DNA of 36,260 nucleotides from Rhodocyclaceae bacterium (GTDB lineage: Bacteria > Pseudomonadota > Gammaproteobacteria > Burkholderiales > Rhodocyclaceae), in contig JAGRFQ010000032.1 in NCBI GenBank assembly GCA_020445945.1, positions 1,513 through 37,772 of the forward strand, written 5' to 3'. Both the position numbers and the translations under genes were made by a program. The notes beneath the pieces were generated by a model that searched no databases, was not told the origin of the DNA, and saw only the letters and a list, made by a program, of their open reading frames with translations. Position 1 is the first letter of the stretch; every line of letters begins with the position of its first letter. This document shows positions 1-36,260 of this stretch, piece after piece.

Positions 1-314
1 AGCGCATCGCGATCGCCCGCGCCTTCCTCCGCAACGCCCCGATCCTGCTCCTCGACGAGGCCACCTCGGCGCTCGACAACGCCTCCGAGCGCGCGGTCAA
101 GGACGCGCTGGTCGAGCTGCGCAAGAGCCGCACCGTGGTGGTCGTCGCCCACCGCCTGAGCACCATCCGCGACGCCGACCGCATCGTCGTCATGGCGCAC
201 GGGCGCATCGTCGAGGTTGGCGACCACGCCACCCTGCTGGCCGCCCACGGCGCCTACGCGCGCCTGCTGGCCAGCGGCGAGGGGCTGGTCGACACCGACG
301 CCGTGGCGCAGTAA
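1..314 (+). CDS. msbA: Lipid A export ABC transporter MsbA, C-terminal end (partial)
   Basis: This is the last ~103 codons of an ABC exporter ATPase; the start lies outside the window. Visible are the end of the signature helix (QRIAIAR), Walker B with the catalytic Glu ([12 protein letters not shown], which includes the D-loop) and the H-loop histidine ([11 protein letters not shown]). It ends with a short tail and a TAA at 312-314. MsbA-type proteins flip lipid A-core across the inner membrane using ATP. The assignment to MsbA rather than another exporter of the same fold rests on the LPS glycosyltransferase genes that follow only 9 bases downstream, and the missing N-terminal membrane domain would be needed to settle it. 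It is probably the upstream gene of the operon running to 7546. Confidence 0.8.
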
Positions 315-323
315 AACCTCGCC

Positions 324-1349
324 ATGACCGACCTCGTCGCCCTCTACTTCGTCGCCTCGCCGCTGCAATACCTCGCCGCCAAGCGCATCGCCGAGGCGCA
401 CGAGGCCGGCGCCCGCAACGTGCTGGTGTGGTACAAGCCCGGCGTCACCCCGATCGTGCGCGCAGCCGACTGGGACGCCAGCGCCTACATGCCCTGGCCG
501 CGCTGGGAGCCGCTGCCGGGCCGCTTCGGCCGCCTGCGCCGCCAGCGCGCCAACCTCCGCGAAGTGGCCGCGCTGGTCGGCCCCTGCACGCGCCTGCACA
601 TCCACAGCGCGGTGTTCGACACCGAAGCCATCAACTATTTCCTGCGCGCCCTGCCGCGCGCCTGCGGCGCCCAAACGATGCACGCCCGCATCCTGCCCGA
701 CGGCATCATCAGCATCCGCCGCTACCCGCTCTCCCCGCTCAAGGCCGCCGCGCAATACCTGCGCAAGCTGCGCCGGCTGGTCGCCCCGGAGCTCGACTAC
801 TGGTGCTTCAGCGGTGACCGCATCGGCTCCGATGCGCCCTTCTGCGACCGCATCTACGTCCTCCCCGGCCTGCCGCATGAATACCCCGCCGCCAAGGTGG
901 TGACCCTGCCGCCGCTGGTCGACCTCGCCGCCGACGAGCGCACGCCCGTACCGCCGCGCGCACTGGTCATCGGCCAGCCGCTGGCCGGCGCGGGGCTGAT
1001 GAGCGCGGCCGACAGCGAAGCCACCGGCCGACGCATCCGCGCATGGCTGGCCGAAAAAGGCATCACCGAGATCTACTACAAGGGCCACCCCAAGGACAGC
1101 GCGCGCGAACTCAATCACCCGGACTACCGCGCGCTCGAACTCGACCAGCCGCTGGAGAGCCATCTGGCCGACACGCCCTACCGCTGCATCGTCGGCACGC
1201 GCTCCTCGGCGCTGCTCTTCGCCGCCCAGCTTGGCCGGCCCGACACGCAGGTGGCGGCCTTCGGGCTCGATCAGGTCAAGTTCAAGAACCCGACCGAGCA
1301 GCAGCAGATGCTGGCGCTGTTCGACCACCTGGGCGTGGCGCGCCTGTGA
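324..1349 (+). CDS. Sialyltransferase-like GT-B glycosyltransferase (polysialyltransferase/GT52-like)
   Basis: A 341-residue protein with no signal peptide. It carries three short motifs in the order known from bacterial sialyltransferases of families GT38, GT52 and GT80: an acidic-Gly motif (ILPDGI, Asp126-Gly127), an HP motif (YYKGHPKD, His255-Pro256) and a Ser-rich motif (GTRSSALLFA, Ser294-Ser295). In those families the first acid is the general base, His is the general acid, and the Ser residues bind CMP phosphate. Here the acidic motif reads PDG, so only one acid is kept. The start ATG lies 9 bases after the transporter stop, and the stop overlaps the next gene by GTGA. The likely role is addition of a sialic-acid-like or other nonulosonate sugar to LPS or capsule. 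No CMP-sialate synthesis gene is in the window, so the donor is unknown. The family call is from motifs only. Confidence 0.55.
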   Translation: MTDLVALYFVASPLQYLAAKRIAEAHEAGARNVLVWYKPGVTPIVRAADWDASAYMPWPRWEPLPGRFGRLRRQRANLREVAALVGPCTRLHIHSAVFDTEAINYFLRALPRACGAQTMHARILPDGIISIRRYPLSPLKAAAQYLRKLRRLVAPELDYWCFSGDRIGSDAPFCDRIYVLPGLPHEYPAAKVVTLPPLVDLAADERTPVPPRALVIGQPLAGAGLMSAADSEATGRRIRAWLAEKGITEIYYKGHPKDSARELNHPDYRALELDQPLESHLADTPYRCIVGTRSSALLFAAQLGRPDTQVAAFGLDQVKFKNPTEQQQMLALFDHLGVARL

Positions 1350-2551
1350 GTGCGCTGCACGCCCTGCGCGCCCGCGCCACGGCCGCACAGCCGTGGCTGC
1401 TGTCGGCGATCTGCGCGGTGCTCGCCCTCAAGGTGTCGTGGGCCTATGCGTTGTCTTTCTTCCTGCTCGCCGCCTGGCTGCTCGATGGCCGGGTGATCGC
1501 CAAGCTCGGCGCCATCGTCCGCTCGCCGCTGTGCCTGGCGGTGATCGCCTCCGTGCTGATCTATCTGCTGGCGATGGCGTGGACCGCCGACACCGCGGCC
1601 GGCTGGAAAATGGTCGGCCGGCAGACGCCGTTGATGCTCTTTGCGCTGTACTGGAGCAGCGCCGAGCCGGCCGACCGCGAGCGCCACGTGTCGGCCTTTC
1701 TCGGCGGGCTGGCGGTGTGCGCGCTGCTGGCCCACTACAACTGGCTGCAACTGCACTGGCTCACCGAGTTGCCGGCCGGCATTCGCGTCGTCAAAAGCCC
1801 GGGCGACACCGCCCCCTTCGTCGACCGCATCACCTATGCCCCGCTGCTCGCGCTGGGCGCGTATCTGGCGCTGCGCCGCGCCCTCGGCCTGACGCCTGGC
1901 GCGCGCCGCGGTGCGGCCACCCTGATCGCCGCGCTGCTGCTCGCCAATCTGCTGTTCTCCGGCGGCCGGGCCGGGCTGGTGATGTTCATCGCGATGGCCA
2001 TCGGGCTGGCCTTCGAAGCCTTCCATGCACGGCGCCGGGCGCTGCTGCTGTGCGCCGCGCTGCTGCCGCTCAGCCTGCTCGCCGCCTATCAAACGTCGGA
2101 CTATTTCGCCCAGCGCGTCGACGCCATCGGCACCGATCTGCACAGCTTCGAGCAGAACCCGAACACCTCGGTCGGCCAGCGGATGGTGTACTGGGCAACG
2201 AGCTGGGCGGTGTTCACCGAGCATCCGCTGATCGGCGTCGGCAGCGGCGATTTTCAGGCCGAATACACCCGCGCCAAGCCCGAAAAATGGGCGATGACGC
2301 CCGACTCCTACAACCCACACAACCAGTATCTGATGACCGGCGTCACCACCGGCCTGCTGGGCCTCGCCGCGCTGGCGGCGATCTTCGCCTTCGCCGCGCG
2401 CGGCGGCGATGCGCGCAGCCGCACGGTGCTGGCCGGCTTCGCGGTGGTCTGCCTGTTCGAAAGCTATCTGTGGCGGTCGAACACCGCGCTGGCCTTCGCG
2501 GTGCTGGTCGCGGTGCTGACGGCGCCGTCCCGCGCGGGGCCGGGTCGATGA
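1346..2551 (+). CDS. waaL: O-antigen ligase / Wzy-C family membrane protein (WaaL-like)
   Basis: A 401-residue polytopic inner-membrane protein with about ten hydrophobic segments. It carries the signature of the Wzy_C/O-antigen ligase superfamily: an Arg in FSGGRAG (Arg208), then a large periplasmic loop (about 250-335) holding the HP and GVGSGDF region and the PHNQYL motif (His325). These Arg and His residues are essential in WaaL and line the lipid-linked sugar site. WaaL transfers undecaprenyl-linked glycan to lipid A-core in the periplasm. I chose the GTG start at 1346 because it overlaps the upstream stop as GTGA; the frame is open further upstream, but only as a shadow of the previous gene. 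A Wzy polymerase has the same fold, so ligase is the more likely, not the certain, reading. Its stop overlaps the next start (ATGA). Confidence 0.75.
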   Translation: MSALHALRARATAAQPWLLSAICAVLALKVSWAYALSFFLLAAWLLDGRVIAKLGAIVRSPLCLAVIASVLIYLLAMAWTADTAAGWKMVGRQTPLMLFALYWSSAEPADRERHVSAFLGGLAVCALLAHYNWLQLHWLTELPAGIRVVKSPGDTAPFVDRITYAPLLALGAYLALRRALGLTPGARRGAATLIAALLLANLLFSGGRAGLVMFIAMAIGLAFEAFHARRRALLLCAALLPLSLLAAYQTSDYFAQRVDAIGTDLHSFEQNPNTSVGQRMVYWATSWAVFTEHPLIGVGSGDFQAEYTRAKPEKWAMTPDSYNPHNQYLMTGVTTGLLGLAALAAIFAFAARGGDARSRTVLAGFAVVCLFESYLWRSNTALAFAVLVAVLTAPSRAGPGR

Positions 2552-3567
2552 GCGCGCTGAAGATCGCCTTCGTGTCGTCGCACCCCAGCCTGCGCCGTTT
2601 CCGCCGCGACCCGTCCTACATCTACCGCTGCGAAAACCTCGGGCTGGCCTTGCAGCGCCTCGGCCACCGGGTGAGCTTCGTCCACCTCAAGGCGCTCCTG
2701 CTGCCGCGGCGCTTCGATGTCGCGGTGTTCCTGCGCCCGTCCGACGCGCTGCTCTACCGTCACGTGGTCGCCCGCCTTCGCCGGCAGGGGACCGTGCTGG
2801 TCGGCGATTGCGACGATCTGCTGTTCGACCCGGCCTGCGCCGCGTTCCGCCCCTCGGTCATCAACGGCAGCGCCGATCGTGACGAAACCGCGGCCAAGTT
2901 CCGCCGCCACCACGACGCGCTGGCCGCGCTCGACCGCTTCATTTTCTCCACCGAGGAACTATCCGATCGCTACCGGGCGCTCCACCCCGACGCCGCGGTC
3001 ACGATCCTCCCCAACGCGGTGCACAGCGGCTGGCGCGACATCGCCCCCAACCCCGCGCCGCCGCGCGTGCTGACCTACTTCAGCGGCACCCGCACCCACG
3101 ACCGCGACATCGCGCTGATCGCCGCGCCGCTGCAGCGCGTGCTCGACGCGCAGCCCGATCTGTCGGTGCAACTGGTCGGCCCGATCACCCCGCCGTTCAG
3201 CCATCCGCGGCTGCTCGTGCGCAAGAAGGTCGCCTTCACCGACTACCCCTACGTGCTGCGCGACAGCTATCTGAACCTCGCGCCACTCGAAGACACCCCC
3301 TTCAACCGCAGCAAATCCGCGCTCAAAGCCATCGAGCCGGGCTTCTTCGATGTGCCGACCATCGCCTCGCCGGTGGGCGACTTCACCCGCGTCGCCGTCG
3401 ACGGCGTGCGCTACGCCCGCGACGATGCCGAGTGGGAGGCGCAGATCGCCGCCGCCTGCGCACCCGAGCGCCACGCCCAACTGCGCCGCGGCCTGCGCCA
3501 GCGCATCCTCGCCCACGCCGACATCGACCGCTTCGCCGAGGCGTTCGTCCGTTTCGTCGCGCACTAG
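2548..3567 (+). CDS. Glycosyltransferase, GT4-like (surface glycan)
   Basis: A 339-residue soluble protein with a GT-B layout. The N-terminal half has KIAFVSSHPSL and an acidic patch (VGDCDDLLFD, residues 85-94). The C-terminal half starts near YFSGTRTHDRD (177-187) and has a donor-site region with NLAPLEDTPFNRSKSALK (243-260), where Lys256/Lys260 and Glu263 would contact nucleotide-sugar phosphates. This FSGT...APL.D..FN..KS pattern occurs in GT4-like enzymes of LPS and capsule clusters. The start ATG overlaps the ligase stop (ATGA), which implies coupled translation. The sugar and acceptor cannot be read from sequence. The next gene begins 16 bases after its stop. Confidence 0.7.
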   Translation: MSALKIAFVSSHPSLRRFRRDPSYIYRCENLGLALQRLGHRVSFVHLKALLLPRRFDVAVFLRPSDALLYRHVVARLRRQGTVLVGDCDDLLFDPACAAFRPSVINGSADRDETAAKFRRHHDALAALDRFIFSTEELSDRYRALHPDAAVTILPNAVHSGWRDIAPNPAPPRVLTYFSGTRTHDRDIALIAAPLQRVLDAQPDLSVQLVGPITPPFSHPRLLVRKKVAFTDYPYVLRDSYLNLAPLEDTPFNRSKSALKAIEPGFFDVPTIASPVGDFTRVAVDGVRYARDDAEWEAQIAAACAPERHAQLRRGLRQRILAHADIDRFAEAFVRFVAH

Positions 3568-3583
3568 GCGACAATAGCCGCGC

Positions 3584-4624
3584 ATGCCCGATACCCGCAT
3601 CCTCATCATCCGCGCCTCGGCCATTGGCGACGTGGTGTTCGCCTCGCCCTTCGCCGCGGCGCTCAAGGCGAGCTGGCCGGACGCCCGTGTGGCCTGGCTG
3701 GTCGAGCCCGGCATTGCGCCGCTGCTGGCCGCCGACCCGAACATCGACGAGCTGATCCTGTGGCCCAAGGGCGAGTGGAAAGCGCTGTGGCAGGCACGGC
3801 GCGTCGGCGCACTGATCGGCGCGGTGCGCCGCTTTTCGCGCCAGCTCAAGGCGCGCCGTTTCGACATCGCGATCGATCTGCAGAGCCTGCTCAAGAGCGG
3901 CGTGCTGGCGTGGCTGTCGGGCGCGCCGCGGCGCATCGGGCTGGGCTCGCGCGAGGGCAGCCAGTGGCTGATGAGCGAGGTCGTTCCGAAAGGCGGCGAC
4001 ACGGCGCGGATCAGCTCGGAGTACCTGTATCTGGCCCAACAGCTCGGGCTGGAGACCGGCGATTTTCTGCCCTGCCTGCACATCGGCGCGGACGCCGCCG
4101 CGGCCGCCGACGCGCGCCTCGCCGCGCTGGGGCTGGCGCCGAAGCGCTACGCGGTGTTCGCGCCCTTCACCACCCGCCCGCAAAAGCACTGGTTCGAGGA
4201 TGCCTGGCAGGCGCTGGGGCCGCGCGTGACGGATGAACTGGGGCTGACCCCGGTGATCCTCGGCGGGCCGGCCGACCGCGACGCGGCGCGGCGCATTGCC
4301 GCGGCGATTCCGGGCGCGATCAGCCTCGCCGGCGACACCGCGCTGACCGAAGCGGCGGCGCTGATCGCGCGCGCGGCGCTGCTGATCGGCGTCGACACCG
4401 GGCTGACCCACATGGGCATCGCCTTCGCCACCCCGACGGTGGCACTGTTCGGCTCGACCCGGCCGTATCTGGACACCGGCCGCGCCAACGCCCGGGTGAT
4501 CTGGCTGGGGCTGGAATGCTCGCCGTGCCGCCGCCGGCCAACCTGCGACGGCGCCTTCACCTGCCTGCGCGACATCCGCCCGGACCGCGTCATCGACACC
4601 GCCCGCGAGGTGCTGGACGCATGA
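3584..4624 (+). CDS. LPS heptosyltransferase, GT9 family (WaaC-like)
   Basis: A 346-residue GT-B enzyme of family 9. The N-terminus has ILIIRASAIGDVVFASPF, the usual GD motif of heptosyltransferases I/II. The middle has FDIAIDLQSLLKSG, which resembles WaaC acceptor-side sequence. The C-terminal half has VFAPFTTRPQKHW, VILGGPADRD and the ADP-heptose-site motif LLIGVDTGLTHMGIAFATPTVALFGST. The C-terminal tail carries a four-cysteine cluster (CSPC...TC...TC), common in GT9 proteins. It would add L-glycero-D-manno-heptose to the Kdo of the LPS inner core at the cytoplasmic face. Whether it is heptosyltransferase I or another GT9 member cannot be settled here. There is no Shine-Dalgarno before the ATG, and a GACAAT hexamer (3570-3575) lies 8 bases upstream. 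The stop overlaps the next start (ATGA). Confidence 0.85.
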   Translation: MPDTRILIIRASAIGDVVFASPFAAALKASWPDARVAWLVEPGIAPLLAADPNIDELILWPKGEWKALWQARRVGALIGAVRRFSRQLKARRFDIAIDLQSLLKSGVLAWLSGAPRRIGLGSREGSQWLMSEVVPKGGDTARISSEYLYLAQQLGLETGDFLPCLHIGADAAAAADARLAALGLAPKRYAVFAPFTTRPQKHWFEDAWQALGPRVTDELGLTPVILGGPADRDAARRIAAAIPGAISLAGDTALTEAAALIARAALLIGVDTGLTHMGIAFATPTVALFGSTRPYLDTGRANARVIWLGLECSPCRRRPTCDGAFTCLRDIRPDRVIDTAREVLDA

Positions 4625-5709
4625 AGGTGCTGCACATCGAGGCGGGCCGCCACCTCTACGGCGGCGCCAAGCAGGTGCTCTACATCATGGACGGGCTGGC
4701 GCGGCGCGGGGTCGCCAACCTGCTCGCCTGCCCGAACGGTGCGCACATCGGCGCGGCGGCCGGCGACTGCGCGACGGTGGTCGAGCTGCCGATGGGCGGC
4801 GACGCCGACGTGGCGATGGTCGCCCGCCTGCGCCGCGTCATCCGCGCCCACCGGCCGGACGTGGTGCACATCCACAGCCGCCGCGGCGCCGACCTGTGGG
4901 GCGGCCTCGCGGCGCGGCTCGCGGGCGTGCCCTGCGTGCTCTCGCGCCGCGTGGACAACCCCGAAGCGCGCTGGATCGTGACCGCCAAGTACCGCCTGTT
5001 CGACCACGTCATCACCATCTCCGAAGGCATCCGGCAGGTGCTGCTGGCCGAAGGGCTGGCGCCGGACAAGGTGAGCTGCGTGCGCAGCGCGGTCGACCCC
5101 GCGCCCTATCTGCGCGACTACGACAAGGCCGCTTTCCGCGCCGCGCTGGGCATCGCGCCGGACGCGCCGGTGGCCGGCATGGTGGCGCAACTGATCCCGC
5201 GCAAGGGCCACCGCCACCTGCTCGCCACGCTGCCCGCGGTGCTCGCCGCGCATCCCACGCTGCAGGTGCTGATCTACGGCCGCGGGCCGCTGGAGGCCGA
5301 GCTGCGCGCCGCCATCGCCGCCCATCGCCTGCAGGACAAGGTGCGCCTGATGGGCTTTGTCGATGACCTGCCGGCGCAGCTCGGCTGCCTCGACCTGCTG
5401 GTCCACCCGGCCGACATGGAGGGCCTCGGCGTGGCGCTGCTGCAGGCCTCGGCAGCGCGCGTGCCGATCATCGCCTGTCGCGCCGGCGGCATGCCCGAGG
5501 CGGTGGTCGATGGCGAAAACGGCCGCCTGATCGACGTCGGCGACGTGGCCGCGCTCGGCGCCGCGCTGATCGAACTGCTCGACGACGCGGCGCTGCGCCA
5601 GCGCATGGGCGAGGCGGGCCGCGCGCGGGTGCTGCGCGCGTTCTCGGTGGACGCCATGTGCGAAGGCAATCTGGCGGTGTATCGTCGCCTGCTGGAGGCA
5701 CGCCGATGA
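4621..5709 (+). CDS. GT4-family glycosyltransferase
   Basis: A 362-residue GT-B enzyme of the GT4 family. It opens with VLHIEAGRHLYGGAKQVL, the glycine loop of an acceptor-side Rossmann fold. It has VVHIHSRRGADLWG (81-94), the interdomain VAQLIPRKGH (188-197) and the donor-site block PADMEGLGVALLQASA (263-278). GT4 enzymes normally have an E-x7-E pair here. The first Glu is present (Glu267) but the second is Gln275, so donor handling may differ from the typical enzyme. The GGMPEAVVDGENG loop that follows is standard. It overlaps both neighbours by ATGA. Its place between a heptosyltransferase and a second GT4 enzyme suggests outer-core or glycan assembly; the sugar is unknown. Confidence 0.8.
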   Translation: MKVLHIEAGRHLYGGAKQVLYIMDGLARRGVANLLACPNGAHIGAAAGDCATVVELPMGGDADVAMVARLRRVIRAHRPDVVHIHSRRGADLWGGLAARLAGVPCVLSRRVDNPEARWIVTAKYRLFDHVITISEGIRQVLLAEGLAPDKVSCVRSAVDPAPYLRDYDKAAFRAALGIAPDAPVAGMVAQLIPRKGHRHLLATLPAVLAAHPTLQVLIYGRGPLEAELRAAIAAHRLQDKVRLMGFVDDLPAQLGCLDLLVHPADMEGLGVALLQASAARVPIIACRAGGMPEAVVDGENGRLIDVGDVAALGAALIELLDDAALRQRMGEAGRARVLRAFSVDAMCEGNLAVYRRLLEARR

Positions 5710-6776
5710 AAGTGATCTACGTCCTGCACAGCCACAAGGCCGGCGGCGCCGAGCGCCACCTGCTCGACCTGATGCACGGCACCGCGGCGCTCGGCGTGGA
5801 GCCGCTCTACGCCGGGCCGATGGACGGTTGGCTGGGCGCGCAGGCCGAGGCCGCCGGGGTGCACTGCCACCACCTGCCCTACCACGGGCTGTACGACATG
5901 CCCTCGCTGCTGCGCCTGGCGCGCCTCGCCAGGCGCGAGCACGCCGCACTGATTCACGGCCACCTCACCCGCGGCGCGTATTACGCCGGCTGGGCCGGGC
6001 GGCTCGCCGGGCGGCCCAGCGTGGCCACCGCGCACTCCACCAACGCCGGCAAGCACTTCGGCCGCGCCGCGCGCATCATCGCGGTGTCCGACGCGGTGCG
6101 CCGCTTCCTGATCGAACGCGGCTACGACGCCGGGCGCATCGTCACGGTGCACAACGGCGTGCCCGACGCCACCGCCCACGCCCCCTCGCGCGAGGCCGCG
6201 CGCGCCGCGCTGGGGCTGGCGCCGACGCAGATCGCGCTGATCATGGTGGCGCGCTTCATCCCCGACAAGGGCCACGACATCGCCCTCGACGCGCTCGCCC
6301 ACCACCGTGACGCGCCGTGGACCCTGCTCCTCGCCGGCGCGCCCGACGGCCCCACCGCGGCGCCGCTACGCGCGCGCATCGCCGCGCTCGGGCTCGCCGA
6401 GCGGGTGCGCTTTCTCGGCCACCTCGACGACGTGGCGCCGCTCTACGCCGCCGCCGACGCCCTGCTCGCCCCCTCGCGGCGCGAAGCCTTCTCGCTGACC
6501 CTGCTCGAAGCGGCGGCGTGGCGCCTGCCGGTCATCGCCAGCACCGTCGGCGGCAATGGCGAGGCGGTGGTCGACGGGGTGACCGGCCTGCTCACCCCGC
6601 CGGACGACGTGCCCGCCTTCGCCGCCGCGCTCGGCCGCCTGCTCGCCGATGGTGCCGAACGCGAGGCGCTGGGCAAGCGCGCGCGGGCGCGCTATCTTGA
6701 ATCCTTCACCTGCGCCACCATGTGCGCCTCGACGCGGGCGCTGTACGCCGACGCGCTTTCGGACCGCCAGCCATGA
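5706..6776 (+). CDS. GT4-family glycosyltransferase
   Basis: A 356-residue GT4 enzyme. Features in order: VLHSHKAGGAERHLLDL (6-22, acceptor-side glycine loop), ALIHGHLTRG (81-90), IIAVSDAVRRFL (124-135), VHNGVPD (148-154), the interdomain VARFIPDKGHD (181-191), and the donor-site block SRREAFSLTLLEAAA, in which both acids of the E-x7-E pair are kept (Glu260, Glu268). The STVGGNGEAVVDGVTG loop follows. The ATG at 5706 overlaps the previous stop and was preferred to an in-frame start about 48 bases upstream that lies inside the previous gene. Together with the preceding gene it probably extends the LPS core or a related glycan by two residues. Confidence 0.82.
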   Translation: MKVIYVLHSHKAGGAERHLLDLMHGTAALGVEPLYAGPMDGWLGAQAEAAGVHCHHLPYHGLYDMPSLLRLARLARREHAALIHGHLTRGAYYAGWAGRLAGRPSVATAHSTNAGKHFGRAARIIAVSDAVRRFLIERGYDAGRIVTVHNGVPDATAHAPSREAARAALGLAPTQIALIMVARFIPDKGHDIALDALAHHRDAPWTLLLAGAPDGPTAAPLRARIAALGLAERVRFLGHLDDVAPLYAAADALLAPSRREAFSLTLLEAAAWRLPVIASTVGGNGEAVVDGVTGLLTPPDDVPAFAAALGRLLADGAEREALGKRARARYLESFTCATMCASTRALYADALSDRQP

Positions 6777-7546
6777 ACCCCATCCAGATCCTGATGTATC
6801 ACCAGGTCGGGCGTTTTCCGGCCATGAAGGCGCACCGCGCCACCTACTGCGACCACCGCCGCTTTGCCGCGCAGATGGCCTACCTGGCGCGCTTCGGCTA
6901 CACCGTGCTGCGCATGGACGAGGCGCTGGCCTGCCTGCGCGGCGAGCGGCCCACGCCGCCGCGCGCGGTGGTGCTCACCTTCGACGACGGCTACGAGAAT
7001 TTCTACGAATACGCCTGGCCGGTGCTGCGCAGGCACGGTTTTCCGGCGCTGGTGTATCTGATCTCCGACCTCATCGGCCAGCCCGCCCGCTGGCTCGCCG
7101 CGGACAATCTGGCCACGCCGCCGCTGATGTCGGCCGAGCGGATTCGCCAGTTGCGCGGCGAAGGGGTCGATTTCGGCTCGCACGCGGTCAGCCATGTGCG
7201 CCTGGCGCAGATCGACACGGCGGCGATCCGCGCCGAGGTGCACGACTCCAAGGCCGCGCTCGAAGACGTGCTGGGCGAGGAAGTGCGCCACTTCTGCTAC
7301 CCCTTCGGCAGCCACGACCGGCGCGCCGTCGACGCCGTGGCCGAGGCCGGCTACGCCAGCGCGACCACCTGCGTGCGCGCCCCGGCCACCCCGGCGGACG
7401 ACCCGCTGACCCTGCCGCGCAAGGCGATTTCCTTCGGCGACAACCTGATCGGCTACTTCTGGCGCCTGCACGTCAAGAACACGCCCAAGCACGACTTCAT
7501 CCGCCGCGACGGGCAGACCTTCGCCGAGCGCGCCGCCGCGGCCTGA
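6773..7546 (+). CDS. Polysaccharide deacetylase (NodB/CE4 fold)
   Basis: A 257-residue protein with the NodB homology domain of carbohydrate esterase family 4. Motif 1 is TFDDGYENF (69-77; Asp71 general base, Asp72 metal ligand), motif 2 is SHAVSH (His137 and His141, metal ligands), and motif 3 is CYPFGSHD (175-182). These enzymes remove N-acetyl or formyl groups from sugars using a divalent metal. No signal peptide is visible, so it may act on a lipid-linked or nucleotide sugar at the cytoplasmic face, as ArnD-type enzymes do, rather than on exported polymer. It is translationally coupled (ATGA) to the preceding glycosyltransferase and ends the operon, 7 bases from the convergent gene at 7554. 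N-deacetylation of a hexosamine in this organism's LPS is a reasonable inference. Confidence 0.8.
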   Translation: MNPIQILMYHQVGRFPAMKAHRATYCDHRRFAAQMAYLARFGYTVLRMDEALACLRGERPTPPRAVVLTFDDGYENFYEYAWPVLRRHGFPALVYLISDLIGQPARWLAADNLATPPLMSAERIRQLRGEGVDFGSHAVSHVRLAQIDTAAIRAEVHDSKAALEDVLGEEVRHFCYPFGSHDRRAVDAVAEAGYASATTCVRAPATPADDPLTLPRKAISFGDNLIGYFWRLHVKNTPKHDFIRRDGQTFAERAAAA

Positions 7547-7553
7547 GCCGCGC

Positions 7554-8738
7554 TCAGCGCCCGGCCTGCAGCGCGTCCAGAATCTTGCGCCCGGCGCGGC
7601 CGTTGGCCTCGACACCCAGCCGGGTCTGCTCCAGCGCAATCGCCGCGCGGGTGCGGCTGCCGATCATGCCGTCCACTTCGCCGATGTCGTGCCCCCGGTC
7701 GAGCAGCAACTGCTGCAGTTCGCGCCGCGCGCGCCGGCCGAGGCCCGGATCGTCGGTCGGCCACGGGGTCGCGAACGCGCCGCCGCCGCGCAACCGGTCG
7801 GACAAATGCGCGATCGCCAGCGCATAGCTCTCCGCCGCGTTGTAGCTGTAGATCGCGTTGAAGTTACGGAACACCACGAAGGTCGGCCCCTCGACGCCGG
7901 CCGGCAGCAGGATCGCCGCCGAGGTCGCTTCCGGCGCAATCGGCGCGCCATCGACGCGCGTCACGCCCATGCGCACCCACTCGGCCAGCGGCCGGCGCGC
8001 CTTGCGCCCGGCGATGCCGGCATCGAAGCCGGCCGGCAGGCGCACCTCGTAGCCCCAGCCCTCGCCCGTGCGCCAGCCGGCGCGCTTGAGGTAGTTGGCG
8101 GTCGACGCCAGCGCGTCGGGCACGCTGTCGATCAGGTCGCGGCGGCCGTCGCCGTCGAAATCCACCGCCACGCGCATGAAGGTCGAGGGCATGAACTGGG
8201 TGTGCCCGAAGGCCCCCGCCCACGAGCCGGTGAGCCGCTCCGGCGCCACATGGCCGGCTTCGAGGATGCGCAGGGTGGTGAAGAACTCGCCGCGAAAGTA
8301 CGTCTGCCGCCGCCCGGCGCAGGACAGCGTGGCCAGCGAGCTCACCAGCGGCCGGCCGCCGAAATTGCGCCCGAAGTTGCTCTCCACGCCCCACACCGCG
8401 ACCACCGTCTCGGCATCCACACCGTACGCCGCGGCCACCTTGTCGAGCACCGCGCGCCACTCGGCGAGCATGGCGCGGCCGTCGTCGATGCGCTCCTCGT
8501 CCACCAGCGCGGCGAGGTAATCCCAGATCGGGGTGACGAACTCGGGCTGCCGGTCGAGCGCTTCGAGCACCGTCGGGTCGGGCGCGACGCCCGCGGTGAA
8601 ACGGTCGAAAGCCGCCGCGCTCACCTCGCGCGCGGGGGCCTCGGCGCGCAGGCGCGCCAGACAGGCGTCGAAATCGGCATCGGCGTGGATGGCCGGCGCG
8701 GCGACCAGCAGGAGCAAGAACGAGAGCAGTTTTTTCAT
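7554..8738 (-). CDS. Lytic murein transglycosylase, MltB-type, with C-terminal peptidoglycan-binding domain
   Basis: A 394-residue exported enzyme. Residues 1-19 form a signal peptide (KK, then a leucine-rich core, ending AIHA). The catalytic domain has WGVESNFGRNFGG, where Glu119 is the expected catalytic acid of family 3 (MltB/SLT_2) transglycosylases, then GAFGHTQFMPSTF and FDGDGRRDL. The last ~60 residues form a PG_binding_1 domain (ELQQLLLDRGHDIGEVDGMIGSRTRAAI). It would cleave the MurNAc-GlcNAc bond in the periplasm and form 1,6-anhydro-MurNAc. There is no lipobox cysteine at the signal end, so it is soluble rather than a lipoprotein like MltB itself. A start three codons upstream (MCAMKK) is possible but overlaps a TAGAAT -10-like box at 8746-8751. 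The first MKK was chosen. Confidence 0.87.
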   Translation of the reverse strand: MKKLLSFLLLLVAAPAIHADADFDACLARLRAEAPAREVSAAAFDRFTAGVAPDPTVLEALDRQPEFVTPIWDYLAALVDEERIDDGRAMLAEWRAVLDKVAAAYGVDAETVVAVWGVESNFGRNFGGRPLVSSLATLSCAGRRQTYFRGEFFTTLRILEAGHVAPERLTGSWAGAFGHTQFMPSTFMRVAVDFDGDGRRDLIDSVPDALASTANYLKRAGWRTGEGWGYEVRLPAGFDAGIAGRKARRPLAEWVRMGVTRVDGAPIAPEATSAAILLPAGVEGPTFVVFRNFNAIYSYNAAESYALAIAHLSDRLRGGGAFATPWPTDDPGLGRRARRELQQLLLDRGHDIGEVDGMIGSRTRAAIALEQTRLGVEANGRAGRKILDALQAGR

Positions 8739-8780
8739 GGCGCACATTCTATGCGCGGGCCCGATGTCGCGCAGCCCGCG

Positions 8781-9629
8781 TTACAAAGGCTCACGCACGC
8801 GCCAGAAACTGGCGAAGCGCGGCAAACCGGTGGCGGTCAGGCCGCGGTAGCGAAACGTGATCTGCGCGCCGACCGGCGGGGGCATCCGCCGTTGCGCGTC
8901 GGAAAAGCCGGTGCCGATGCGAAAACGCCGGCCATCGGCCATCTCCACCTCCAGCGCCCCGAGCATGCCGGCAAAGCGCCCCTGCCCCGGCCACTGCGCC
9001 ACCACGGTGGCCTCGGCGTCCTGCCACGGTTTGAGCTTGAGCAATGCGTCGCTGCGACCGCTCAGATACGGCGCATCGGCGCGGTGCAGCATCAACCCCT
9101 CGCCACCTGCCGCCAGCACCTCGGCCAGGCGCGCCGCCAATGCCGCGCGGTCCGCCACCCGGGCTTGCTCGACCACCCCGAGCCACGGCACATCCACCGC
9201 CGCCACCAGCGCGCGCATCGTCGCCACGCGCCGCGAGAAATCACCCGCCGCGCCCGGCAGCTCAAAGATCAGGTAACGCACCGCCCGCCATTCGGCATCC
9301 ACCGGAACGTGCTTGCGCACCACGCCGGACAGCTCGGCAAAGCGCGCCCGGCCCAGCCACAGCTCGCCATCCATGGCCTGCGGCGGCAAGGCGGCGACGA
9401 ACCACGCCGGCGCATGCACCGGCCGCCCACTGCGAAACCGCAGTACGCGGCCATCCCACACCGCGCGCACGCCATCGAGCTTTTCGCTCACCCAATACGG
9501 CGCCGGGTCGATGCCCCCGGCCGCTTCGCGCGCCAGCAGCACCGGCGGGGGCACGGGGTCGGCCAGCGGCGATGCCGCAGACACCCCCAGGCTCACCAGC
9601 ACGCCGCACAGAAACAATGTCAATTGCAT
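8781..9629 (-). CDS. Exported ATP-dependent DNA ligase (Lig E type)
   Basis: A 282-residue minimal ATP-dependent DNA ligase with an N-terminal signal peptide (about residues 1-19, ending SAAS). Motif I is SEKLDGVRAVWDG, with Lys50 as the AMP-accepting nucleophile. Then come MDGELWLGR (86-94, motif III region), EGLMLHR (motif IV) and LLKLKPW (motif V). A small OB-fold with no extra domains completes the protein, which matches the core-only Lig E group. It would seal nicks in double-stranded DNA. The signal peptide places it in the periplasm or outside, where its substrate could be incoming or extracellular DNA; the source of ATP there is an open question for the family. A TATACT box (9637-9642) lies 7 bases upstream of the ATG and no Shine-Dalgarno is visible. 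Confidence 0.85.
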   Translation of the reverse strand: MQLTLFLCGVLVSLGVSAASPLADPVPPPVLLAREAAGGIDPAPYWVSEKLDGVRAVWDGRVLRFRSGRPVHAPAWFVAALPPQAMDGELWLGRARFAELSGVVRKHVPVDAEWRAVRYLIFELPGAAGDFSRRVATMRALVAAVDVPWLGVVEQARVADRAALAARLAEVLAAGGEGLMLHRADAPYLSGRSDALLKLKPWQDAEATVVAQWPGQGRFAGMLGALEVEMADGRRFRIGTGFSDAQRRMPPPVGAQITFRYRGLTATGLPRFASFWRVREPL

Positions 9630-9709
9630 GGTCCGCAGTATACGGGAGACGCCCCGCGCGTGGCCGTCGCGCTATGCTGTCGACCCGACCACGCCGCACA
9701 CCCGCGCCC

Positions 9710-10147
9710 ATGCCCGAACACCTCACCGACCTCTCTCACGCCATCCAGCTCGCCGTCGCACCGGTGTTCCTGCTCACCGCGCTGGCGACCCTCATCAACG
9801 CCATGAACGGGCGCCTCGCACGCATCGTCGACCGCCGGCGGGTGGTCAAGAAACGCCTGCAGGAAGACACCGCCCCCGCGCAGCAGGAAGCACTCGAACG
9901 CGAGCTCGGCCTGCTCGCCCGGCGCGGCACGCAAATCTACCAGGCCATTTTCTGTCAGGTGCTCAGCGCGCTGCTGGTATGCCTCGTCGTCGCCGGCGCC
10001 TTCGTCGGCACGCTGGTGCGCATCGACCTCACCACCGCCATCGCCACCCTGTTCATCCTCGCCATGCTGGCGATGATCGGCGGGCTGGGGCTGTTCTTGC
10101 GCGAGGTGTATATCGCCGTGCGTCGGCCCACGCATTGGGAGCCGTGA
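9710..10147 (+). CDS. DUF2721 family membrane protein
   Basis: A 145-residue inner-membrane protein with three hydrophobic segments: one near residues 10-28 (IQLAVAPVFLLTALATLINAM), then a charged helical stretch rich in Arg and Glu (34-70), then two segments (about 80-100 and 105-125). The length and the N-terminal hydrophobic segment followed by NGRLARIVDR match the DUF2721 family, whose function is unknown. The gene is divergent from the ligase gene, with an 80-base gap that contains a TATGCT box. The ATG at 9710 was chosen because the upstream extension of the frame is Pro/Arg-rich shadow coding. Confidence 0.75.
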   Translation: MPEHLTDLSHAIQLAVAPVFLLTALATLINAMNGRLARIVDRRRVVKKRLQEDTAPAQQEALERELGLLARRGTQIYQAIFCQVLSALLVCLVVAGAFVGTLVRIDLTTAIATLFILAMLAMIGGLGLFLREVYIAVRRPTHWEP

Positions 10148-10153
10148 GGACGT

Positions 10154-10244
10154 GTAGCCCGGATACAGACCAAAGGCCGGAATCCGGGATTTACGGTTGC
10201 TCTGCCGATGAACCCCGGATTCCGTTGCGCTGCATCCGGGCTAC
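10154..10244. repeat. 91-bp palindromic repeat, copy 1
   Basis: This element starts GTAGCCCGGAT and ends ATCCGGGCTAC, an 11-base terminal inverted repeat broken at one position in this copy's context. It has a second, inner inverted repeat (CGGAATCCGGG with CCCGGATTCCG), so the whole unit can fold into a long hairpin. A second copy of the same length, in the same orientation, is at 11780-11870 and differs at about 13 positions by eye. Units of this kind are scattered between genes in many betaproteobacterial genomes. The IS4-family element is inserted three bases after this copy. Confidence 0.85.
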
Positions 10245-10247
10245 GCT
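10238..10247 (+). repeat. Target-site duplication of the IS element, left copy
   Basis: The bases GGGCTACGCT directly abut the left terminal repeat and occur again at 11616-11625 directly after the right terminal repeat. A 10-bp exact duplication is within the size range usual for IS4-group insertions. Removing the IS and one copy restores the repeat end plus CTTGCTG, which parallels the sequence after repeat copy 2. Confidence 0.85.
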
Positions 10248-11615
10248 CAATGCCATTAAGTTAAGCCGCCTTGTATGCGAAATGGAACCCTGCGATGCGC
10301 ACGCCCTTGTTGCGTGGGGCGCGGCGGTCGGTCCGAGTCCTTTCGATGGACGAAGGAGCGCGAAGGCGCTCGATCAGGTGAAGTAGAAGGGAGTGCGGAT
10401 CGAGCGCCAGCAGCACGCGAGGCAGGAAGTGGCGCAAGCTTTTGAGCACCAGCGTGCGATTGATCCGGCTGCGCCATCCCTTGGCGTCAGGGGCTGGAGG
10501 TTCCAAACCGTGCTCCTCAGGCCGGACGGCCATGGCCATGACGGCGGCGCAGTTGTGGCGCACCAATGAGGCATTGAAATCCTGCTCGACCGTGTGCGGC
10601 AGCACACCACTCCAGTTCTCGACCTGCAAGCGCGCCTTGATTCGCTTGAAGGCCTCCTCAATGCGCCAGCGACTGCGGTACAAGGAAGCGAACTGCGGGC
10701 CAGTGACGGAGTTGTCGAACAGATTGGTCACCAGCATCAAGGTCGAACCATTGGGCAACACGACTCGCAGCAAGCGCAACGGCAAGGGCGCCTTCGTCGT
10801 GCCCAGATCCACCACGGCATCGTGCTGGTCGCTACGCGCGAAGCGCTTGACCTGTGCCCAGGGGTGTCCGATGTGCGCACAGAAAGCCACGCCTTTGGCG
10901 CACAACTGGGTCAGCCACTGACGAGAAGGATAGCCGCGGTCCATCACGAGCAGATCGCCGATACCGAGCGCTTCAAGATGATCGGCGGCAAGCGTTCGGT
11001 CATCGTCGGCAAAGCCACCGAGGCGGGCATCGACAAAGGCATCGCGAGCCACGTCAAGTAGTGCCGAGGCGCGCGCCAAAGGTCGGAATTTTCCGCAGGA
11101 GGTGAGCATGCCGCCGAAGTGCTCAACGCTCTCGGGAACATTGGGAACACGCAGCGTGGTCGAATCGAGCACCAGCACGCGCAATCCATGCCACAAGGGA
11201 ACTTTGCTGTGCTCGACAAATGCTTGCGCACTATGACCGAGCAACTGGCGCATTGCCTGTGGGCGAAGATGTCTGCGTGCCTGGCACAGTGCACTCTTGG
11301 TCGGTGGGCGGCCCAGCGGCGCTTGGAGCGAGTGATCGAAGAAGGCATCGAGCTCGCTTTGCAGACCCGCACGCGGCGCGTTGAGCAAGAAGGCGACAAG
11401 GCGCGCGAGCGGAAGGCGACGGGAGCGCGTAAAGTCTGACGGATTCACCCGAGCCTGAACGGCAAAGGCGTCAGAGTGAAGAAACTGGCCGAGTGCATCA
11501 AATATGGCACGGGGTTTGCAATGTCATGGTCATCATCAAGGAGTCATTGCAACACCGCAATTTTAACGCAACATGCTGTTTTTATGTGCTTTTGTGCGCT
11601 AACTTAATGGCATTG
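10248..11615 (-). mobile_element. Complete IS4-family insertion sequence, 1368 bp
   Basis: The element is bounded by perfect 16-bp terminal inverted repeats (CAATGCCATTAAGTTA at 10248-10263 and its complement at 11600-11615) and flanked by a 10-bp target duplication. It holds one transposase gene on the minus strand. The ends resemble those of E. coli IS4 (AATGCC...AGTTAAG). The single intact reading frame, perfect ends and exact duplication point to a fairly recent insertion. Its base composition is lower in GC than the flanking genes. About 150 bases between the transposase start and the right end are non-coding and would hold its promoter. Confidence 0.9.
10261..11448 (-). CDS. IS4-family DDE transposase
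   Basis: A 395-residue transposase. The DDE residues are Asp95 (VLDSTTLRVPN), Asp170 (VMDRGYPS) and Glu264. The IS4 YREK signature is exact: Tyr257-x2-Arg260-x3-Glu264-x6-Lys271 (YRSRWRIEEAFKRIK). It cuts and rejoins the IS ends by a cut-and-paste route. The only standard start is the GTG at 11448, but the frame stays open upstream to about 11523. The extra ~19 codons back to an ATA at 11503-11505 (FDALGQFLHSDAFAVQAR) look like the conserved N-terminus of relatives (FLHS...DFTR.R.LP), so translation may begin at a non-standard codon. The TAA stop (10261-10263) forms the inner three bases of the left terminal repeat. Confidence 0.9.
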   Translation of the reverse strand: MNPSDFTRSRRLPLARLVAFLLNAPRAGLQSELDAFFDHSLQAPLGRPPTKSALCQARRHLRPQAMRQLLGHSAQAFVEHSKVPLWHGLRVLVLDSTTLRVPNVPESVEHFGGMLTSCGKFRPLARASALLDVARDAFVDARLGGFADDDRTLAADHLEALGIGDLLVMDRGYPSRQWLTQLCAKGVAFCAHIGHPWAQVKRFARSDQHDAVVDLGTTKAPLPLRLLRVVLPNGSTLMLVTNLFDNSVTGPQFASLYRSRWRIEEAFKRIKARLQVENWSGVLPHTVEQDFNASLVRHNCAAVMAMAVRPEEHGLEPPAPDAKGWRSRINRTLVLKSLRHFLPRVLLALDPHSLLLHLIERLRAPSSIERTRTDRRAPRNKGVRIAGFHFAYKAA

Positions 11616-11625
11616 GGGCTACGCT
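11616..11625 (+). repeat. Target-site duplication of the IS element, right copy
   Basis: Exact second copy of GGGCTACGCT (also at 10238-10247), directly following the right terminal inverted repeat. Confidence 0.85.
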
Positions 11626-11779
11626 TGCTGCCCTGCACACCGGCCATGGGAGCCTGGAGAATGGGGAGATCGATGTTGAGGAGGGGCGTGAGGGACATGG
11701 CAGTTCCGCGCAAAGAGGGGCGCCCTATCTATACACCGCGCCCCTCACCGCGTCGAATTTGCCCTCTCACATTGCCGCC
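11626..11779. other. Non-coding stretch between IS element and repeat copy 2
   Basis: No convincing gene is seen. It holds a perfect 8-bp inverted repeat (GAGGGGCG at 11715-11722 with CGCCCCTC at 11739-11746, 16-base loop), nested inside a looser pair (GTGAGGG near 11688 and CCCTCTCAC near 11762). There is no T-run, so it is not a standard terminator. It may be the remains of a palindromic unit or of an older mobile element. Confidence 0.4.
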
Positions 11780-11870
11780 GTAGCCCGGATGCAGGCCAAA
11801 GGCCGGAATCCGGGGTTTGCGGTTGATCCGCCAATGATTCCCGGATTTCGCTACGCTGCATCTGGGCTAC
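11780..11870. repeat. 91-bp palindromic repeat, copy 2
   Basis: Same length and orientation as copy 1 (10154-10244), about 86% identical by eye. It starts GTAGCCCGGAT and ends ATCTGGGCTAC, with an inner inverted pair around CCGGAATCCGG and CCCGGATT. Its last 20 bases provide the final codons and the stop of the PEP-CTERM gene on the minus strand (stop at 11851-11853). Confidence 0.85.
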
Positions 11871-12360
11871 GCTTGTTGCGGCCAACCAACAGCATCGCCG
11901 CCAGCGCGACGAATGCCAGTTGAGGGGGCTCAGGCACCATCGATGGAACAGGACCTACTAGGCTACCGACTGCAAACGTCCAAGTGTTGCTGTAGCCAAA
12001 GCTGTGGCTCTGGGCCCGATTCTCTTCTGGAAGCCCGGGCCGGTTCGGATAATAGATCCAACCGATTGTGTAATCGGCGACGGCACCGTCGTAGATGGAG
12101 GTTGCGAACATCGGCCCATACATTCCAGCGGTATTAGGGAGTCCCAGCGAGCGCCCCACTTCATTTGCAAGATCGCGGGCCAAGCTTTCGTCAGCAAACC
12201 ATGCTTGGGCTTCAATCGTAGAGCGCAGGTTGCTCAGCAACCCTGACACCGTCTCGATGTCGTAGAGATTGCCCTGAGCTTCGTAGATCACGCCTGCCGC
12301 CGCGCCCGAAGCACTGGCAGCAAGCAGAATTGTGGCGCAAGCCTTCGCGATTAAACGCAT
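11851..12360 (-). CDS. PEP-CTERM sorting-signal protein
   Basis: A 169-residue exported protein. It has a signal peptide (about 1-22, ending GAAAG), a central domain of ~115 residues that I do not recognise, and a C-terminal sorting signal: VPEP (142-145), a hydrophobic helix (QLAFVALAAMLLVG) and a basic end (RNKR). PEP-CTERM proteins are cut by the exosortase EpsH and displayed at the surface together with exopolysaccharide. The codons after RNKR (SPDAA and the stop) come from the palindromic repeat copy 2, so the original 3' end was replaced or extended by it. An AGGAG ribosome site (12368-12372) lies 7 bases before the ATG. Base composition is lower in GC than in the neighbouring genes, which suggests later acquisition. 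No exosortase gene is in the window. Confidence 0.8.
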   Translation of the reverse strand: MRLIAKACATILLAASASGAAAGVIYEAQGNLYDIETVSGLLSNLRSTIEAQAWFADESLARDLANEVGRSLGLPNTAGMYGPMFATSIYDGAVADYTIGWIYYPNRPGLPEENRAQSHSFGYSNTWTFAVGSLVGPVPSMVPEPPQLAFVALAAMLLVGRNKRSPDAA

Positions 12361-12534
12361 CTTGGAGCTCCTATCGAGGGATCGAGAGTGTAACCGAGGA
12401 AACAGCGCCTATCTACGACATTCTCGCCCTAGCAGCATGCGAGTTTGGGTTGAGCGAAGCGAAGCCCATCATTTGCCGCAGCACAATGACAATTGCAATT
12501 CAAAGCCACGCAATCCGCGCGCCGAGGCACACTC
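12361..12534. other. Intergenic stretch with an imperfect palindrome
   Basis: It lies between the PEP-CTERM start and the polA stop, both on the minus strand. The only structure seen is an imperfect hairpin at 12446-12468 (TGGGTTGAGCG...GAAGCCCA), similar to short GGGTT...AACCC palindromes scattered in proteobacterial genomes. The promoter of the PEP-CTERM gene must lie here, but no strong -35/-10 pair or sigma-54 site was found. Confidence 0.4.
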
Positions 12535-15264
12535 TCAATGCGCCTCATCCCAATTCACCCCATCCCCCACTTCCGCCACCAGCGGCACGTCAAGCTTGGC
12601 CACGCCGGCCATGAGTTTCGGTAGCTGATCGCGCACCGTCGCCAGCTCGCCCGCCGGCACTTCCAGCACCAGTTCGTCATGCACTTGCAGAATCAGCTTT
12701 GAGGCGAGCTGTTCTTTCTTCAGCCAGGCCGAGACGGCGATCATGGCCTTTTTGATGAGGTCGGCGGCGGTGCCCTGCATGGGGGCGTTGATGGCGGCGC
12801 GCTCTGCCCCCTGGCGGCGGCCGGCCTGGCGGGCGTGGATGTCGGGCAGGTGGAGGCGGCGGCCGAAGACGGTTTCCACGTAGCCCTTGTCGGCGGCGTC
12901 GGCGCGGGTGCGGGCCATGTAGTCGGCCACGCCGGGGTAGCGGGCGAAGTAGCGGTCGATGTAGCTGGCGGCGGCGCTGCGGTCGATGCCGAGGTTCTTG
13001 GCCAGGCCGTGGGCGCTCATGCCGTAGATGAGGCCGAAGTTGATGACCTTGGCGTAGCGGCGCTGCTCGTTGCTCACTTCCAGCGGGGTGACGCCGAAGA
13101 CCTCGGCGGCGGTGGCGCGGTGCACGTCTTCGCCCTCGGTAAACGCTTTGAGCAAGCCCTTGTCGCCGGAGAGGTGGGCCATGATGCGCAATTCGATCTG
13201 GGAGTAGTCGGCGCTGACGATGCGGTGGCCCTTGGGGGCGATGAAGGCGGCGCGGATGCGGCGGCCCTCTTCGGTGCGGATGGGGATGTTCTGCAGGTTG
13301 GGGTCGGAGCTGGCGAGGCGGCCGGTGACGGCCACGGCCTGCGAGAAGCTGGTGTGCACCCGGCCGGTCTTGGGGTTGACCATGCGCGGCAGCTTGTCGG
13401 CGTAGGTGCTCTTGAGCTTGGCGAGGCTGCGGTAGTCGAGCAGCAGCTTGGGCAGCGGGTAGTCTTCGGCGAGCTTCTGCAGCACTTCTTCATCGGTGGA
13501 GGGCTGGCCGGTGGCGGTCTTCTTGACGATGGGCAGTTCGAGCTTGCCGAAGAGCAGCTCGCCGAGCTGCTTGGGCGAGTTGAGGTTGAAGGGCTGCTCG
13601 GCGAGCTTGTGGGCCTCGGCTTCGAGCTCGACCAGCCGGCGGCCGAGTTCCTCGCTGTGCTGGGCGAGCAGGAAGTCGTCGATCAGCACGCCGTTGCGCT
13701 CCATCTCGAACAGCACGGCCATGGCGGGCAGCTCGATGTCGCGGTAGAGGGCGTCGAGCGCGGGTTCGGCGGCGAGCTGGCCGGCAAAGCATTGCTGCAG
13801 GCGCAGGGTGATGTCGGCATCCTCGGCGGCGTATTCGCTGGCTTGCTCGACGGCCACTTCGTCGAAGCCGATCTGCTTGGCGCCCTTGCCGCACAGGGCG
13901 GTGTAGGGAATCGTCTCCAGCCCGAGGTGGCGTTTGGCGAGGCTGTCCATGTCGTGCGACTTGTCGCTCTCCAGCACGTAGGAGGCCAGCAGGGTGTCGT
14001 CGGCGATGCCGCGCAGGCGCACGCCGTGGTTGGCCAGCACGTGGGTGTCGTACTTGAGGTTCTGGCCGGCCTTCTTGTATTTGTCGCTCTCCAGCCAGGG
14101 GCGCAGGGCGAGCAGCACGGCGTCGAGGCCGAGCTGGCCGGGCGCGCCGGCATAGCGGTGATGGATGGGCACATAGGCCGCGCCGCCGCCGGGCACGGCG
14201 AAGGACAGGCCGACCAGGGTGGCAGCCATCGGGTCGAGGCTGGTGGTTTCGGTGTCGAAGGCGGCGATCGGCGCGGTGCGCAGCTTGAGCACCCAGGCGG
14301 CCAGCGCCTCGGCGTCGAGCACGGTGTCGTAGCCCTGACGGTGGATGGTGGGGTCGGCGGGGTGTTCGACGGCGGCCGGCGCGGCGGGGGCGGTCTCGGC
14401 CGGGGCGGGCGCATCGGCAGCCTGCTGCACCTCGCGCAGCCAGCTCTTGAATTCGAGGTGCGAGAACAACTCGAGCAGCTTCTCGCGGTCTTCCTCGCGC
14501 TGAACGAGATCGGTGGGGCCGAGGCCGAGGTCGAGGTCGGTGGCCACGGTCACCAGCTTGCGCCCCAGCGGCAGGAAGTCCAGATGCCTGCGCAGGTTCT
14601 CGCCGACCTTGCCGCCCACCTCGTCGGCGCGGGCGACGATCTCGTCCAGCGTGCCGAACTGGGTCAGCCACTTGACGGCCGTCTTGGGGCCGCACTTATC
14701 CACCCCCGGCACGTTGTCGACGGTGTCGCCGACCAGCGCGAGGTAGTCGACGATGCGCTCGGGCGGCACGCCGAACTTGGCCTCCACGCCGGCCGGGTCG
14801 AGCACTTCGTTGCTCATGGTGTTGACCCAGCGCACGCGCTCGTCCACCAGTTGGGTGAGGTCCTTGTCGCCGGTGGAGATCACCACGTCCATGCCGGCGG
14901 CGCTGGCCTGGCGGGCGAGCGTGCCGATCACGTCGTCGGCCTCGACGCCCTCGACCATCAGCAGCGGCCAGCCACGCGCCTCGATGGCCGCGTGCAGCGG
15001 GGCGATCTGGGCGGCGAGGTCTTCGGGCATGGGCGGCCGGTTCGACTTGTAGTCGGGGAACCACTCGTCGCGGAAGGTCTTGCCCTTGGCATCGAACACG
15101 CAGGCGCGGTAGTCCGCCTTGTAGTCGGCATCGAGCCGACGTAGCATGTTCAGCACCCCATACACCGCGCCAGTCGGCTCGCCTGCGGCGTTTCGCAGGT
15201 CGGGCATGGCATGGAAGGCGCGGAACAGATAACTCGATCCATCAACGAGCAGCAGCGTGGGCAT
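12535..15264 (-). CDS. polA: DNA polymerase I
   Basis: A 909-residue full-length DNA polymerase I, close to the E. coli size. The N-terminal 5'-3' exonuclease domain (about 1-290) has LLLVDGSSYLFRAFHA, VEADDVIGTLA, STGDKDLTQLV and the helix-hairpin region GDTVDNVPGV. The middle 3'-5' exonuclease keeps its metal-binding acids (AAFDTETTSLDP), so proofreading should work. The polymerase domain has motif A DYSQIELRIMAHLSGD, the O-helix RRYAKVINFGLIYGMS and motif C QVHDELVLEV. It fills repair gaps and removes RNA primers. The start at 15264 (MPTLLLVDG) was chosen because the 77 codons upstream in the same frame run into the divergent gene and lack family sequence. It is divergent from the LOG-family gene with 64 bases between. 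Confidence 0.97.
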   Translation of the reverse strand: MPTLLLVDGSSYLFRAFHAMPDLRNAAGEPTGAVYGVLNMLRRLDADYKADYRACVFDAKGKTFRDEWFPDYKSNRPPMPEDLAAQIAPLHAAIEARGWPLLMVEGVEADDVIGTLARQASAAGMDVVISTGDKDLTQLVDERVRWVNTMSNEVLDPAGVEAKFGVPPERIVDYLALVGDTVDNVPGVDKCGPKTAVKWLTQFGTLDEIVARADEVGGKVGENLRRHLDFLPLGRKLVTVATDLDLGLGPTDLVQREEDREKLLELFSHLEFKSWLREVQQAADAPAPAETAPAAPAAVEHPADPTIHRQGYDTVLDAEALAAWVLKLRTAPIAAFDTETTSLDPMAATLVGLSFAVPGGGAAYVPIHHRYAGAPGQLGLDAVLLALRPWLESDKYKKAGQNLKYDTHVLANHGVRLRGIADDTLLASYVLESDKSHDMDSLAKRHLGLETIPYTALCGKGAKQIGFDEVAVEQASEYAAEDADITLRLQQCFAGQLAAEPALDALYRDIELPAMAVLFEMERNGVLIDDFLLAQHSEELGRRLVELEAEAHKLAEQPFNLNSPKQLGELLFGKLELPIVKKTATGQPSTDEEVLQKLAEDYPLPKLLLDYRSLAKLKSTYADKLPRMVNPKTGRVHTSFSQAVAVTGRLASSDPNLQNIPIRTEEGRRIRAAFIAPKGHRIVSADYSQIELRIMAHLSGDKGLLKAFTEGEDVHRATAAEVFGVTPLEVSNEQRRYAKVINFGLIYGMSAHGLAKNLGIDRSAAASYIDRYFARYPGVADYMARTRADAADKGYVETVFGRRLHLPDIHARQAGRRQGAERAAINAPMQGTAADLIKKAMIAVSAWLKKEQLASKLILQVHDELVLEVPAGELATVRDQLPKLMAGVAKLDVPLVAEVGDGVNWDEAH

Positions 15265-15328
15265 GGGTGTCACCGGCAAGGGTTGTCGGAAGGCGGACCC
15301 GCCCCCTGCGCCAGCGACACGAGGCCAC

Positions 15329-16054
15329 ATGAACGCCAAGGACAAACTCCCCGCCGACCTGCCCAATGCCGCCGTGCCGCAGTACAACGCGCGCGAATCC
15401 TGGCGAATCTTCGGGATTATGGCAGAGTTCGTGGAGGCCACCGAACGGCTCAACGCGATCCGTCCGGCGGTGTCCATCTTCGGCAGCGCGCGCACGCCGG
15501 CCGACCATCCCTACTACCTGCTCACCGAACAGATCGCGCGCAAGCTGTCGGACGCCGGCTTTTCGGTCATCTCCGGTGGCGGCCCGGGCATCATGGAGGC
15601 GGCCAACAAGGGCGCCTTCTTCGGCAAGAGCCCGTCGATCGGGCTCAACATCCAGCTCCCGCACGAGCAGCAGGCCAACCCCTATCAGGACATCTCGCAG
15701 ACCTTCCAGCACTTCTTCGCGCGCAAGTTCATGTTCGTCAAGTTCGCCTCGGCCTATGTGGTCATGCCGGGCGGCTTCGGCACGCTGGACGAACTGCTCG
15801 AAGCGATGACCCTGATGCAGACCGGCAAGACCCGCAACATCCCCATCATCCTGGTGCACAAACCCTTCTGGGAGGGGCTGCTGGCGTGGTTCAGGGAGCG
15901 GCTGGTGAGCGACGGCATGATCAACCCGGAAGACCTCGACCTGGTCCAGCTCATCGACGACCCCGATCAGGTGGTCGAGGCGATCTTCAAGCACTACGAA
16001 ACGCGCGGCTTCCTGCCCCTGCCCGAGGAGCACGAGCTGATGCTCAATCTGTGA
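15329..16054 (+). CDS. LOG family protein (TIGR00730, nucleotide 5'-monophosphate phosphoribohydrolase type)
   Basis: A 241-residue Rossmann-fold protein. It has SIFGSARTPADHPYY, the nucleotide-binding SGGGPGIMEAANKGA and the family signature MPGGFGTLDELLEAMT (PGGxGTxxE). The LOG family cleaves the N-glycosidic bond of nucleoside monophosphates; plant relatives activate cytokinins and bacterial PpnN-type enzymes recycle purine nucleotides. The ATG at 15329 follows a GAGG ribosome site at 15321; an in-frame start 72 bases upstream lies over the polA start and was not chosen. The natural substrate in this organism is not known. Confidence 0.87.
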   Translation: MNAKDKLPADLPNAAVPQYNARESWRIFGIMAEFVEATERLNAIRPAVSIFGSARTPADHPYYLLTEQIARKLSDAGFSVISGGGPGIMEAANKGAFFGKSPSIGLNIQLPHEQQANPYQDISQTFQHFFARKFMFVKFASAYVVMPGGFGTLDELLEAMTLMQTGKTRNIPIILVHKPFWEGLLAWFRERLVSDGMINPEDLDLVQLIDDPDQVVEAIFKHYETRGFLPLPEEHELMLNL

Positions 16055-16074
16055 GGCCGGATCGCGCGAACTGC

Positions 16075-16080
16075 TAGAAT
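16075..16080 (+). promoter_or_regulatory. Candidate -10 box (TAGAAT) for the DUF2782 gene
   Basis: TAGAAT lies 22 bases before the ATG, followed by a strong AAGGAG ribosome site. No clear -35 is seen at the expected distance. The same hexamer precedes maf (20507-20512) and the lytic transglycosylase gene (8746-8751). Confidence 0.35.
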
Positions 16081-16102
16081 CGCGCCATTCAAGGAGAATG
16101 TC

Positions 16103-16447
16103 ATGCGCACCCTGTCGCTCCCTACCCTGCTTGCCGCCGCCCTGCTCGCGTTCAGCCTCAACGCGCGCGCCCAGGAGCGCCCGGCCAATCTCGAAGACGT
16201 GCCCGCCCCGCCGCCGATTCCGGCCGGCGTGAGCAGCGAGGACTTCGAACCCGAAGTCACCATCATCAAGCGCGGGCAGGAAACGGTGGAAGAGTTCCGC
16301 GTGCACGGCAAGCTGTACATGGTCAAGGTCACCCCGGCGCATGGCACGCCGTACTACCTTGTCGATCGCAAGGGCGACGGGGTGTTCGAGCGCGAATCCG
16401 GCGAGCGCCAGCTGAGCGTGCCGATGTGGGTCGTCAAGTCGTGGTAG
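16103..16447 (+). CDS. DUF2782 family exported protein
   Basis: A 114-residue protein with a clear signal peptide (about 1-23, ending NARA before QERP). The mature part has a Pro-rich linker (APPPIPAG) and a compact beta-type region (EPEVTIIKRGQETVEEFRVHG...YYLVDRKGDGVFE). Length and layout match DUF2782, a periplasmic family of unknown function found mostly in betaproteobacteria. A good AAGGAG ribosome site precedes the ATG. It sits directly upstream of thrB (44 bases). Confidence 0.8.
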   Translation: MRTLSLPTLLAAALLAFSLNARAQERPANLEDVPAPPPIPAGVSSEDFEPEVTIIKRGQETVEEFRVHGKLYMVKVTPAHGTPYYLVDRKGDGVFERESGERQLSVPMWVVKSW

Positions 16448-16491
16448 GCCACGGCCGCTGATCCGGCGGGCCTCCGGGCCCGGCACTGCCC

Positions 16492-17439
16492 ATGTCCGTC
16501 TTCACTCCGGTCACCCCCGAAGCCCTCAGCGGCTGGCTCTCCAACTACGCCATCGGCCGGCTGGTCGAGCTGCGCGGCATCGCCGCCGGGGTGCAGAACA
16601 GCAACTTCTTCGTCACCACCAGCCTCGGCCGCTACGTGCTGACCCTGTTCGAAACCCTGCCGCGCGCCGAGCTGCCCTTCTATCTGCACCTGATGGCCCA
16701 CCTCGCGCGCCACGGCCTGCCCGTGCCGGCGCCGATCGCCGACCTCGACAACGAATATCTCGGCACCCTGTCGGGCAAGCCGGCGGTGCTGGTGCGCTGC
16801 CTCTCCGGCGCCTCCGACATGGCCCCCGACGCCGCGCGCTGCACCAAGATGGGCACCATGCTCGCCGGGCTGCATCTGGCCGGCCAGCGCTTCGGCCGGC
16901 GCCAGATCAATCCGCGCGGGCCAGCCTGGCGCGCCCTCACCGCCCAAGCGGTGCGCCCCCACCTGCCGCCCGACGAGCAGGCGCTGCTCGACGCCGAGAT
17001 GGCCTTCCAGGCCGGCATCGACACCGCCCGCCTGCCCGAAGGGGTGATCCACGCCGACCTGTTCCGCGACAATCTGCTGTGGGACGGCGCCGACGTGGGC
17101 GGGGTGATCGACTTCTACTTCGCCGGCAACGACGCGCTGCTGTTCGATCTGGCGGTCACCGTCAACGACTGGTGCAGCACCGCCGACGGCGCGCTCGACC
17201 CGGCACGGACCCACGCGCTGCTGGCCGGCTACCACCTCGAACGCCCGCTCACCGCCGCCGAACACGCCGCCTGGCCGGCCATGCTGCGCGCCGCGGCGCT
17301 GCGCTTCTGGCTCTCGCGCGCGGAGGACTTCCACCTGCCGCGCGACGGCGAGATGGTGCAGGTGAAAGACCCGAACGTCTATCGCGACCTGCTGCGCCTG
17401 CGCGTCGCGGCCGGCGCCGCGGTGCCATGGGTCGACTGA
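16492..17439 (+). CDS. thrB: Homoserine kinase (APH-fold type)
   Basis: A 315-residue kinase of the aminoglycoside-phosphotransferase fold, the ThrB type of Pseudomonas and betaproteobacteria, which is unrelated to the E. coli GHMP-type ThrB. It has VQNSNFFVTTSLGRYVLTLFE (nucleotide loop and conserved Lys/Arg region), the catalytic loop VIHADLFRDNLLW (Asp as base, Asn as metal ligand) and GVIDFYFAGND (metal-binding Asp). It phosphorylates L-homoserine with ATP in threonine synthesis in the cytoplasm. The length is normal. No other threonine pathway gene is in the window. Confidence 0.92.
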   Translation: MSVFTPVTPEALSGWLSNYAIGRLVELRGIAAGVQNSNFFVTTSLGRYVLTLFETLPRAELPFYLHLMAHLARHGLPVPAPIADLDNEYLGTLSGKPAVLVRCLSGASDMAPDAARCTKMGTMLAGLHLAGQRFGRRQINPRGPAWRALTAQAVRPHLPPDEQALLDAEMAFQAGIDTARLPEGVIHADLFRDNLLWDGADVGGVIDFYFAGNDALLFDLAVTVNDWCSTADGALDPARTHALLAGYHLERPLTAAEHAAWPAMLRAAALRFWLSRAEDFHLPRDGEMVQVKDPNVYRDLLRLRVAAGAAVPWVD

Positions 17440-17488
17440 TCTGCCGCGGGGCCTCAGAATAAACCCCTGATTGCCGCCGCCCTTTCCG

Positions 17489-18238
17489 ATGCCCGATACC
17501 GCCCTGCCCCCCGCCCGATCCCTGCCTGCCGGCCGCTGCCTCGACTGGCTCGCCGCCGGCTGGCAGTTGTTTCTGCGCGACCCGGCTCGCTGGATGGCGG
17601 TGGCCGCGCTGAGCCTCGTCATCCTCGCCGCGCTCGGTGTGGTGCCGCTCATCGGCTGGGCGTTCACGCTGCTCGCGATCCCGATCCTCGGCGCCGGCCT
17701 GGTGAGCATCACCGACCAGGCGGCACGCGACGGCCGGGTGCGCATCGACGCATTGTTCGACGGCCTGCGCCGCGACGCCGGCAAGCACGTCATCATCGGC
17801 GTGAGCCACCTCGCCGGGGCGCTGATCATCGGCTTCGTTGCCGCGCTCATCGGCACCAGCGCAGCGCTCACCGGCGCACTGATCGGCCCGCTCGCCGCGG
17901 TCGGGCTCGCCACCGGCGGCATCATGCTGGCGATCGTGGTGTTCACCGCGCTGTGGATCGCGCTGATCATGGCGCTGTGGTTTGCGCCCTCGCTGGTACA
18001 CTTTGCGCACGCCGACCCGGTCGACGCGCTCACCCACTCGGCCGCCGCGTGCGCGCGCAACCTGCCGGCGTTTGCGGTGCTTGCACTGGCGCTCTACGTG
18101 CTCGGCTGGATCGCCATGCTGCCCGCCGGCCTCGGCCTGCTGGTACTGCTGCCGGTGCTCGCCGGCGCGCAGCACGCCGCCTATCTCGACACTTTTTCCG
18201 CCCCGGCCACGCCGGCGCCGGGCTCACCGAACGACTGA
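17489..18238 (+). CDS. BPSS1780-type integral membrane protein
   Basis: A 249-residue polytopic membrane protein. After a short cytoplasmic start (WLAAGWQLFLRDPARWM) it has about six hydrophobic segments, the first near residues 38-60 and the others in pairs. The G-x-x-LF..DP..W opening followed by six segments is shared with the next gene and with the betaproteobacterial BPSS1780 family, whose function is unknown. The ATG at 17489 was preferred to a TTG 18 bases upstream. Its stop lies one base before the ATG of its paralogue, so the two are probably co-translated and may form a heteromeric complex. Confidence 0.72.
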   Translation: MPDTALPPARSLPAGRCLDWLAAGWQLFLRDPARWMAVAALSLVILAALGVVPLIGWAFTLLAIPILGAGLVSITDQAARDGRVRIDALFDGLRRDAGKHVIIGVSHLAGALIIGFVAALIGTSAALTGALIGPLAAVGLATGGIMLAIVVFTALWIALIMALWFAPSLVHFAHADPVDALTHSAAACARNLPAFAVLALALYVLGWIAMLPAGLGLLVLLPVLAGAQHAAYLDTFSAPATPAPGSPND

Positions 18239-18239
18239 A

Positions 18240-19010
18240 ATGCAAGCATACAAACGCGCGCCAACGCGCGGCATCAACTGGGTCGCCGACGGTTTCGCGC
18301 TGTGGAAGCGCAATCCCGCGCTGATCACCTACCTCACCTTCGGCTATCTGCTGATTCTGGTCGTACTGAGCATCATCCCGGTCATCGGCCAGGCCGTCGC
18401 CGCGCTGACCATGCCGATGGTGTCGCTCGGCGTGCTCAACGGCACGCTGGCCGCGCACCAGGGGCGCAAGGTCGGGCCGGACATCCTGTTCTCCGGTTTC
18501 AAGCGCAACGTCCACGGGCTGATCACCGTCGGCGGCATCTACCTGCTCGGCACCTTGCTGGCGCTGGCCGCCACCGCGCTGGTGGACGGCGGCACGCTGG
18601 CCAAGATCATGATCGGCGGCCAGCCGCTGACCGAAGAGGTCGCCAACACCCCGGGGCTGCTCGAAGCCTCGCTGCTCGCCACCGCGCTGACCACGCCGCT
18701 GATGATGGCCTACTGGTTTGCCGCGATGCTGGTCGGCTGGCAGGGGCTGTCGGCGCCCAAGGCAATGTTCTTCAGCCTGGTCGCGTGCTGGCGCAACTGG
18801 CAGGCCTTCTTCCTGTATTCGCTGTCGATCTTCTTTCTCGTGCTCGGCGCGCCGGCGCTGCTCATCGCGGTCGTCGCGCAGGCTTCGCCAATGCTGGCCA
18901 GCCTGCTCACCATTCCGCTGCCGCTGATCGCCATCCCGATCGTGTTCGCCACCTTCCTGCCCAACGCGCTCGACGTGTTCGGCCGCGACATTGCGCCGAA
19001 TGCGCACTAA
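18240..19010 (+). CDS. BPSS1780-type integral membrane protein, second copy
   Basis: A 256-residue membrane protein built like the preceding one: GINWVADGFALWKRNPALI, then about six hydrophobic segments, with an amphipathic stretch (HQGRKVGPDILFSGFKRNV) between segments 2 and 3. It is likely a diverged tandem duplicate. It starts one base after the upstream stop, and its 3' end overlaps the nadD start by 11 bases. The role is unknown. The tight link to thrB and nadD is positional and does not by itself give a function. Confidence 0.72.
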   Translation: MQAYKRAPTRGINWVADGFALWKRNPALITYLTFGYLLILVVLSIIPVIGQAVAALTMPMVSLGVLNGTLAAHQGRKVGPDILFSGFKRNVHGLITVGGIYLLGTLLALAATALVDGGTLAKIMIGGQPLTEEVANTPGLLEASLLATALTTPLMMAYWFAAMLVGWQGLSAPKAMFFSLVACWRNWQAFFLYSLSIFFLVLGAPALLIAVVAQASPMLASLLTIPLPLIAIPIVFATFLPNALDVFGRDIAPNAH

Positions 19011-19665
19011 GCGCCCGATCGGCCTGCTCGGCGGCACCTTCGACCCGATCCACTTCGGCCATCTGCGCCTCGCCGAAGAGGCGCGCGAGACGCTCGATCT
19101 GGCCGAGATGCGCCTTGTCCCGGCCGGCGAGCCGCCGCACCGCGACACCCCGCGCTCGCCGGCGCAGCACCGCCTGGCGATGGCGCGGCTGGCGGTGGAC
19201 TCCAACCCCGGGCTGCGCGTCGACGACATCGAGATCCGCCACCCCGGCCCGAGCTATTCGGTGCTCACGCTCAGCCGTCTGCGCGAAGCCGTCGGCCCCG
19301 ACCAGCCGCTGGTGCTGATCCTCGGCGCCGACGCGTTCGAGGGGCTGCCCGGCTGGCATCGCTGGGAGGAACTGTTCTCGCTGGCCCACATCGCGGTCGC
19401 CAACCGCCCGGGCTACGCACCTCACGGCCGGCGCTGGCCGGCGGTGCTGTCGCCCGAACTGGCCCGCGCCTGCGACGGCCGCCGGCTGAGCGATGCCGCG
19501 GCGCTGGGGCACAGCCCGGCCGGCGGTATCCTGCCCTTCGACATGACCCCGCTCGACATCTCCGCCACCCTGATTCGCGACCTGCTCCGGCATGGCCACA
19601 GCCCACGCTATTTGCTCCCCGATCCGGTTGTCGACTATATTGCCGCGCACAATCTCTATGCCTGA
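19000..19665 (+). CDS. nadD: Nicotinate-nucleotide adenylyltransferase
   Basis: A 221-residue nucleotidylyltransferase. It has the GGTFDPIHFGHL loop (the HxGH-type motif), LILGADAFEGLPGWHRW for substrate binding and the C-terminal ISATLIRDLL (ISxTxIR) ATP-binding motif. It joins nicotinate mononucleotide and ATP to give deamido-NAD in the cytoplasm. The ATG at 19000 was chosen; a TTG at 18991 is in frame and possible. There is no ribosome site of note because the start lies inside the preceding gene. The nadD-rsfS-rlmH order is common in proteobacteria. Confidence 0.95.
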   Translation: MRTKRPIGLLGGTFDPIHFGHLRLAEEARETLDLAEMRLVPAGEPPHRDTPRSPAQHRLAMARLAVDSNPGLRVDDIEIRHPGPSYSVLTLSRLREAVGPDQPLVLILGADAFEGLPGWHRWEELFSLAHIAVANRPGYAPHGRRWPAVLSPELARACDGRRLSDAAALGHSPAGGILPFDMTPLDISATLIRDLLRHGHSPRYLLPDPVVDYIAAHNLYA

Positions 19666-19669
19666 GCCC

Positions 19670-20017
19670 ATGAATATCGACCAACTCCTCCCCATCGTCG
19701 TCAACGCCCTCGAAGACATCAAGGCGCGCGACATCGAAGTCATCGACACCACCAAACTCACCGCGCTGTTCGACCGCATGGTCATCGCCAGCGGCGACTC
19801 CGGCCGGCAGACCCGCGCCCTCGCGCGCAACGTGCAGGAAGAAGTCAAGAAGGCCGGCGGCACGGTGAACGGCGTCGAGGGCGAAGACAGCGGCGACTGG
19901 GTGCTGGTCGACCTGGGCGGCATCGTGGTGCACATCATGCAACCCGCGGTGCGCACCTACTACAACCTCGAAGAGCTGTGGCAAGCCTCGCCTAACCAGC
20001 GCCCCGACAAAGCGTGA
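19670..20017 (+). CDS. rsfS: Ribosomal silencing factor RsfS
   Basis: A 115-residue RsfS/Iojap protein with [39 protein letters not shown] and the C-terminal [35 protein letters not shown]. RsfS binds L14 of the 50S subunit and blocks joining with 30S when nutrients are low. The ATG at 19670 starts four codons after another in-frame ATG (19658) that overlaps the nadD end. The stop overlaps the rlmH GTG (GTGA). Confidence 0.95.
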
Positions 20018-20484
20018 AGCTGCTCATCGTCGCGGTCGGCACGCGCATGCCCGGCTGGGTCGGCACCGGCTTCGACGACTACGCCAAGCGCATGCCGCGC
20101 GAGGCCGGCATCGAGCTGCTCGAAGTCAAGGCCGAACCGCGCACCACCGGCAAGACCGTGGCGGCAATGATGGCCGCCGAGGCCACGCGCATCGAAGCCG
20201 CGCTGCCGGCGCGCTGCCGGCGCGTGATTCTCGACGAACACGGCCGCGACACCACCACCCGCGATCTCGCCGCCCGGCTCGAACAGTGGCTGGGCGAGGG
20301 CGACGACGTGGCCTTCATCATCGGCGGGCCCGACGGCCTCGACCCGGCGCTCAAGGCCAGCGCCCACGAAACCGTCCGCCTCTCCAGCCTGACCCTGCCC
20401 CACGCGATGGTGCGCCCGCTGCTCGCCGAGGCGCTCTACCGCGCCTGGAGCGTGCTCAACAATCACCCCTATCACCGTGAATAG
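20014..20484 (+). CDS. rlmH: 23S rRNA pseudouridine-1915 N3-methyltransferase
   Basis: A 156-residue SPOUT methyltransferase of normal length. The C-terminal knot region has [12 protein letters not shown] and [20 protein letters not shown], and it ends with the conserved NNHPYHRE that is characteristic of RlmH. It methylates pseudouridine 1915 in helix 69 of 23S rRNA. It begins with GTG overlapping the rsfS stop. Confidence 0.96.
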
Positions 20485-20506
20485 GCGCTGCCCGGCAGGC
20501 TTCCCG

Positions 20507-20512
20507 TAGAAT
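20507..20512 (+). promoter_or_regulatory. Candidate -10 box (TAGAAT) for maf-rng
   Basis: TAGAAT lies 26 bases before the maf ATG in the 54-base gap after rlmH. A 6-bp inverted repeat (GGCGGA with TCCGCC) follows it in the leader. No strong -35 is visible. Confidence 0.3.
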
Positions 20513-20538
20513 GGCGGAATCCGCGTTTGCGATCCGCC

Positions 20539-21147
20539 ATGAAACCTTCGATCTACCTTGCCTCCAACAGCCCGCGCCGGCGCGAGTTGTTGCGCCAGAT
20601 TGGCGTCCACTTCGACGTGCTGCTGTTTCGCAGCGGCGCGCGCGCCGACGCCGACGTGGACGAAACCGCACATGCAGACGAGCCGGCGCACGACTACGTG
20701 CAGCGCGTGGCGCTGGCCAAGGCCGAGGGCGGCATGCGCCGGGTGCACTGGCGCCACCTGCCGCCACGCCCGGTACTCGCCGCCGACACCACGATCGAAC
20801 TCGACGGCCGGATCATCGGCAAGCCGGTCGACGCCGCCGACGCGGCGCGCATCCTGCAGCAGCTGTCGGGGCGCAGCCATCAAGTGCTGACCGCGGTCGC
20901 GCTGAGCGACGGCGAGCGCACCGCGCACTGCCTCAACGTCAACACGGTGGATTTTCGCGCCCTCGACCCCGACGACATCCGCCGCTACATCGCCACCGGC
21001 GAGCCCATGGACAAGGCCGGCGCCTACGGCATCCAGGGTCGCGCCGCGATGTTCATCGAATCCATCCACGGCAGCTACACCGGCATCATGGGGCTGCCCC
21101 TCTACGAAACCGCCGCGCTGCTGACCCGTTTCGGCCTGCGCCCCTGA
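20539..21147 (+). CDS. maf: Maf-family nucleoside triphosphate pyrophosphatase (dTTP/UTP type)
   Basis: A 202-residue Maf protein. It has LASNSPRRRELLRQIG at the start, the catalytic AADTTIELDG and the C-terminal MDKAGAYGIQGRAAMFIESIHGSY. The DTT and KAGAYGIQG motifs fit the YhdE subgroup, which hydrolyses dTTP, UTP and modified pyrimidine nucleotides, rather than the YceF (m7GTP) subgroup, which has CAGSF at this place. It probably acts in nucleotide pool cleaning. It lies upstream of rng, as in many beta- and gammaproteobacteria. Confidence 0.92.
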   Translation: MKPSIYLASNSPRRRELLRQIGVHFDVLLFRSGARADADVDETAHADEPAHDYVQRVALAKAEGGMRRVHWRHLPPRPVLAADTTIELDGRIIGKPVDAADAARILQQLSGRSHQVLTAVALSDGERTAHCLNVNTVDFRALDPDDIRRYIATGEPMDKAGAYGIQGRAAMFIESIHGSYTGIMGLPLYETAALLTRFGLRP

Positions 21148-21171
21148 ACTGAAATCCACACCAAAGTGCCC

Positions 21172-22629
21172 ATGACCGAAGAGTTCCTCATCAACTTCAC
21201 ACCGCAGGAAACCCGCGCGGTGCTGATGCAGCAAGGCGTGGTGCAGGAACTGCATGTGGAACGCACCGCCAGCCGCGGCATCGTCGGCAACGTGTACCTC
21301 GGCACCGTGGTGCGGGTGCTGCCCGGCATGCAGTCGGCGTTCATCGACATCGGCCTCGAACGCACCGCCTTCCTGCACGTGGCCGACATCTGGAGCGAAC
21401 GCCACAACGGCGAGCACGCCCAGCCCATCGAGCGCATCCTCAACGAGGGGCAGCGCATCATCGTGCAGGTGCTCAAGGACCCGATCGGCAGCAAGGGCGC
21501 GCGCCTGTCGACGCAGATCAGCATCGCCGGGCGGCTGCTCGTTTTTCTGCCGCAGGAGCACCACATCGGCATCTCGCAGCGCATCGAGGACGAGGCCGGG
21601 CGCGAGGCCTTGCGCGAACGCCTGACCCGGCTGATGGGCGAAGACGCCACCGGTGGCTTCATTGTGCGCACCATGGCCGAGTCGGCCAGCGACGACGAGC
21701 TGGCCGCCGACATCGCGTACTTGCGCAAGCTGTGGAGCGAGATCCAGAACCGCAGCCACGGCGCCAAACCGCCGCTCGCGCTGTATCAGGACCTGACCCT
21801 CGGCCAGCGCGTGCTGCGCGATCTGGTCACGGACGAAACCTCGCGCATCGTGGTCGATTCGCGCGAGAACTTCGTCAAACTCACCGGCTTCGCAAAACAA
21901 TATATGCCGCGCGTGTTGCCCCTGCTGACCCACTACACCGGCGATCGCCCGATCTTCGACCTGCACAATGTCGAAGACGAAATCCACAAGGCGCTGGCCC
22001 GGCGAGTGGAGCTCAAGAGCGGCGGCTACCTGATCATCGACCAGACCGAGGCGATGACCACCATCGACGTGAACACCGGCGGCTTCGTCGGCGCGCGCAA
22101 CTTCGACGAAACCATCTTCAAGACCAACCTCGAAGCCTCGCAGGCCATCGCCCGCCAGCTGCGGCTGCGCAACCTGGGCGGGATCATCATCGTCGACTTC
22201 ATCGACATGGAATCGGCGGAACACCGCAACGCGGTGCTCGCCGAATTCAACCGCGCACTGGCCCGCGACCACACCAAGATGACGGTCAACGGCTTCACCG
22301 CGCTGGGCCTGGTCGAGATGACGCGCAAGCGTACGCGCGAGTCGCTGGCCCACACCCTGTGCGAGACCTGCCCCACCTGCGACGGCCGCGGCGAGGTCAA
22401 GACCGCGCGCACGATGTGCTTCGAAATCCTGCGCGAACTGCTGCGCGAAGCGCGCCAGTACGACAACGCGCGCGAGTTCCGGGTGCTCGCCGCCCCCAAG
22501 GTCACCGACCTGTTCCTCGACGAGGAATCGCAGGCGCTGGCGATGCTCTCGGACTTCATCGACAAGACCATCTCGCTGCACCCGGAAGCCAGCTACTCCC
22601 AGGAACAGTACGACATCGTGCTGCTATGA
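21172..22629 (+). CDS. rng: Ribonuclease G
   Basis: A 485-residue RNase E/G family enzyme without the long C-terminal scaffold of RNase E. The N-terminal S1 region is at about 35-120 (GIVGNVYLGTVVRVLPGMQSAFIDIG). The DNase-I-like catalytic part has TTIDVNTGGFVG and IIVDFIDME, with the two magnesium-binding Asp residues. The Zn-link has CPTCDGRGEVKT with the CxxC pair. It cuts single-stranded AU-rich RNA, matures the 5' end of 16S rRNA and takes part in mRNA decay. The ATG at 21172 gives the usual MTEEFLINFTPQETR start. Its stop overlaps the next ATG (ATGA). Confidence 0.96.
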   Translation: MTEEFLINFTPQETRAVLMQQGVVQELHVERTASRGIVGNVYLGTVVRVLPGMQSAFIDIGLERTAFLHVADIWSERHNGEHAQPIERILNEGQRIIVQVLKDPIGSKGARLSTQISIAGRLLVFLPQEHHIGISQRIEDEAGREALRERLTRLMGEDATGGFIVRTMAESASDDELAADIAYLRKLWSEIQNRSHGAKPPLALYQDLTLGQRVLRDLVTDETSRIVVDSRENFVKLTGFAKQYMPRVLPLLTHYTGDRPIFDLHNVEDEIHKALARRVELKSGGYLIIDQTEAMTTIDVNTGGFVGARNFDETIFKTNLEASQAIARQLRLRNLGGIIIVDFIDMESAEHRNAVLAEFNRALARDHTKMTVNGFTALGLVEMTRKRTRESLAHTLCETCPTCDGRGEVKTARTMCFEILRELLREARQYDNAREFRVLAAPKVTDLFLDEESQALAMLSDFIDKTISLHPEASYSQEQYDIVLL

Positions 22630-23300
22630 GCGCACTGTTCGACCCCGCCACGCTGCGTGCAGTGGTGTTCGACATGGACGGCCTGCTGCTCGACAGCGAA
22701 CGCATCGCCTACGACATCGGCCGCCAGGTGAGCCTCGATCTGGGCATTCCGTGGACCCACGCGGTGGCGATGCAGATGATCGGCCTGAACTCGCGCGAAC
22801 ACGAGGCGCTGCTCAAGGGCGCCTTCGGCGACGACTACCCGCTCGAAGCGCATCGCGCCGAGTTCGGGCGGCGCTACGAGGCACGCATCGCGCGCGGCGG
22901 CTTTCCGCTCAAGCCCGGCGTGCGCGAGCTGTTCGACGCGCTCGACGCGGCCGGCCTGCCACGCGCCGTGGCCACCTCCACGCGACGCAGCCGGGCGCTA
23001 CCCAAGCTCGACGCCGTGGGCCTGCTGGCGCGCGTCAATGTGGTCGTCGCCGGCGACGAGGTCGCCCGCGGCAAACCCGCGCCCGACATCTTTCTGGCCG
23101 CCGCCGCCCAGCTCGCCACCGCCCCGGCGCACTGCCTCGCGCTGGAAGACTCCAACGCCGGCGTGCGCGCCGCGCTGGCCGCCGGCATGCAGGTGGTGAT
23201 GGTCCCCGACCTGCTCGACCCGGCCGACGACATCCGCGCCGCGGGTGTCGCCACCGCGGCAACGCTGCTTGACATCGCCGCCCGGTTCACGCGCCAATAA
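22626..23300 (+). CDS. HAD-superfamily phosphatase (beta-phosphoglucomutase-like subfamily)
   Basis: A 224-residue HAD hydrolase. Motif I is [13 protein letters not shown] (the first Asp is the nucleophile, the second the general acid), then a helical cap, motif [10 protein letters not shown], Lys in GKPAPDIF (motif III) and [15 protein letters not shown] (motif IV acids). The cap size and DGLLLDSE fit the beta-PGM/phosphatase group that acts on small sugar phosphates or nucleotides. The exact substrate cannot be inferred. Translation is coupled to rng by ATGA. Confidence 0.85.
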
Positions 23301-23329
23301 ACGTCCGTTTGATCGCCAGCCCGCACACC

Positions 23330-23941
23330 ATGAAACTCATCGGCATGCTCGACTCGCCCTATGTGCGTCGCACCGTCGTTTCCGCCCACCTGATGAACCT
23401 CGCCATCGATCACGAAGCGCTGTCGGTGTTTCGCGATTTCGAGCAATTTCGCAGCATCAACCCGCTGGTCAAGGCCCCCACGCTGGTGTTCGACGACGGC
23501 ACCCTGATGGTCGACAGCCAGCTCATCGTGCACTACCTCGAACCGCTGGCCGCGCCGAGCAAGCGCCTGACCCCGACCGACCCCGACCTGCGCGGCCGCA
23601 ACGACCGCCTCACCAGCATCGCCCTGGCCGCCTGCGACAAGGCCGTTCAGCTGTACTACGAAGTGTCGCTGCGCCCCGAACCCCTGCGCTGGCCGGAATG
23701 GATCGAGCGCGTGTCCACGCAACTGCGCGCCGCCTTCGTGATGCTCGAAGACAGCATCGGCGACACCCGCTGGCTGTGCGACGACAACCGCCTGTGCCAC
23801 GCCGACGTCACCGCCGCCATCGCCTGGCGCTTCGCCCGTCACGTCGTGCCCGACGTGATCGGCGGCATCGACTGTCCGCGTCTGGCCGCGCTGTCCGAAG
23901 CCGCCGAAGCCCTCCCGGCCTTCCAGGCCGCCGACTTCTGA
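23330..23941 (+). CDS. Glutathione S-transferase family protein
   Basis: A 203-residue protein with an N-terminal thioredoxin-like domain ([16 protein letters not shown], conserved cis-Pro region [24 protein letters not shown]) and a C-terminal all-helical domain. The Asp-Ser-Gln pattern fits the glutathione gamma-Glu site. The active Ser or Cys would be near residues 9-10 (Ser-Pro). It may detoxify electrophiles. The ATG at 23330 gives the standard start; a TTG 21 bases upstream is possible. It lies 8 bases before ruvA. Confidence 0.82.
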
Positions 23942-23949
23942 GGCCCCCG

Positions 23950-24549
23950 ATGATCGGACGCCTGCACGGCACCCTGCTCGAAAAGACCCCGCCGCGCATC
24001 CTGCTCGACGTGGGCGGCGTCGGCTACGAAATCGACGTGCCGATGAGCACCTTCTACCCCCTCCCCGCCGTCGGCCAGGCGGTCACCCTGCACACCCATC
24101 TGGCGGTGCGCGAGGACGGCCACTTCCTCTACGGCTTCGCCACCGACGAAGAGCGCAGTGCCTTTCGCCAGCTCATCCGCGTCTCCGGCATCGGCGCGCG
24201 CACCGCGCTGGCGGTGCTCTCCGGCCTGTCGGTGGGCGAGCTGATCCAGGCCATCGCGCTGCAGGAGAGCGGGCGCATCGTCAAGGTGCCCGGCATCGGC
24301 AAGAAAACCGCCGAACGCCTGCTGCTGGAACTCAAGGACAAGCTCGCCCAGGCCCTGCCCCACGCCGCCGCCAGCCTCGCCGCACCGCCCGCCACGGCCC
24401 CCGACAGCGCCCAGAACGATATCCTCAACGCCTTGCTCGCGCTGGGCTACAACGAGCGTGAAGCGGCGCGTGCGACGAAGCCTCTGGCCGACGACATCGA
24501 CGTCGCCACCGGCATCCGCGAAGCGCTCAAGCTGCTCGCCAAAGCCTGA
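23950..24549 (+). CDS. ruvA: Holliday junction branch migration protein RuvA
   Basis: A 199-residue RuvA. It has the N-terminal OB-fold ([37 protein letters not shown]), the helix-hairpin-helix domain ([40 protein letters not shown]) and the mobile C-terminal domain that binds RuvB ([19 protein letters not shown]). It forms a tetramer on Holliday junctions. No ruvC lies upstream, and ruvB is about 1.5 kb downstream instead of adjacent. The stop overlaps the next ATG by one base. Confidence 0.97.
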
Positions 24550-25136
24550 TGAGCAGCGCAGCGCCGCAACCCCGCCAGGGCTTCCTGCGCAAGCTGCGCC
24601 TCGGCCCGCGCGTGCTCAAATGGGGCATCAACCTGTGGCCGCCCTTCCTCGGCGCCGGCATCCGGGTCACCCGCATCGCCGCCGATTTCGGCGAAGTCAC
24701 CGTCGCCCTGCGCATGGGCCTGTTCAACCGCAACTACGTCGGCACCCACTTCGGCGGCTCGCTGTTCTCGATGACCGACCCGTTCTTCATGCTGATGATG
24801 ATGCACCGCCTCGGCCGCGACTACGTGGTGTGGGACCGCGCCGCCACCATCGACTTCCTCCACCCCGCCAAGGGCACCGTCACCGCCCGCTTCGTGCTCG
24901 ACGCCGCGATGGTGGACGCCGTGCGCGAAGCCACCGCCCACGGCGAAAAACACCTGCCGACCTACACCGTCGAGGTCATCGACGCCGACGGCACGGTGTG
25001 CGCGCGGGTCGCGAAAACGCTGTATATCCGCAAGCACCCCCCTGGAAGAAGCGTGTCGGCAGATCTTACAAATGAGTCAAACGCACCACACGATATCCAC
25101 GAAAAAAAACACCAGATCAACAAGTTAACCATCTAG
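24549..25136 (+). CDS. DUF4442 / hotdog-fold thioesterase-like protein with an odd C-terminal tail
   Basis: A 195-residue protein. Residues 1 to about 160 match the DUF4442 (YiiD-C-type) hotdog family: LKWGINLWPPFLGAGIRV, VALRMGLFNRNYVGTHFGGSLFSMTDPFFMLMMM and the C-terminal VCARVAKTLYIRK. Such proteins are putative acyl-CoA thioesterases. The family normally ends just after this point. Here about 30 more residues follow (from PPGRSVSADL to KLTI), rich in Asn, His, Lys and Ile. They are encoded in DNA that turns sharply AT-rich from about 25060. This looks like a replaced 3' end produced when the following PEP-CTERM gene was inserted. The stop at 25134-25136 overlaps the -24 element of that gene's promoter. 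Confidence 0.75.
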   Translation: MSSAAPQPRQGFLRKLRLGPRVLKWGINLWPPFLGAGIRVTRIAADFGEVTVALRMGLFNRNYVGTHFGGSLFSMTDPFFMLMMMHRLGRDYVVWDRAATIDFLHPAKGTVTARFVLDAAMVDAVREATAHGEKHLPTYTVEVIDADGTVCARVAKTLYIRKHPPGRSVSADLTNESNAPHDIHEKKHQINKLTI

Positions 25137-25150
25137 GCACAGATTCTGCT
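25135..25150 (+). promoter_or_regulatory. Candidate sigma-54 (RpoN) promoter of the PEP-CTERM gene
   Basis: The sequence AGGCAC-AGATT-CTGCT matches the sigma-54 consensus TGGCAC-N5-TTGCW at all but two bases. The invariant GG (25136-25137) and GC (25148-25149) have the required spacing of 12. Transcription would start near 25160, giving a leader of about 25 bases with an AGGAG ribosome site at 25173-25177, 8 bases before the ATG. Sigma-54 control fits what is known of the PrsK/PrsR-RpoN regulation of PEP-CTERM genes in floc-forming betaproteobacteria. Confidence 0.65.
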
Positions 25151-25185
25151 TTTGTGGCCGCAAACACACACTAGGAGTATCTGCC

Positions 25186-25926
25186 ATGAAAAAACACGCT
25201 ATCGCCCTTTTGGTCGCCGCCGCTGGCACCAGCGCAGCGTTTGCCGCACCGGTTGATCTGAGCACTTGGACAAGTGAAGGGCCGGGCACTTGGAATGTCG
25301 CTGCCGACAACAACTCGGTTCTGCAAACAGTCAATGGAAGCCCGACTGTGTTCTATTCGGCCGGCAACGAACAGGGCAAACAACTCTCCGGCAAGATCAA
25401 GGTTGAAACGACCGGCGATGACGACTACATCGGGTTTGTGCTTGGCTACCAAGCCGGAGATGCTGCGTCCAGCAGCACCGACTTCATCCTGATCGACTGG
25501 AAGCAGGCCAACCAGGGCAGCTACGGATGCACGGCCTTTGCCGGCCTGTCGATTTCTCATGTCAGCGGTGGATTACCCGAAGCTGCGGCGTCATGGTGCC
25601 ACAATGGCACAACGACGGAACTGGCACGCGGGCTTAACCTTGGTAGCACCGGCTGGTCAGACAACACCGAGTATGCTTTCGACCTGATTTTCACCGCGTC
25701 TAACATTCAAGTGTTTGTCGATGGCGTCAAGGAACTGGACATCAACGGCAGCTTTGCTGACGGCGCCTTTGGCTTCTACAACTATTCCCAATCAACGGTG
25801 CGTTACTCGGCAATCGAAGAAGCGGCGGCGCCGCCCCCGAACGGCAACCCGATGCCCGAACCAACGAGCATGCTGTTGGTGGGTGCGGCATTGGCCGCGA
25901 TGGGTGTCACGCGTCGTCGCAAGTAA
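25186..25926 (+). CDS. PEP-CTERM protein with a thrombospondin C-terminal-like domain
   Basis: A 246-residue exported protein. It has a signal peptide (1-20, KK then a hydrophobic core ending AAFA). A beta-sandwich region at about 25-212 follows thrombospondin C-terminal (TSP_C) landmarks in order: YIGFVLGYQ (81-89), IDWKQ (103-107), GLSISHV (120-126), GSTGWSDNTEYAFDL (153-167), IQVFVDG (174-180) and the end DGAFGFYNYSQSTVRYS (192-208). Then come a Pro-rich linker and a sorting signal MPEP (223-226), hydrophobic helix and RRRK end. In thrombospondins this domain is a calcium-rich lectin-like sandwich. Cys115 and Cys138 could form a disulfide. The protein is probably exosortase-processed and placed in the exopolysaccharide matrix. 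GC content is lower than in its neighbours, and it has its own promoter and terminator between ruvA and ruvB. Confidence 0.85.
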   Translation: MKKHAIALLVAAAGTSAAFAAPVDLSTWTSEGPGTWNVAADNNSVLQTVNGSPTVFYSAGNEQGKQLSGKIKVETTGDDDYIGFVLGYQAGDAASSSTDFILIDWKQANQGSYGCTAFAGLSISHVSGGLPEAAASWCHNGTTTELARGLNLGSTGWSDNTEYAFDLIFTASNIQVFVDGVKELDINGSFADGAFGFYNYSQSTVRYSAIEEAAAPPPNGNPMPEPTSMLLVGAALAAMGVTRRRK

Positions 25927-25944
25927 CACACGCACCACGGACTG

Positions 25945-25973
25945 AAAAAGCGCCCACCGTCGGGCGCTTTTTT
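25945..25973 (+). terminator. Rho-independent terminator after the PEP-CTERM gene
   Basis: An 11-bp stem (AAAAAGCGCCC at 25945-25955 with GGGCGCTTTTT at 25962-25972) with a 6-base loop, ending in a run of six T. It lies 18 bases after the stop and would keep the sigma-54 transcript from running into ruvB. The A-run on the left arm could let it work on the other strand as well. Confidence 0.9.
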
Positions 25974-26028
25974 GTTTGTCGCCCAGATGTCGCACCCGGG
26001 GAAAAGCACCATCCGTTACACTGCGGCC

Positions 26029-27084
26029 ATGATCGAGATCGACAAACTCCACAGTGGCGCCGAGCGCCTGATTGCGCCGCAGACCGCGAGCAAGCAGGAA
26101 GACGCCATCGAGCGCGCGCTGCGGCCAAAACGGCTGACGGACTACGTCGGGCAGCTCAAGATCCGCGAGCAACTGGAGATTTTCATCTCCGCCGCGCGCG
26201 GCCGCGGCGAAGCGCTCGACCACGTGCTGCTGTTCGGCCCGCCGGGGCTGGGCAAGACCACGCTGGCGCACATCGTCGCCGCCGAGATGGGCGTCAATCT
26301 GCGCCAGACCTCGGGCCCGGTGCTGGAGCGCGCCGGCGATCTGGCGGCGTTGCTGACCAATCTCGAGCCGCACGACGTGCTGTTCATCGACGAGATCCAC
26401 CGCCTCTCGCCGGTGGTGGAGGAGATCCTCTACCCGGCGCTGGAAGACTTCCAGATCGACATCATGATCGGCGAGGGGCCGGCGGCGCGCTCGGTCAAGC
26501 TCGACCTGCCGCCCTTCACGCTGGTCGGCGCCACCACCCGCGCCGGCATGCTCACCAACCCGCTGCGCGACCGCTTCGGCATCGTCTCGCGGCTGGAGTT
26601 CTACACCCCGGCCGAGCTCGCCACCATCGTCAGCCGCTCATCCGGCCTGCTCAATGTCGACATCGACGACGCCGGCGCGATCGAAATCGCGCGTCGCGCG
26701 CGCGGCACCCCGCGCATCGCCAACCGCCTGCTGCGCCGCGTGCGCGACTACGCCGAGGTCAAGGCCGACGGCCACATCTCCTCGCCGGTGGCCGACGCCG
26801 CACTGCGCATGCTCGACGTCGACGCGCTGGGGCTCGACGTGATGGACCGCAAACTGCTCGGCGCGATGCTCGAAAAATTCGGCGGCGGCCCGGTCGGGCT
26901 CGACAACCTCGCCGCAGCCATCGGCGAATCGACCGACACCATCGAAGACGTGCTCGAACCCTACCTCATCCAGCAAGGCTACCTGCAGCGCACCCCGCGC
27001 GGACGCGTCGCCACCCCCGCCATCTGGCAGCATTTCGGGCTGGCGCCGCCCGGCGCGGCGACGGACCTGTTTGCCGGGCGCTGA
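26029..27084 (+). CDS. ruvB: Holliday junction branch migration ATPase RuvB
   Basis: A 351-residue AAA+ motor. It has Walker [10 protein letters not shown] (70-78), Walker [10 protein letters not shown] (Asp121, Glu122), sensor 1 [10 protein letters not shown], the Arg finger region NPLRDRFG and sensor 2 [15 protein letters not shown], then the C-terminal winged helix ending [11 protein letters not shown]. It drives branch migration with RuvA. The ATG at 26029 follows a TACACT box (26017-26022) by six bases with no ribosome site, so the mRNA may be leaderless. Its own promoter is expected, because a terminator separates it from the upstream PEP-CTERM gene. Confidence 0.97.
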
Positions 27085-27089
27085 GGGCG

Positions 27090-27749
27090 ATGAACGCTGT
27101 CGACCTGCCCGCGCTGATCGCCGCCAGCGCCGCCCTCCTGGCCGGCCTGCTCATCTGGCGCCACCGGGCGCGCAGGCAGCGGCGTCATTTCATCGCGCAG
27201 TTCGACTATGCCCGCCTGCTCGACGCCCGCCTCGCCAAACGCCGCCCGGAGCTGAGCGCAACGCAGCGCCGGCAAGTGCTCGACGCCCTGCGCGACTGGT
27301 TCCTGATCTCCAAAGCCGCCGGTCGGCGCAAGCTCGCCATGCCCTCGCAGGCGGTCGATGACGCCTGGCACGAGTTCATCCTGTTTACCCGCAACTATCA
27401 GGACTTCTGCCGCAAGGGGCTGCGCCGTTTTCTGCATCATGTACCGGCCGAAGCGATGGCCTCGCCCACCGCCGCGCAGGACGGCCTGCGCCGCACCTGG
27501 CGGCTGGCCTGCCGCCACGAGGGCATCGACCCCAAAGCGGCCACCCGGCTGCCGCTGCTCTTTGCGCTCGACACCGCGCTGGGGCTGAGCGACGGCTTCC
27601 GCTACCAGCTCGACTGCCTCAAGGCCGGCGCGGCCGGCAACGGCGTGTACTGCGCCAGCCACATCGGCTGCGGCGGCGGATGCAGCAGCGGGAGCGATGG
27701 GGACGCCGGCTGCGGCAGCAGTTGCGGCGGTGGTTGCGGCGGCGATTGA
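27090..27749 (+). CDS. Membrane-anchored protein with a Gly/Cys-rich tail (glycine-rich domain-containing protein-like)
   Basis: A 219-residue protein. It has one N-terminal membrane segment (about 6-24) followed by a very basic stretch (RHRARRQRRH). A helical middle part contains VDDAWHEFILFTRNYQDFC (89-107) and RRFLHHVPAEAM. The WHxF..FTR.Y..FC pattern is reminiscent of plant glycine-rich domain proteins (GRDP) and their bacterial relatives. The last ~32 residues are almost only Gly, Ser, Asp and six Cys (CGGGC...CGSSCGGGC), which looks like a metal-binding or disulfide-rich tail. The function is not known. It starts 5 bases after ruvB. A DUF2249 protein with a similar tail lies at 28832. 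Confidence 0.7.
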   Translation: MNAVDLPALIAASAALLAGLLIWRHRARRQRRHFIAQFDYARLLDARLAKRRPELSATQRRQVLDALRDWFLISKAAGRRKLAMPSQAVDDAWHEFILFTRNYQDFCRKGLRRFLHHVPAEAMASPTAAQDGLRRTWRLACRHEGIDPKAATRLPLLFALDTALGLSDGFRYQLDCLKAGAAGNGVYCASHIGCGGGCSSGSDGDAGCGSSCGGGCGGD

Positions 27750-27767
27750 AGGATCGGGAGCCTGTCC

Positions 27768-28421
27768 ATGAAGCAGATTCTGGTGTACGCCGACTCGCTG
27801 TCCTGGGGCATCGTGCCGGGCACCCGCGCGCGCCATCCGTTCGACGTGCGCTGGCCGGGGCGGCTCGAAAACGGCCTCAGGGCGCAGGGCGAAGACGTGC
27901 GCCTGATCGAAGACTGCCTCAACGGCCGGCGCACGGTCTTCGACGACCCCTTCAAGCCCGGCCGCAACGGGCTTGAAGGGCTGGCCCAGCGCATCGAGGT
28001 GAACAGCCCGCTGGCGCTGGTGATCCTCATGCTCGGCAACAACGATTTCCAGTCCATGCACCCGCACACCGCCTGGCATGCGGCACAGGGCAACGCCGCG
28101 CTGGTGCACGCCATCCGCAGCGCGCCGATCGAACCGGGCATGCCGGTGCCGCCGGTTCTGCTCGTCGCCCCACCGCCGATCGGCACCCCCGCCGGCGCCA
28201 TGGCCGACAAGTTCGCCGGCGGCGACGTGAAATGCGCCGGCTTTGCCGAACAACTCGCCTGCGTCGCGCACGAGAACAACTGCGCCTTCTTCGACGCCGG
28301 CCGCCTCATCCACGCCAGCACGGCGGACGGGGTGCATCTGGATGCGCACAGCCACCAGGCGCTCGGCGACGCGCTGGTGCCGGTCGTCGCCCGGCTGCTG
28401 GGGAGCACGTCCGCGCCATGA
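27768..28421 (+). CDS. SGNH-family hydrolase, MsAcT-like esterase/acyltransferase
   Basis: A 217-residue cytoplasmic hydrolase without a signal peptide. Block I reads YADSLSWG, with Ser10 as nucleophile; the usual GDS glycine is Ala8 here. Block III is MLGNNDF (Gly90, Asn92 in the oxyanion hole), and block V is DGVHLD (Asp187, His190 of the triad). The order and spacing, with DVRWPGRLENGL, VILMLGNND and LLVAPPPIG, closely resemble the Mycobacterium smegmatis MsAcT arylesterase/acyltransferase. It would hydrolyse or transfer short acyl esters; the natural substrate is unknown. Its stop overlaps the next start (ATGA). Confidence 0.87.
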   Translation: MKQILVYADSLSWGIVPGTRARHPFDVRWPGRLENGLRAQGEDVRLIEDCLNGRRTVFDDPFKPGRNGLEGLAQRIEVNSPLALVILMLGNNDFQSMHPHTAWHAAQGNAALVHAIRSAPIEPGMPVPPVLLVAPPPIGTPAGAMADKFAGGDVKCAGFAEQLACVAHENNCAFFDAGRLIHASTADGVHLDAHSHQALGDALVPVVARLLGSTSAP

Positions 28422-28771
28422 TGCGCACGGTCTCGCTGTTTGTGGTCATCCTCAGCACCCTCGGCGGCGCGTGGCTGATGCTGCGCGGCGAGTTCTACCT
28501 GCCCAACCGCTTCGACCTCGCACTGGCGACCCACTTCACCGGCGCCGCCGCACATCTGCTCGGCGCCGCGCTGCTCGCGCTCGGCGCCGCCGGAATCAAC
28601 TTCATGCACCACATGGCCAGCGGCGCACCCGCGGGCAAGGCCGCCCGCTGGCAGGTGCGTCAGTTCGTGCTGCTGTCGCTGAGCATCGCCCTGTTCACCG
28701 CCGCCTTCATCCAGGCCGACGTCGGCCCCAACCCGGACTACCGCGCCCCAACGCGCGGCCAGGCGCATTAG
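28418..28771 (+). CDS. Small integral membrane protein, unknown function
   Basis: A 117-residue protein with three predicted membrane segments: about 5-23 (SLFVVILSTLGGAWLML), 40-62 (HFTGAAAHLLGAALLALGAAGINF) and 80-100 (FVLLSLSIALFTAAF). Short charged loops and a hydrophilic end (PNPDYRAPTRGQAH) complete it. I do not recognise the family. It is coupled to the SGNH hydrolase by ATGA, so the two are probably made together. A second ATG lies one codon later. Confidence 0.65.
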   Translation: MMRTVSLFVVILSTLGGAWLMLRGEFYLPNRFDLALATHFTGAAAHLLGAALLALGAAGINFMHHMASGAPAGKAARWQVRQFVLLSLSIALFTAAFIQADVGPNPDYRAPTRGQAH

Positions 28772-28783
28772 GTCGAGGTCGAC

Positions 28784-28808
28784 AAAAAACGCGCACCGAA
28801 GTGCGCGT
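28784..28808 (-). terminator. Rho-independent terminator for the DUF2249 gene (minus strand)
   Basis: Read on the minus strand it is ACGCGCAC, a TTCG tetraloop, GTGCGCGT, then a run of T: an 8-bp perfect stem with the very stable UUCG loop. It lies 23 bases after the stop of the DUF2249 gene. It also closes the convergent end of the plus-strand gene at 28771. Confidence 0.88.
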
Positions 28809-28831
28809 GCCATCCGCCGGGCGCAACACGC

Positions 28832-29158
28832 TCAGCCGCCGCAACCACCACCGCTGCAGCACGAACCGCCCGCGCCGACCTCGGCCGGCACGGCGTTGTG
28901 CGCCGACAACTGGATCGTGAAGTCGATCACGATCTCGCCGTTACCGCGCGACACGTAATTGATGCCCACCTGGTTGCCATAGCGCTGCTGGATCTGCCCC
29001 AGCAACGGCAACGGATCGTGATCGTTCACAAAACGCATGGTCTCGCCATCGTTCAGCGCTTCCAGTGCGCCGAAAATCGACGCATGACGAAAGCGCTTGG
29101 CCACGCCACGCGCGTCAAAAGAAAATACGCTGTCGTTGATGATGTTCAGTTCGCTCAT
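28832..29158 (-). CDS. DUF2249 domain protein with a Cys/Gly-rich C-terminal tail
   Basis: A 108-residue cytoplasmic protein. Residues 10-90 match DUF2249: FSFDARGVAKRFRHASIFGALEAL, GETMRFVNDHDPLPLLGQIQ and a final beta strand GEIVIDFTI. DUF2249 proteins often occur with hemerythrin, nitric-oxide-related and metal-handling proteins, but their function is unsettled. The last residues (GAGGSCCSGGGCGG) add three Cys, giving a possible metal or cluster site. The start at 29158 (MSELNI) was chosen over a longer frame of 11 extra codons. It has its own terminator at 28784-28808. Confidence 0.8.
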   Translation of the reverse strand: MSELNIINDSVFSFDARGVAKRFRHASIFGALEALNDGETMRFVNDHDPLPLLGQIQQRYGNQVGINYVSRGNGEIVIDFTIQLSAHNAVPAEVGAGGSCCSGGGCGG

Positions 29159-29259
29159 TCCCGTCGTCCTCGTGAAGTCAGTCGACCACATCGGTCACAG
29201 GGCGGGATGATCCGGTATTGCGCGGGGCGCGTCCTTGAGATGGCACAAGCGCGCGACCG

Positions 29260-29988
29260 CTACGCCGGCGCAGTGCGCGCCACATACACCGTGCACGACG
29301 ATTCGCCGCCGGTGTAGAAATTCGGGAACGGCACCACGTGCGCTTCGGACGCCGCGAACACGCCATCGAGCAGGTCCGTGACCGCGGCGTGCGGCGGGTC
29401 GTTCGACCACAGCGCGAAGACGCCGCCGGGATGGATCTTGGCGGCCATCCGGGCCAGCGCCTGCGGGGTGTAGAAATCGCGGTTGGCGGGGTTGAGCCAG
29501 TGGCTGGGCGAGTGGTCGATGTCGAGCAGCACGGCGTGCACGCGCGCCTCCGGCGCGGCGGGGTCGAAGCCGCGACCGGCGGCGCTGGCGACCGCGAAGA
29601 AGTCGGCATGCATCAGCGTGCAGCGTGGGTCCGCCACCAGTTGCGCCCCCAGCGGAACCAGGCCGCGGCGATGCCAGTCGATCACCGGCGCCATCACCTC
29701 GATCACGCGCAGCGAACACACCGCCGGATTGTCGAGCGCGGCGACGGCGGTGTAGCCGAGGCCCAGACCGCCAACCACCACATCGAGCTCCGGCGCATCC
29801 AGCGCGCCCAGCCCGAGCGTGGCGAGCGCGATTTCCGAAGCGGTAAACAGGCTCGACATGAGAAATTCGTCGCCGAGTTTGACCTCGTAGACGATCTTGC
29901 CGCCAAGCCGCGGCTCACCCCTTTTGCGCAGGCTGATGTCGCCCAGCGGGGTGTGCTGGAAGTCCAGCTCTTCGAAAACGAAACTCAC
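29260..29988 (-). CDS. Spermidine-synthase-like SAM-binding protein
   Basis: A 242-residue protein of the class I SAM/aminopropyltransferase fold. It has an N-terminal beta region (ELDFQHTPLGDISLRKR), the nucleotide-binding glycine loop VVVGGLGLGYTA, an acidic strand end RVIEVM (ribose-binding Glu), MHADFF and VLLDIDHSPSHW. The spermidine-synthase gatekeeper and catalytic Asp pattern is not clearly present, so it could be a methyltransferase-like or a non-polyamine member. The GTG at 29988 was chosen: GGAG lies 8-11 bases before it, and upstream codons in this frame overlap the next gene and are Pro/Arg-rich. It lies 28 bases downstream of the YhcB-type gene, with which it may be co-transcribed. 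Confidence 0.65.
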   Translation of the reverse strand: MSFVFEELDFQHTPLGDISLRKRGEPRLGGKIVYEVKLGDEFLMSSLFTASEIALATLGLGALDAPELDVVVGGLGLGYTAVAALDNPAVCSLRVIEVMAPVIDWHRRGLVPLGAQLVADPRCTLMHADFFAVASAAGRGFDPAAPEARVHAVLLDIDHSPSHWLNPANRDFYTPQALARMAAKIHPGGVFALWSNDPPHAAVTDLLDGVFAASEAHVVPFPNFYTGGESSCTVYVARTAPA

Positions 29989-30016
29989 TGCGTCGCGCTC
30001 CGTAGCGCAGCGGCGG

Positions 30017-30637
30017 TCACGCGGCGGGCGTGTTGGACGGCGCGTTGGGCACGACGTCGTCTTCGGTCGGTGCGGCGGCGCTTTCGGGGGGCGGTGCGTC
30101 GGATTCGGCGGCCGGCGCATCGCTGGCTTCGCCGCGCTCGGCGGCGCTGTCTTCGAGCGGTGCCTGAGCGGCGGGCGCAGCCGCGTCTGCTGCGGTGCGA
30201 TCGTCTGCCGGTGCGTCGTCTGCCTGCGCGTCGGCTGCGCCAGCTTCGGCAGTCGGGGCCTTGTCGGTGGCCGGCGCGGCGTCATCGTGGGTCAGCATCG
30301 CGCTGTCGGTGGCTGCAGCGCCCAGCAGCAAGGCGTCGACACGCTCGCGGAACAGCTCGCGGGCCGAACCGTCGGAGAGCTTCTCGTAGTCGGCCGAGAG
30401 GTGCTCGAACAAGTCCTTGTAGGAACCGGCCATCGACACGAACAGCGAAGCCGTTTTGTCGAAATGCCCCTCGACCTCGCGCTTGTAGCTGGCGATCTCG
30501 TCTTTCTGCCGGGTGATTTCCGCCTCCAGCGCGGCGACGTTCTTCTTCGGCTCGCTGGTCACCCGCCCGATCAGGAACCCGATGATGATGGCGACCACGG
30601 CGCCGGCAATGGCGATGATGATGTTTTCTTCTGACAT
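30017..30637 (-). CDS. YhcB/ZapG-like DUF1043 family membrane protein
   Basis: A 206-residue protein. It has an N-terminal membrane segment (5-24, IIIAIAGAVVAIIIGFLIGR), then a coiled-coil stretch (about 30-65, ALEAEITRQKDEIASYKREVEGHFDKTASLF) and the DUF1043 core (SYKDLFEHLSADYEKLSDG). The last ~100 residues are a low-complexity Ala/Asp/Pro/Glu tail, longer than in E. coli YhcB (132 residues). YhcB/ZapG links envelope growth and cell division in gammaproteobacteria. The ATG is preceded by a strong GAGGGGG ribosome site, and a perfect TATAAT lies 65 bases upstream. Confidence 0.85.
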   Translation of the reverse strand: MSEENIIIAIAGAVVAIIIGFLIGRVTSEPKKNVAALEAEITRQKDEIASYKREVEGHFDKTASLFVSMAGSYKDLFEHLSADYEKLSDGSARELFRERVDALLLGAAATDSAMLTHDDAAPATDKAPTAEAGAADAQADDAPADDRTAADAAAPAAQAPLEDSAAERGEASDAPAAESDAPPPESAAAPTEDDVVPNAPSNTPAA

Positions 30638-30702
30638 GCTTCCCCCTCGTCAACAATGCGCTGCACGTGGAGCGCCCGCCGTACGGGTCGCCCTCGCCGT
30701 CG

Positions 30703-30708
30703 ATTATA
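30703..30708 (-). promoter_or_regulatory. Candidate -10 box (TATAAT) of the YhcB-like gene
   Basis: A perfect TATAAT on the minus strand, 65 bases before the ATG at 30637. No good -35 is seen at 16-18 bases, so it may need an activator or be an extended -10 type. It stands out in this GC-rich intergenic stretch. Confidence 0.45.
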
Positions 30709-30783
30709 TCGGGCCTCCACGCAAATGGGCCGCAGCCTCACCGCAGGCCGCCAATCGGGGCAATGCCTTTTGGGTATTTCGCC

Positions 30784-31227
30784 TTACGCGGGATGCGATG
30801 ATGAACACATGGCATGATTGTCCGGGTGTTTGAAGTGCGTCACATCATCTACCGTGATGGGATCTTCTCCATCTAGCAGATGGTTGCGAACTGCTACTAG
30901 TACCTGTCGTGCGTCTTTACCCCCCTGCGATTTCTCGCACATGGCTTTTATGTCCCGCACGAGTTGAGCGGGCAGGTAGAGCGTCAATTCCCAAAGGAGT
31001 TGATTTAGCCGCTTTGTGTCCGCATTTTTGACATGCGTCCATTCGGCTAACAGCTCTGCAACAACGGCTGCTTTTTCTCTGCGTTCGTACTCTCTCTTGA
31101 TGCTCTCAAATCTCCGGTCGTACTCATATTTGATTGATGCACTCAAGCGGCTTTGAATCCACCATGCAAACAGAGCTTGAATTGCAGGGAGGCCGAATAC
31201 GACAAGAGTAATTTGGCTGTCGGTCAT
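30784..31227 (-). CDS. Orphan membrane-anchored coiled-coil protein
   Basis: A 147-residue protein with an N-terminal membrane segment (about 5-25, ITLVVFGLPAIQALFAWWIQ), then a highly charged helix (SIKYEYDRRFESIKREYERREKA) that looks like a coiled coil. A helical C-terminal part follows (AELLAEWTHVKNADTKRLNQ, ELTLYLPAQLVRDIKAM). I do not recognise a family. The DNA is clearly lower in GC than the genes on either side, and codon use includes many TTT, AAA and TCT, so it was probably acquired. The start MTDSQI at 31227 was chosen; no clear ribosome site is visible. It lies next to a VapBC pair in the same low-GC patch, and a small membrane protein of this shape may be part of a defence or stress module, but there is no direct evidence. 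Confidence 0.6.
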   Translation of the reverse strand: MTDSQITLVVFGLPAIQALFAWWIQSRLSASIKYEYDRRFESIKREYERREKAAVVAELLAEWTHVKNADTKRLNQLLWELTLYLPAQLVRDIKAMCEKSQGGKDARQVLVAVRNHLLDGEDPITVDDVTHFKHPDNHAMCSSSHPA

Positions 31228-31392
31228 ATGTGAAGAACCCACGCAGGGCGCAATAACCAAAGGGCATTGCGCCGCATGCTACGCGTCGCCGCTCACCCTG
31301 TCACCCGCGGCGCGATCGGCCCAATTCGCAGCATGGCTGCCGCCGCGCGCCCGTTTCGGCCGCTTTTACCGATCGGCGCGCATGCGCCTTCG

Positions 31393-31803
31393 CTATGGCG
31401 CAGGCGCTTGAAGCCAGTTCTCGGTCGTGATGCCGGGATATCGGGCAAAGTCCCGCACATTGTTGGTCACCAGCGTCACGTCCAGCGAGCGCGCATGTGC
31501 GGCGATCAGCTTGTCGAGGTGATCCGTTTTGCGGTCGCGGGTCGCCTGCCGGATCGGACCATAGGCAACGCCCGCCGACGCGTCGAAGGGGGCAACCGGA
31601 ATGTCTTCGATCAGGCTCGCCAGGTTCGCCCGCTCGCGCCCGGGGTTGCTGGCAACGGTGACGCCGTATTCCAGCTCGGCATAGGTGATGGCCGACATCA
31701 CGACGTCGCCGATGTAGCACTGGGCGAACCGCCGGGCGACCGCCTCGGGCTGATTCTTCATCAGATAGATGCACATGTTGGTATCGAGCATGTAGCGCGC
31801 CAT
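31393..31803 (-). CDS. vapC: VapC-type PIN-domain toxin
   Basis: A 136-residue PIN-domain RNase. The acidic site residues are visible: Asp7 (YMLDTNMCIYLM), Glu43 (YAELEYGV), Asp97 (DHLDKLIAAHA) and Asp118 (NNVRDFARYPG). VapC toxins cut tRNA or rRNA and stop translation when free of VapB. The ATG shares one base with the antitoxin stop (TGATG), which is typical for coupled toxin-antitoxin pairs. The length is standard. Confidence 0.92.
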   Translation of the reverse strand: MARYMLDTNMCIYLMKNQPEAVARRFAQCYIGDVVMSAITYAELEYGVTVASNPGRERANLASLIEDIPVAPFDASAGVAYGPIRQATRDRKTDHLDKLIAAHARSLDVTLVTNNVRDFARYPGITTENWLQAPAP

Positions 31804-32042
31804 CACAAGGCGTCCCGTTCGGCCTGCTCTTGATCGCCACGGCCTTCGGCCATGAAATCCGGCGAAAACCGGGCGAACTTTGCCAAAACGCCGGACAGCG
31901 GGCGACGAGCCGGACGAATCCGGAGTTCGTCTCCGATACGCTCGATCTCCAGCTCGATATCCGTGCGCTCGTAGGCCAGATCCGCCGGAATGCGGACGGC
32001 TTGCGAGTTTCCGTTCTTGAAGGCTCGGGTGGTTGTAGACAC
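31803..32042 (-). CDS. vapB: VapB-type antitoxin (AbrB/SpoVT fold)
   Basis: A 79-residue antitoxin. The N-terminal swapped-hairpin DNA-binding part is TTTRAFKNGNSQAVRIPADLAY, the usual VapB start. The C-terminal part (PLSGVLAKFARFSPDFMAEGRGDQEQAERDAL) would wrap around VapC. The GTG at 32042 is preceded by an AGGGG ribosome site at 8 bases. A longer start (MYIHCT...) lies within the operator-like repeats and was not chosen. Confidence 0.9.
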   Translation of the reverse strand: MSTTTRAFKNGNSQAVRIPADLAYERTDIELEIERIGDELRIRPARRPLSGVLAKFARFSPDFMAEGRGDQEQAERDAL

Positions 32043-32057
32043 GTTGAACGCCCCTGT

Positions 32058-32097
32058 GGATGTACAATGGATGTACATTACCTCGAATGGGTGCCAA
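32058..32097 (-). promoter_or_regulatory. vapBC promoter and operator-like direct repeats
   Basis: Two 9-base direct repeats GGATGTACA (32058-32066 and 32069-32077) are exactly 11 bases apart, about one helical turn, and each contains the palindrome TGTACA. On the minus strand a -35 TTGGCA (32092-32097) is followed after 16 bases by TACATC (32070-32075), so one repeat overlaps the -10. This is the expected layout for VapB or VapBC autorepression. Confidence 0.65.
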
Positions 32098-32157
32098 AGT
32101 AAATGTGCCGGCGCTCTTTGGCCTTCAGCGCACCCGGCTTTCACGCAAACGTCGCAC

Positions 32158-33345
32158 CTATCCCACCTGACAACACAGCCCCTTGAGGTATTCCCCCTCC
32201 GGCACCGACAGGCCCACCGGGTGGTCGGGTGCGGCTGACAGGCGGTGCAGGATGCGGCCGTCCACGCCGGCATCGGCGGCCGCGCCGGCGACGATCTTGT
32301 GGAACAGTTCGATGCCGATGCCGCCGGAGCATGAGTAGCTCATCAGCACCCCGCCCGGGTTGAGCAGGCGGAAGCCGTACAGGTTGATGTCCTTGTAGGC
32401 GCGTGCGGCGCGCTCGGCGTGGGCGGCGGAGGGGGCAAACTTGGGCGGGTCGAGGATGACCATGTCGAAGCGCTCGCCGGCCTCGCGCAGCGCGCGCAGC
32501 GCGGCGAACACGTCGGCCTCGCGCCACTCGGCGCGGCGGGCGTCGAGCTGCGGGTTGAGGGCGAGGTTGGCGGCGGCGATGGCCAGCGCGGGGGCGGAGG
32601 AGTCGATCGACAGCACCGCGTCGGCGCCGCCGGCCAGCGCCTGCAGCGAGAAGCCGCCGGTGTAGCAAAAGCAGTTGAGCACCCGCCGGCCGGCGGCGAG
32701 TTGCCCGGTCAGGTGGCGGTTGTCGCGCTGATCGAGGTAGAAGCCGGTCTTGTGCCCGCCGACCACGTCGACCTGCATGCGCACGCCGTGTTCGACGATG
32801 GTGAGCGCCTCGGGCAGCGCGCCGTACGCACAGCCGGTCACCGGCGCCAACCCCTCGCGCCCGCGCACTTCGGAATCGGAGCGCTCGTACACCGCCGCGC
32901 AGCCGGTGGCCTGCACCAGCGCGGCGACGATGGCCTCGCGCCATTTGTCGGCCCCGGCGCTGGTGAGCTGCATCACCACCACCGGGCCGTAGCGATCGGC
33001 GACCACGCCGGGCAGGCCGTCCGATTCGCCGTGGATCAGGCGCACGCCGTCCTGCCCGACCAGCGCCGGGTGGGTGGCCCGGCGTGCCACCGCGGCGGCC
33101 ACCGCGCGCTTGAAGAAGGCGTGGTCGATGACCGCGTCGGGGTCGAAGCTCCACATCCGCGCGCGGATTTTCGATTCCGGCGACCAGGCCGCCTTGCCCA
33201 GCGGCGCGCCGCTGTCGCCCAGCACGGTCACGGTGTCGCCGGGGCGGGCACGGCCGTCGAGGCGCGCCACGGCGGAGTCGTAAATCCACGGGTGGCGGCG
33301 CGCCATGGCGCGCTCCTTGCCGGGTCGGAGAATCAGTTGGGCCAT
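32158..33345 (-). CDS. rlmI: 23S rRNA (cytosine-C5) methyltransferase RlmI
   Basis: A 395-residue protein, close to the E. coli RlmI length (396). It has an N-terminal PUA domain (LILRPGKERAMARRHPWIYDSAVA...), the RlmI/RlmK-type middle (GLPGVVADRYG, ERSD) and a C-terminal SAM-dependent methyltransferase domain: VVGGHKTGFYLDQRDNRH, RVLNCFCYTGGFSLQALAGGA (SAM loop), VLSIDSS, FDMVILDPPKFAP and SYSCSGG with the catalytic Cys. RlmI methylates C1962 of 23S rRNA. The start MAQLILRP at 33345 was chosen from the domain start; the frame is open further upstream. Confidence 0.9.
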   Translation of the reverse strand: MAQLILRPGKERAMARRHPWIYDSAVARLDGRARPGDTVTVLGDSGAPLGKAAWSPESKIRARMWSFDPDAVIDHAFFKRAVAAAVARRATHPALVGQDGVRLIHGESDGLPGVVADRYGPVVVMQLTSAGADKWREAIVAALVQATGCAAVYERSDSEVRGREGLAPVTGCAYGALPEALTIVEHGVRMQVDVVGGHKTGFYLDQRDNRHLTGQLAAGRRVLNCFCYTGGFSLQALAGGADAVLSIDSSAPALAIAAANLALNPQLDARRAEWREADVFAALRALREAGERFDMVILDPPKFAPSAAHAERAARAYKDINLYGFRLLNPGGVLMSYSCSGGIGIELFHKIVAGAAADAGVDGRILHRLSAAPDHPVGLSVPEGEYLKGLCCQVG

Positions 33346-33395
33346 GGCGTCGGGGGGCGTTCGGAAAAGGCTGGCAGTGTACGCCGCGCCTGCGG

Positions 33396-33424
33396 TTGTC
33401 GCCAGTTGGGTGCCGGCGTATGCT
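33396..33424 (+). promoter_or_regulatory. Candidate sigma-70 promoter of the DUF2242 lipoprotein gene
   Basis: TTGTCG (33396-33401) and TATGCT (33419-33424) are spaced by exactly 17 bases, each matching four of six consensus positions. It lies about 50 bases upstream of the ATG at 33474 in the divergent gap with rlmI. An AGGA ribosome site is nearby. Confidence 0.45.
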
Positions 33425-33473
33425 CGAAATATCCACTGATCGCAGCCACGCCCACGCGCCATAGGAACCCGCC

Positions 33474-34031
33474 ATGCGCCCTGTCGCCCCCTGCCTGATG
33501 AGCGCCCTCGCGCTGACGCTGACCGCCTGTGGCGGGCCGGCGGTGTACGAGGACGAATCCTTCGCTGCGGCCTCGCCCTACGAGGCCCGCTTCGCCACCG
33601 ACACCGCCGCCACCTGCGAGGCCGCGCGGCGCACCCTGCTTAGCCAGGGCTACACCATCGCCTCGGCCACCGCCGAAGCGGTGCGCGGCACCAAGGTGTT
33701 CCAGCCGGACGACGACATCCACATGGCGCTCGAATTCAACGTGGTGTGCGCCGGCACCGTGCGCGACACCATCGCCTACGCCAACGCGGTGCAGACGCAG
33801 TACGAGCTCAAGCAATCGGCCAGCTCGGCGGGGCTGAGCGTCTCCGGCGTCGGCTCGCTGTCGCTGCCGTGGACCTCGCGCAACGATTCGCTGGTCAAGG
33901 TCGGCGCCGAGACGGTGAGCGACCCCGACTTCTACACCCGCTTCTTCAAGCTGATGGAGAACCACGCACCGCGCGTTGGGGCACAGAAAAAGGCCGCGCC
34001 GTCGCGCCGCGGCAACCTCCACGACTGGTGA
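33474..34031 (+). CDS. DUF2242 family lipoprotein
   Basis: A 185-residue lipoprotein. The signal peptide ends in the lipobox LTAC (Cys19), so the mature protein would be lipidated. With Gly at +2 it is likely sorted to the outer membrane. The mature part (YEARFATDTAATCEAARRTLLSQGYTI...GTKVFQPDDDIHMALEFNVVC) matches DUF2242, a betaproteobacterial family of unknown function. Two further Cys (near 43 and 93) may form a disulfide. It is convergent with xerC. Confidence 0.82.
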   Translation: MRPVAPCLMSALALTLTACGGPAVYEDESFAAASPYEARFATDTAATCEAARRTLLSQGYTIASATAEAVRGTKVFQPDDDIHMALEFNVVCAGTVRDTIAYANAVQTQYELKQSASSAGLSVSGVGSLSLPWTSRNDSLVKVGAETVSDPDFYTRFFKLMENHAPRVGAQKKAAPSRRGNLHDW

Positions 34032-34041
34032 GCCGCCGGGC

Positions 34042-34953
34042 TCAGCCGCGCCGCTTTCCGGCGCGCGGATGGGCCGCGTCGTACACCTGGGCGAGGTGCT
34101 GAAAATCGAGGTGGGTATACACCTGCGTGCTCTGGATGCTGGCGTGGCCGAGCAGCTCCTGCACCGCGCGCAGGTCGCCGCTGGACTGCAGCAGGTGGCT
34201 GGCAAAGCTGTGGCGCAGCATGTGCGGATGCACGTGGGTGCCGTCGCCGTGGCGTTGCGACCAGCGCGTGAGGCGGCTGCGCACCGCGCTTGGCGACAGG
34301 CGCGCGCCGCTGCGCGAGACGAACAGCGCGCGCTGGTCGCCGGCCGCCAGCGTGGCGCGCAGCGGCAGCCAGGCGTCGAGGGCGGTGAGCGCGGCGCGGC
34401 CGATCGGCACGATCCGCGTCTTGCCGCGCTTGCCGGTCACGGTGGCTTCGCCGGCGGCCAGATCGAGGCGCGCATCCAGATTCAGCGAGAGCAGTTCGGC
34501 AATGCGCAGGCCGGTGCTGTAGAGCAGCTCGAAGACCGCCCGGTCGCGCACGTCGAGCGGGTCGTCGGCCGGCGCGTCGAGCAGCGCGCCGAGCGCGTCC
34601 GGGCCCAGACTCTTGGGCAGCCGCCGCGCGGCGCGCGGGGCGCGGATGCCGTCGACCGGATTGAGCGCGGCGCCGTGATGGCGCACCCGCCAGCGAAAGA
34701 AGCCGCGCCAGGCCGACAGCGCCCGCGCCACCGAGCGCGGCGTCAGACCGCCGGCGTGCAGCGTGGCGGCCCAGCGGCGGATGCGCGCGGTGTCGATGGC
34801 CTCGGGCGCGGCGCCATCGGCGAGCGTGGCGAGGCGGCACAGCTCGCGCCGGTAGGCGTTCAGGGTGTGGACGCTGGCGCGGCGCTGGGCGGTGAGATAG
34901 GCCAGATACGCGTCGATCTGCGCATCGAAGCCCGGCGGCAGCACGGCACCCAT
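34042..34953 (-). CDS. xerC: Tyrosine recombinase XerC
   Basis: A 303-residue tyrosine recombinase. The catalytic residues are all present: Arg150 (TGLRIAELLSL), Lys175 (TGKRGKTR), His244 and Arg247 (HPHMLRHSFASH), His270 (LLGHASIQ) and Tyr279 (QVYTHLD). An N-terminal SAM-like core-binding domain occupies about 8-100. Together with XerD it resolves chromosome dimers at dif. The order dapF-DUF484-xerC is widely conserved and supports XerC rather than a phage integrase. The ATG at 34953 lies 8 bases after the DUF484 stop; a GTG two codons upstream is possible. Confidence 0.93.
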   Translation of the reverse strand: MGAVLPPGFDAQIDAYLAYLTAQRRASVHTLNAYRRELCRLATLADGAAPEAIDTARIRRWAATLHAGGLTPRSVARALSAWRGFFRWRVRHHGAALNPVDGIRAPRAARRLPKSLGPDALGALLDAPADDPLDVRDRAVFELLYSTGLRIAELLSLNLDARLDLAAGEATVTGKRGKTRIVPIGRAALTALDAWLPLRATLAAGDQRALFVSRSGARLSPSAVRSRLTRWSQRHGDGTHVHPHMLRHSFASHLLQSSGDLRAVQELLGHASIQSTQVYTHLDFQHLAQVYDAAHPRAGKRRG

Positions 34954-34961
34954 CGACACGC

Positions 34962-35612
34962 TCAGCCGAGGTGGCGCAAGGCCGTGGCGCTGACCATCTC
35001 GCCGATGCGTTTGAGGTAGAGCGTGCCCATTTCGGGGTAGAAGCGCTCGTCGTCTTCGCTGCCCAGCGCGAGCAGGCCGAACACGCGCTTGTCGCGCATC
35101 AGCGGCACCAGCGCCACCGAGCGGATGTGCGGCGCAGCCTCGCCGAACCAGTCGATGATTTCGAGATTGCCCGGCGCGCCGCAATACGGCTGGCGCAGGT
35201 CGCCGGCGTAGAAGCGCACGTCTTCGGACACCGGGGCGAACTCAACGGTTTCGCGCTTGAGCACGCTGTTCCACACCCGCATGGCGACGTGCGGCACGGC
35301 GAAGTCCTCGCGCAGGTGGGTGTAGATCGCGTCGCGCACGGCTTCGAAGTTGTCCGCTTCGAGCAGCGCCAGAATCATGCGATGGACCTTTTCGCTGATC
35401 TCGTCGTTGTCTTCGCCAAAACGGATCAGCTCGGCGAGCTTGGCTTCGAGCTGGCGGATTTTTTCGCGCAGCGCGTGGAGCTGGCGCTCGGTCAGCGAGA
35501 TGGTTTCGCCGTTGTGCGGGTGCACCGCGTTGAGCGAGCTGAGCAGGTGGCTGTTGTCCTCGAAGAAATCCGGGTTCTCGTGCAGGTAGCGGACTACGTC
35601 GTCGGTGTTCAT
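34962..35612 (-). CDS. DUF484 family GAF-like protein
   Basis: A 216-residue protein of the DUF484 family. It has a helical N-terminus (VVRYLHENPDFFEDNSHLLSSL), a coiled-coil part (ERQLHALREKIRQLEAKLAELI) and a GAF-like C-terminal domain (NFEAVRDAIYTHLREDF, VALVPLMRDKRVFGLLALGSEDDERFYPEMGTLYL). Its function is unknown; it is conserved between dapF and xerC in many proteobacteria. The start MNTDDVV at 35612 was chosen over 12 extra upstream codons. Confidence 0.88.
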   Translation of the reverse strand: MNTDDVVRYLHENPDFFEDNSHLLSSLNAVHPHNGETISLTERQLHALREKIRQLEAKLAELIRFGEDNDEISEKVHRMILALLEADNFEAVRDAIYTHLREDFAVPHVAMRVWNSVLKRETVEFAPVSEDVRFYAGDLRQPYCGAPGNLEIIDWFGEAAPHIRSVALVPLMRDKRVFGLLALGSEDDERFYPEMGTLYLKRIGEMVSATALRHLG

Positions 35613-35648
35613 GCTTGCCTCTCTCCTGCCGTCGGCGTGACGGCGCAA

Positions 35649-36260
35649 TCAGTCGATGTCGATCTCGGCGTCGAAGACGCGCACCGCCGGCCCGGTCATG
35701 CGCACCGGGGTGCCGGGGCCGTCCCACGCGATCTGCAGCCGCCCGCCGCGGGTGTCGACGGTGACCGGGCTGAGCAGCAGTTCGCGCAGCACGCCGGCCA
35801 CCACCGCGGCGCAGGCGCCGGTGCCGCAGGCCAGCGTTTCGCCCGCGCCGCGCTCATACACGCGTAGGCGCACGTGGTGGGCGTCGAGCACCTGCATGAA
35901 GCCGGCGTTGACCCGCGCCGGAAAGCGCGGGTGCGATTCGATCGCCGGCCCCTGGCTCGCCACCGGCGCGGCGTCCACGTCGGCCACCACCTGCACCGCG
36001 TGCGGGTTGCCCATGCTGACCGCGGTGATTGCCAGCGTCGCCTCGCCCACCTGCAGCGGCTGGACCGCCGCGTCGCTATCGCTGGCAAAGGGAACGCGCG
36101 CCGGATCGAGCACCGGCACACCCATGTCGACCGTCACCTGGCCGTCGGCTTCGAGCCGCGGGGCGATGATGCCGCCGCGGGTTTCGACGCGGATCGCGGT
36201 CTTGTCGGTGAGCCCCTGATCGTGCACGAAGCGCACGAAACAGCGCGCGCCGTTGCCGCA
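35649..36260 (-). CDS. dapF: Diaminopimelate epimerase, C-terminal part (5' end outside window)
   Basis: 204 codons of DapF are present; the N-terminus is cut off by the window edge. The first visible residues are [20 protein letters not shown], which hold the first catalytic Cys of the pair (Cys73 in E. coli). The second is in [16 protein letters not shown]. The proton transfer between these two thiols turns L,L- to meso-diaminopimelate for lysine and peptidoglycan synthesis. SMGNPHAV and NAGFMQV match the family. It is followed by DUF484 and xerC on the same strand, 36 bases away. Confidence 0.95.

Follow-up and report, generated by a model that had tools for sequence, protein, structure and literature searches.

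A thrombospondin C-terminal-type PEP-CTERM protein of a Rhodocyclaceae bacterium as a putative matrix component under probable PrsR and sigma-54 control

The stretch of DNA analysed in the present study (hereafter the window; 36,260 nucleotides from a Rhodocyclaceae genome) contains an inserted single-gene unit encoding a secreted-type protein with a thrombospondin C-terminal (TSP_C) domain and a PEP-CTERM tail. It seems, with a probability of about 0.75, that the product is an exosortase-sorted, putatively calcium-binding protein of the exopolysaccharide matrix and belongs to the PrsK-PrsR/sigma-54 regulon as an accessory member. The computational analysis established the domain, its predicted fold, the sorting tag, the partner genes, the enhancer with its promoter, and the insertion. 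The overall result agrees with an earlier sequence-only reading of the window as regards the TSP_C domain, the fold, the partner genes and the insert.

The Gene and Its Product

The source genome is a 3.1-Mb draft, 87% complete, and the window lies within its contig C72. The gene (25186..25926, plus strand) was delimited by its open reading frame and profile searches and encodes a protein of 246 amino acids. The protein has a signal-peptide-like start, recognised by eye and by a predicted helix, a TSP_C (L-type-lectin-like) domain at residues 35-211 (25288..25818, plus strand) and a PEP-CTERM exosortase sorting signal at residues 224-246 (25855..25923, plus strand). The domain matched Pfam PF05735 with 49.8 bits against a cut-off of 25.6, covering positions 5-193 of the 198 in the profile, and so passed the profile search that had been proposed as a check; its jelly roll, similar to that of 1ux6, also places it in the Pfam TSP_C family. 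The tail scored 19.9 bits with TIGR02595 (cut-off 16), the only NCBIfam model above its cut-off for this protein, and 20.8 bits with PF07589 (cut-off 20.7), and AlphaFold2 predicted a C-terminal helix at residues 228-245. These scores, together with an exosortase encoded in the genome, assign the product to the PEP-CTERM proteins. The order of TSP_C landmarks and the PEP-CTERM tail that had been read from the letters were recovered at the same positions. Beyond the signal, the domain and the tag, the Pfam search at E values up to 1 found no further domain. The protein is the sole TSP_C match found in its own genome, where it is one of 26 PEP-CTERM matches above cut-off.

Relation to Animal Thrombospondins

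A phmmer search of PDB sequences placed thrombospondin-1 (E 1.7e-10), two thrombospondin-2 entries and COMP on top, followed by one TetR regulator with an E value of 0.007. The AlphaFold2 model, built on an alignment of 61 rows, had a pLDDT of 92.9 and a pTM of 0.85. The four best PDB chains found with this model by Foldseek were thrombospondin-2 (two entries), COMP and thrombospondin-1, with E values from 3.1e-13 to 1.7e-11 and query-normalised TM-scores of 0.64-0.66, so that structure prediction, the second check proposed, bore out the supposed fold. In the reverse direction, an HMM of the bacterial family found human thrombospondin-1 (TSP-1) and thrombospondin-2 (TSP-2) with 86 bits. Jelly-roll domains are common, and Foldseek found 453 PDB chains similar to the model with E ≤0.001, which might suggest that the likeness has arisen by convergence among such folds. 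However, the phmmer match extends across the whole domain, the DDDYxGFVxGYQ stretch is in register, and the reverse search is also positive. Convergence was rejected because sequence homology holds in both search directions, and it is considered highly improbable.

The C-terminal L-lectin-like domain of the animal thrombospondins (TSP-1 1ux6, TSP-2 1yo8, COMP 3fby) is thus homologous to the domain of the window protein by both sequence and predicted fold, and the two share the DDD, GFVxGYQ, WKQ, GW.D and SQ landmarks. Unlike thrombospondins proper, in which EGF-like domains and type 3 repeats precede the C-terminal domain, the window protein consists of a single domain carrying a bacterial sorting tag, and no EGF domains, type 3 repeats or coiled coil were found in it.

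Below the thrombospondins, Foldseek ranked CBM66 carbohydrate modules, and the matches after these include L-type lectins and glucanases. This brings in the idea of a plain carbohydrate-binding module directed to the cell's own exopolysaccharide or to a foreign glycan, the likeness to thrombospondins reflecting a shared lectin-like ancestry that implies no self-association. CBM66 chains come next after the thrombospondins, with TM-scores of 0.78-0.82 when normalised by the shorter target and 0.54-0.55 by the query, L-type lectins such as VIP36 appear further down among the fold matches, and the conserved W36, W105 and W157, with the invariant NYSQ, could line a sugar site. Nevertheless, the CBM66 matches have only 11-12% identity and E values of 3e-8 to 2e-7, behind those of the thrombospondins; the conservation of W105 and NYSQ is partly owed to the search seeds; and the protein retains the DDD motif, a site that serves matrix deposition in animals. 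A plain carbohydrate module therefore appears to be a possible but less favoured reading, with the odds clearly against it.

The DDD Motif

The DDD motif occupies residues 78-80 (25417..25425, plus strand) and was located by alignment to the calcium-coordinating DDD of thrombospondins, with D78-D80 in register with the human motif. According to the relevant passages of PMC6526912 and PMC6249252, this motif in thrombospondins is a calcium ligand and controls how the proteins are deposited in the matrix, through direct contact between thrombospondin molecules. The passages of PMC6526912 dealing with its origin put the motif within early animals; the main text of this paper, which deals with how the thrombospondin superfamily arose, contains no word starting with "bacteri" or "prokaryot".

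In the alignment of 61 bacterial rows (A1), D78 and D80 are present in all 61 rows and D79 in 58, with N in the other three. The column was checked in the 94 distinct domains that an HMM search had collected, of which 92 are bacterial and 2 human; the bacterial domains comprised 85 with DDD and 7 with DND, and both human domains have DDD. Another set, of 15 loci collected with the Pfam profile and partly overlapping with the genomes of the other set, showed D[DN]D in 12; it was absent in L019, L020 and L179, which are two partial matches and one match below cut-off. DDD lies outside all six search seeds. Two of the seeds, IDWKQANQ and FGFYNYSQ, cover other invariant columns, the conservation of which is therefore inflated. 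Position 104 is D in 61/61 bacterial rows and M in both human proteins, and Q110 is Q in 59 of the 61 rows. If the numbering is counted from the presumed end of the chain, Q110 is aligned with Q1027 of TSP-1. Q1027 is named beside the calcium site in the corresponding passage of PMC6526912. The animal motif works in trimers or pentamers and together with type 3 repeats, whereas the window protein has neither. As judged from the alignment, D78-D80 are predicted to bind calcium.

The Bacterial TSP_C Family

The fold had been described in the sequence-only reading as mainly known from animals, which proved incorrect: 168 bacterial relatives were counted in one scan of genome contigs, and 80 of them were kept. 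According to the tree labels, the relatives belong mostly to the Alpha-, Beta- and Gammaproteobacteria, and also to the Cyanobacteriota, Bacteroidota, Calditrichota, Actinomycetota, Acidobacteriota, Bacillota, Myxococcota and Thermodesulfobacteriota. An open reading frame of 200-300 residues with a fitting start was found for 66 of the 80 kept relatives, and 11 are large multi-domain proteins. At a Pfam E value of 0.001, all 61 rows of the A1 alignment matched TSP_C and 37 matched PEP-CTERM; with NCBIfam models, PEP-CTERM (TIGR02595) was matched by 27 rows, VPLPA-CTERM by 11 and PEPxxWA-CTERM by 8, these counts possibly overlapping and being given with no cut-off status. An Acidobacteriota bin (L099) contains four TSP_C domains within one very long frame. 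Just 3' of the TSP_C gene at L049, a group I intron (2881-3148) adjoins a run of tRNA genes.

The domain is sparsely distributed, being present in 9/395 genomes of the family sample and 8/398 of the phylum sample, with the source genome included in both; no match was found in the nine other genomes of the genus. In the phylum sample, an exosortase was detected in 8/8 genomes with TSP_C, compared with 82/398 overall, giving a p value of 2.4e-6 that is too small because the source genome is counted, G781 and G783 are near-copies, and G661 is below the TSP_C cut-off.

The phylogenetic tree placed the window protein in a cluster (support 99/95) with the two Thauera sequences and that of a further genome of the same taxonomic family, to which Thauera terpenica (L021) and the source genome both belong. 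This topology indicates that the gene was acquired within the family, or was retained here and lost elsewhere. Another genome of the family (G299, locus L013) encodes a TSP_C protein that scored 97 bits, much nearer to the Pfam profile than the window protein, and that clusters apart from it with proteins of Thiotrichaceae and Desulfobulbaceae. In the midpoint-rooted tree, the two human domains are on a branch of length 2.87 and weakly placed (72/77), so the tree gives no direction of transfer between animals and bacteria.

Among the matches listed for the open-licence PMC literature, no title was devoted to the bacterial TSP_C family. In the passages of that literature which mention PEP-CTERM and thrombospondin together, the subject is a riboswitch-linked gene (PMC12530212) or otherwise type 3 repeats.

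Insertion Site and Gene Neighbourhood

The gene was supposed to be lodged between ruvA and ruvB. This was correct for the ruvB side (26029..27084, plus strand; NF000868, 539 bits) but not for the ruvA side, since ruvA (23950..24549, plus strand; RuvA_N, HHH_5 and RuvA_C above cut-off) is separated from it by a DUF4442 gene (24549..25136, plus strand; PF14539, 87.6 bits). Ten genomes of the genus, including the source genome, were compared; eight have a DUF4442 match and two have none. In five of the nine congeners (L104-L108), the DUF4442 gene is followed by ruvB within at most about 50 nt. The empty site shows that a single-gene unit of about 0.97 kb has been inserted, in agreement with the self-contained insert proposed from the sequence. 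The unit spans 25040..26009 (plus strand), with its left border uncertain by about 10 nt, and it also stands out by base composition: the GC content is 0.56 for 25045-26005 and 0.685 for the window. The sequence CATCCGTTA(A/C)ACT stands before ruvB, at 26010.

The DUF4442 protein comprises 195 amino acids here, compared with 170-171 in two congeners. The insert replaced the end of the gene and added about 30 codons, the last of the reading frame, so that the enhancer described below sits inside the DUF4442 frame. The new tail (25040-25136) overlaps the enhancer and extends to the promoter. An intrinsic terminator of 11 perfect pairs (25945..25972, plus strand) follows the TSP_C gene, as had been supposed; the segment 25936-25985 folds at -24.2 kcal/mol with a z-score of -4.1, and a simple terminator scanner gave no call there.

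No long perfect repeats were found at the insert borders. Within 24990-26060, the repeats found were a direct pair of 12 nt (25078 and 25927, 92%) and four inverted pairs, among them the terminator. The window protein had no PHROGs match at E 0.1. In two other congeners, the gap between DUF4442 and ruvB contains different single frames, one of 165 amino acids that is acetyltransferase-like by eye (L102, 2062-2559) and one of about 140-160 amino acids (L103, 1944-2426). It seems that this spot takes up single genes repeatedly. The neighbourhood of the gene is not conserved in the family: none of the 1224 neighbouring frames of at least 120 amino acids at L021-L100 was related to frames in more than five other loci, and tblastn found no RuvA, DUF4442 or RuvB in the flanks (up to 5 kb or 1.5 kb) of the other loci L002-L100. 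Behind ruvB in the window, a frame of 219 amino acids (27090-27749) ends in a Cys/Gly-rich stretch and matched nothing in Pfam at E 1.

Predicted PrsR/Sigma-54 Control Region

A sigma-54 -24/-12 element, AGGCACAGATTCTGCT, is located at 25135..25150 (plus strand) and has the exact GG-N10-GC spacing that had been pointed out. It scored 9 of 12, with A in place of the first T; the sites of Thauera terpenica (L021) and another Thauera (L022) scored 12 and 11 and lie at the same distance from the start codon, the site-to-ATG values being -52, -51 and, in the window, -51. The element alone was dropped as proof, as the genome-wide count of the loose pattern GGCAYRNNNNYTGCW is 34, no more than twice the 17 occurrences of the reversed control. 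The identical 15-mer is present once elsewhere (C30:7369), in the first codons of a frame with a start that is lipoprotein-like by eye.

The element gains significance from a PrsR-type enhancer, TGTCGGCAGATCTTACA, located 64 nt upstream (25054..25070, plus strand), which was absent from the sequence-only reading and was identified by a motif scan as motif 1 of PMC1569441. In the sections of that paper on promoters (Haft and others 2006), a 17-nt motif ending in TTTACA is followed by a spacer of 62.8 nt (SD 10.6) and a sigma-54 site, and the arrangement precedes 99/167 proteobacterial PEP-CTERM genes. The window resembles the published system in an enhancer ending in TTACA 64 nt before the -24/-12 site and in a single-gene transcription unit. 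It differs in that the sites described there are never inside a coding region in PEP-CTERM genomes, whereas the window enhancer is inside the 3' end of the neighbouring gene. Motif 1, a spacer within 32-92 nt, motif 2 and a prsR gene in the genome make the window gene a probable member of the PrsR/sigma-54 regulon.

Both motifs were combined in a joint score with a maximum of 27 and a threshold of 20. The window scored 22, a value that is partly circular because the enhancer consensus was derived from the window together with three more sites in the same genome and was written after these had been viewed; the scores of the relatives are free of this. The threshold was reached by 24/75 rows of relatives, compared with 6/4255 tiles of flanking sequence, two genomes being doubled among the rows (L015/L021 with the element and L016/L036 without it); the joint-score scan found no element in the other 51 rows. 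In the source genome, 11/30 PEP-CTERM match rows, including the window, reached 20, whereas on contig C37 the control tiles of 750 nt did so in 2/104 cases, and one of these two is a PEP-CTERM gene's true site. The distribution of prsR follows that of the element among the 50 genomes tested: prsR was above cut-off in 13/15 genomes with the element and 10/35 without it (one-sided Fisher p 1.9e-4). Ten genomes thus possess prsR with no element detected before the TSP_C gene, and two metagenome bins (L054 and L061) have the element with no prsR found.

The promoter score bears on another view of the insert, namely that it is a recent passenger of no use, a single-gene unit behind DUF4442 that is poorly expressed from a drifted promoter. 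The drop to 9 of 12 from the 12 and 11 of the Thauera relatives would fit this, as would the empty site in five congeners and the lack of a match in the nine other genus genomes. Against it, nothing in the open frame, signal, tag, enhancer or terminator is disrupted, the distance from enhancer to promoter agrees with the published mean spacer, and the partner genes are present. A useless passenger is thus unlikely, and a functional member of the regulon is the preferred reading.

Riboswitch Control in Other Relatives

A different type of control was found elsewhere in the family. The Rfam search detected a c-di-GMP-I riboswitch before the TSP_C gene, on the strand of the gene, in 6/69 relatives, with 16-66 nt between the end of the riboswitch and the start codon. 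The rows represent about two lineages because five of them (L029, L032, L034, L038 and L043) are from Methylophaga or its family; the sixth, L074, is from a deltaproteobacterial bin. All six are below 20 in the joint score and thus without the PrsR element, and prsR was not found in the five of them that were tested. No riboswitch was found in the window. Five more c-di-GMP-I matches, on the other strand, are present at L029, L034, L038 and L043, indicating clusters of c-di-GMP-controlled genes at these loci.

In Table 4 of PMC12530212, a c-di-GMP riboswitch is listed beside a "thrombospondin" gene of Methylophaga nitratireducenticrescens, and the accompanying results give 10/11 riboswitches as higher in biofilm samples. 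That gene is under other control and in another organism than the window gene, and its domain is undescribed in those parts of the paper. It probably belongs to the same family, as four Methylophaga relatives in the present set have the riboswitch before a TSP_C gene. Two unrelated controls of the exopolysaccharide or biofilm type before the same domain lend independent support to a role in the matrix.

Partner Genes and Known PEP-CTERM Systems

The partners that had been named for a genome search, rpoN, prsK, prsR and an exosortase, and also prsT, are all encoded in the source genome with scores above cut-off: PrsK 848, PrsR 745, PrsT 804, RpoN 482 and exosortase A (XrtA) 336.7 bits, the last against a cut-off of 208. 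Contig C37 carries a PEP-CTERM-type EpsB glycosyltransferase gene, prsK, prsR and prsT in a row, C86 carries the gene for exosortase A, a protein with an EpsI domain, and C104 carries rpoN. The sorting tag, exosortase A and PrsK/PrsR/PrsT are shared with the PEP-CTERM/exosortase system as set out in the corresponding sections of PMC1569441; the word thrombospondin is absent from its main text.

The PepA protein (NF033554; pepA of Aquincola, PMC9850573) is similar as a secreted PEP-CTERM protein with a sigma-54 promoter and, from its published description, a similar length. The window protein is not PepA by this model because it scored 23.5 bits against a cut-off of 80. According to the promoter and overexpression results of PMC9850573, transcripts of an Aquincola PEP-CTERM gene start at a TGGCAC/CTGCTT sigma-54 site in an RpoN1-dependent manner, and PepA overexpression in an rpoN1 mutant restored flocs, lowered soluble and raised bound polysaccharide, and left biofilm and swarming unrestored. 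By analogy, the window protein should help to bind polysaccharide to cells.

Proposed Function and Significance

A signal through PrsK would cause PrsR to bind the enhancer at 25054-25070 and to drive the RpoN polymerase from 25135; the transcript would cover this one gene and end at the terminator by 25972. The signal peptide would export the protein and the PEP-CTERM helix would keep it in the inner membrane until exosortase A cuts it and hands it on to join the exopolysaccharide. In the matrix, the lectin-like domain would hold calcium at D78-D80 and may associate with itself or with polysaccharide, helping to keep the matrix together. From the homology and the genetic context, we infer that the domain binds calcium, that it associates with itself or binds sugar, and that the protein acts in the matrix.

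A further and more tentative proposal, doubtful at present, is that the thrombospondin matrix module is not only homologous to the bacterial family but does the same calcium-dependent job in the matrix, placed in each lineage under its own regulator (PrsR or the c-di-GMP riboswitch). If this is true, the DDD motif is older than animals or has crossed between bacteria and animals, and bacterial slime and animal tissue may have one calcium-binding matrix part in common.

As long as no structural module is known, it is difficult to test what PEP-CTERM proteins do in flocs and biofilms. The bacterial TSP_C family offers a fold whose chemistry is known, with a single named motif that can be altered, and the two unrelated biofilm-type controls before the same domain make the matrix role directly testable. 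The thrombospondin-type domain, DDD included, is now placed in several bacterial phyla, and the question of a matrix module shared by animals and bacteria can be addressed with a domain of about 190 residues.
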